Shown here one piece after another: positions 1 through 36,823 of a DNA stretch of 36,823 bases (the first letter of the stretch is position 1; every line of letters starts with the position of its first letter). Position numbers and translations under genes: made by a program. Where the stretch lies: positions 1 to 36,823 of the IMG/VR virus record IMGVR_UViG_3300045146_000185. One strand, written 5' to 3'. The notes beneath the pieces were generated by a model. That model worked only from the letters and a program-made list of their open reading frames with translations, did not search any database and was not told the origin of the DNA. Source of the DNA: a virus.

Positions 1-1250
1 AGCTTTTCGAATGTGTCTTTTGACAATGAGTGAATAGCCATACCAGTTAGATAGTCATAAGAATCGTTCACTTTAATGACATGTTCTGTTACATCAAGTT
101 GGTCACTGATTTCCTGTTTAGTCTTTCTATTTACGATAATCGTATCGTCAAGTATACCCTTGATGAAGAAATATTTCGATTTCATCACTTGTAATTCTTC
201 TTTTAGCTTCATGATGATATACTCTCGTCGTTTTTCAGTATATTCAAGTTTTACAGTTATAAAATGATGCATAATCTGAATTGCCGATGTATATTCTTCG
301 ATACGGTTCTTTTCATTGATACATGTAAAGTTTTCAGTGACCGTTTTTACGAGTCCTAAAGTATTGAGCAATGTATCGTACTCAACCTCTTTCAATGTTT
401 TGCTGTCGATATCTACTTCGAATAGAAATTTATCGTCTACCGACAAATCTTTATATGAACGAATAGCTCGCCTATCTTCAAGCTCATCAAGAACTTGAAT
501 ATATTCGTTTAGCTCATATTGAACTGGAATTTCTGTAATACGAATCTTAGTCAACGAAACTTTTTCGAACTTACCTTTGATTTGCCATTGATTCAGCTTG
601 TCAGTACTCTGCACTTCTCCAGAGTACCCAACGAATGAAGGGAGGAGCAATTTGCTATCAGGATCTATAAGCTGAGCACCCGCTTTTTTACCATTGATGT
701 ATTTTGTGATATATTCGATGATATTCTTTGGGTCACGTTGAAGAATCTTCTGAGCAAATCCAGTTGCGATACCTTCCGAGCCGTTCACCAATAATAATGG
801 GATTGTAGGAACGAAGAATCTTGGCTCGATTACACTTCCCTCAAATATTTGAGGTATTAGGATTGGATTATCTTCTATTCTGAATAATTTGTCCAAATAC
901 GGTTCTTTGTTCGTAAAAATATAACGAGTGGCAGATGCACTATGGCTGAACCGTGTTCCAAAAATACCTTCCCGAATCAATAATGGGAGATTGTTAGAAC
1001 CAGCAAAGTCCTGCGCAAGATTCACGATTACCCCACCCAGTGCAGTTGGACCATGGAGGTATTCAGTTGTAGTAGCAGTGATACCTTGAAGAATCTCTAC
1101 TTTTGTGTCGGCTTTCACCTTTTGTTGAACTGTATGGATTACCTTCCTAGAAGCATTCTTCTGTCCATCGACCAATGAGCCGATAGCACGAAGGGTGCTA
1201 TAAGAAGCGAAATCTACCAGTTCAGTATCTAAAAATGTTGTTACTGTCAA
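1..1250 (-). CDS. 52: Type II DNA topoisomerase, GyrA/ParC-like subunit (T4 gp52-like), 3' end beyond window
   Basis: DNA breakage-reunion subunit of the phage topoisomerase, working with the ATPase subunit encoded just upstream. The 416 visible codons are most of the roughly 440 residues of T4 gp52, and the frame is still open at base 1. The N-terminus has the family's start (around residues 20-40, GSLVDGQKNASRKV) and the active-site segment SATRY, with Tyr110 as the expected DNA-linking tyrosine. The last visible segment (DYLTGMAIHSLSK) is also typical. The start is inferred to be TTG at 1250: an in-frame TGA lies at 1256-1254, no ATG is near, and AAAGGA sits 9 bases upstream. It begins 17 bases after the gp39 stop, so the two are co-transcribed. 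Confidence is high for function and moderate for the exact start. Confidence 0.88.
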   Translation of the reverse strand, partial: MTVTTFLDTELVDFASYSTLRAIGSLVDGQKNASRKVIHTVQQKVKADTKVEILQGITATTTEYLHGPTALGGVIVNLAQDFAGSNNLPLLIREGIFGTRFSHSASATRYIFTNKEPYLDKLFRIEDNPILIPQIFEGSVIEPRFFVPTIPLLLVNGSEGIATGFAQKILQRDPKNIIEYITKYINGKKAGAQLIDPDSKLLLPSFVGYSGEVQSTDKLNQWQIKGKFEKVSLTKIRITEIPVQYELNEYIQVLDELEDRRAIRSYKDLSVDDKFLFEVDIDSKTLKEVEYDTLLNTLGLVKTVTENFTCINEKNRIEEYTSAIQIMHHFITVKLEYTEKRREYIIMKLKEELQVMKSKYFFIKGILDDTIIVNRKTKQEISDQLDVTEHVIKVNDSYDYLTGMAIHSLSKDTFEK

Positions 1251-1267
1251 AATTCAAATCCTTTACG

Positions 1268-3097
1268 TTAGATCTTAATCAGATCAAATTCATTACATTT
1301 GATCATCTCTTTACGATAATCAGAATTTTCAGATTTGTACCAATTTAGCAATGTAGCTTCATCACGTTCTTTTTCATATTCTACTCTCTCAAGCATACGG
1401 TCAAGACCATCGATTGAAATAACGTGTTTCAAGTCTTCTGGCTTCCAAGATCCATACCCTTTATAGAATTTGATATCTTTGTCACCGAGCGAATCTATCT
1501 CACCGTAAGAGTAAACCCATTTAACTGGCTTCTTGTTTTTCATCTGTGAAGCAATCGGTGTTCTAAGAATGAAACATTTGTTATCTTCAAGTGCATCTGG
1601 TACATACTTATATATAAACGCCATTAGAAGTCCCATAATTGCACTACCATCCAAGTCAGCATCGGCACTGAGTAGGAAACGTTTGAATCCTTCACTCTTG
1701 ATGATTTTATACAACATAGAAAGTTCTTCATTGGCAGTGAACTTGCTTTGAGGAGCAACGATTGAATTCAATGGTTTACCCTTCAATTCGTAGTAAGCAA
1801 TACCGTTGCGTCCAAGTGATGGCATTAGACCATTCTTAGCCGATTGCCCTTCACAGATAACAAGCATGTCATTTTCGCCGACCGCTTTCGTATACTTTTC
1901 AGACTTGATTTTCTCTTTCCCTTTACCATCAAGAGCTTTCATTTCCGCTCTTCTTTTCAATTCTTCTTTGATACGATAAACTTCAGTAATCGGTTCAATG
2001 ATATTCTTATTCTTAAGAATTTTTTTACAGAATCCATCCCAATCTATTACCCCAAGATATGCATTAGTATCAGAAGTGCTGTTTGTTATTTTCTCTTTCG
2101 TTTGAGAATCAAATTTCAATTTCTTAAAATTTTTACCAACCATAACAATCAGAAGCTTGTTCTTGATATCTCCAGGTTTTATTGTCTTATATTTCTTTAC
2201 GAGAGCATCACGCAGACGAGACGTGATGTTGTATGAAATAATATCAATGTGCGTCCCACCAGAAGGTAGACGTAGACCGTTCATATAGCTGAACTGCTTG
2301 AAATCGTCTTCAGCGTTAGGGAATACTGCAAAGAAGTAATCATCAGTTTCAATCATCTCGTACGAATCGCTGAACAGCTTCAAGAATTCTTTTTTAGATT
2401 TGAATGAAACTTTCTTACCATTGAATTTGAATTCGATATCGGGATATGTCAATGACAAATTTTGTAGACGAGTTTTGATAAGGGATACATGCACTTCATC
2501 AATATCAGAAATACCGAAACACCCCAAATCTGGTTCAAATGTTACCTTAGTTCCTCTTCTTTTTGTATCACCTATTGTTTCTTTAAATGATTCTGCTCCA
2601 TTTATAGATACAATTTTATATGATAATACTCCGTCATCTGTTTCTCCGATAAACTTACTTGAGAATACAGCTGTTGCAAATGATCCAACACCATTTGTAC
2701 CAAGCTGTGCTTGATTATTATCGTCGTCGAAATTAGAACCGCTACGAGCATGAAGCCAGCATAGCTCACCGTAGTAATGACCATCTTCGTTTTTTTCTAC
2801 TGGAATACCCCTTCCATTATCTTGAACAATGACCCTGTTTTTTTCAATTGTAATAGATATTTTATCAGAGAATTTAAAATTAGTTTTTATCGCTTCATCA
2901 ATAGAATTATCGATAATTTCATTAATAATCTTAATAAGTCCAGGAACGTACTGCACTTCTTGTAATGTTATGCGACCATCATCAGTGAACATCCATTCAG
3001 CATATGTACCCATAGAAATTTGACCAATGTACATGGACGGGCGTCCTCTAACGTGGTCTCTTTCCGAAAGTTTTTTGATATTTTGTTTGTTTTGCAA
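1268..3097 (-). CDS. 39: Type II DNA topoisomerase, ATPase and TOPRIM subunit (T4 gp39/GyrB-like)
   Basis: ATP-hydrolysing subunit of the phage topoisomerase, 609 aa. The GHKL ATPase shows Glu60 and Asn64 (INEIIDNS), the DNGRGIP loop at 93-99 and LGTNGVGS at 132-139. The TOPRIM domain shows EGQSAKNG at 416-423 and DADLDGS at 479-485. Glu416 and the three Asp residues are kept, but the usual EGDSA has Gln418 in place of Asp. T4 splits this subunit into gp39 and gp60; here it is one chain. The start is TTG at 3097, with AAGGAG 11 bases upstream overlapping the end of the preceding small gene. The gene is followed directly by the gp52-like subunit. Confidence 0.93.
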   Translation of the reverse strand: MQNKQNIKKLSERDHVRGRPSMYIGQISMGTYAEWMFTDDGRITLQEVQYVPGLIKIINEIIDNSIDEAIKTNFKFSDKISITIEKNRVIVQDNGRGIPVEKNEDGHYYGELCWLHARSGSNFDDDNNQAQLGTNGVGSFATAVFSSKFIGETDDGVLSYKIVSINGAESFKETIGDTKRRGTKVTFEPDLGCFGISDIDEVHVSLIKTRLQNLSLTYPDIEFKFNGKKVSFKSKKEFLKLFSDSYEMIETDDYFFAVFPNAEDDFKQFSYMNGLRLPSGGTHIDIISYNITSRLRDALVKKYKTIKPGDIKNKLLIVMVGKNFKKLKFDSQTKEKITNSTSDTNAYLGVIDWDGFCKKILKNKNIIEPITEVYRIKEELKRRAEMKALDGKGKEKIKSEKYTKAVGENDMLVICEGQSAKNGLMPSLGRNGIAYYELKGKPLNSIVAPQSKFTANEELSMLYKIIKSEGFKRFLLSADADLDGSAIMGLLMAFIYKYVPDALEDNKCFILRTPIASQMKNKKPVKWVYSYGEIDSLGDKDIKFYKGYGSWKPEDLKHVISIDGLDRMLERVEYEKERDEATLLNWYKSENSDYRKEMIKCNEFDLIKI

Positions 3098-3115
3098 TTT
3101 GGAAAAGTCTCCTTC

Positions 3116-3355
3116 TTATTTGAGTTTCATTGCTCGTTTCATAGAGGGAGAAATGTACCCTTTAGAGCGTAAGATTGCGAGGGGGGACATACCATTTCCT
3201 TGCAATTCACAGTATTCTTCTACAGTAAAGTTCTTACATAGGAAAGTAATGAATGGTGCTCGATCTTGGGTGTTATATTTAAATCTGGCGATGAACATAC
3301 CGTTATATGTCAAGAATCCATTAGCGTAGAAAAAATTTGCTCTCTCGAATTTCAT
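3116..3355 (-). CDS. Hypothetical protein, 79 aa
   Basis: I do not recognise this protein. It is basic with several aromatic residues, has no membrane segment, and contains a segment FTVEEYCELQGNGMSPLAIL that looks like a short helical DNA- or RNA-binding unit, although that is a guess. It is the first gene of the topoisomerase transcript: a strong promoter lies 33 bases upstream and the TTG start of gp39 follows 18 bases after its stop. Its ribosome binding site AGAGG is inside a 7-bp hairpin that should be absent from transcripts started at its own promoter. Confidence 0.7.
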   Translation of the reverse strand: MKFERANFFYANGFLTYNGMFIARFKYNTQDRAPFITFLCKNFTVEEYCELQGNGMSPLAILRSKGYISPSMKRAMKLK

Positions 3356-3365
3356 GTTAGAAAAC

Positions 3366-3385
3366 CTCTATATTTTGGTATAGAG
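3366..3385 (-). promoter_or_regulatory. Hairpin covering the ribosome binding site of the 79-aa gene
   Basis: Perfect 7-bp inverted repeat (CTCTATA / TATAGAG) with a 6-base loop. The 3' arm contains most of the AGAGG ribosome binding site. The predicted transcription start of the promoter just upstream falls inside the 5' arm, so only read-through RNA can form the full stem. Confidence 0.55.
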
Positions 3386-3387
3386 AT

Positions 3388-3418
3388 ATTATAGCATGTA
3401 TATTCTTAAAGAAAGCTT
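3388..3418 (-). promoter_or_regulatory. Promoter of the topoisomerase operon (middle-type motif)
   Basis: On the minus strand: AAGCT (3418-3414), 4 bases, TTAAG (3409-3405), 11 bases, TATAAT (3393-3388). The same arrangement precedes UvsX, gp55, UvsY and others in this window. Confidence 0.75.
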
Positions 3419-3421
3419 CTA

Positions 3422-3925
3422 CTAAAGCGGTTTGATACTAATTCTGTTGAAGTCTTCAGCAGTTAGTGCTTTTTTGGTGAACTTCATATATTCACCATCA
3501 CGTGTAATTACTTGGATATTAAATGATCCTTTCTTAACCATGTTTTGATATGACTTGAGAGCGTTTGAAGAAAGGCTTACGTCACTCCACAATTCTTTTA
3601 CACCACTTCCGAAAATAGCATCGAACATCATTTTGTAGAATCCACCACTGATATTGCTGTTTGTATACGCAATTTTGAATGTATCAGACTTATCTGTCTT
3701 ACGAACTTCGATGAATCCCAAATAATCGAGAGTTGCATTGGTCAAATAGAACATGTCATCTTCGTGTAGATAGATAACATAATCGCCAATTTCAGCAATC
3801 TTTTTTGTATCTTTAAGTTTTGATTTAACAACCATCTTCCACTGAGGTTCAGCCGAATATTGTCCTTGTTCGGCACGCCCAGATATCTTTGCCATTTCTT
3901 CTATGAATTTTTTCTTAAATGTCAT
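3422..3925 (-). CDS. Predicted virion-internal protein with capsid-targeting-like N-terminus, 167 aa
   Basis: Function unknown. The first ten residues, MTFKKKFIEE, match the layout of T4 capsid-targeting sequences such as MKTYQEFIAE (aromatic at 7, Ile at 8, Glu at 10), which the gp21 prohead protease cuts after the Glu. I infer that it is packaged in the head and trimmed after Glu10. The rest is a mixed alpha/beta protein with aromatic-rich strands (residues 45-100) and no transmembrane segment. It is a single-gene unit preceded by a late-type promoter (CTTAAATA at 3964-3957) and AGGG near the ATG, which fits a structural or injected protein and not a replication protein. Confidence 0.72.
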   Translation of the reverse strand: MTFKKKFIEEMAKISGRAEQGQYSAEPQWKMVVKSKLKDTKKIAEIGDYVIYLHEDDMFYLTNATLDYLGFIEVRKTDKSDTFKIAYTNSNISGGFYKMMFDAIFGSGVKELWSDVSLSSNALKSYQNMVKKGSFNIQVITRDGEYMKFTKKALTAEDFNRISIKPL

Positions 3926-3956
3926 TTACTCGTTTCCCTATGTATTTTCATTTTAG

Positions 3957-3964
3957 TATTTAAG
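3957..3964 (-). promoter_or_regulatory. Late promoter-like element
   Basis: CTTAAATA on the minus strand, one base from the CTTTAAATA form seen at three other places in the window and close to the T4 late consensus TATAAATA. It lies 32 bases before the ATG of a protein with a capsid-targeting-like N-terminus. Confidence 0.5.
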
Positions 3965-3968
3965 GATT

Positions 3969-5324
3969 TCACTTGAATTTGTCAGCCCATTCAGCAATAC
4001 GTGAACGAACAGTTTTAGTCAATTCTATACCACCGATACGTACTTCATCATTATCAACGAGCAATCTGTTTTTAAGATATGTCAAAGCTGATGTATGTTT
4101 ATTTACGAACTTGTTATCGATTTGTCTATTTGATCCGATACAAATCAATTTACATCCTTCCACCAAACGAGTGAATTCTGTTTTGATTGATCCGACACCT
4201 TCATTTTGAATTTCGTCAATGATAACTACCGCATCACGGATATTTGTACCACGCAAGAATCCTTCGAACATAGTAGTAATTTGGTACTCTTTTACCAAAT
4301 CTACCATTTTATTTTCAAGTTCTTCTTTCGTGAACTTTTTCTTTTGACCGTATTTAGCATTGATAATTGCTTCCAAGTTAGAATACAATGGAGCCAAGTA
4401 AGGACTCAATTTATCTTCTTGAGTTCCAGGTAGGAATCCCATCTCTTCATTGTCAACGTTTACCGTTTTACGCATGTACACGATTTTATTGTACTTCGTA
4501 GGATTCTTGTCAATCAACTTCATTGCTGCACTTAACGCAATGAGAGTCTTTCCAGATCCAGCTGGAGAATCGCAAACGATTACGTCATAGTATGGTTCAG
4601 TTATCATACTAGAATAAATTTTTTGTTCAATGTTTTGAGGTTTGATATTTTGACGTTTCAATTCATCTTCATCGATTTCATAGAACGTTAGAGCAGAACG
4701 ATAATAGTAACGTCTGTTCCCGTCAGCAGTATACAAACACAATCCGAAAATTGTCTCTGATACATCCAATTCTGACATTTCAATAGTGCGTGGTAAAGAT
4801 TCAACTTCAATTTCAGTGTAAAACTTCATATCAGTTTCATTGTTTCTACCCATTGCTTCGGTTTTTATCCCCAAGCTAATCGCTCTCAGTCTACACATAA
4901 CATCGTTACTCAAGAAAATTGAGTCGATATCATAATGTTCTTTGACGAATTCTGCTACCTCTAAAATCTTACGGTCATTGACAATATGCTTGTCAGTGTT
5001 TTGAATAGTGTTCTTATAAGTGTTTAGAGTAATAACATCTACCGTAGTATCTTTTCCAGAATTGATATGCATGCGGGAAATCGTAGCAGTATTCGTTTGA
5101 ATGACTTCTAAGATATCAGCCTTCTCCAGTATTCTTCCAAAGTTTCTTGCTTGAAAGTTAATTTCATCGAAGCCAGCTTTCTTGGCATCGAGCTCATCCA
5201 TTACTGTTTCAGGAATAATAATCAAATTTGACGACTTTTGTGAAAGAACCTCTATCGAATCAGCATCATTCAAGATAATGTTCGTATCTAAAATGTAAGC
5301 TTTCTCGTAATTTATCTCTGTCAT
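3969..5324 (-). CDS. phoH: PhoH2-like protein (PIN ribonuclease domain plus PhoH ATPase)
   Basis: 451 aa with two domains. Residues 8-145 form a PIN domain with the acidic positions Asp13 (ILDTN), Glu44 (VMDEL), Asp117 and Asp141. Residues 245-451 are a PhoH ATPase with Walker A SPAGSGKT (253-260) and Walker B VVIIDEIQ (about 372-379). PIN-PhoH fusions are known as PhoH2 and, in bacteria, act as RNA helicase/ribonucleases; phoH genes of other kinds are common in marine phages. A role in RNA turnover during infection is inference. It is monocistronic, between the late 167-aa gene and ligase. A TATAAT lies 21 bases upstream, but the shared TTAAG element is missing. The ribosome binding site is weak (AGAAG). 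Confidence 0.9.
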   Translation of the reverse strand: MTEINYEKAYILDTNIILNDADSIEVLSQKSSNLIIIPETVMDELDAKKAGFDEINFQARNFGRILEKADILEVIQTNTATISRMHINSGKDTTVDVITLNTYKNTIQNTDKHIVNDRKILEVAEFVKEHYDIDSIFLSNDVMCRLRAISLGIKTEAMGRNNETDMKFYTEIEVESLPRTIEMSELDVSETIFGLCLYTADGNRRYYYRSALTFYEIDEDELKRQNIKPQNIEQKIYSSMITEPYYDVIVCDSPAGSGKTLIALSAAMKLIDKNPTKYNKIVYMRKTVNVDNEEMGFLPGTQEDKLSPYLAPLYSNLEAIINAKYGQKKKFTKEELENKMVDLVKEYQITTMFEGFLRGTNIRDAVVIIDEIQNEGVGSIKTEFTRLVEGCKLICIGSNRQIDNKFVNKHTSALTYLKNRLLVDNDEVRIGGIELTKTVRSRIAEWADKFK

Positions 5325-5344
5325 TTTTCTTCTTTTAACGATGA

Positions 5345-5350
5345 ATTATA
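5345..5350 (-). promoter_or_regulatory. Possible promoter -10 of phoH
   Basis: TATAAT on the minus strand, preceded by GC, 21 bases before the phoH ATG. The TTAAG and AAGCT boxes found at other promoters of this phage are absent, so it may belong to another class or be weak. Confidence 0.4.
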
Positions 5351-5382
5351 GCGAATTGAATTCAAATTTCCGCTGAAAAAAA

Positions 5383-6861
5383 CTAAATTTCCTTACAGAG
5401 ATATTTAAGAGATTGCATGGTTTGAAGACGCTCAAGTGAATCGGCTTCTGTTTTGTCGTAGCGAACCTCAACGAAGATTGGAAGGAACATGCTGTGCTCT
5501 TCACGACCTTCCGCTTGGATAAGTTCATTATACTCGATAGTCATGATCTTGTCGTTGTACTGGTTGAAATCGAATCCATCGATGACTTTCAATCCTTTTG
5601 AAATGTCATTTTTATCGATCATCTCAAGTCCACGTTGCTCACGAGAAAGACCAGACCCAACGTTAACCTTCAACATGCTACAAGACGTTTCCATATAGAA
5701 TCCACCGATACCATTTTCGAATTCAGTACCAACTTTACCACTGTACCATCCTCTACAGATAAGGTCAGCGTCAAGAACGGCTTTCAATTTAACCTGATCA
5801 GTACTAGTTCCATCTTTGAAAGTAGCAGACAAGTTTTTAAGGACGGCACCCTCTTTACCCTGAGCAATCATAACTTTAGCGTACGCAAGTGCTTCCACTT
5901 CATTTTCAACGATTTTGCTTGGTACAACATTGATGATATCGTTATTAATGGATTCTGCTAACTGAGTTGCTCTTTTGAAACGTTCAGCATATTGTTCAGT
6001 ACAAGCACCAGCATTCCAGTCTTCGAGAGGGACAACGTCCCATACATTGATGATTGTGCGACTGTCGATATCAGCGATTTCAGCAATGTACTTATTTACT
6101 TCTACTCTCAATTTAGAGAGTTGTGTAGCCGTTGTCGCCCTTTCAAGCTTTTCGTTGTAGTTGTCAAGAACGTCCATGTTCTTGATAAGCATGTTCAATT
6201 TACCGTTACCCCTTTTACGAACTTCTACACCAGTGTCATTTGTGATTAGCATTTCACCGATAAGAACAAATGATCCTGTCATACCTTCAAGTTCTTTAGC
6301 AATGTTGTTGACGAAGAAAGAAGAACCGTTACGAGTCAAGAACGATACCTTGCCGTTGTCGACGATTACGTTACAGAAGCTACCATCCTCTTTACGCTGA
6401 ACGATTGCTGGATATTTGATATTTTTGAGTTTTTCATCACCAGAACAACGCATATACGGTGTAGTTGGAATCAAGTCTTTCCATACTTTATTGACGGTTC
6501 TTTCGTTTACACCACATTTCAAGTCTTTCAAGATGATACGTTTCATTACCTCAGCGTCATCCTCTGTCATCTGGTTCAATGCTACCCTTACTGTTTCGAT
6601 TGCTTCATTACCAGTTACTACTCTGTCACGAAGTAGTGGAAGAAGACGATCAACTTCACCTTCAAGTGTAAACATACCATAGAAAGATTCAACATGTGGG
6701 AACGTTTTTTGTTTGATGTAGTATTGGAAACGTGGATTCAATGCGTTGTAGAAAACAGCCTTTAGAACTTCATTAGAAGAGTTTGCTTTAAGAATGGAGA
6801 GCTTTTCAGTGCTTTTAGGAGAGGAAGAGAGTTTGTTTAAAATCGAGAGAATATTAGACAT
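5383..6861 (-). CDS. 30: ATP-dependent DNA ligase (T4 gp30-like)
   Basis: 492 aa, close to the 487 of T4 DNA ligase. The nucleotidyltransferase motifs are present in order: motif I KEDG (in VQRKEDGSF, about 155-163), motif III FVLIGEM, motif IV GKEGAVLK and motif V VKLKAVLDADL. It seals nicks in replication and recombination. It stands alone after the capsid-like gene, with its own promoter (TTAAG-N11-TATAAT, 6909-6888). Its ribosome binding site GGAG is buried in a 9-bp hairpin that ends one base before the ATG. The predicted transcription start lies in the hairpin loop, so only locally started mRNA should be free of the stem. Confidence 0.95.
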   Translation of the reverse strand: MSNILSILNKLSSSPKSTEKLSILKANSSNEVLKAVFYNALNPRFQYYIKQKTFPHVESFYGMFTLEGEVDRLLPLLRDRVVTGNEAIETVRVALNQMTEDDAEVMKRIILKDLKCGVNERTVNKVWKDLIPTTPYMRCSGDEKLKNIKYPAIVQRKEDGSFCNVIVDNGKVSFLTRNGSSFFVNNIAKELEGMTGSFVLIGEMLITNDTGVEVRKRGNGKLNMLIKNMDVLDNYNEKLERATTATQLSKLRVEVNKYIAEIADIDSRTIINVWDVVPLEDWNAGACTEQYAERFKRATQLAESINNDIINVVPSKIVENEVEALAYAKVMIAQGKEGAVLKNLSATFKDGTSTDQVKLKAVLDADLICRGWYSGKVGTEFENGIGGFYMETSCSMLKVNVGSGLSREQRGLEMIDKNDISKGLKVIDGFDFNQYNDKIMTIEYNELIQAEGREEHSMFLPIFVEVRYDKTEADSLERLQTMQSLKYLCKEI

Positions 6862-6862
6862 G

Positions 6863-6889
6863 ATTACTCCAATTAAATTATGGAGTAAT
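6863..6889 (-). promoter_or_regulatory. Ribosome-binding-site hairpin of the ligase gene, nested with its promoter
   Basis: A 9-bp inverted repeat (arms 6889-6881 and 6871-6863) with a 9-base loop. The 3' arm contains GGAG and ends one base before the ATG. The 5' arm overlaps the -10 box, so RNA started about 7 bases downstream of it lacks that arm. Confidence 0.7.
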
Positions 6890-6918
6890 TATATCCTAGA
6901 CTATCTTAAAAAGAGGTA
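6888..6918 (-). promoter_or_regulatory. Promoter of the ligase gene (middle-type motif)
   Basis: TTAAG (6909-6905), 11 bases, TATAAT (6893-6888) on the minus strand. The upstream box is TACCT in place of AAGCT. The promoter overlaps the last codons of the capsid-like gene. Confidence 0.7.
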
Positions 6919-7772
6919 AACGCTGTAAAATCAACTGGAATTTTTGTAGCAAAATGTGAGTTAGCGTCACCAGTGCTTTCATCAAGTGGGGTGCGTACAA
7001 GACCGACTCTGTTGATAACAACGATGGCAGATTCATCTACTGAGTAATCTTCCACTAATTTTTCAGCACTGATGTATGGAGCAACAATCACAGAACTATC
7101 ACCCATAGAATACCCTTTATGTCCCACGAGTACATAATCAGTGGTTGCATTGATATCCATAAATACCATTGTTCTACCAATTCGACCAACAAAGTCACGA
7201 TTCTTTGTGTTATCAGATTCTTGGAAAGCAATCATCCCAGCAGTACTCAATAATGAAGCAACTTTATAACTAACAATTACAAATGGACGTGTTCCACGTT
7301 TCGTTGCTATAGCCATTTCATACACGGCAGTATTGATTTTAGAAAGAATTTTAGTCCCTTCAGTTTCTGCATCTGTATTAGCCAATGTCAATGTTGCTGT
7401 TGGGGTAGCCATTGCATTCAACATATCGATAACGTTACTATCGATTTGATCTTTTGCATCTTCAGAAACGTTTGCAAATAAGAAGTCTTTACCATTCTTT
7501 TTATATGTTGCAGTAAAATCTTGGAACCACTCGTGAGAAAATCTTGCAGCAACTTTGATTTCATCCACTGTGAAATCACGTTTCATTGTCACCCATTTAG
7601 TGCCATCTCTTTTAGAAGCATATACAGCACCAGATGGACTATAACATGGTTGTATGTCACAAATTTGTTCTGCAATTGTATCTTTGAAAATTCGTTGAAC
7701 TAGTGGTCCAACAAATGTGTCTGTGCCTGCTACGTCTGAAGATGTAAACAATTCATTCTCATTCTTTATCAT
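6906..7772 (-). CDS. Compact gp23-like major capsid protein homologue, 288 aa
   Basis: HK97-fold capsid protein of the T4 gp23/gp24 family, by its pattern. Near the N-terminus FVGPLVQRIFKDTIAEQIC followed by DIQPC corresponds to the gp23 segment with MVRRxFPxLIAxDIVGVQPM. Later RGTRPFVIVSYKVASLL and TTDYVLVGHKGYSMGDSSV match the gp23 C-terminal half (a VGYKG-like loop and a strand ending in APYI). It is far shorter than gp23 (521 aa) or gp24 (427 aa) and lacks both the prosequence and room for the insertion domain. It is the last gene of a late operon of head-targeted proteins, overlapping its neighbour by ATGA. It could be an accessory or vertex capsid protein, or a minor head component; whether a full-size gp23 exists elsewhere cannot be seen. 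Confidence 0.6.
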   Translation of the reverse strand: MIKNENELFTSSDVAGTDTFVGPLVQRIFKDTIAEQICDIQPCYSPSGAVYASKRDGTKWVTMKRDFTVDEIKVAARFSHEWFQDFTATYKKNGKDFLFANVSEDAKDQIDSNVIDMLNAMATPTATLTLANTDAETEGTKILSKINTAVYEMAIATKRGTRPFVIVSYKVASLLSTAGMIAFQESDNTKNRDFVGRIGRTMVFMDINATTDYVLVGHKGYSMGDSSVIVAPYISAEKLVEDYSVDESAIVVINRVGLVRTPLDESTGDANSHFATKIPVDFTAFTSF

Positions 7773-8182
7773 ATTAATTCCTTTTCAATTATTGGATAAT
7801 TAGCTTTAATTTCGGACTCAGAAATTGTATTAATACTATTTAAACCCAAGACTTGAGTAATAACAGATTCTGAAACAGTTTTTGGAGTACCTTCTCTGAA
7901 CAAATAGAGAGCTACGAGTGCAGCAGTTAATTGTGAGTGACCCGTGAAACTTGTAACAATTTTCTTAATGTTCCAAACCATGATTTCGAATCTGCGCCAT
8001 ATTGTATTGCGCTCATCGTCTGTTGCCGTTCTTAATAGAACACCATTTTCGTCAATGATTCCAGCGTCGCAAGCTTTCCATTTAGCAAACGGAAGTGCGA
8101 ATAGTTTCATTAGTTGATATGTAACAATCATATCAACCATTCCACCCTCATTAATCATATTCATTTTACTTTCTGTTATCAT
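7769..8182 (-). CDS. Hypothetical protein of the head-protein operon, 137 aa
   Basis: The central motif MKLFALPFAKWKACDAG followed by IIDENG and a helical stretch WRRFEIMVWNIKKIV resembles a family I remember from T4-like marine phages, of unknown function. A helical hydrophobic segment around residues 83-97 (TAALVALYLF) may be buried and not membrane-spanning. The N-terminus MITESKM carries an ITE tripeptide but not the full capsid-targeting layout. ATGA overlaps on both sides place it between the 94-aa gene and the capsid homologue. A structural role is inferred from context only. Confidence 0.6.
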   Translation of the reverse strand: MITESKMNMINEGGMVDMIVTYQLMKLFALPFAKWKACDAGIIDENGVLLRTATDDERNTIWRRFEIMVWNIKKIVTSFTGHSQLTAALVALYLFREGTPKTVSESVITQVLGLNSINTISESEIKANYPIIEKELI

Positions 8183-8463
8183 TTGCGTATCCCCCGAATT
8201 TCTAAAACTACCGCTTCAAAAAGATCAGTGCTGTCTTGCTTAAATGAGTCTTTACAGTATACATTAATAAAATCGATGATACATTCCAATTCAAATGGTC
8301 TCAAGCAATCCAAAAACTTGTTTCTTACTTTTATATAGTTTTTATTGTCAGTTATCATCTTGATGAGCTTATCAACGTCTGATGCATCTCTGTAAAATTG
8401 TTCAGTCGTAGAGCATTTTCTTTTATACCCGTTCAACATGGCATTAATTCTTATTGATATCAT
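8179..8463 (-). CDS. Hypothetical protein, 94 aa
   Basis: Not recognised. It is small, mixed-charge and mostly helical by composition, with four cysteines (residues 17, 53, 61 and 70) and a hydrophobic helix ELECIIDFINVYC. No capsid-targeting-like start is visible. It overlaps the nucleotidyltransferase gene upstream and the 137-aa gene downstream by four bases each, so it is translationally coupled within the head-protein operon. A virion role is possible only by association. Confidence 0.6.
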   Translation of the reverse strand: MISIRINAMLNGYKRKCSTTEQFYRDASDVDKLIKMITDNKNYIKVRNKFLDCLRPFELECIIDFINVYCKDSFKQDSTDLFEAVVLEIRGIRK

Positions 8464-9032
8464 AGAATTTTCATACCTTGTTTTACTAAGTCGAATAGTT
8501 CTTTTGCGTCAGAATCTGTTGCAGTGCTTGGAAGATTGTCTTTGAATTCTTTAAACTTATTTAAGCTCACAAAATTTCTCATTGCTGTACCAGAAACGCC
8601 TTCAGTTCTGTTTCCTGATTTTACAACTTTAAAATCAGTGATACCCCATTGCTCTGTATATTTTGACATTTGTTTTTCAAATTCTTCTACTCTATCTTCG
8701 CCAACAATGAATGTGACTTTTGGGTATTTTTTACCAAGTTTTTCTAAAATTTGGAATGGAGTTTTAAGTTTAGCATCGTCAGAAACTGGAACTTGCATAA
8801 GTCTTTTGAGATACGCAATTTTGTCTTCAAATGTTAGAGGATTCTTTTTAGAATCATGTGAAGTTGTAGTGAACAACATGAAATCTGCATTGTTCTTTTT
8901 AGCATATGACTCGGCAAACTTTATGTTTTCTTCGTGACCACGTGTCATCGGATTAAATCTACCGATTGTCCAAACGATATGAGTCTTTGAGCCTTCTGTT
9001 AATGCTGAACAATACATATCAAATTTATTCAT
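8460..9032 (-). CDS. Cytidylyltransferase-like nucleotidyltransferase (NMN adenylyltransferase type) with head-targeting-like N-terminus
   Basis: 190 aa. After a leader MNKFDMYCSALTE, the core has GRFNPMTRGHEENI (residues 23-36), the (H/T)xGH nucleotide-binding motif, and VSGTAMR near 146-152, the second signature of the family. These enzymes transfer a nucleotide from ATP or CTP to a phosphorylated acceptor such as nicotinamide mononucleotide; the real substrate here is unknown. The leader ends in LTE, fitting prohead-protease cleavage after Glu13, with GSKTHIVW starting the enzyme fold. It is in the middle of the late operon, ATGA-overlapping both neighbours. Alternative roles include pantetheine-phosphate or other adenylyl transfer. 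No partner Nudix domain is fused, unlike some NadM proteins. Confidence 0.8.
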   Translation of the reverse strand: MNKFDMYCSALTEGSKTHIVWTIGRFNPMTRGHEENIKFAESYAKKNNADFMLFTTTSHDSKKNPLTFEDKIAYLKRLMQVPVSDDAKLKTPFQILEKLGKKYPKVTFIVGEDRVEEFEKQMSKYTEQWGITDFKVVKSGNRTEGVSGTAMRNFVSLNKFKEFKDNLPSTATDSDAKELFDLVKQGMKIL

Positions 9033-10087
9033 GAGATTCTAGCCTTTTCATGAGATGTCAATTCTGCTTCTTTACCGATCAGAAGATAAATTACGTTAGG
9101 AGAAACTTTACCAGCATTGTTTCTTAACTGGAATTGTGATTTATATTTTCTACCAAGCATCATTATTTCAAGATCTACGGCGAAATATTTTGAAGAAGGA
9201 GTGCGATAGCGAACACCCTTTACATTCACAACAACTTTTTCGCTAGGGTTTACTTTCTTAACTAGAGATTTAGAACCATTTTCATGAACGATGGTGTAAC
9301 CATATCCAAGACAGCTTTTGACGAAGTTTGTAAAGAATTCTTCACCATCTTCAATTTTTGGCTCAAATTTACTATCTGTTTCTATTTCAAAGTCTTTCTC
9401 GAATCTTTTATAGTCAGCACCCATTGCAGCAAGAAGAGTACGTCTGTCTTCGTCCCTTTTCAAGATACCAGTAAATCCACCGTTATATAGATAGAAGCTT
9501 GGACCAATTTTTAAAGAAAGATAAATCGATTTACCATCTTTGTTAACAAGAGTTACGTCTGTTACAGTTTCACCGATGTCAGAAGGTTTTCCATTAAGAA
9601 TGTCGTTCAGTGTACGTTTTTGATTTAGAGCACCCATCGGTTCTGGGGAGAATTGACGTAGGTCATCTGGATCAATATCATTTTCTTTGCAAATTTCATC
9701 GAACAAATGAGAATATGTACTTTCATACGACGTGTCTTCACACCAACGATTGAATTCAGATACAAATTCTGTTTCGAAAGCTCTACCCCCTCCGCCTTTA
9801 ACTTTAGTGTTTGGTTTGATAAGGATTTCGATGCTGTTATTTCTAATGCCACCGATACTTGACCCAGTAATGCTTCTATCACGTTTGAAATCTGGTATTT
9901 TGGCAATAATAACCTCCATAGCCAGCAGTCTATCCATGTCTGTTTTTACTATGAAACGTGTTTTTGTTTCTTTACGGAATTTGGCATCAGGTATAACTTC
10001 AAGTACTTCAACGCCGTGAACAAATTCCTCTGGTGAAATATCCACGATTGCTTCGAATATCTCATAAAATTTTTTGAATGATTCCAT
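9029..10087 (-). CDS. Predicted virion-packaged protein, possible PD-(D/E)xK-type nuclease, 352 aa
   Basis: The chosen start gives MESFKKFYEIFEAIVD, a capsid-targeting-like leader ending in IFE, and forms a TGATG junction with the gene before it; an in-frame ATG 12 bases upstream (10099) is the alternative. The core has GGGGRAFETEFVSEFNRW (98-115), then TDVTLVNKDG (176-185) and YLSLKIG (189-195). An E...D...xLK order is typical of PD-(D/E)xK nucleases, but the residue before LK is Ser and not Asp/Glu, so the nuclease call is tentative. Similar proteins with an LSLK strand occur, as I recall, in marine T4-like phages without a known function. It lies between the ligase-like gene and the nucleotidyltransferase, which suggests nucleic-acid end processing. 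Confidence 0.6.
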   Translation of the reverse strand: MESFKKFYEIFEAIVDISPEEFVHGVEVLEVIPDAKFRKETKTRFIVKTDMDRLLAMEVIIAKIPDFKRDRSITGSSIGGIRNNSIEILIKPNTKVKGGGGRAFETEFVSEFNRWCEDTSYESTYSHLFDEICKENDIDPDDLRQFSPEPMGALNQKRTLNDILNGKPSDIGETVTDVTLVNKDGKSIYLSLKIGPSFYLYNGGFTGILKRDEDRRTLLAAMGADYKRFEKDFEIETDSKFEPKIEDGEEFFTNFVKSCLGYGYTIVHENGSKSLVKKVNPSEKVVVNVKGVRYRTPSSKYFAVDLEIMMLGRKYKSQFQLRNNAGKVSPNVIYLLIGKEAELTSHEKARIS

Positions 10088-11286
10088 CAGTTTTTCCATT
10101 TCTTTAAGATTGTAAAGTTGTTTTTACTGAATTCTAGTCTGTCGACAAGCTTAACAGCACCGCCTTTTAATTTGTCCACTGCTACATAACCTTCTGGTGA
10201 CGTTGCTTTAAATCCGCTATCAGTTTCAACGAATGTAGACATACCAGCAATCATATCGAATTTATTTATAAGTATTCTTTTAATTTCTTGGATAGCTTGG
10301 TGAGTTTTAAGAACATACCATAGAGTACCAGCTACACTTCTGATATCCTGAATTTTCTTAATTTTTTGTCGCTCTACCTTTTGCTTACCACTGTCTGATT
10401 TTAACCTATCTTTATCTTTTTCATACTTAGCAGTAACGAAATCAATCAACCCCTTGACCATAGAGTCACTCACAGTCTGACCAATCTTAACCTTTGAATT
10501 TATGTAAGCTAAAATTTCTACACTATGTTCACCGATATATGTAAGCTCATCTTTATCGAATTTTTTAGAGTCAGCTTCGATATCATTAATCATGTTCATG
10601 ATATTATTATAATCTTCATCTGACAACATGACGTTCGATACTGGGATATTTGTAGTTGTATTGTATACAGATGTTACATCTCTATGAGAAGAAATATCGA
10701 TATTGAAAGATGCATTCAAATCTTCGATGGAAGTGCCACTATACGAAGTATGCCACGCCATTCCAATTTCTGTCTTCATGATATGTTTAGCCAAAGGGGA
10801 ATCATATGGAACTGCATAAACGATTGTATTTGGTCTAAATGTAAGATATTCAATTCCATCAATAGTTTGTTTTGAAAGCAATTTTTTAGTGAACATAACA
10901 TCACCTTGAATTACATTCTTGATTCCAAGTTTACTTAGATTACTCAATGCAACTTTAAGAGTTTCTGCTAGCCCACCATCACCGTGATTTGTATCTATGT
11001 CTTCTTCAGTATAATTGATTTTTGGATCTTTATTGAAGAGAGATTTTGTAGCTACGAAGAATTTACCATTTTCTGGATTAATTCCAGCAATTAAGCTGGG
11101 AGCACCATCAAATTTTCTTTGGATATCCATAGAGCCGTTACCACGAAGAATTTCTACATTCTGTTTCAAAAAGGATATACCAGTTTTTATACCTTCAACC
11201 CCATCTAGGATAATCAAGTCTTCTATGTGTTCAAGATGGGTTAGAGTAAGCCCAGCTTCTGTTAGATATAGATCAAATTTATTCAT
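10087..11286 (-). CDS. Ligase-like covalent nucleotidyltransferase with capsid-targeting-like N-terminus, 399 aa
   Basis: The start at 11286 is chosen because it gives MNKFDLYLTE-AGL, a ten-residue leader with Tyr7, Leu8 and Glu10 as in T4 capsid-targeting sequences, and overlaps the upstream stop (ATGAATAA). A TTG or ATG 30-33 bases upstream is possible. The body shows ligase-superfamily motifs: motif I RKFDG (Lys58, Asp60, Gly61), a motif III-like IQGDVMF (126-132), and near the C-terminus EGYVAVDKLKGGAVKLV, combining motifs IV and V. It is distinct from the gp30-type ligase at 5383-6861. The substrate (DNA, RNA or other) cannot be told. It sits beside a possible nuclease, an SNase-like gene and a nucleotidyltransferase in a late operon, so a virion-delivered repair or end-joining role is inferred. 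Confidence 0.7.
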   Translation of the reverse strand: MNKFDLYLTEAGLTLTHLEHIEDLIILDGVEGIKTGISFLKQNVEILRGNGSMDIQRKFDGAPSLIAGINPENGKFFVATKSLFNKDPKINYTEEDIDTNHGDGGLAETLKVALSNLSKLGIKNVIQGDVMFTKKLLSKQTIDGIEYLTFRPNTIVYAVPYDSPLAKHIMKTEIGMAWHTSYSGTSIEDLNASFNIDISSHRDVTSVYNTTTNIPVSNVMLSDEDYNNIMNMINDIEADSKKFDKDELTYIGEHSVEILAYINSKVKIGQTVSDSMVKGLIDFVTAKYEKDKDRLKSDSGKQKVERQKIKKIQDIRSVAGTLWYVLKTHQAIQEIKRILINKFDMIAGMSTFVETDSGFKATSPEGYVAVDKLKGGAVKLVDRLEFSKNNFTILKKWKN

Positions 11287-11554
11287 TGTCAACCATATAG
11301 GATAGCTGTTCGCCATCAATAAAAATTTCTGCTAAATATCTACCATCCTTGTCTTTTTTAGTTCTGATAATAATATCTGATTCTGTATCCATCATTTTTC
11401 TTAGGAAGTCACGAGCCAATTTACCTTCAGCTTTAAACTCGCCATTCAATCTGAATTTCTCTGTGATGACAATATTGAATCCAATATCTACTTCAGCAGT
11501 AAATGTATCACCATCGTATACGGCAACAACAGATTTCAATCTATATTCATACAC
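11279..11554 (-). CDS. Reduced staphylococcal-nuclease (SNase)-like domain protein, 91 aa
   Basis: The SNase OB-fold pattern is clear: VYDGDTFTAEV (12-22, with Asp14 and Asp16), FRLNG (34-38, Arg35) and KDGRYLAEIFIDG (69-81, Arg72). In classical SNase the strand with Arg35 is followed by the DTPE loop, which supplies a metal ligand and the general base Glu43. Here the chain goes straight from RLNGEF to KAEGKLARDFL, so that loop is missing. The protein may be inactive, or may use Glu39/Glu43 differently; binding without cutting is possible. The start is GTG at 11554, with AAGG 7 bases upstream, inside the end of the EF-hand gene; its stop overlaps the ligase-like gene. It has no capsid-targeting-like leader. 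Confidence 0.75.
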   Translation of the reverse strand: MYEYRLKSVVAVYDGDTFTAEVDIGFNIVITEKFRLNGEFKAEGKLARDFLRKMMDTESDIIIRTKKDKDGRYLAEIFIDGEQLSYMVDNE

Positions 11555-12144
11555 TCTTTTGCCTTACGAGGTCTTGATTTTCTACGTTGAGAAGCTTTGA
11601 TAGCAGATTTAACTCTGTCTTTGATATCTTTTTTAGACATCTTTATTTCTTTGCCGTCGACAAGCTTATAACCTGGACGACCAGATTTTTTACTAATTTT
11701 GTCTATGGAAACTTTTTTGATTACACCTTCATATACACGTGCTCTACCATCAGCAGGGATTACATCATCTGGTTCTTCGAAACGATTTTCAAGATATGAA
11801 GCAACTAAGTCAATTACTTCCATCAATGCACCCTTAGAAAGGTGTTTTACCATTTCATAAACGTCATCGGCTGTGATTTGACCATCACCATCGATGTCGT
11901 AATCTTCTTCATCTTCGTCTTCTTCGAATTCTTCATCTTCGTCTTCTTCGAATTCTTCATCTTCTTCTTCGCATTCTTCTTCTTCGAATTCGTCTTCGTC
12001 GACAGCTTCAGAAACTTTGTCTTCAACTTTCTTAATTTTCTTTTTATCACCAACTACAGAATTAACTGTAGCTACATCACCAGATACTGTTACACAGCTA
12101 TCTTCTTCTGCCAAATATTGTTCGAATTTTGATTTATAGTTCAT
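11536..12144 (-). CDS. Acidic EF-hand protein with capsid-targeting-like N-terminus, 202 aa
   Basis: The leader MNYKSKFEQYLAE-ED ends in LAE, a fit to prohead-protease cleavage. Residues 49-81 are almost entirely Glu and Asp, encoded by imperfect 24-bp tandem repeats. Directly after comes a canonical 12-residue EF-hand loop, Asp83 to Asp94 (DIDGDGQITADD), followed by helices. The C-terminal 60 residues are strongly basic, with RRKSRPRKAK near the end; basic tails of this kind occur in head and core proteins of T4-like marine phages. A calcium-binding, DNA-charge-balancing internal head protein is a reasonable inference. It is the second gene of the late operon, 12 bases after the 121-aa gene, with AAGGGG as ribosome binding site. 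Confidence 0.72.
   Translation of the reverse strand: MNYKSKFEQYLAEEDSCVTVSGDVATVNSVVGDKKKIKKVEDKVSEAVDEDEFEEEECEEEDEEFEEDEDEEFEEDEDEEDYDIDGDGQITADDVYEMVKHLSKGALMEVIDLVASYLENRFEEPDDVIPADGRARVYEGVIKKVSIDKISKKSGRPGYKLVDGKEIKMSKKDIKDRVKSAIKASQRRKSRPRKAKECMNID
11908..11980 (-). repeat. 24-bp tandem repeat coding an acidic tract
   Basis: Two adjacent 24-bp copies (11908-11931 and 11932-11955) followed by a diverged third copy. They encode repeats of the FEEDEDEE type. Length change by slippage in steps of eight codons would keep the frame. Confidence 0.7.
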
Positions 12145-12156
12145 GAAGTTATCCCC

Positions 12157-12522
12157 TTAGAAAATTACCATAGTGATTGTTGAAGAGTCAGAATCATATC
12201 TGTTCTTTTGAATGGTGAACTCGTCATTGAATTTACTATCGAGTAATTCATACAATACACCAGTTTCCAATTTAGCAAAAGAACCACCGAATGTAAGCAT
12301 CATGATACCAGTATTGATTCTTTGAACGTTACGGAAAGAATTGAATGCATAACGCTTGATAAACGGTTCAATTTTTTTATAAATCTCACCCATGTCTCTT
12401 GTTGGGATTGTTTTATCAAGCTCTTTCTTTTTAGGTTCTGTCACCCCAGCTGGTTTTGCTGGAGTATCAGTGTCAGCTTCTTTTGCGGCGACATCTGCCT
12501 CATATAATTTGAATTTGTCCAT
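12157..12522 (-). CDS. Predicted virion-internal protein, first gene of the late operon, 121 aa
   Basis: The start at 12522 gives MDKFKLYE-ADVAAKEAD, a short capsid-targeting-like leader ending in LYE; a TTG one codon earlier is less likely because AGG lies 8-9 bases before the ATG. Residues 9-40 are Ala/Pro/Lys-rich and probably flexible. Residues 45-121 look globular (RDMGEIYKKIEPFIKRYAF, then beta strands). No enzyme motif was recognised. A late-type promoter, CTTTAAATA, lies 28 bases upstream, and the operon continues to the capsid homologue at 6906. Confidence 0.68.
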   Translation of the reverse strand: MDKFKLYEADVAAKEADTDTPAKPAGVTEPKKKELDKTIPTRDMGEIYKKIEPFIKRYAFNSFRNVQRINTGIMMLTFGGSFAKLETGVLYELLDSKFNDEFTIQKNRYDSDSSTITMVIF

Positions 12523-12549
12523 CAATCAACCTATGTGTTTTAATACTAT

Positions 12550-12558
12550 TATTTAAAG
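12550..12558 (-). promoter_or_regulatory. Late promoter of the head-protein operon
   Basis: CTTTAAATA on the minus strand, 28 bases before the ATG of the first operon gene. The same nonamer precedes the 155-aa gene and the 86-aa gene. It resembles the T4 late -10 TATAAATA, which the gp55 sigma factor recognises with gp33 and gp45; homologues of all three are encoded in this window. Confidence 0.65.
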
Positions 12559-12562
12559 ACTT

Positions 12563-13969
12563 TTAGAAATCAAACACACCGCTCTTCGAAGTCATGTTTT
12601 TAGCAGATGCTGCAGCACTATTGAATTTGTCATTCAATACATGCTCTTCGTCTTTCTTGTGTCCATAATGAGAATTTGAAACTTCTTCCAATCTCATATA
12701 TAGCAGTTTTTGTAATAGTAAAAATTTGTCCCTCGTTAACCCACCTAGTCGGTTTTTAATAACATTTATTAGAATCAATTGTTCTGTTATCATTGTTATA
12801 CCAGAGCCATCTTCCTCTTCATCCTCTTCTACACCAGATTCGAATTTCGAAGCACCGATAATCAAGTCAGCAATCTGTAGTGGTCCAGTCGATTCAGCAA
12901 TATCCGACATGCTGATGCCATTTGTTTTATCGAATCCACCTCTATTTGTTTGTGCACCAGTGAATACGGCACAATCAAATTCTACAGCCATGGCACGAAG
13001 TGCTTCGGCATTACGTTTCATATTTTCATAAGACTCTTTAGATACTACACCCATAATTCCAAGGTAGTCAACCATAATAACGTCAGGAATAAATCCTAAC
13101 TTGGTTCTCATGTCTTTCAACAATGCTTTGAAGTGAATAGTGGTAGCAGACGCTGTTGGATATTCTTTAATCTTTAAACGTCCAAGCCCACCCTGAATCA
13201 ATGTATTATAATCATTTACAAAAGATTCTTCAGTTATATTTTCAAGATCATTGATATTGATATTCATCAAGTTAGCATCGATACGTTTACCAACTTCTAA
13301 CTCAGACATCTCAAGGGTGATATAAAGAACATTATGACCACGCAAAAGGAAATCAGAAGCCAAATGGGTCATTGTCAAAGATTTACCTGAGTGAGGTGCA
13401 CCCAAGATAATATTCAATGTTTTACGTTTGAACCCATTCTTTGTTATTTTATTCAAAACATCCAGACTTGTAAGGAATCCAGAAACGCTTTGCTTTTTAT
13501 AATATTCGATACGATCATGAATATTGTCCAAAAGGTCAAGACCAATTTCTTTGTCGAATGTTATGCTGAGACTGTTTTCAATCAATGACGGAATTGAAGC
13601 AGTCTTAACCTTGTCACCCTTCTGTAAAATCTCTACACTTTCCATAATAGAAAGTTGTAAGTCTTTGTTTCTGATATATTCTTCTGTTTCGTCATAAAGG
13701 AATTGATTGATTTCTAAGTCAGATTCTTCACGTATCTTTCCTACTATCTTTTCTAACCTAGCTCTATCTTCCATGTCTGGATTTTTCTGAACCAATACTT
13801 CGACTTCATTGAATGAAGGAAAATTGCCGTATTTTTCCTGATACTTATGAACAAGTCTATATAGATAATTTTCATCAGCATTATCGAAATATTCCGATTT
13901 AAGAAACGGGAAAACTTTTGTAGCGTAATCCTCGTTACTCAAAACATGCTTTAAAATGGTTCTTGTCAT
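12563..13969 (-). CDS. 41: Replicative DNA helicase (T4 gp41, DnaB-like)
   Basis: 468 aa against about 475 for T4 gp41. The N-terminal part (1-150) is the helical DnaB-type domain. The RecA-like motor has Walker A GAPHSGKS (190-197), Walker B VIMVDYLG (near 295), and a QTNRGGFD segment after it. It unwinds the fork 5'-3' and, with a primase, forms the primosome; no gp61 primase is present in this window. The start ATG at 13969 has AAGGA 8 bases upstream, and a 10-bp palindrome ATTACGTAAT overlaps the start. It is the last gene of a transcript running from 15885. Confidence 0.95.
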   Translation of the reverse strand: MTRTILKHVLSNEDYATKVFPFLKSEYFDNADENYLYRLVHKYQEKYGNFPSFNEVEVLVQKNPDMEDRARLEKIVGKIREESDLEINQFLYDETEEYIRNKDLQLSIMESVEILQKGDKVKTASIPSLIENSLSITFDKEIGLDLLDNIHDRIEYYKKQSVSGFLTSLDVLNKITKNGFKRKTLNIILGAPHSGKSLTMTHLASDFLLRGHNVLYITLEMSELEVGKRIDANLMNININDLENITEESFVNDYNTLIQGGLGRLKIKEYPTASATTIHFKALLKDMRTKLGFIPDVIMVDYLGIMGVVSKESYENMKRNAEALRAMAVEFDCAVFTGAQTNRGGFDKTNGISMSDIAESTGPLQIADLIIGASKFESGVEEDEEEDGSGITMITEQLILINVIKNRLGGLTRDKFLLLQKLLYMRLEEVSNSHYGHKKDEEHVLNDKFNSAAASAKNMTSKSGVFDF

Positions 13970-13989
13970 TACGTAATCCTTACAATATT

Positions 13990-14928
13990 TTACATCTCAG
14001 AATGCAAGTACTTTATAATCGATAGTGCAGCTGAGTATTTAATTTTTTCTCTTAACCGAATGACACCATAATGCAAATCACCACTGTAAGAAATAACTTC
14101 TGATTGGAAGTATTTCTTTAACATAATGTCGTTTAGAAAATTTGAAATGTTTTTATCTTTCATAAAAATTTCAATATGAATTTCATCGTCCATAGTAATC
14201 ATATTCAGGATTTTGTGTTTCATCTTAGTGAAATAAACGAGGTCATGAACTATATGGAAGTCTGTCGTGGCAAAAATGACCTCGCCTTCCATTTGAATTA
14301 CAGAACGTTCATAGAGTCGTTTGATATGTTTACGCTTTCTCTCAATCATTGAATCTGATCTGTGTTGTAATCCGTTTTTGAAAACGCCATCTATAAAATT
14401 TTCTTTGAAATGTTGATATCCAAGTTCATCGTATAGTATTTGTAGTTTGTATCCTCTGTCGTAATTCTCTCCAAATTCCGAATAAGAATCTATATCCATG
14501 ATTATATCATAAACATTCTTTAGTACATCTAAATGATACCCTTTAGTTTTCATGAATTCAAACACGTTCATGGCGTTAGAGCCGTACATGTTCGTGATAC
14601 TTTTGAAATTAGGATATCTCTCTAAGTATTCGACCATCAGCTTCTGTTTATCATTCTGATCATTAGAATCAATGTAAATAAACTTACAGTGAGAGCCATC
14701 GACGATATTAGAAAGAGCAGTGTAAACGTCATTGTTCATTGGAATTCCAACGATCCACACATATGAACGGTCTTCGATATACCAGTCATTTATGTTTCGT
14801 ATAAGAATACTGAATGCGCTCGGATCAACGAAATGAGTGCATAGATTTTTGGAATTGAGGTTAGCCAGATTTTGAAGCAGAATGTTAGTTACACAACTGT
14901 CAATACTTTCATTCTGTATCACCAGCAT
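13990..14928 (-). CDS. Hypothetical protein, possibly a degenerate DHH-type phosphoesterase, 312 aa
   Basis: Not clearly recognised. The order of predicted strands and helices in residues 1-120 (an SIDSCVTNILLQNL helix, then VWIVGIP, then KFIYIDSNDQNDKQ) and a C-terminal part with GEVIFATTDFHIVHDLVYF recall DHH/DHHA1 proteins. However, the metal-binding Asp and His residues (DHDGDG-like and DHH motifs) are not there, so any such relation would be inactive and is weak. It starts on a TAATG overlap with the 67-aa gene and ends 20 bases before gp41, which places it in the replication transcript. Confidence 0.65.
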   Translation of the reverse strand: MLVIQNESIDSCVTNILLQNLANLNSKNLCTHFVDPSAFSILIRNINDWYIEDRSYVWIVGIPMNNDVYTALSNIVDGSHCKFIYIDSNDQNDKQKLMVEYLERYPNFKSITNMYGSNAMNVFEFMKTKGYHLDVLKNVYDIIMDIDSYSEFGENYDRGYKLQILYDELGYQHFKENFIDGVFKNGLQHRSDSMIERKRKHIKRLYERSVIQMEGEVIFATTDFHIVHDLVYFTKMKHKILNMITMDDEIHIEIFMKDKNISNFLNDIMLKKYFQSEVISYSGDLHYGVIRLREKIKYSAALSIIKYLHSEM

Positions 14929-15131
14929 TATTCGTTCAACATCCCATAAAAAGCATTTCTTACAACGTAGACCTTCAAATATTCATCGTCATCTGAAACG
15001 ATTTTTAGTACATGGTTTACAGTGAATATGATTTCATTGATTTCTACTTTATCACCAGAAACAAAGTTATGCGTAGAGTTCATAGCGTGATATAATCTCT
15101 CTATTCCTATTTCGTAGAATTCTACCTTCAT
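14928..15131 (-). CDS. Hypothetical protein, 67 aa
   Basis: Not recognised. It is a small beta-rich, mixed-charge protein with no membrane segment; a segment NFVSGDKVEINEIIFTVNHV suggests a compact barrel-like fold. It overlaps the gp62 gene upstream by four bases (ATGA) and the 312-aa gene downstream by one base, so it is coupled within the gp62-gp41 transcript. Confidence 0.65.
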   Translation of the reverse strand: MKVEFYEIGIERLYHAMNSTHNFVSGDKVEINEIIFTVNHVLKIVSDDDEYLKVYVVRNAFYGMLNE

Positions 15132-15502
15132 TTTCTTTTTACCCCTCCAATGGTATATTGTTCTTCAAGTTCAACAAGTTCATCAACCGTAAGTATATCA
15201 TAGTACAATTTTGCAGTATCCATCCGAACATTGAAGTGTTTCATCAGGAGATCAAGATACCTATCTTTTTCCTTATTTTTCTTCGGATATTTGATGTATT
15301 TGATACCAACTGGCATCAATCCTTGTAATACTTGAATACGCTGACGAATAGGAATATTGTCATATTGATTGAAGATATTGGCAAACTGGACGCCTACACG
15401 GTCACCAGAAAGCCACTGATTCATAACGAAGCTAGATATCTTTTCAATATCCTCATCCGTTATATTCTGTTTTTTAAGGATTTTGTCGAATACGGTAAAC
15501 AT
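15128..15502 (-). CDS. 62: Clamp loader small subunit (T4 gp62-like)
   Basis: 124 aa, shorter than T4 gp62 (187 aa) but similar in length to gp62 of marine T4-like phages. The family pattern is visible: SFVMNQWLS near residue 25, a region FNQYDNIPIRQRIQVLQGL, then PVGIKYIKYPKK (matching the VPRGKRYGKWAK segment of T4 gp62), and LLMKHFNVRMDTAKLYYDIL (matching KLLAKRYQVNTNDAINYKSIL-like helices). It ends close to a GG. With gp44 (24203-25138) it would load the gp45 clamp. In T4 the genes are adjacent; here gp62 is about 9 kb from gp44, in the transcript with gp41. It is translationally coupled to the membrane protein gene before it (TAATG). Confidence 0.72.
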   Translation of the reverse strand: MFTVFDKILKKQNITDEDIEKISSFVMNQWLSGDRVGVQFANIFNQYDNIPIRQRIQVLQGLMPVGIKYIKYPKKNKEKDRYLDLLMKHFNVRMDTAKLYYDILTVDELVELEEQYTIGGVKRK

Positions 15503-15885
15503 TAGTGACGTTTAGCCTCTGTAATTGGTAGTGACGCTTCCGTAGGGATGTAGATCATTTGTTGAATCTTACCTTCTTTCAAGGCATCCGCCATTGCACT
15601 GTAATATGCTAGCGTGCTATATGCTGGATACTCTTTTGCAGCCTTACCTACGATTGCAATCGCTTCAGAGCGAAGCACTGCAGCCTCTTTTTCAGCACGA
15701 GCTTGTTCGACCTGAATTTGACGAGATTGTGAAGCCTCTGCAAGTTTAGCCTTACCCTGCATCTCCATAGACCATACGTCATAGTAGCGATACGATGCTA
15801 CTACTCCGAACCCAAGAACAATGACCCCACCAAGAGCCAATGCTCCAACTTTAATAACATCACCGAGCGTTAATTCTTTTTCCAT
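15502..15885 (-). CDS. Small membrane-anchored protein with band-7/SPFH-like tail, 127 aa
   Basis: Residues 12-32 form one transmembrane helix (ALALGGVIVLGFGVV). A helical, Ala/Glu/Gln/Arg-rich segment follows (45-85, QGKAKLAEASQSRQIQVEQA), then LKEGKIQQMIYIPTEASLPI. The charged helix resembles the C-terminal coiled coil of stomatin/prohibitin (SPFH) proteins, but the SPFH domain itself is absent. The N-terminal 10 residues are probably outside or in the cytoplasm; the topology is not certain. It is the first gene of the gp62-gp41 transcript, with its own promoter and AAGGA before the ATG. A membrane role in infection is inference. Confidence 0.7.
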   Translation of the reverse strand: MEKELTLGDVIKVGALALGGVIVLGFGVVASYRYYDVWSMEMQGKAKLAEASQSRQIQVEQARAEKEAAVLRSEAIAIVGKAAKEYPAYSTLAYYSAMADALKEGKIQQMIYIPTEASLPITEAKRH

Positions 15886-15910
15886 GAGTATCCTTACATT
15901 ATATAGAATG

Positions 15911-15941
15911 ATTTTATCATATGCCTTCTTAAATGACTCTT
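15911..15941 (-). promoter_or_regulatory. Promoter of the 127-aa gene, gp62 and gp41 transcript (middle-type motif)
   Basis: AAGAG (15941-15937), 4 bases, TTAAG (15932-15928), 11 bases, TAAAAT (15916-15911). This is one mismatch in the -10 box and two in the upstream box relative to the others. Confidence 0.55.
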
Positions 15942-16678
15942 AACAATTCATCATCAGTAAGTGGACAATGAGTACCTTTGAAGTCACACCAGTTACAAAG
16001 CTTTGTGACGTTCTTTTCGAATTTTGTATCGTTTTCAATTGTTTCTATGTTTGTTTCTATTTTAGGGCGAAATACCTTTTCAAAGAATTGCAATTCGTCT
16101 CTAGTAAACACCTTGACATTTCTATGATCATGTTCAACGTACGAATATATACATTTCACCGTTTGAACTTGTGGATATTTTTTCATGATCCACATAGCAT
16201 ATAACATCGTTTGTTCGAATGTTTGACGGTCTTTTTTCTTTCCTGTTTTGTGATCAAGCACCATAGCACACGTACCCCTTACGGCATACAAGTCAATAAA
16301 TCCATGGAGAAGCTTGTTTTCGCATTCATAATCGGCGGGCAAAAATTCATGAGTCAAACTAAATCCTCGTTCAACTTCGAATACATCAGAAGCCATACAA
16401 AGCTTTTTGAGTGTTTTATAGTATTCAGAAGCGATCGCCGAATCAGCTATTTTCTTAAATTCTTTTATTTGTTTTTTCGACGCCAATTTGAATTCAAAAT
16501 CTGAATTCAATGGAGAATCATTTAGAAAATCTTCGATTAACTTGTGGATATAGCTACCCTTTTCTAAGGCAATATTTTCTGATGGAACTTTTACTTTGCT
16601 AATATAGTTTAGTTTGAATTTGTTTGGACAAAAAGCGTATGAGTCCAATTTTGAGTAAGAATAGGGAGCATATTTCAT
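15929..16678 (-). CDS. Cas4/RecB-type exonuclease with four-cysteine Fe-S site
   Basis: 249 aa PD-(D/E)xK nuclease. N-terminal SKLDSYAFCPNKFKL carries Cys17. GSYIHKLIEDF has His45, HGFIDLYA has Asp129, VLDHKTGKK has Asp142 and Lys144, and the QxxxY motif is QTMLY (156-160). The C-terminal LCNWCDFKGTHC gives Cys228, Cys231 and Cys238. Cys17 with these three would hold a 4Fe-4S cluster, as in Cas4 and AddB. Such nucleases process DNA ends; in this phage it could act with UvsX, gp46/47 and gp32, which lie nearby. No other CRISPR-type gene is present, so it is a replication or recombination exonuclease and not a Cas gene. It starts 19 bases after the 155-aa gene. Confidence 0.88.
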   Translation of the reverse strand: MKYAPYSYSKLDSYAFCPNKFKLNYISKVKVPSENIALEKGSYIHKLIEDFLNDSPLNSDFEFKLASKKQIKEFKKIADSAIASEYYKTLKKLCMASDVFEVERGFSLTHEFLPADYECENKLLHGFIDLYAVRGTCAMVLDHKTGKKKDRQTFEQTMLYAMWIMKKYPQVQTVKCIYSYVEHDHRNVKVFTRDELQFFEKVFRPKIETNIETIENDTKFEKNVTKLCNWCDFKGTHCPLTDDELLRVI

Positions 16679-16697
16679 TGTGAGATCCTGAGAGGGA

Positions 16698-17165
16698 TCA
16701 GCTAATGACCCCTAAAGTTGATTTTATTGTTTCTTTGTATTCTAAAAATGATTTTTTGTCATTGAATTTATAGTAAACAAATTCCGAAGTCATACCGCCG
16801 TCTCTCATAGTCACGGTGTGTGATAAATTGAAGATAATTTTAAATCTGTTTAGCGTTTGGTCTTCATCAAAGACTACACTGCTGATTTTACGTGGGTTGA
16901 TGATTCTGAAATTGTCGTTATAATAGACCCAGTCAGCAGTTTGTTCGTCAATCAAATCCTTCATTTCATAAAGGTCATCCATCGAAATTGCATCCCAATA
17001 AACATAGTCTGATATTAGCTTTTCTTCTTGTGAATGTTTTGAACGGAGCGATACGGAGTAATCCATATTAAAAACGATTTTTGGCTTCGGCTCGTAGATG
17101 ATTCCGATGTTTGAGACTCTAGCAAGATTTATAATCTTATTATCTCTATGTTGTATGAAGTGCAT
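16698..17165 (-). CDS. Hypothetical protein with an internal duplication, 155 aa
   Basis: It has two similar halves of about 65-70 residues. The first (2-70) has FIQHRDNKIINLARVSNIG, then KIVFNMDYSVSLRS and YVYWD. The second (80-150) has YYNDNFRIINPRKISSVVF, then KIIFNLSHTVTMRD and FVYYKF. Each reads as a beta-barrel-like unit ending in a helix. Function unknown. The ribosome binding site AAGGA is inside an 11-bp inverted repeat whose 5' arm overlaps a late promoter (CTTTAAATA), so translation should follow late transcription only. It may therefore be a virion or late-acting protein, although the capsid-targeting-like start is missing (MHFIQHRD). Confidence 0.7.
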   Translation of the reverse strand: MHFIQHRDNKIINLARVSNIGIIYEPKPKIVFNMDYSVSLRSKHSQEEKLISDYVYWDAISMDDLYEMKDLIDEQTADWVYYNDNFRIINPRKISSVVFDEDQTLNRFKIIFNLSHTVTMRDGGMTSEFVYYKFNDKKSFLEYKETIKSTLGVIS

Positions 17166-17207
17166 AGCATTCCTTCTTAAATGTTAAGGTTATTTAAAGG
17201 AATGCTA
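17165..17207 (-). promoter_or_regulatory. Ribosome-binding-site hairpin nested with a late promoter
   Basis: Perfect 11-bp inverted repeat (arms 17207-17197 and 17175-17165) with a 21-base loop. The 3' arm holds AAGGA and the first base of the ATG. The late promoter overlaps the 5' arm, so late transcripts begin in the loop. The layout matches that known for T4 genes e, soc and 49. Confidence 0.75.
17191..17199 (-). promoter_or_regulatory. Late promoter of the 155-aa gene
   Basis: CTTTAAATA on the minus strand, followed by AC. It sits 26 bases before the ATG, within the inverted repeat described at 17165-17207. Confidence 0.65.
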
Positions 17208-17214
17208 GATGCTC

Positions 17215-18114
17215 TTAAAGAGATGCGAAGAAATCTTCGTCATCTGCAGGTGCAGCAGGCTTTGCTACTATTTCATCTGCAGGTTTAGCAGGGCGTGCTA
17301 CTGGAGCTTCGTCTTCATCAGCTTTTGGGGCTTTCTTTTTTGTTTCTTTTGGTTTACCATCAGATTCATCAAGAGTATAGCCGTTTTCGTATTTGAAAAG
17401 TTTTTTCTCAAGTTCTTCGTAAGACTCATATTTTTCTGGTTGTAAGAATTCTGACAAATCATATGCAGTTGAAAGCAATTTTTCGAATTCATCCATATCT
17501 TCTACAAGCGCAGATGGTGACAAGAATTGTGAGCCGTCCATAACAATGTTTTTACCGTTACGACTATGTCTGATACGAATATTCGCACCTTTAATTGGGT
17601 GATAGATGTTGATTGGTTCAATATCAGAATCTTCGTCACCGTTCAGTGCTGATTCGATCATTTGAGCAACTTTGAATCCGTATTCATAAAGCATAACTTT
17701 ACCGTTGTTTTCAGGGTGTGCTGGATCTTTTACAACAACAACATTTGAGATGTATTTTTCAGTGCGTTTTCCAGATCTCAATAAATCGAGTGTTTCTTGG
17801 TCTTTCATTTTCCATGCAGCAATATATTTTTCACAATATGGACATTTTTGATCCAATGTTGTAGGGCATTCAGCGATGAAGTAATGTTTGTTACCCTTTT
17901 CATCTTCACGCATACCAAAGTGTGAATATTTTGTGATAACACCAACACCATTTGGATCAGGAATGAAGCGAAGAATTAATGAACCGCTATCAGTTTCATC
18001 ACGAGTGACTTTGATAAAACGAGTATCAACATAGTCTTTTTTATTAAACTCTTTCTTTTCAGAAGTAAATGCAGTTTTGACGTTAGTCATTAAAGAGTCG
18101 AAATCGATTGCCAT
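17215..18114 (-). CDS. 32: Single-stranded DNA-binding protein (T4 gp32-like)
   Basis: 299 aa (T4 gp32 is 301). The basic N-terminal segment EKKEFNKKDYV is the likely cooperativity region. The core holds a zinc site made of Cys83, Cys91 and Cys94 (CPTTLDQKCPYC) plus a nearby His (65 or 77). The C-terminal tail (about 245-299) is Lys/Pro/Ala/Asp-rich and ends DDEDFFASL, the acidic tail that contacts partner proteins in T4. The protein coats single-stranded DNA in replication and recombination and works with gp59, UvsX and gp43. The 93-base leader holds a strong hairpin with pseudoknot potential 20-48 bases before the ATG. AAAGGA is the ribosome binding site. Confidence 0.95.
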   Translation of the reverse strand: MAIDFDSLMTNVKTAFTSEKKEFNKKDYVDTRFIKVTRDETDSGSLILRFIPDPNGVGVITKYSHFGMREDEKGNKHYFIAECPTTLDQKCPYCEKYIAAWKMKDQETLDLLRSGKRTEKYISNVVVVKDPAHPENNGKVMLYEYGFKVAQMIESALNGDEDSDIEPINIYHPIKGANIRIRHSRNGKNIVMDGSQFLSPSALVEDMDEFEKLLSTAYDLSEFLQPEKYESYEELEKKLFKYENGYTLDESDGKPKETKKKAPKADEDEAPVARPAKPADEIVAKPAAPADDEDFFASL

Positions 18115-18133
18115 TGTTTGAATTTCCTTTATT

Positions 18134-18162
18134 AACTTGTTAAGACCTCAAGTTGAGGTCTT
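18134..18162 (-). promoter_or_regulatory. Possible autoregulatory pseudoknot in the gp32 leader
   Basis: On the minus-strand RNA an 8-bp stem (18162-18155 with 18149-18142) closes the loop AACUU. That loop is fully complementary to AAGUU, three bases beyond the stem (18138-18134). T4 gene 32 has a leader pseudoknot where gp32 nucleates to repress its own translation. The short 3-base connector would need the bottom A-U pairs of the stem to open. Confidence 0.5.
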
Positions 18163-18207
18163 TTCTAAAATTTGTTATTAACTAAAAATCTTGTTCACTT
18201 CGAGAGC

Positions 18208-18873
18208 TTACTTTGACAAATTTGCCAAGTAGTAACGCAGTGTTCCTTTGTCTTGAGACTCAAATTTTGATAGTCCGACCACACTTGACTTGACACTGTA
18301 TGTACCAGAGCTAAGTTTAGATAGACTTTCTACTGAAATACTTACGCTGCAATCATTGCCAGTACCGTCTAATTTGATACTCATGTTGTTACTTGAAGCG
18401 TTATCTTGCTCACAGAGATTTGCTTCCACCATGTTGTGCATACAAGTAATTTGTACTTCATCCAATCCAAGCAATGATGCCATCTTCTTGATTTGTTCGA
18501 GCTCAACTTTATTTAACGTGAATTCAATATCAATGTCGAGCTCATTAAACTTGTCTTCGATCCTGTTCGAAACAGCAGGCACTGTAGTTTCGTTACTCAA
18601 AACGTAGCGAAGTTGTTTATTACCATTTTTGATCATGAGTACTTTGTCTTTGATTGTCAATTTACTGTCAATACCAAGTGTATCGATTACGCTTAGCAAT
18701 TCGTCAACATTATATACATGAGCTGGTGTTTCGAAATCCGTCATATCTGTAGGATTGAAGAATGCACAAACAGATTTGTCGGTAGCCATAACAGCAATTT
18801 CATCATTTTTGATGATGAAAGCCGAGTTGATACGAGTAAACTCCTTGAGTTGCGATGATTGATCTTTAGTCAT
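18208..18873 (-). CDS. 45: Sliding clamp (T4 gp45-like)
   Basis: 221 aa (T4 gp45 is 228). The start at 18873 (MTKDQSSQLKEFTRINSAFI) is preferred to an in-frame ATG 27 bases upstream. It has AAGGA about 10 bases before it, overlaps the upstream stop (ATGACTAA), and begins like T4 clamps. Typical features are the KNDEIAVMATDKSVCAFF segment, alternating beta strands, and a C-terminus LRYYLANLSK. The trimeric ring tethers gp43 to DNA and, with gp33 and gp55, activates late transcription. The gene lies between UvsX and gp32 in a transcript from the promoter at 20116-20146. Confidence 0.92.
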   Translation of the reverse strand: MTKDQSSQLKEFTRINSAFIIKNDEIAVMATDKSVCAFFNPTDMTDFETPAHVYNVDELLSVIDTLGIDSKLTIKDKVLMIKNGNKQLRYVLSNETTVPAVSNRIEDKFNELDIDIEFTLNKVELEQIKKMASLLGLDEVQITCMHNMVEANLCEQDNASSNNMSIKLDGTGNDCSVSISVESLSKLSSGTYSVKSSVVGLSKFESQDKGTLRYYLANLSK

Positions 18874-19027
18874 TATTGCCACGTCCTTCCAACATACCAT
18901 CTTTCATGAAATAACGGTTACGACCGTCTTCCAATTTAGTGCGATCAGGGAACTGAGTTTTGATTGCTTTTTTACGATTCATACGATTTGCCATATACTC
19001 TTTTTTAGGGATTCCGTGTTTGAACAT
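18866..19027 (-). CDS. Small basic protein, 53 aa
   Basis: Reading from ATG at 19027 gives MFKHGIPKKEYMANRMNRKK and continues to GRGNND, 53 residues, very rich in Lys and Arg. TAAGGAGA lies just before the ATG, a strong ribosome binding site. The stop TAA overlaps the gp45 ATG (ATGACTAA), so gp45 translation is probably coupled to it. It lies 15 bases after the UvsX stop. I do not recognise it. A basic peptide between a recombinase and a clamp could bind DNA or RNA polymerase, but this is a guess. Confidence 0.72.
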   Translation of the reverse strand: MFKHGIPKKEYMANRMNRKKAIKTQFPDRTKLEDGRNRYFMKDGMLEGRGNND

Positions 19028-19042
19028 TGTTTTCTCCTTAGA

Positions 19043-20083
19043 TTAAATGATATCATCGACATCATCGATGTCTACGATATCTGAATTTGTGAAAGCATAT
19101 TTGTCTTGGAACATACTCTTGACTTTTTCATTGCTTATAATAGGTGCATAGAACTCTTTCCAGTTTTCTAGCATATCTTTCGCACGCCATTTCTTGTCTT
19201 CACCTGCTAGCCCTAGCAACTCAAAGTTACGACTGTACCAACCCATTGAAGGTTTAGTGAGTATGCCAAATTCGAACAAATCTTCGTCAAGTCCCCATAC
19301 AGGATGAATACCACCATCATGGGTGATAAGATATTTCAAACGACTGTACTCCTTACACAAACGAGATTTTTTCGTATTAGCAGTAATGATAACACCAGCT
19401 ACATCGCCGTCACTATCTTTGTGTTTCGCCTTACTTGACCCCATGACAATACATGAACTCGAGAAATACAGACCCTTACCCCCAGGGATTGCGATTGGAG
19501 CATATTGATCCATTGTTGAGATAACCTGATTTACAACATAAACTGTAGTGCGGAGACCAGTCAAAAGCTTTGACAACGTATTACGTTTTTTCGAAATCGT
19601 CATATCTTGAACGTCTTTACCATCAATACTATCACTGACCGTTTTCGAAGTCACAGTGTTGTTCCAAGAATCGATAATCAAAAGAATGTCTTTACGTTCA
19701 TTCATAGGAATTTCTTCGAATGTTTTCATAACGAACGACTGAATATCTTCAATTTGATTGTTTTGATAAACGAACAATTTATCACGATCTACACCAACGT
19801 TGTCGGCAAAATCTGGATTGTAAGCAAACTCTGTATCAATAAGGATACATTCCATACCAAGTTTTTGAGCATTTTTAATAAGTTTCATAGCAACAAAACT
19901 TTTACCTTCAGCCGAATCAGAAGCGTGTTGACTAACACGTCCGATTGGTATACCTCCATCCAATTTACCACTGAACAAAATATTCAATGGTAAAACACCA
20001 GTACTGATAAAATTTAGCTGTTCATCTTTATGAGTGAACTCTGCTAATTTCTTATCATTTTTCAATTTCGAAATTAGTGACAT
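19043..20083 (-). CDS. uvsX: UvsX recombinase (RecA-like)
   Basis: 346 aa (T4 UvsX is 391). ATP site: HASDSAEGKSF with the P-loop Lys61, whose first Gly is changed, as also happens in T4 UvsX. Walker B is DILLIIDSW, and a VVNQVISTMD segment follows as in RecA. GGIPIGRVS precedes the P-loop. The C-terminal tail is acidic (DIVDIDDVDDII). The protein forms filaments on single-stranded DNA and drives strand exchange with UvsY and gp32. It is the first gene of its transcript, with a textbook copy of the shared promoter 33 bases upstream and AAGGA before the ATG. Confidence 0.95.
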   Translation of the reverse strand: MSLISKLKNDKKLAEFTHKDEQLNFISTGVLPLNILFSGKLDGGIPIGRVSQHASDSAEGKSFVAMKLIKNAQKLGMECILIDTEFAYNPDFADNVGVDRDKLFVYQNNQIEDIQSFVMKTFEEIPMNERKDILLIIDSWNNTVTSKTVSDSIDGKDVQDMTISKKRNTLSKLLTGLRTTVYVVNQVISTMDQYAPIAIPGGKGLYFSSSCIVMGSSKAKHKDSDGDVAGVIITANTKKSRLCKEYSRLKYLITHDGGIHPVWGLDEDLFEFGILTKPSMGWYSRNFELLGLAGEDKKWRAKDMLENWKEFYAPIISNEKVKSMFQDKYAFTNSDIVDIDDVDDII

Positions 20084-20115
20084 CTTTTTTCATCCTTCTT
20101 TTCGTATACACGAGT

Positions 20116-20146
20116 ATTATACTGTATATTCACTTAATGTAAGCTT
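20116..20146 (-). promoter_or_regulatory. Promoter of the uvsX-gp45-gp32 transcript (middle-type motif)
   Basis: AAGCT (20146-20142), 4 bases, TTAAG (20137-20133), 11 bases, TATAAT (20121-20116). The spacer TGAATATACAG is nearly the same as at gp55 (TGCAATAACAG). Confidence 0.78.
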
Positions 20147-22793
20147 AAAAAAAATCTGACAATTTTACTGTTTTTGTGAAGTTCCAATCAATTAGTTTAA
20201 TCAACGGTTCTAATGGCTTATGAACTAACCCTTCGAACAGCAATTTATGATCTACATATTCTAGCAGACCATTTTCTTCAACGAAATACATATGTTTACG
20301 GTCATTTGGAAATCCAATGACATTTTGGTTCCAAACTGGATTTGGAACCTTCAAATAGATGAATTTCATTTTAGACCCGTCTTCGATCTTGTCATATTTA
20401 GAAAGAAGACCATGCTGAGCAATATACTTGTTGTACAACAACGAAGCTCTTACATGAATTGGACACCCAGATGTTTCAATCGTATATTCGTTCTTTCCAT
20501 CTTTACCTATGATAATACCATTTGGAGTTTTATCGGTGTAAAGATTTACCCCTTTAGGAAACGATATATCTGATACTGGCAACGAATTGAATTCTTCTTT
20601 GAAGTTGGTGATCTCGTTTTGGAAAGCTTTCTGATTACCAGCATAAAGTAATTCCAAGAATTCCAACATTTTCTTGCGTACGAAAGAAGGGAGATTTGTT
20701 TTCTTTAGATTCAACCCGATGATTTTCTTTTTACCATGTTCGAAGCGAGTGCCCTCTGAATCAAGAACATTCAACGTATAGTTTTTCTTTCCGACAACGA
20801 ACCCCTTATCAGAGATTACTTCCCGTTCCATGTCCATAACTTTTGGATTCAAGAGATTGCGATAGTGGGCGATATCATCCAAAACTTTTGTTTTGATTAT
20901 CTTTTCTATAACTGGCACTACAGTTTTGTCTACATACTCAAGACGTTCTTGAGTTGTTGTAAACTCTGTTTTAGAGTCAACTAATGGTTTAAGATAAATG
21001 TAAACTGAATCGGTGTCTCCGAACGGAGTAGGCTCATCTACATAATCAAATCTAGACTTGAATTCACGGTCAAGAATAACCTTTACACTACGGTCATACA
21101 AACGACCAGCAGATGTGATACTTTCAGCAACGGCTTTCTTAGCCAAGATAAAATGTGCATTCCCACAAGCACCGTAAAATGAGTTCAATGCGATCTTAAG
21201 AGCCTGTTGTTGATTCTTATATCGTGTTACCATCCCTTTAACTTTTTCTTTTTCATACTCATCTTCGATGAGGGTTTCATAAAGCGTCTTTTCAGCTTCG
21301 AGCATTTTCTTCTTTGCAGCTTTTCTATCCGCATAGATTTTTCCCATCATATATGAAGAAATACCTTCTTTAGATACGTCAAAGAAATGACCACTGGGAG
21401 TAACAGTCATGTTATGCTTGCGAAGTGCTTCACCAAGTTCTGATTTTTCATCAGTTGTCAAATTAATTTGTTCCAAGATACCAGAAGCAGTATCAGATTT
21501 GATATATTTAGAGCGTAACCGCTTTAATTCCATTGGCACATCAGCTTCTTTTACATACGTACTTGAACACAGGTTGAAAGCACGGATAATCGAAGGGTAA
21601 AGTGAAGCAAAGTCGAATGAAACAACCCATTCGTAGTATCCTGGATTACTGAAAACAAATCCACCCTCGAAATCCATATCTTCTGACGAACGTTGTTTCT
21701 CTGGGATAATCATGCTATTTTTACGACTTTCACAGTACATAAGCTGTCCCCATGGTCCAGTCGTACCAGTTACGTTGTCGATATTCACGTTGTAAAGATA
21801 TGATAGCTCACACACCAACGGCATAAGATTGATTTTAGCATCGAGGTTTACAAGTAATTGAACGTCTTGTATGTTATATTCGATAAACTTATCAAAATTA
21901 TTATTATAGAGATCTTCAAGAGTTCCGATCATATCATCGTGATATTGAACTTTACCTTCACCGAGCTCATAATCTCCGATGAATTGCAAGCTGTATGATT
22001 CACGAGGTTCATATACGAATTTCTTATACAAGACCATCATATCAAGCCAGTAATAAGATTTAGGCATTTCGATTTTCAACATTCGATCTTCTTCAACATA
22101 ACCGAGATTGTCGATCATCTTAATATCCATGTCAAGACGTTTCATGCGATTGACGATAAATGGAAAGTCGAACCCATTGGTATTCCATCCAGTAAGAATA
22201 TCTGGATCCCAATGTTTTAGAAGTTTGAAAAATGTTTCGATCAAATCTTCTTCAGAGTTACACTGATAATACTTTACATTTGGAATATCTTTCTTTAGTT
22301 TTTTCAACCCGAGAGCAACCATTTTACCATCAAAATAACACCCGAAACTCGTAATAGGAGCATTGGCACTTCCTGGCTCAGGGAATCCGCCGACACCTTT
22401 CACGATATTAAATTCTTCATCTAAGAATGAACCGTTGAACCCTGTTTCGATGTCGAAGTAGCAGATTTTTGGTGTCATGAAAATTTCTTTTTCATAATAG
22501 CTCGCTCTTCTGTATTGGTCTTCAGGTTTGTGTACACCATATAAATCAAGGACACCAGAATTACGTTCTACTGCTTCTTTATAAGAAACGAAGCTGGTAC
22601 ATGGAATTCTTGACAATGGACGACCATCGATTATGCTTGCGTATTTTGTTAATTTTTCAGATGAAGAGGAATCGACGAATAGTTCACAATCAAATTCTGT
22701 ATGTTTTTCGTAATGTTTGTTACCGAATTCGTCTCTATATATATCATGCAAGGTGTTAAAGTGTCTGAAAACTTTTATATATTGTTTTTTCAT
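20145..22793 (-). CDS. 43: DNA polymerase, family B (T4 gp43-like)
   Basis: 882 aa (T4 gp43 is 898). The 3'-5' exonuclease has YFDIETGF with Asp114 and Glu116, then GWNTNGFDFPFIVNRM. Polymerase motif A is SFDFASLYPSIIRAF (about 395-410), motif B includes KIALNSFYGACGN, and motif C is FGDTDSVYIYL. The C-terminus ends in KTVKLSDFF, a hydrophobic tail likely to bind the sliding clamp. It replicates phage DNA with gp45, gp44/62 and gp32. It follows clpP by 41 bases. AAAGG lies about 10 bases before the ATG, and a perfect 14-base palindrome covers the start codon. Confidence 0.97.
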   Translation of the reverse strand: MKKQYIKVFRHFNTLHDIYRDEFGNKHYEKHTEFDCELFVDSSSSEKLTKYASIIDGRPLSRIPCTSFVSYKEAVERNSGVLDLYGVHKPEDQYRRASYYEKEIFMTPKICYFDIETGFNGSFLDEEFNIVKGVGGFPEPGSANAPITSFGCYFDGKMVALGLKKLKKDIPNVKYYQCNSEEDLIETFFKLLKHWDPDILTGWNTNGFDFPFIVNRMKRLDMDIKMIDNLGYVEEDRMLKIEMPKSYYWLDMMVLYKKFVYEPRESYSLQFIGDYELGEGKVQYHDDMIGTLEDLYNNNFDKFIEYNIQDVQLLVNLDAKINLMPLVCELSYLYNVNIDNVTGTTGPWGQLMYCESRKNSMIIPEKQRSSEDMDFEGGFVFSNPGYYEWVVSFDFASLYPSIIRAFNLCSSTYVKEADVPMELKRLRSKYIKSDTASGILEQINLTTDEKSELGEALRKHNMTVTPSGHFFDVSKEGISSYMMGKIYADRKAAKKKMLEAEKTLYETLIEDEYEKEKVKGMVTRYKNQQQALKIALNSFYGACGNAHFILAKKAVAESITSAGRLYDRSVKVILDREFKSRFDYVDEPTPFGDTDSVYIYLKPLVDSKTEFTTTQERLEYVDKTVVPVIEKIIKTKVLDDIAHYRNLLNPKVMDMEREVISDKGFVVGKKNYTLNVLDSEGTRFEHGKKKIIGLNLKKTNLPSFVRKKMLEFLELLYAGNQKAFQNEITNFKEEFNSLPVSDISFPKGVNLYTDKTPNGIIIGKDGKNEYTIETSGCPIHVRASLLYNKYIAQHGLLSKYDKIEDGSKMKFIYLKVPNPVWNQNVIGFPNDRKHMYFVEENGLLEYVDHKLLFEGLVHKPLEPLIKLIDWNFTKTVKLSDFF

Positions 22794-22803
22794 GAATTCA
22801 TGA
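22790..22803 (-). promoter_or_regulatory. Palindrome over the gp43 start codon, possible translational operator
   Basis: TCATGAATTCATGA is a perfect 14-base palindrome. As RNA it folds into a 5-bp stem with loop AAUU that covers the AUG, just downstream of AAAGG. T4 and RB69 gp43 repress their own translation through a hairpin near the ribosome binding site. Confidence 0.42.
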
Positions 22804-22834
22804 CCTTTAAAACGTATTTTTTAATATATGTCTT

Positions 22835-23446
22835 TTATTTATATTTCTTGGCATCTTCACGATTAGCAATAATGCCATCGATTAGACCATACGAAAGAGC
22901 TTCTTCTGCACTCATGAACCAGTCACGCTCAGTGATTCGTTTGACTTCATCAAGTGTCATGGTGCCGTTACTCTTCTCATGAATTTTTGTAATCAACGCA
23001 TTTTGCAAGAATTCAGATTCAGTCATTTGTACTTTCATGTCATGGTAGTTACCTACTACACCGCCTGAAAGCGAATGATACATAATCCGAGTACTTGGAA
23101 GAGATAGACGTTTGTCAGCGATTGTTAACAAATATGACCCCATGCTACAAGCCTGCCCCATTGCAATTGCATAAACGGGACATTCAATAAATGCCATCGT
23201 ATCGGCAATTGCCAGACCAGATGTAATCTGCCCTCCAGGACTATTGATATACATGAAAATTGGTTTTGTAGGATCTTGTTTCTCGAGATACAACAATTGA
23301 GAACACAAAATGGTACTCATATCATCTTCTATTTCACCAGAAAGCAAAATGACACGGTCTTTCAACAAACGAGAAAAAAGAGGAAATGTTTTTTCTACTC
23401 CTCTTCCTTCTGTTTCGATTACCATAGGTTCAAAAACTAAACTCAT
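22835..23446 (-). CDS. clpP: ClpP-like serine protease
   Basis: 203 aa, the full length of ClpP (E. coli ClpP is 207). The catalytic triad is complete: Ser101 in MGQACSMGS, His124 in IMYHSLSGG and Asp175 in TERDWFMS. INSPGG (68-72) and the C-terminal SYGLIDGII are also standard. No Clp ATPase is encoded here, so it may form rings that use a host ClpX/ClpA, mix with host ClpP, or act alone. Head maturation in T4-like phages uses gp21, so this is not an obvious prohead protease. It overlaps the upstream 90-aa gene by ATGA and shares the transcript with gp43. Confidence 0.92.
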   Translation of the reverse strand: MSLVFEPMVIETEGRGVEKTFPLFSRLLKDRVILLSGEIEDDMSTILCSQLLYLEKQDPTKPIFMYINSPGGQITSGLAIADTMAFIECPVYAIAMGQACSMGSYLLTIADKRLSLPSTRIMYHSLSGGVVGNYHDMKVQMTESEFLQNALITKIHEKSNGTMTLDEVKRITERDWFMSAEEALSYGLIDGIIANREDAKKYK

Positions 23447-23715
23447 TCAGTTGCCTCTGATACCGATGTGATTTGATCAAAATTGAATGAACGCCATTCA
23501 TTTACTTTCAAATCAGTTGTAACGATCAACTGTTCACGTGCTCGATGATTCTTATGTCCAGTACCTTTTGTGGAAGCAGAACGCTCTGGGATATTAGTAC
23601 AAGTCATTGTGCGTACACTACCATCTTTTTTAGTAAATTCAATCACCAATACCTTAGTTTGTAATTCGTGTTTTAACTCTGATAGAGTTTGTGAAATATT
23701 TGGATTTATTGTCAT
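23443..23715 (-). CDS. Small SH3-like family protein, 90 aa (DUF2693-like)
   Basis: The pattern VIEFTKKDGSVRTMTCTNIP, then a Lys/His/Arg-rich link, then VNEWRSFNFDQITSV resembles a small phage and bacterial family I remember as DUF2693. It seems to be a beta-barrel built around FTKxDGxxRxMxCT and WRSFxxDxI. Function unknown. It is preceded by GGGGAAATACA before the ATG and overlaps clpP by four bases. Confidence 0.65.
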   Translation of the reverse strand: MTINPNISQTLSELKHELQTKVLVIEFTKKDGSVRTMTCTNIPERSASTKGTGHKNHRAREQLIVTTDLKVNEWRSFNFDQITSVSEATE

Positions 23716-23726
23716 TGTATTTCCCC

Positions 23727-23993
23727 TTATTTTTTAATCATGATATAGTTATCTTCGTAGAATGCTCGAATATGATCCAAGAAATCAACTATATTATCTT
23801 CATTATCATCAGTTATATAGTTCAAATGTGAGTAATAAGAGCGTGGACACACCTCAACGAACGTTGTCGGTGACGTTTTTGAATCTTTAGAGATCATCTC
23901 CTTTAGTAGCATTTGAAGCTCTTCTAGCGATGTATTTACAACTTCTCCAGACTCCAATCTAACTTCGAATTTTCCGTTTCCAATATATGTCAT
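23727..23993 (-). CDS. Hypothetical protein, 88 aa
   Basis: Not recognised. It starts MTYIGNGKFEVRLESGEVV, a beta hairpin, followed by acidic helices (about 45 to the end), with an overall acidic charge. It is the first gene of the transcript that carries clpP and gp43. AGGAAAGAG precedes the ATG and a promoter lies about 30 bases upstream. Confidence 0.62.
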   Translation of the reverse strand: MTYIGNGKFEVRLESGEVVNTSLEELQMLLKEMISKDSKTSPTTFVEVCPRSYYSHLNYITDDNEDNIVDFLDHIRAFYEDNYIMIKK

Positions 23994-24023
23994 ACTCTTT
24001 CCTGGGCAATTTCAATATGAGAT

Positions 24024-24054
24024 ATTATATCGCAAAAATTCTTTATAGAATCTT
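24024..24054 (-). promoter_or_regulatory. Promoter of the 88-aa gene, clpP and gp43 transcript (middle-type motif)
   Basis: AAGAT (24054-24050), 4 bases, TAAAG (24045-24041), 11 bases, TATAAT (24029-24024). One mismatch in each upstream box. The -10 sits in GATATAATATC, itself a palindrome. Confidence 0.6.
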
Positions 24055-24087
24055 AACCGAAAATCTTCTGACCCTTTACAAAGGTTC

Positions 24088-24189
24088 TTAAAATATATCA
24101 CTTTTGTAAAATTCAGATGCAATTGCAAATATAATCATAAGAACCTGATTGTCTGTCAATTTATTCAAAAAATTGCTGATCATATGCAT
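24088..24189 (-). CDS. Possible small hydrophobic protein, 33 aa
   Basis: ATG at 24189 opens a frame of 33 codons: MHMISNFLNKLTDNQVLMII, then a second half ending FYKSDIF. AGGA lies 7 bases before the ATG and the gene begins 13 bases after the gp44 stop. Residues 16-26 form a short hydrophobic helix, so it could be a peripheral membrane peptide. Its size makes chance possible, and no homologue is known to me. Confidence 0.42.
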   Translation of the reverse strand: MHMISNFLNKLTDNQVLMIIFAIASEFYKSDIF

Positions 24190-24202
24190 GATATCATCCT
24201 AC

Positions 24203-25138
24203 TTAAATTTTAAATTTTATTTCTTTTGATAACATATCTGTCAAACAAGCAAGCAACGTAATCTCTGGACTTACACAAGATTTTGTTCTATGTTGCCATT
24301 CACCAATGATAAGAATTGCTTGAGGTAACGAACCTCTTTCGATGATATCATCAATACGATTATACATGCGGATGTAAACACTTTCAGGGTCAGTGATATT
24401 TTTCACAACTTCACGAACTTCATCGTACTTACGAGTGTTCATCGCCGCAATTAACGCTTCGAACAATTCCTCTGGAGAATCATTTGCTAGGATAAGCTCA
24501 CCAGTAACACTACCTTTTTGAAGGTCATTCATGATTTTTCGCATGTCAGGGAAACGTGTTTTTATGAGATTTGCAACATCTTTCTTCTGATATATGATGT
24601 TGTTTTCTTCAAGGATCATACAGCAACGAGCGAGCAATTGACGCATCAAATCTGGATATTCATCTTTCTTTGGATTAAAATCGATTTCTACGCATCTTGA
24701 GCGGATTGGCTGAGAAAGCTTGTCAACATAATTGGTGTCGAAGATGAAACGGATATTACCAGCGAATTTTTCGATGATATTTTTCATACTGTTCTTGGCT
24801 TGTTCAGAGAAGCCATCTGCTTCAGTAACGAATACACATTTCATCTGAGCAGCATTGATAAGGGAATTTGTACTGGCAAATTTGATAATCTTATCACGAA
24901 CAACTTCGATAGAGGTATCGATTGAACCATTGATTTCGATAAAATCCATTCCAAGTGAATTTATGATAACCTTGGCAGCACTTGTTTTACCAATTCCACC
25001 AGTTCCATATAACAAAAGATTTGGGATATCATTTTTACTGATATATCCAATCAACTCATTTTTGATACGCTCTGGAATGATCACTTCTTCCATTGTTTTT
25101 GGGCGATATCTCTCAAAAAATAGCTTATTTTCTATCAT
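24203..25138 (-). CDS. 44: Clamp loader large subunit (T4 gp44-like AAA+ ATPase)
   Basis: 311 aa (T4 gp44 is 319). FERYRPKTMEEVI is the typical start. Walker A is YGTGGIGKT (44-52). Walker B is CVFVTEADGF, where the usual first Asp of DExD is Thr105; Glu106 is kept. Sensor and arginine-finger region: FDTN (133-136) and SRC (147-149, Arg148). The C-terminal helical domain is present. With gp62 it opens and loads gp45. It overlaps the gp59 gene by ATGA at its start. The Walker B change is worth checking but does not by itself imply loss of function. Confidence 0.93.
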   Translation of the reverse strand: MIENKLFFERYRPKTMEEVIIPERIKNELIGYISKNDIPNLLLYGTGGIGKTSAAKVIINSLGMDFIEINGSIDTSIEVVRDKIIKFASTNSLINAAQMKCVFVTEADGFSEQAKNSMKNIIEKFAGNIRFIFDTNYVDKLSQPIRSRCVEIDFNPKKDEYPDLMRQLLARCCMILEENNIIYQKKDVANLIKTRFPDMRKIMNDLQKGSVTGELILANDSPEELFEALIAAMNTRKYDEVREVVKNITDPESVYIRMYNRIDDIIERGSLPQAILIIGEWQHRTKSCVSPEITLLACLTDMLSKEIKFKI

Positions 25139-25680
25139 TCTTGTATCCTTCTTACATAATTTCTTATTATATCTTTATCGACATTGATAAACTTCATCAA
25201 ACTATCGATACCATACCATATGCTAGAAAAAACATTAGACTCAATGATTTCCTGCTTCTTATTTTTAAATCGGGTATTCAGAAGAACCCAAATTGTTACG
25301 CTAGAAAGCTTGTTCTTGAACATAAGCTGTTTGAAAGATTCAAACGATTTGGTATTGTACGCCAGTGTAAACTCCTTCTCTAACGTAACTTCATAATTGA
25401 AAAGAGACTCTTTGAATTTTTTGAAGCTATCTGAAGTATATAAAGTGCGCATATTGTTCTTTGGTAGAGTATTATTCTTGGAATAGAACATCCATATAAA
25501 AAATAAAGAACACTTTTGCAAGTCATTAATCTGCCTCATATAACGCATATCAACGAATTTACGATTAGTTTCTACCGTATTCGATGGATAATGTATGGTG
25601 CTCTTATATGTATTTTGGCTTTTAGGATCAAAGTGAAACTTAATCCTTGTATAAGCATTTAGAACATCATATTCGGTCAT
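25135..25680 (-). CDS. 59: Helicase loader (T4 gp59-like)
   Basis: 181 aa (T4 gp59 is 217). Start at 25680 chosen for AGGAAG before the ATG; another in-frame ATG lies 15 bases upstream. The opening EYDVLNAYTRIKFHF matches the gp59 pattern (VYK-Y-L-IK-HF). The protein is all-helical and rich in Lys, Phe, Tyr and Asn. SLFFIWMFYSKNN corresponds to the LALIFISNLVAN helix of T4, and WYGIDSLMKFINVD lies near the end. It loads gp41 onto gp32-coated DNA. In T4 genes 59 and 33 are neighbours, and here too gp33 lies directly upstream, which supports both calls. Confidence 0.8.
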   Translation of the reverse strand: MTEYDVLNAYTRIKFHFDPKSQNTYKSTIHYPSNTVETNRKFVDMRYMRQINDLQKCSLFFIWMFYSKNNTLPKNNMRTLYTSDSFKKFKESLFNYEVTLEKEFTLAYNTKSFESFKQLMFKNKLSSVTIWVLLNTRFKNKKQEIIESNVFSSIWYGIDSLMKFINVDKDIIRNYVRRIQE

Positions 25681-25707
25681 TATATCTTCCTGCATATTAA
25701 AATTCTC

Positions 25708-25974
25708 TTAAAAGAAATCCCCGAGAGACGGCTTTGGTATAAATCCATCTGATACACGTAAAAGATTGCGACTCATTCCATCTGTTTTTACAAGCTCAAT
25801 GAAATGTCTATCTTTTTTCATTTCGAGAGAAAAATCTTCAACATCTATATCAGACTCTTCACAAAAAAGTACGATGGCATCAATAATACCACATTCCAAA
25901 CGATTTTGTATCGAACAAATTTGTTCGATAGCTACCTTTCTGTCATTGACAGTATATTCTTTAATCTCAAACAC
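25708..25974 (-). CDS. 33: Late transcription coactivator (T4 gp33-like)
   Basis: 88 aa from a GTG start at 25974, chosen because GGAG lies 7 bases before it and it overlaps the gp46 stop by 8 bases; in-frame ATGs at 26001 and 26040 would overlap gp46 more. The C-terminal half resembles T4 gp33: a helix GIIDAIVLFCEESDID, then a segment RNLLRVS and the tail PKPSLGDFF, comparable to NLLRPS and TLDFLL of T4. The tail is the clamp-binding motif. gp33 links RNA polymerase to gp45 for late transcription, with gp55. The gene is short and divergent, but its position between gp46 and gp59 supports it. Confidence 0.78.
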   Translation of the reverse strand: MFEIKEYTVNDRKVAIEQICSIQNRLECGIIDAIVLFCEESDIDVEDFSLEMKKDRHFIELVKTDGMSRNLLRVSDGFIPKPSLGDFF

Positions 25975-27679
25975 TGCTAAGCTCCAACTTACTGAATCCA
26001 TTTTCTTTTGATACATTGAAATGTCTATCGAACAATTCAAGATCTAGATCTGTTTTATGTGAAATAACCATTCTATTTTTAGCCGTTATCTTATACTTGA
26101 TAAAACGCAATACAAGATTTGTGATTTCGGCAGATAGGGCGTTGTCGAGTAATTCATCGATCAACATTATGTTCATACTCGTACCGTTTCTATTCTCGAT
26201 TAATTTCAAGAATCCAAACATGACTGCCAAATTAATACGCATTCTCTCAGAAGCACTAAATGTATAGAAGCTTCTTTCCTCGTTTCTATCATAGATAGTT
26301 ATTTCAAACTTATCATTGAATATTATAACGTGTTGAACATTAAACTCAGCTAAATGCTCATTCACATATATATTAAACAACGGAATGTATTTTTCAAACA
26401 GTTTCTTTTTGATACCGTCATCTGATGCGAGTTTTTTAATCATAACTAAATTATCTTCTGTAGAACAAGTCTTTTCATAGTCTGTTTCGAGCAAACAGAT
26501 TTCTTGTTCAAGAGCAGTAACATCATTATAGTTTGCTGGTAACAATTTGAAATTTTTTGCACGTTCCAAATCTTCAAGTGCTCTATCATATTCATCTTTT
26601 GTAGTGCTAGCATTAACTCTTAAACGAGCTTTCTCTTTAATGATCTTTTCGTGATTTTCGTAAATAGCTATTTCAGCATCACATTCTTCTGTCAGCCCAT
26701 CAATAATATGGTTCAACTCAGAAATTGTTTTTGTTACAAGAGCTAGCGTTTCTTCCGAAACATCTTCCGAAGCATTTTCGTGTCCACATTTGACACATTG
26801 AACTGCTGCTTCCTTGATTGCTTTTAAACGAAGAAGCTCTTTCTCATGTTTCTTTGTTTCAGTTTTATGTATGGTGAGTTTCGAATCAATTATTTTCAAT
26901 CGATTAGAACTTTCAATCAACAGCTCTTCAGCCATTTTGATTCGTTGGAATGCTTCTTTGTAACGATCAAGTTTTTCTCTAAGTGATTCAACTTTTGCGT
27001 TAGCATCTTCAGCTAGCCTATTCCCATTGGCAGTCAACTCTTTATTGATGCGTACGATATCATCATATTTTTTACGTTCCGTTTCAAGAACATCCTGACG
27101 GCTACGCAACTTATATTCAAGCTCAGTCTTTTGAGTCTTCACGATTGATAAACGAGTGCCAATGACCTGATTGATAAAATATAAGATTTTGATATCAAGG
27201 ATTGTTTCCAAGAAATCACGTCTTTCACTTGAGCTCATTGTGATGAACGATTTGTTCAGCAATGAAGTATCGATGCTAACCAACATTTGAAATGATTGGA
27301 GATTGATTCCTAAAATTTCTTTTTCAAGCATTTCCTGATAATCAAGATTTTTTGCTTTCTGGTCAATCAATTCACCGTTCTTATATATTTCGAACAGCTT
27401 CGGCTTTTCTCCTCTGATTACTTTATACACTTCAGATTTTTTAGTGAATTCAACTTCTGTATATAAGTCCTCTCCATTTGTGGTGTTTATTAGTTCAGAA
27501 ATTTTTAGTTTTGGAATTTTACCAAATAAGCAGTATGTAAGGGATTGAACCCAAGATGTTTTACCGTTACCATTGCCACCAGTTATTAAATCAAAATTTG
27601 AATCATTGAATGTCATAGTGTGAATACTATTCCCATATGATCTGAAATTTTTAAATTTCAACGTTTTAAATTTTATCAC
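25967..27679 (-). CDS. 46: Recombination nuclease ATPase subunit (T4 gp46, Rad50/SbcC-like)
   Basis: 570 aa (T4 gp46 is 560). Walker A GGNGNGKTS (34-42), a long coiled coil in two arms (about 180-290 and 305-400), a zinc hook CVKC (Cys295, Cys298) at the turn, an ABC signature FSASERMRINLAV, and Walker B IMLIDELLDNAL. With gp47 it resects DNA ends for recombination-dependent replication. The start is GTG at 27679, with GGAG 9 bases upstream. It follows the 137-aa gene by 15 bases. Confidence 0.95.
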   Translation of the reverse strand: MIKFKTLKFKNFRSYGNSIHTMTFNDSNFDLITGGNGNGKTSWVQSLTYCLFGKIPKLKISELINTTNGEDLYTEVEFTKKSEVYKVIRGEKPKLFEIYKNGELIDQKAKNLDYQEMLEKEILGINLQSFQMLVSIDTSLLNKSFITMSSSERRDFLETILDIKILYFINQVIGTRLSIVKTQKTELEYKLRSRQDVLETERKKYDDIVRINKELTANGNRLAEDANAKVESLREKLDRYKEAFQRIKMAEELLIESSNRLKIIDSKLTIHKTETKKHEKELLRLKAIKEAAVQCVKCGHENASEDVSEETLALVTKTISELNHIIDGLTEECDAEIAIYENHEKIIKEKARLRVNASTTKDEYDRALEDLERAKNFKLLPANYNDVTALEQEICLLETDYEKTCSTEDNLVMIKKLASDDGIKKKLFEKYIPLFNIYVNEHLAEFNVQHVIIFNDKFEITIYDRNEERSFYTFSASERMRINLAVMFGFLKLIENRNGTSMNIMLIDELLDNALSAEITNLVLRFIKYKITAKNRMVISHKTDLDLELFDRHFNVSKENGFSKLELSSV

Positions 27680-27694
27680 AGAATTCCACTCCCT

Positions 27695-28108
27695 TCAAAA
27701 CGTCAGCTTCATGACATTTTCTAATCTATACATTAAATGTTCAATATAGTATAATCGACCTTCGATAAGTGCATTCTTAAGCATATAAAAATACTCACTT
27801 GCACTTGTTTTCGGAATCCCATCAGTAAGGACATCTACATCCAATATTTCTTCAAGATAAAGACGCTTCAGATTACCCTTTTCTATATTGTACGTATCTC
27901 CCAATTGAATGAGATATTGAAGCTCTTCGATGAGTGTACTCTGCATTTCTTGTGACAATGAAAGAAGACTATCATAATCAATTTCCTCTTTCATATAACG
28001 GGCTTTTTCAATCGTATTGATAATAAGTTCGATATCAGAAATTGTCTTATCTATACCTATGCGATCTTCAACATTCATAAAGTACTCAGATAACGCAGGA
28101 TTGACCAT
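27695..28108 (-). CDS. Hypothetical protein between gp47 and gp46, 137 aa
   Basis: Not recognised. It is all-helical and acidic, with heptad-like Leu/Ile spacing at 20-75 (DKTISDIELIINTIEKARYM and later LSQEMQSTLIEELQYLI). The ATG at 28108 overlaps the gp47 stop by one base (TGATG). Being lodged between the two nuclease subunits, it may bind one of them, though T4 has other small genes at this place and no such role is proven. Confidence 0.65.
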   Translation of the reverse strand: MVNPALSEYFMNVEDRIGIDKTISDIELIINTIEKARYMKEEIDYDSLLSLSQEMQSTLIEELQYLIQLGDTYNIEKGNLKRLYLEEILDVDVLTDGIPKTSASEYFYMLKNALIEGRLYYIEHLMYRLENVMKLTF

Positions 28109-29205
28109 CAAATTTCTCCCAACTGAATTGCTTCTGCATAAATCTCAGAAAACAACTTTTTTTTGTTGTCATCATTAAGAAGTTTTAAGAGCATGTCATT
28201 TATATTTTCGTCTTCGTCAGTGACGACTTCGTGGTCATTATAGATAAGCTGATGCATTTCTGGTGTAACATCGATAATCGTATATGAAATGTTATTCACA
28301 TCAAGAGCAACGATAAAATTGTTGTATGCTACCCTGTTTGATATGTCTTTCAGATATACTCTGAAATTACAAACATCGACGTCAACTTTCTTAAGAAGAG
28401 TCTGTACCGAATCGATTCGGAACGGTACTCCGATTGTATATCCTTCTACAGTAATCGGCTTTTCATTGGTGCTGTCGAACCACAATTTTACGAAACGTTC
28501 CAATCTTGTATTTTCAACGAAGGTAAGCTCAAGTTCCTCATCCAAAATATGGATACCCTTTCTCTCATTGAAGTCAGTCCAGTTCATTTGCTCACATACA
28601 CCGAGATATTTTACACTGTTTCGTTCAGATCCTATATGGTAATGCCCAGATAAAACACGCTTGTTTTTATAATCGTCATCCGAGAATCCGTGAGTGCTCA
28701 TGACCCCAGGAAGTAACTGAAAGTTGATAAATTCAAAGTGTCCAAGAATCATGTCGGCACTTTTTATTTGAAGCAGGGTTGGATTATTATCATCATTCTC
28801 ATCAATCAACCATGGTACGAATAACAAATTTTTATCATTGAATTTCACGAACTGTGTCTTATCAATTATACTTACATTTGAAAACATCTTTGCCAAAAAA
28901 GACACACTGTTTTCAGCTATTGTATTCTTAAAATAACTGTCATGATTTCCTACAACGATAATTACCCTCTTGTCGCCAAGCTCTTGAATCTTAGAAAAGA
29001 ATTCGATTGTGTAGTTCAGTACTCTCCAATCGATTTGTTTTCTGCTATCAAAAAAGTCACCGAGAATAAAAATGTTGGAGGGGCACGTCGCAACGATTTC
29101 TTCGTAAAGATAGTCCATGGTAGCCTTTGCTTTCTCAAAGGAGAAAGATCTGCGACCGATATGTATATCAGTACAAATAAACGCATTACCCGTCAATGTT
29201 ATCAT
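28108..29205 (-). CDS. 47: Recombination nuclease subunit (T4 gp47, Mre11/SbcD-like)
   Basis: 365 aa (T4 gp47 is 339). Metallophosphoesterase motifs in order: CTDIHIG (Asp, His near 13-15), LGDFFDSR, VVGNHDSY, then GHFEFIN and LSGHYHIG. The start at 29205 (ATG) has GGG about 8 bases upstream; a GTG at 29211 overlapping the gp55 stop is the alternative. It forms the end-resecting nuclease with gp46. The gene order 55-47-46 is as in T4. Confidence 0.94.
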   Translation of the reverse strand: MITLTGNAFICTDIHIGRRSFSFEKAKATMDYLYEEIVATCPSNIFILGDFFDSRKQIDWRVLNYTIEFFSKIQELGDKRVIIVVGNHDSYFKNTIAENSVSFLAKMFSNVSIIDKTQFVKFNDKNLLFVPWLIDENDDNNPTLLQIKSADMILGHFEFINFQLLPGVMSTHGFSDDDYKNKRVLSGHYHIGSERNSVKYLGVCEQMNWTDFNERKGIHILDEELELTFVENTRLERFVKLWFDSTNEKPITVEGYTIGVPFRIDSVQTLLKKVDVDVCNFRVYLKDISNRVAYNNFIVALDVNNISYTIIDVTPEMHQLIYNDHEVVTDEDENINDMLLKLLNDDNKKKLFSEIYAEAIQLGEI

Positions 29206-29207
29206 AA

Positions 29208-29834
29208 TCACATCCCATCACTAAAATGTCTATCATTAAAATAATCTAGTGTTGTATTACTGCGACTATCTTTCATCATATTTTCTGCAATATTTTGTCT
29301 GAATTCATCAGCTTTCTTTAGTGAAGAAAGAGCACCGAGTGTTCCAGTCCATGCAAGTGTAGTAAAATAACTGAATCCTCCGAGCAACTGTTCAGAGGGT
29401 TTTAACTCTGGTACATATTCAATTTTTTCAGCATCTTTCGTTTCCTGCCAGTAATATGTAGTCATTTTTTGTTTTTTGTTTTTGACAACTGTAGTGTTCG
29501 GTAACAGGATCAAATTCTGAGCAACTTTTCTTGGATCAAATTTCCACCAGTAACGTGCAAAAAACAAGTATGCATCTGATTTAAATTCGTCCTTATAGTT
29601 GTCGGAATAATTTCTGAAGTTACCTCTAGTCAACATCCTATGAGTAACCTTTATGAACCATTCCCCCAGTTGATTGGATGGTCCAGGAAGTTTGGTACCA
29701 ATTTCAGCTGTTTCTGAAATTGTTTTTCTGTTTGAGATTTCACTCAAAAGTAAACGAGTGAGCTCAGAGTCTTCGATGTAAAGCTGTTTTGGTTGTTTTT
29801 TGTCTCTGTATTCGTCAAAGTCTACATCATACAT
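29208..29834 (-). CDS. 55: Late transcription sigma factor (T4 gp55-like)
   Basis: 208 aa (T4 gp55 is 185). The central part follows sigma region 2 of gp55: WFIKVTHRMLTRGNFRNYSD, then YKDEFKSDAYLFFARYWWKFDP, then FSYFTTLAWTGTLGALSSLKK. The C-terminal TTLDYF resembles the gp55 clamp-binding motif LDFLYE, although nine residues follow it here. It directs RNA polymerase to late promoters such as the CTTTAAATA sites listed here. It has its own middle-type promoter. Its start codon also lies in a 14-base inverted repeat with a partner 99 bases upstream. Confidence 0.82.
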   Translation of the reverse strand: MYDVDFDEYRDKKQPKQLYIEDSELTRLLLSEISNRKTISETAEIGTKLPGPSNQLGEWFIKVTHRMLTRGNFRNYSDNYKDEFKSDAYLFFARYWWKFDPRKVAQNLILLPNTTVVKNKKQKMTTYYWQETKDAEKIEYVPELKPSEQLLGGFSYFTTLAWTGTLGALSSLKKADEFRQNIAENMMKDSRSNTTLDYFNDRHFSDGM

Positions 29835-29957
29835 GCGTCGTCATTCCTATATGTAACATTTATGATCATTATACTGTTATTGCACTTAAAATTAGCTTAA
29901 TTAAGAAAGATCCAGAATACTTTGGTCAGCTTTAACTCATCGTGATGGCGACGCATG
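29831..29957 (-). promoter_or_regulatory. Long-range inverted repeat covering the gp55 start codon
   Basis: ACATGCGTCGCCAT (29957-29944 on the minus strand) pairs with ATGACGACGCATGT (29844-29831), 13 of 14 Watson-Crick plus one mismatch. The second arm includes the gp55 ATG. The promoter of gp55 lies in the 99-base loop, so only read-through RNA carries both arms. Confidence 0.5.
29868..29898 (-). promoter_or_regulatory. Promoter of the gp55-47-46-33-59-44 transcript (middle-type motif)
   Basis: AAGCT (29898-29894), AATT, TTAAG (29889-29885), 11 bases, TATAAT (29873-29868). It is one of the three perfect copies. Confidence 0.78.
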
Positions 29958-29968
29958 TTTTGTTTTTA

Positions 29969-31114
29969 TTAAATCTCTGTTATTGTCCACATTTCATCTG
30001 TGATATGAATAAATTTACCCTTTTGTACAATAATATTCGACGTATTTTTTTCTCTCAAATATTTTTTGAAAATACTTATTGGTAATTTTTCTTCATATTC
30101 TTTAAAAAATTGGATAGAATATCCAGTAAAAATTATTTTATTTTTTCTCTTGACCTTAATCTTTTTTGTATTTCTTGATACATATTTAGACGTATCATAT
30201 TCTTCTGTAGATATCATTATCTTTTCACCAGTATATATATCAATAGCTGGTATTAATCCAGATGTTGTGAATTTTGACCGTGTAAACTGACCAATTCTCC
30301 ACCCTTCATTTATTTTTAAAAATTCATCAACATTATCTCTTTCTATCAATTTTTGAATTTTTGATTCATCATGACAGACATATATTTTGTTTCTTTCATC
30401 GTTAAGCGTGTTTATTCCGATTTTCCAACCATTTTTAGTATAAAAATCCAATTCTTCTTCAGCTATATATCGGACATTGTCTTGAAAGTATATACCTATA
30501 GTTCCTTTATTGTGTGATGTTAATCTACCACAACTCCAATATCTATACTCTAATGAATTAATCTCAATTCTGGGTATTTTCTTTTCTTCAACTCCATTAT
30601 TCACCCAGCAATATAATGAGCTAGCCTGACTCCCATTATTTATTCCATGATTGTTGAAGAATTGATTTTGAGTAGAAAGCAGATCATTCATCTCGTGTAT
30701 GGTGAAATATTCTTTTTTATAAGACCCCAAAATATGTTTATTGAAAAATAATTTCATACCAGAAGGCTGAAATTTTGATAGAACATTATTATATAATTGT
30801 TCTTTGGCTTCTAATACAAAAGATTCACCCTTAGACGTACATAGATGTAATATCTCTCTTCTATAATATTGTTCTCCATCACAACGGATTGCCTCTTTCA
30901 GCCATTCACTAGAGCCATAATATGTAATCCAATCTGACTCATATTTTATTCTTTTATTTCTGCCCGCTTTGATTTTTTTTGAGAACCAAAATGATTTTTT
31001 ACCTATATAGTACTTTGGATATTTTTCATCATCCTTTAATCTTGTTATCAAATATACAAATGAATCATATTTCTCAATATCTTCACCAAATTCTTCATTT
31101 CTATAAAACCACAT
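29969..31114 (-). CDS. GIY-YIG-family endonuclease, probably homing, 381 aa
   Basis: The N-terminal 110 residues match phage GIY-YIG enzymes: FVYLITRLKDDEKYPKYYIG, then GKKSFW, ESDWITYYGSS and a Glu-bearing helix SFVLEAKEQL. The remainder holds repeated segments ending in GWKIGI, GWRIGQ and WVNNGVEEKK, as in DNA-binding modules of phage homing enzymes. It stands between uvsW and gp55, is richer in A+T than its neighbours by eye, and has no promoter of its own, which suits a free-standing homing endonuclease that spreads between related phages. It starts 7 bases after the uvsW stop. Confidence 0.78.
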   Translation of the reverse strand: MWFYRNEEFGEDIEKYDSFVYLITRLKDDEKYPKYYIGKKSFWFSKKIKAGRNKRIKYESDWITYYGSSEWLKEAIRCDGEQYYRREILHLCTSKGESFVLEAKEQLYNNVLSKFQPSGMKLFFNKHILGSYKKEYFTIHEMNDLLSTQNQFFNNHGINNGSQASSLYCWVNNGVEEKKIPRIEINSLEYRYWSCGRLTSHNKGTIGIYFQDNVRYIAEEELDFYTKNGWKIGINTLNDERNKIYVCHDESKIQKLIERDNVDEFLKINEGWRIGQFTRSKFTTSGLIPAIDIYTGEKIMISTEEYDTSKYVSRNTKKIKVKRKNKIIFTGYSIQFFKEYEEKLPISIFKKYLREKNTSNIIVQKGKFIHITDEMWTITEI

Positions 31115-31121
31115 AATTTAC

Positions 31122-32648
31122 CTATTCTTGTAAAACATATTCTTTCTCATGAACAAACCACCCCTCAGTGCGATACGTTTCTAAACGATCAAGGAAATGT
31201 CTATACATGTAGTTTTGATAAGTACTCTTATATCTACAATCATCGATGATGTCATAAATGTTAGATATCTCTTTGTCTTCATGTTGACGAAGGAAACGTC
31301 CAAGAGTCTGAACAAGAGTTGTATCTGATTTACCTAAGTCCTCAGCCAAGATACCCGTATGCAATTTCTTAATTGAAATACCTGTACTAGTAGTCTTATA
31401 AGAAGCAACCAATGCAGTAGACTCATTTCGTTCAATTATTGCTCGGATATCATTTCTAACTTTACCGTCAATACTCCCATCAATATAGTGAGCATTACTT
31501 GTTAGTTTAGAAATTTCTTTATATAACAATTTTCCGAATGCTATCCGTTTGAAGAAGATGATACAGTTTTCACCTTTATCAAGCTTCGATTTTACCAACG
31601 CTAAAATGAAGCGCAACTTAGAAGGGTGTTCATTGAAGAATGTTACTTCATTATTCCAATTCTTTCTACATTCTTTAGAACGAACATAATCAATATCTTC
31701 TTTAGGATATTTTAAGAACAAAGCCGTTACTTTCAAATCAGTTGCGTATCCCATTTCTACCAGTTCGGTAGCGTTTACGATTTGAATCGGGTTCCCAAGA
31801 GCAGATATGATTTGTTGTTTCGTCAATTCGTCTTTTGGAAGAGACCCAGTAAATCCCATCTTCCATGGCGAATAGGTAAATGCTTCAACGATGTCAGCAA
31901 TCTTCTTCCCATCACCAGCCTTCACCAAGTGAGCTTCGTCACACATGACACAATCATATTGCTTTTCTGTTCCGTTGACTTTAGAAGTGAATTCTTTCAG
32001 TACTGCTGGTTTATGAACGCTTTGCCAAGTAGTGATAATAATAGGTTTTGTGAAAGCTTTTTCTTGACCAGAATGAATTTTATGGATAAGGCTTTGTGCC
32101 TTATCTTCTGGTAGTCCATACGAAATGAAATCATCATACATTTGGTGAACGAGTCCAACTGATGGAACAATCAGGAATACACGTTTCTTATTAGCTAACA
32201 TTATCATGGCAATAATGTAAATGCTGATTGATTTACCACTAGATGTAGCCGAAATAGAAACACTTTGACGTTCATTGATAGCTCTAAGTACAAGTTCTTT
32301 CTGATAATCACGAATCTCTAAATGAGAAGGAATATTCAACTTCTTTATAAAGTTTTCCAAATATTCAGGAGTGATTGTAAATTCACCGTCGTTATACAAT
32401 TCTTTCGAATATTCGATACCATTATTTTGAAAGTATTCTTCAAGTTGTGGGAGCAATCCAATAGGAAGCTTTTTCTCTATAAAATCAAATAGTTTGAGTC
32501 GCCCATCCCATTTACCGCTTTTGTACAACGGTTGAAATTTATATCCATCAACATAGTAAGCGAAATAATTAAAAATTTGTAGTAGTATATCTCTATCATC
32601 AGACAGAATCTTGACTTTACTATAGTCTTCTTGAATAATCCTAACCAT
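31122..32648 (-). CDS. uvsW: UvsW helicase (SF2)
   Basis: 508 aa, similar to T4 UvsW (about 500). Q-motif-like RDYQ (114-117), Walker A SATSSGKS (134-141), DEAH box CDEAH, GFTGSL (motif III-like), and motif VI QTLGRFLRQ. It remodels branched DNA and R-loops and ends origin-dependent replication in T4. The ATG at 32648 overlaps the uvsY stop by 8 bases, as the adjacent uvsY-uvsW pair of T4. Confidence 0.94.
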   Translation of the reverse strand: MVRIIQEDYSKVKILSDDRDILLQIFNYFAYYVDGYKFQPLYKSGKWDGRLKLFDFIEKKLPIGLLPQLEEYFQNNGIEYSKELYNDGEFTITPEYLENFIKKLNIPSHLEIRDYQKELVLRAINERQSVSISATSSGKSISIYIIAMIMLANKKRVFLIVPSVGLVHQMYDDFISYGLPEDKAQSLIHKIHSGQEKAFTKPIIITTWQSVHKPAVLKEFTSKVNGTEKQYDCVMCDEAHLVKAGDGKKIADIVEAFTYSPWKMGFTGSLPKDELTKQQIISALGNPIQIVNATELVEMGYATDLKVTALFLKYPKEDIDYVRSKECRKNWNNEVTFFNEHPSKLRFILALVKSKLDKGENCIIFFKRIAFGKLLYKEISKLTSNAHYIDGSIDGKVRNDIRAIIERNESTALVASYKTTSTGISIKKLHTGILAEDLGKSDTTLVQTLGRFLRQHEDKEISNIYDIIDDCRYKSTYQNYMYRHFLDRLETYRTEGWFVHEKEYVLQE

Positions 32649-33066
32649 CAACGAATCCCATTACCTTCATGTAGTCTAATCTATTTTTAAGACTCCAGTT
32701 CTGATTTTCCAAAGTCTTAATTGCTTTCTCAATGAAATTTAAAATTGTTTCTAGATCATCACATTTCGAGCGAACTTTTCTAAATTCAGTATCAGCAGTT
32801 ATGAATGTATTTAGTTCTTTTTTATCGAGCTTCAAATCATATTCGTACTGGTAATAAAGATATAACTCTTTGAATTTTGAGTCTTTCTCTTCTTCAGCTT
32901 TCTTGAACTCACGATATTTTTTAGAGTATAGTGCTTGCCATTTAGCAATCTTTGTTGAGATGTTTAGAAGATATTCATGTTCGAAAGCTTCTGTTACTTC
33001 GATATCTTCTAGCAGTTTTGTGTTTAATTTTTCGAGGATGGCAAAAATTTGCTCAGTATCATTCAT
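32641..33066 (-). CDS. uvsY: UvsY recombination mediator
   Basis: 141 aa (T4 UvsY is 137). It is all-helical. The middle has KIAKWQALYSKKYREFKKAE, and the C-terminal half ELNTFITADTEFRKVRSKCD, then LETILNFIEKAIKTLENQNW, which corresponds to SEMKTVLSADKDVLKV and LLDFCSGALDAIKSRGFAIK of T4. UvsY helps UvsX displace gp32. It has its own promoter. A perfect 10-bp inverted repeat hides its ribosome binding region in read-through RNA. Confidence 0.85.
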   Translation of the reverse strand: MNDTEQIFAILEKLNTKLLEDIEVTEAFEHEYLLNISTKIAKWQALYSKKYREFKKAEEEKDSKFKELYLYYQYEYDLKLDKKELNTFITADTEFRKVRSKCDDLETILNFIEKAIKTLENQNWSLKNRLDYMKVMGFVDG

Positions 33067-33104
33067 GAGTTCTTCTTTTTTCTCTAATTATATCAGAAGA
33101 ACTC
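33067..33104 (-). promoter_or_regulatory. Ribosome-binding-site hairpin of uvsY, nested with its promoter
   Basis: Perfect 10-bp inverted repeat (arms 33104-33095 and 33076-33067) with an 18-base loop that contains TATAAT. The 3' arm AGAAGAACTC ends directly at the ATG and includes the AGAAG binding site. The predicted transcription start (about 33080) is in the loop. Confidence 0.72.
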
Positions 33105-33117
33105 TTAATTTAAGTTT
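33087..33117 (-). promoter_or_regulatory. Promoter of the uvsY-uvsW transcript (middle-type motif)
   Basis: AAACT (33117-33113), 4 bases, TTAAG (33108-33104), 11 bases, TATAAT (33092-33087). One mismatch in the upstream box. It overlaps the end of the 99-aa gene. Confidence 0.75.
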
Positions 33118-33415
33118 AAAGAGCGTCAGAATAATCTTTGTTAAAATCAACTTTAGACATCATTCCTCTTTCAAGCTGTGCGTACACATAGCTGTCCTGA
33201 ACTTTAGAAACGTTCAAATCATCAATGTCGAAAATATCTTTCATTGTTTTTTCAATTTTCTTTGCTTGACGTTTAAGATCACCGTTAGCATGAAGCATGA
33301 TATCATCACGCATGTATGCGAAGAAGAATTCATCACTCTGCATCAATTTTACAAATCTTTGTGTCTCAGCGTTAGCTTTAACGCCTTCCGTAATAAACTT
33401 TTCTTTGAAGCTCAC
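33116..33415 (-). CDS. Predicted virion-internal protein with capsid-targeting-like N-terminus, 99 aa
   Basis: MSFKEKFITE-GVKANAET has Phe7, Ile8 and Glu10, the same layout as T4 internal proteins, so cleavage after Glu10 is expected. The rest is helical and charged (KLMQSDEFFFAYMRDDIML, then KRQAKKIEKTMKDIFDIDDL), without an enzyme motif. It follows the 86-aa gene by one base and shares its late promoter. Its tail overlaps the promoter of uvsY. Confidence 0.7.
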   Translation of the reverse strand: MSFKEKFITEGVKANAETQRFVKLMQSDEFFFAYMRDDIMLHANGDLKRQAKKIEKTMKDIFDIDDLNVSKVQDSYVYAQLERGMMSKVDFNKDYSDAL

Positions 33416-33416
33416 T

Positions 33417-33677
33417 TTATTTTTCCTTAAAGTAATTTTTCAATTCAGCAGACAATACATTTACAATGATATCATCATCTTTCGGTTTTAATTCACACAT
33501 CGTTCCTTCAAAATCCATTACAGTGAATAATAATCCACTTTTGAATTTCTTAGGTTTTAAACGTTTCATTGAATAGAAATCATGGATGTCAGGGAATTCA
33601 CTGTCTTTTGACAAGAATAGTTGATCCCCAACATCTGGTAAATCTAATTGTTCCAACAACATTGATCTAAAATCCAT
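33417..33677 (-). CDS. Predicted late protein with capsid-targeting-like start, 86 aa
   Basis: MDFRSMLLE-QLDLPDVGD has an LLE tripeptide at a position that could be cut by the prohead protease, although the layout is less exact than in its neighbour. The rest looks like a small beta-rich domain (KKFKSGLLFTVMDFEGTMCE, then LKPKDDDIIVNVL). Function unknown. A late promoter CTTTAAATA and AAAGGAG lie upstream, and a weak 5-bp stem links the two. Confidence 0.65.
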   Translation of the reverse strand: MDFRSMLLEQLDLPDVGDQLFLSKDSEFPDIHDFYSMKRLKPKKFKSGLLFTVMDFEGTMCELKPKDDDIIVNVLSAELKNYFKEK

Positions 33678-33694
33678 GAACTCTCCTTTTTAAC

Positions 33695-33703
33695 TATTTA
33701 AAG
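33695..33703 (-). promoter_or_regulatory. Late promoter of the 86-aa and 99-aa genes
   Basis: CTTTAAATA on the minus strand, 17 bases before the ATG and directly after the dda stop. CCTTT of the promoter can pair with AAAGG of the ribosome binding site (5 bp), a weak version of the nested hairpins at other genes. Confidence 0.62.
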
Positions 33704-33705
33704 GT

Positions 33706-35010
33706 TTAGATTAAGAGATTAATTTCTCCTCTTGAACGAGTAATAGCTACATAAAACAAACGGAGAAACATATCTGATTCTACATAATCGATATTCTGTA
33801 GATCTACATAAATGTTTTCGTAGCTTGATCCCTGAGCTTTGTGACAGGTACAACTATAAACATAACGAACGTCTAAGAATAAGGACTTGAATTTGTAGTA
33901 CTTTTCCCAGTCTTCTGGGGTTTGCTTTCTTTTAGCAGTCTCTTGGAGCACTTTCAATTTCTCATTGTATTCATCCCGAGATGTTTCTGAAAGATAGTTG
34001 AACGTTCTTTCTGGCATTCCATAAACATAACATACATACCCATTTAGTGTGATTCCTTCAGCATGGAATGTTTTCTTTTTGAACGTTCGAAGTTCGATTG
34101 TTTCAGAGTTGATGAAATCACGAGTGCTTTCCTGAACAACAAATAGGTCGTCTACAGTCAATTCATCTACCCTTCCATTACGTTGCTGGGTATAGAAATT
34201 TCGGACAACAACATTGTAACGATATGAAACATCATTTGTGAATGTAACGATGCAGTCTGCTTCACACTTATGTCTATCTTTAGAAATAAACTTAGTCACG
34301 AACTCATTTCTGTTGTCAAAGAAAATGATCTTGTTGTGCTTTACCGTGCGTTCTTTATTAAGGAATTTTTGAAGGTCTCGTTTTGACTTACCATCTTTAA
34401 TCATATGACGGATTATATCACAGAAATCTTGAACTTCATGGTCATCGTTGCGAAGGATTTCAGTCAATGAATATTTCTTAATCAGTTTAGCACTGAAAAT
34501 CGGACATTCCTTTTCTTTAGACTTGCTTGATTCGACTGGCAGAAGTTGTAATTCATCTCCAACAAACAGAATAACTGGAGCCTTGTCTTGAGACAAAATT
34601 TTGTTGAAAAGGTCAGCTGAAATGAAAGACGATTCATCGATAACAATGAAGTCGACTGGCTCACCAGACGGATTCCATTTATCGGCTACATATGTGATTT
34701 CACCAGTTTTGAAATTAGTCTGAGGCTTTAGTCCGTAATACGCATGAACAGTATTATACGTTATTTTATCGCCAAGACCAACATACCCCTTTACGACTTT
34801 CAAAGCTTTGTGTGTAGGAGTAAGAACGGCGATAGATTTACGCTTGCCTAAAATATGTTCAACAATGCTCTGAATCAAAAACGACTTACCCGACCCTGCT
34901 GGACCAGTTATAGAGTACAGTTTAGTAAAAACATTTCTGCGTGAAATGTCTTTCAGGACATTTTTAGTAATTGAATTGAAGATGTTAAGTTGGTCTTGTG
35001 TTAAGTTCAT
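33706..35010 (-). CDS. dda: Dda-like DNA helicase (SF1, RecD-type)
   Basis: 434 aa (T4 Dda is 439). Walker A TGPAGSGKS (35-43), LTPTHKALKVV (motif Ia), FIVIDESSFI (Walker B), FVGDELQLLPV (motif III), and the C-terminal YSCTCHKAQGSSYENIYVDL and VAITRSRGEINLL (motifs V-VI). It moves 5'-3' and helps start replication at forks and R-loops. It is the rightmost gene in the window. Its promoter faces left out of an AT-rich region that also fires rightward. AAGGAA precedes the ATG. Confidence 0.93.
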   Translation of the reverse strand: MNLTQDQLNIFNSITKNVLKDISRRNVFTKLYSITGPAGSGKSFLIQSIVEHILGKRKSIAVLTPTHKALKVVKGYVGLGDKITYNTVHAYYGLKPQTNFKTGEITYVADKWNPSGEPVDFIVIDESSFISADLFNKILSQDKAPVILFVGDELQLLPVESSKSKEKECPIFSAKLIKKYSLTEILRNDDHEVQDFCDIIRHMIKDGKSKRDLQKFLNKERTVKHNKIIFFDNRNEFVTKFISKDRHKCEADCIVTFTNDVSYRYNVVVRNFYTQQRNGRVDELTVDDLFVVQESTRDFINSETIELRTFKKKTFHAEGITLNGYVCYVYGMPERTFNYLSETSRDEYNEKLKVLQETAKRKQTPEDWEKYYKFKSLFLDVRYVYSCTCHKAQGSSYENIYVDLQNIDYVESDMFLRLFYVAITRSRGEINLLI

Positions 35011-35034
35011 GAAATTCCTTCTATCTTGCTTGAA

Positions 35035-35065
35035 ATTATACTTTATAGTAACTTAAAGTTTAATT
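35035..35065 (-). promoter_or_regulatory. Promoter of dda (middle-type motif)
   Basis: TTAAG (35056-35052), 11 bases, TATAAT (35040-35035) on the minus strand. The upstream box is AATTA in place of AAGCT, so only the inner two boxes agree. Confidence 0.65.
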
Positions 35066-35188
35066 GTATATGCAGATTAATGTCTCTAGTGGATTGCTGA
35101 TTTTTTTAAGTAAATTTATTTAAATAGTTTCATGAGAGCTAAAACTCTCGAGTTTAAATAATAGTATCACTAAGTGTGAGTTTAATTT

Positions 35189-35219
35189 AAGAGTAAATTA
35201 AGCAAAAATATAGTATAAA
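35189..35219 (+). promoter_or_regulatory. Rightward middle-type promoter 1
   Basis: AAGAG (35189-35193), TAAA, TTAAG (35198-35202), 11 bases, TATAAA (35214-35219) on the plus strand. The spacing matches the leftward promoters exactly. There is no gene downstream. Confidence 0.55.
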
Positions 35220-35264
35220 ATATATATTTAGTATATTAAATGAGTTTAAAGACTTTTAAAATTT

Positions 35265-35295
35265 AAGAGTAAATTAAGCAAAAATATACTATACT
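35265..35295 (+). promoter_or_regulatory. Rightward middle-type promoter 2
   Basis: AAGAG (35265-35269), TAAA, TTAAG (35274-35278), 11 bases, TATACT (35290-35295) on the plus strand. It lies in the second copy of the 28-bp repeat. Confidence 0.48.
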
Positions 35296-35369
35296 AAGTG
35301 AATTTGAAGTTTCAAATAGTTTAAATAATAGTATCACTAAGTGTGAGATTAAAGTTTAAATAGTTTATA

Positions 35370-35473
35370 CTTTAAATAGTTTAAATAATAATATCACTAA
35401 TAAGTGAGATTAAAGTTTAAATAGTTTATACTTTAAATAGTTTAAATACTTTAAATAGTTTATACTTTAAATA
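35370..35473 (+). promoter_or_regulatory. Cluster of four rightward late promoter-like motifs
   Basis: CTTTAAATA on the plus strand at 35370, 35431, 35449 and 35465, the nonamer that precedes late genes on the minus strand. Several TTTAAATA without the C are interspersed. All face the gene-free right end. Confidence 0.45.
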
Positions 35474-35520
35474 GTTTAAATAGTAATAGTTTAAATAGTT
35501 TAAATAATAGCATCACTACA

Positions 35521-36265
35521 TTATCAACAGTAACACTAATTAGGTTGTCCCCTTTTCTAGCAATAGATATATCGTTGCCTAGTTACTGATTCACAACGAC
35601 GAATATGTATTCCTTGTACGCTGACTGAGTTCAGCTAACACGTGAGAACCGAGGAATCACACCATCAACCATATGGCTCTTATGCGGGTAATGCCTCTTG
35701 CTAATTGTTCATGATATAGTTTTGTCCCTATGATTTCATTTGTCATAGACGGTAACTCTATACTCGGAAAGCAGTTAACTACTGCGATGAAAACGTCCTG
35801 GTAAGTTTGAAGTAACATATGCGAGATGCAATCTTTGAGGCAGATATAGCCAAGAGAGGAAGATTGCCTGACTGATATAAGCGATAAGGCAGTAAACTTT
35901 ACTTTTAGTAAATTTACTGAGGCGTCAGCCCCTGCCTGCTAGTGAGTATCAGCAGTAAGCTGCAGGGGTAGCCTGCCAGGGGTGTAAATACTGCAAGTAA
36001 TATTACATTCATCTCCAACTGGAATATTGCAGTGGTCGGGATCAATGCTCAACAATTTGATTTGAGTAATTTCTACGGCACAGGTCTGTTTAGTTTAATT
36101 ACTAAACAATTGAGGGGAATGGCCAACAGTAATGTGTAATGCTGTCCCCTCACAAACTTGTTAAGTTATTTGTCAGGATAGGTTATCGGTTAGGTTAACC
36201 GTTATGACCAGGTGCCGACACGTAGTGGTGGCACCACCGAAGCGAGTTAACGAGCGAGGTTAGAG
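35521..36265 (+). ncRNA. Candidate large structured non-coding RNA
   Basis: About 745 bases without an open frame of note, richer in G+C than the flanking AT array. Strong local stems include 35771-35775/35781-35785, 35828-35835/35860-35867 (8 bp), 35890-35896/35913-35919 with an inner 6-bp stem, 35929-35940/35951-35968 (7+5 bp), 35990-36004/36023-36033, 36087-36094/36101-36108 (8 bp), 36111-36118/36145-36152 (8 bp) and 36181-36192/36196-36209. Rightward promoter motifs lie just upstream. No tRNA was recognised. Large ornate RNAs of phages such as GOLLD or ROOL are a possible comparison, but no conserved element of either was identified. Ends are approximate. Confidence 0.5.
36210..36262. repeat. 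Hairpin repeat, copy 1
   Basis: Stem GGTGCC/GGCACC (36211-36216/36230-36235) extended by CAC/GTG around loop GTA, followed by a CCGAAGCGAGTTAACGAGCG tail. A diverged copy lies 79 bases further on. Confidence 0.65.
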
Positions 36266-36289
36266 TAGAGTAAAGAATAGATCATATCT

Positions 36290-36341
36290 AGGTGCTATAC
36301 GCAGTGTAGCACCTCCGACGCGAGTGTAACACGAGCGAGGT
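36290..36341. repeat. Hairpin repeat, copy 2
   Basis: Ten to eleven pairs AGGTGCTATAC/GTGTAGCACCT (36290-36300/36304-36314) around loop GCA, followed by CCGACGCGAGTGTAACACGA and GCGAGG. Compared with copy 1, the sixth pair has changed from C-G to T-A on both sides. Confidence 0.65.
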
Positions 36342-36342
36342 A

Positions 36343-36620
36343 GAGTCAGAATAGATCAGAATAGATCAGATCCAGAATAGATCAGAATAGATCAGAATAG
36401 AGTAGAGTCAGAGTAGATCAGAGCCAGAGTAGATCAGAATAGATCAGAATAGATCAGAACCAGAATAGATCAGAGTCAGTAATAGACCAGAGTCAGAATA
36501 GATCAGAATAGATCAGAGTCAGTAATAGACCAGAGTCAGTAATAGACCAGAGTCAGTAATAGACCAGAGTAAGCCAGAGTAAGCCAGAGTAAGCCAGAGT
36601 AAGCCAGAATAGACCAGAAT
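36343..36620. repeat. Tandem array of 10-bp units
   Basis: Units of AGAATAGATC and relatives (AGAGTAGATC, AGAATAGACC, AGAGTAAGCC four times in a row) are mixed with 6-bp (AGAGTC, AGATCC, AGAACC) and 11-bp (AGTAATAGACC) units. Ten bases is about one helical turn. No gene is present. Confidence 0.85.
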
Positions 36621-36634
36621 GGGAAGCTCTACAA

Positions 36635-36698
36635 ATATGTGTTCGCTACGCTCACACACGGAGCTAACGCTCCGAATAGAATCTATTCAAATCTATTC
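36635..36698. repeat. 64-bp hairpin-containing direct repeat, copy 1
   Basis: It contains GTGTTCGCTACGCTCACAC and a perfect 6-bp hairpin CGGAGC-TAAC-GCTCCG (36659-36674), followed by GAATAGAATCTATTC. It differs from copy 2 at one base. Confidence 0.85.
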
Positions 36699-36740
36699 TA
36701 GTCTATTCAAATCTACTCTAGTCTATTCAAGTTGGTATAG
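36699..36740. repeat. 10-bp units in inverted orientation
   Basis: Units such as AGTCTATTCA and AATCTACTCT, the reverse complement of the AGAATAGAC(T/C) type found at 36343-36620. The same inverted units continue after the second 64-bp copy to the window end. Confidence 0.75.
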
Positions 36741-36804
36741 ATATGTGTTCGCTTCGCTCACACACGGAGCTAACGCTCCGAATAGAATCTATTCAAATCT
36801 ATTC
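36741..36804. repeat. 64-bp hairpin-containing direct repeat, copy 2
   Basis: Identical to 36635-36698 except GCTTCG in place of GCTACG. It is followed by more inverted 10-bp units that run to the edge of the window. Confidence 0.85.
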
Positions 36805-36823
36805 AAATCTACTCTAGTCTATT

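Follow-up and report, generated by a model that had tools for sequence, protein, structure and literature searches.

The window analysed here, 36.8 kb from an IMG/VR record, is a genome fragment from an uncultivated T4-like phage. It carries genes for replication and recombination (gp41, gp43, gp44/62, gp45, gp46/47, gp32, UvsX, UvsY and UvsW) and also encodes gp55 and gp33. The fragment holds no head module, and the gp20-gp23 head region including gp21 is absent from these 36.8 kb. Downstream of gp41, an operon on the minus strand comprises the following features:

12550-12557, minus strand: late-promoter-like TTTAAATA within CTTTAAATA, 35 nt upstream of the p122 start
12157-12522, minus strand: p122, a small protein with the leader MDKFKLYE and a weak phrog_4830 match
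11536-12144, minus strand: p202, an acidic EF-hand/dockerin-like protein (DIDGDGQITADD) with the leader MNYKSKFEQYLAE
11279-11554, minus strand: SNase-like protein with a GTG start, without leader (PF00565, E 7e-5; phrog_452 endonuclease, E 1e-12)
10087-11286, minus strand: DUF6267 protein with the leader MNKFDLYLTE (PF19782, E 4e-94)
9029-10087, minus strand: p356, a probable PD-(D/E)xK-type nuclease (phrog_8438 and motifs) with the leader MESFKKFYEIFE
8460-9032, minus strand: cytidylyltransferase/NMNAT-like protein with the leader MNKFDMYCSALTE (PF01467, E 2e-8; phrog_3041, E 1e-38)
7769-8463, minus strand: p137 (phrog_2086) and p94, small proteins without leader, between the cytidylyltransferase and the gp23-like gene
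6906-7772, minus strand: short gp23-family paralogue of 288 aa, without leader or propeptide (PF07068, E 1e-29; phrog_138)

The cyanophage counterpart of this cassette lies after gp41 and before gp61. In the slot of the short gp23 paralogue, cyanophages have small virion proteins that resemble the N-terminal arm of mature gp23, for example S-CREM2 gp160 and S-SCSM1 gp97. Scans of viral contigs with the p356, cytidylyltransferase, gp23-like and p122 sequences as queries returned only a near-identical sister contig of 7.3 kb. The first-pass annotation had placed the operon behind a late promoter. The word ahead of p122 makes this a weak candidate on sequence grounds, but the T4 late consensus TATAAATA does not occur at the operon. 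Three other genes likewise have TTTAAATA or CTTAAATA within the 40 nt that precede them. Dense AGTTTAAAT/TTTAAATAGTTTATAC repeats at positions 35353-35506 are similar to the late-promoter-like word.

Five of the first six genes after gp41 (p122, the EF-hand-like p202, DUF6267, p356 and the cytidylyltransferase) open with a leader of the pattern M-x2-5-[FY]-x-x-[FY]...[LIVM]-x-E. The first-pass annotation had described these leaders; all five are present, and most of their start codons are backed by a stop/start overlap or a ribosome-binding site. For DUF6267, the ATG at 11286 is likely the true start, while the longest open reading frame opens with a TTG at 11319. The ATG of p356 at 10087 overlaps the DUF6267 stop (TGATG), and the junction between p356 and the cytidylyltransferase is an ATGA overlap. 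Among the operon genes inspected, the SNase-like gene, p94, p137 and the gp23-like gene have no leader.

The internal proteins IPI, IPII and IPIII of T4 carry a 10-residue capsid-targeting sequence (CTS; PMC9026906, PMC3012670), in which, for IPIII, residues 4 and 7 serve targeting and residues 8 and 10 processing (PMC9026906). The DUF6267 leader is in the exact register of the T4 CTS, and that of the EF-hand-like protein has the same register offset by 3. In the p122 leader, the aromatic residues F4 and Y7 are combined with L6-x-E8. For this leader, as well as for those of p356 and the cytidylyltransferase (three of the five), the spacing between the aromatic residues and the Glu differs from T4, and cleavage of these three could therefore be poor.

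A broad hydrophobic motif was dropped, since it showed little or no enrichment compared to internal positions, and a stricter rule based on T4 residues was used instead. This rule covers CTS residues 4, 7, 8 and 10, with a spacing tolerance that was fixed after the leaders were known. It selects 5 of the 41 genes in the window, precisely the five leader carriers, while the internal background amounts to 30/9581 (0.31%). The binomial probability of at least five hits in 41 genes at this rate is ∼2e-8, which is optimistic because the tolerance was set with the leaders already in view; conservation in relatives is independent of that choice. Across the window and six other genomes, 6 of 988 called starts carry the motif in exact register, compared with 1 of 5033 internal Met, and this lone internal match is the DUF6267 leader of the window itself, which lies inside a longer called open reading frame. 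The loose motif is also approximated by the N-termini of UvsX in some relatives, which were counted as false positives.

We then looked at conservation of the leader in relatives. The invariance of E10 in an alignment of 16 DUF6267 proteins was discounted, since all rows had been chosen by their leader, and a leader-blind count was substituted. In this set, which comprises 48 distinct homologues of DUF6267 from viral contigs, 37 follow the leader rules, 26 of them in the exact T4 register; the relaxed matches L005 and L011, which are counted in the 37, lie far upstream of the DUF6267 core and may be due to chance. In most of the remaining homologues, the spacer is longer, an alternative start codon is used or there is a fusion at the N-terminus. 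The core of the homologues shares ∼30-39% identity with the window protein, and the linkers between leader and conserved core vary in length. The first-pass annotation had also suggested a search for the same leader in other genes. No further carrier was found among the 41 genes of the window. In the relatives, no fewer than a dozen additional families bear the leader around DUF6267, among them nuclease-like proteins, a DUF6321 protein and a polynucleotide-kinase-phosphatase-like HAD protein. At these loci, 146 of 2926 Met near open reading frame starts are followed by a leader versus 11 of 4555 internal ones. The cultured Methylophilales phage Melnitz has a row of four genes whose products start with MQGFKTFLSE, MINFSKYITE, MKKFSELTSE and MKKFSEIIEA; its leader carriers are DUF6267, the cytidylyltransferase and two more proteins.

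Every relative with a full gp23 in its record, ten in all, also encodes the protease gp21 (PF03420, Peptidase S77). Several likely gp23 propeptide cleavage sites of relatives resemble the ends of the leaders, for example AFLSE/AAPTN and SLLGE/AAPTN. A ClpP-family protease gene of the window (22835-23446; PF00574, E 6e-54), which adjoins the DNA polymerase gene and is labelled head maturation protease in PHROGs, was weighed as a head protease; it is not gp21.

Published virion proteomes of cyanophages allow a comparison with detected proteins. A relative of the cytidylyltransferase is the S-SM1 virion protein GC190 (PMC3037559), whose N-terminus is MKKFSAFLNEAE. Of the listed virion proteins of S-CREM2 (Table 3 of PMC10665884), the cytidylyltransferase starts with MKNFSSFLTEAD and three others with MKDFDSFLEEFD, MKRFDAFLTEEE and MKDLHSFLTEQD; the virion SAM lyase (PF23780) and an APH-like kinase have exact leaders, and gp13 is also leader-bearing. 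The virion NMNAT of S-SCSM1 opens with MKSFLQFLKEAA, and the related virion enzyme of S-SZBM1 with MRFRQFIIEAV. Leader-bearing cytidylyltransferases are thus virion proteins in four phages, and in three of these the gene takes the place after gp41, as in the window. The DUF6267 proteins of S-CREM2, S-SCSM1 and S-SZBM1 lack a leader, unlike that of the window, and are not on the published virion lists (for S-SZBM1, over most rows of its table). Likewise, the genes for a DNA methylase and an EcoRI-like protein nearby in S-CREM2 lack the leader, and their products are absent from the virion list. When S-CREM2, S-SCSM1 and S-SM1 were pooled, five of six exact-leader proteins were virion proteins versus ∼19% overall (Fisher P = 0.001, with approximate totals of open reading frames). 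S-SCSM1 gp30, which has an exact leader yet no virion annotation, counts against packaging. Neither DUF6267 nor p356 is among the virion-detected leader-bearing homologues. A further S-CREM2 virion protein, annotated as Cas9 (L164:4205-6814), contains RFASFMAEAA ∼18 residues from its start and has no Pfam match.

Taken together, the leaders and the virion data of relatives suggest that the five proteins of the window are packaged via a T4-type capsid-targeting leader, to which we assign a probability of about 0.8. This reading, already put forward in the first-pass annotation, is well supported because of the T4 register, the conservation over large distances, the occurrence of the same leader on unrelated cargo, the presence of gp21 in relatives and the mass spectrometry of homologues in virions. 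For the phage of the window itself, we infer packaging, cleavage and injection, as well as all enzyme activities named here.

Three other explanations have to be weighed. The leader could be an amphipathic N-terminal helix that docks the enzymes to a shared intracellular partner, such as the replisome or the membrane, and plays no role in packaging. A location between gp41 and gp61, as in cyanophages, would suit a replication function, and in the structure model of DUF6267 the leader is of low confidence and mostly unstructured, as expected of a docking peptide. But the pattern ends in a gp21-type [LIVM]-x-E and matches T4 CTS positions 4, 7, 8 and 10, and leader-bearing homologues occur in purified virions while their leaderless neighbours are unreported there (for S-SZBM1, in most rows of the table), which makes intracellular docking unlikely. 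Virion detection in relatives could also reflect carry-over of abundant late proteins, combined with a likeness of leaders that stems from duplicated 5' gene ends and not from function. The S-CREM2 authors themselves raised possible carry-over of abundant proteins in their virion mass spectrometry (PMC10665884). However, detection tracks the presence of the leader in several phages, and the leader is kept across homologues of ∼30-39% identity with variable linkers, so that we regard this explanation as slightly less probable still than docking. Finally, in a genome rich in AT, short N-termini with many lysines and aromatic residues could resemble the CTS by chance, and the loose motif does arise in this way, as in UvsX. 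The selection of precisely five clustered genes out of 41, even with an optimistic probability, and their conservation in relatives argue strongly against this, and we consider it highly improbable.

The cargo proteins resemble enzymes. DUF6267 scored 316 bits against PF19782 (curated cut-off 27). Its motifs K58-x-D60-G61, E365-G366 and K379 are invariant in 16 aligned sequences, and their placement is that of ligase-type nucleotidyltransferases. In the structure model (pLDDT 85), the leader is of low confidence and mostly disordered. Foldseek retrieved DNA-ligase adenylation domains as top matches of this model, with a best E of 0.21, which is not significant, and phmmer against solved structures gave nothing convincing. 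From motifs and fold, we predict a ligase-like nucleotidyltransferase. The cytidylyltransferase contains the motifs GRFNPMTRGH and VSGTAMR of the HxGH superfamily (PF01467); it stays below the cut-off of the NMN adenylyltransferase equivalog TIGR00482 (20.9 bits, cut-off 112). Its relatives are found in 521 phage records, and several contigs encode it as a fusion with DUF6267. For p356, which has no Pfam match, the segments GRAFETEF and TDVTL..IYLSLKIG, partly shared with proteins of S-RIM32 and S-SM1, were recognized by eye and, as a signature without statistical support, point to a probable PD-(D/E)xK-type nuclease; a single-sequence structure model was discarded as unusable (pLDDT 33). The D-x-D-x-D-G motif of the EF-hand-like p202 recurs in the S-SCSM1 virion protein gp92. 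The nucleic-acid processing set proposed in the first-pass annotation stands as a prediction, with fold and motifs as its basis. Elsewhere in the window, the PHROGs label NAD synthetase (phrog_447) at 29969-31114 was rejected, since the protein begins with a GIY-YIG endonuclease domain of the SegE type.

If the leaders act as in T4, the aromatic residues 4 and 7 would dock each protein onto the scaffold core of the prohead late in infection, and a gp21-type protease would then cut behind the Glu of [LIVM]-x-E. The freed enzymes would remain in the head amid the DNA and enter the host together with it, where their targets, right at the onset of infection, could be the ends of nucleic acids or the pools of nucleotides and NAD. 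Their purpose would most likely be counter-defence or genome protection; counter-defence taken alone is a tentative assignment, with odds somewhat below even. Even more speculatively, aquatic T4-like phages might inject a modular, leader-tagged kit of a nuclease, a ligase-type nucleotidyltransferase and a nucleotide/NAD adenylyltransferase, which would repair or protect the entering DNA, or reset the nucleotide pools of the host, ahead of all phage gene expression. In relatives, this kit might also include the polynucleotide-kinase-phosphatase-like HAD protein, the SAM lyase and the kinase.

T4 provides the precedent for this kind of system. The window shares with the T4 internal proteins a leader of the form M-x-x-[YF]-x-x-[FY]-[LIM]-x-E on otherwise unrelated proteins, and gp21 is present in its relatives. 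In contrast, the T4 internal proteins are small, with IPI blocking a restriction enzyme, whereas the cargo of the window is enzyme-like and its operon adjoins gp41. T4 Alt, an ADP-ribosyltransferase that is cut by gp21 and injected, offers a parallel as an enzyme that is packaged and delivered with the genome, but its leader is more distant from the consensus of the window, and none of the cassette proteins matched an ADP-ribosyltransferase domain. The fusions of DUF6267 and cytidylyltransferase (phrog_455) have one common leader, whereas in the window the genes are separate with one leader each. According to the first-pass annotation, no such set had been described. Virion association of the cytidylyltransferase has in fact been published for at least four cyanophages, but no paper was found that ties in the CTS or a co-packaged set: the accessible text of the papers on the S-SM1, S-SCSM1, S-SZBM1 and S-CREM2 enzymes does not mention a targeting leader, and in the literature searched, which covers few subscription journals, none was found that joins leader, enzyme set and virion data. 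New aspects are the breadth of enzyme cargo, its conservation across T4-like phages of aquatic origin, and the tie to virion data.

A readable leader would allow injected proteins to be predicted from many so far anonymous genes of abundant aquatic phages and provide a sequence handle for finding genome-delivered counter-defence proteins. It also offers a reason for the puzzling published detection of cytidylyltransferases in cyanophage virions. This reading predicts a cut behind the Glu, which existing mass-spectrometry data could show.

Two further observations concern repeats and leader-adjacent sequences. The contig end (36341-36823) carries short tandem repeats (TAGATCAGAA, CCAGAGTAAG and AATCTATTCA). 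Behind the leader, the cytidylyltransferases of S-SM1 and S-SCSM1 and one DUF6267 protein have a module L-x-L...GYGRYAD..G..TH.S..GKLV in common, which was also seen by eye in the S-CREM2 kinase:

L162:8257-9420, L166:13820-15049, L067 and L164:7080-9347: post-leader GYGRYAD module

Judging from its sequence and position, this module is perhaps a second packaging element.
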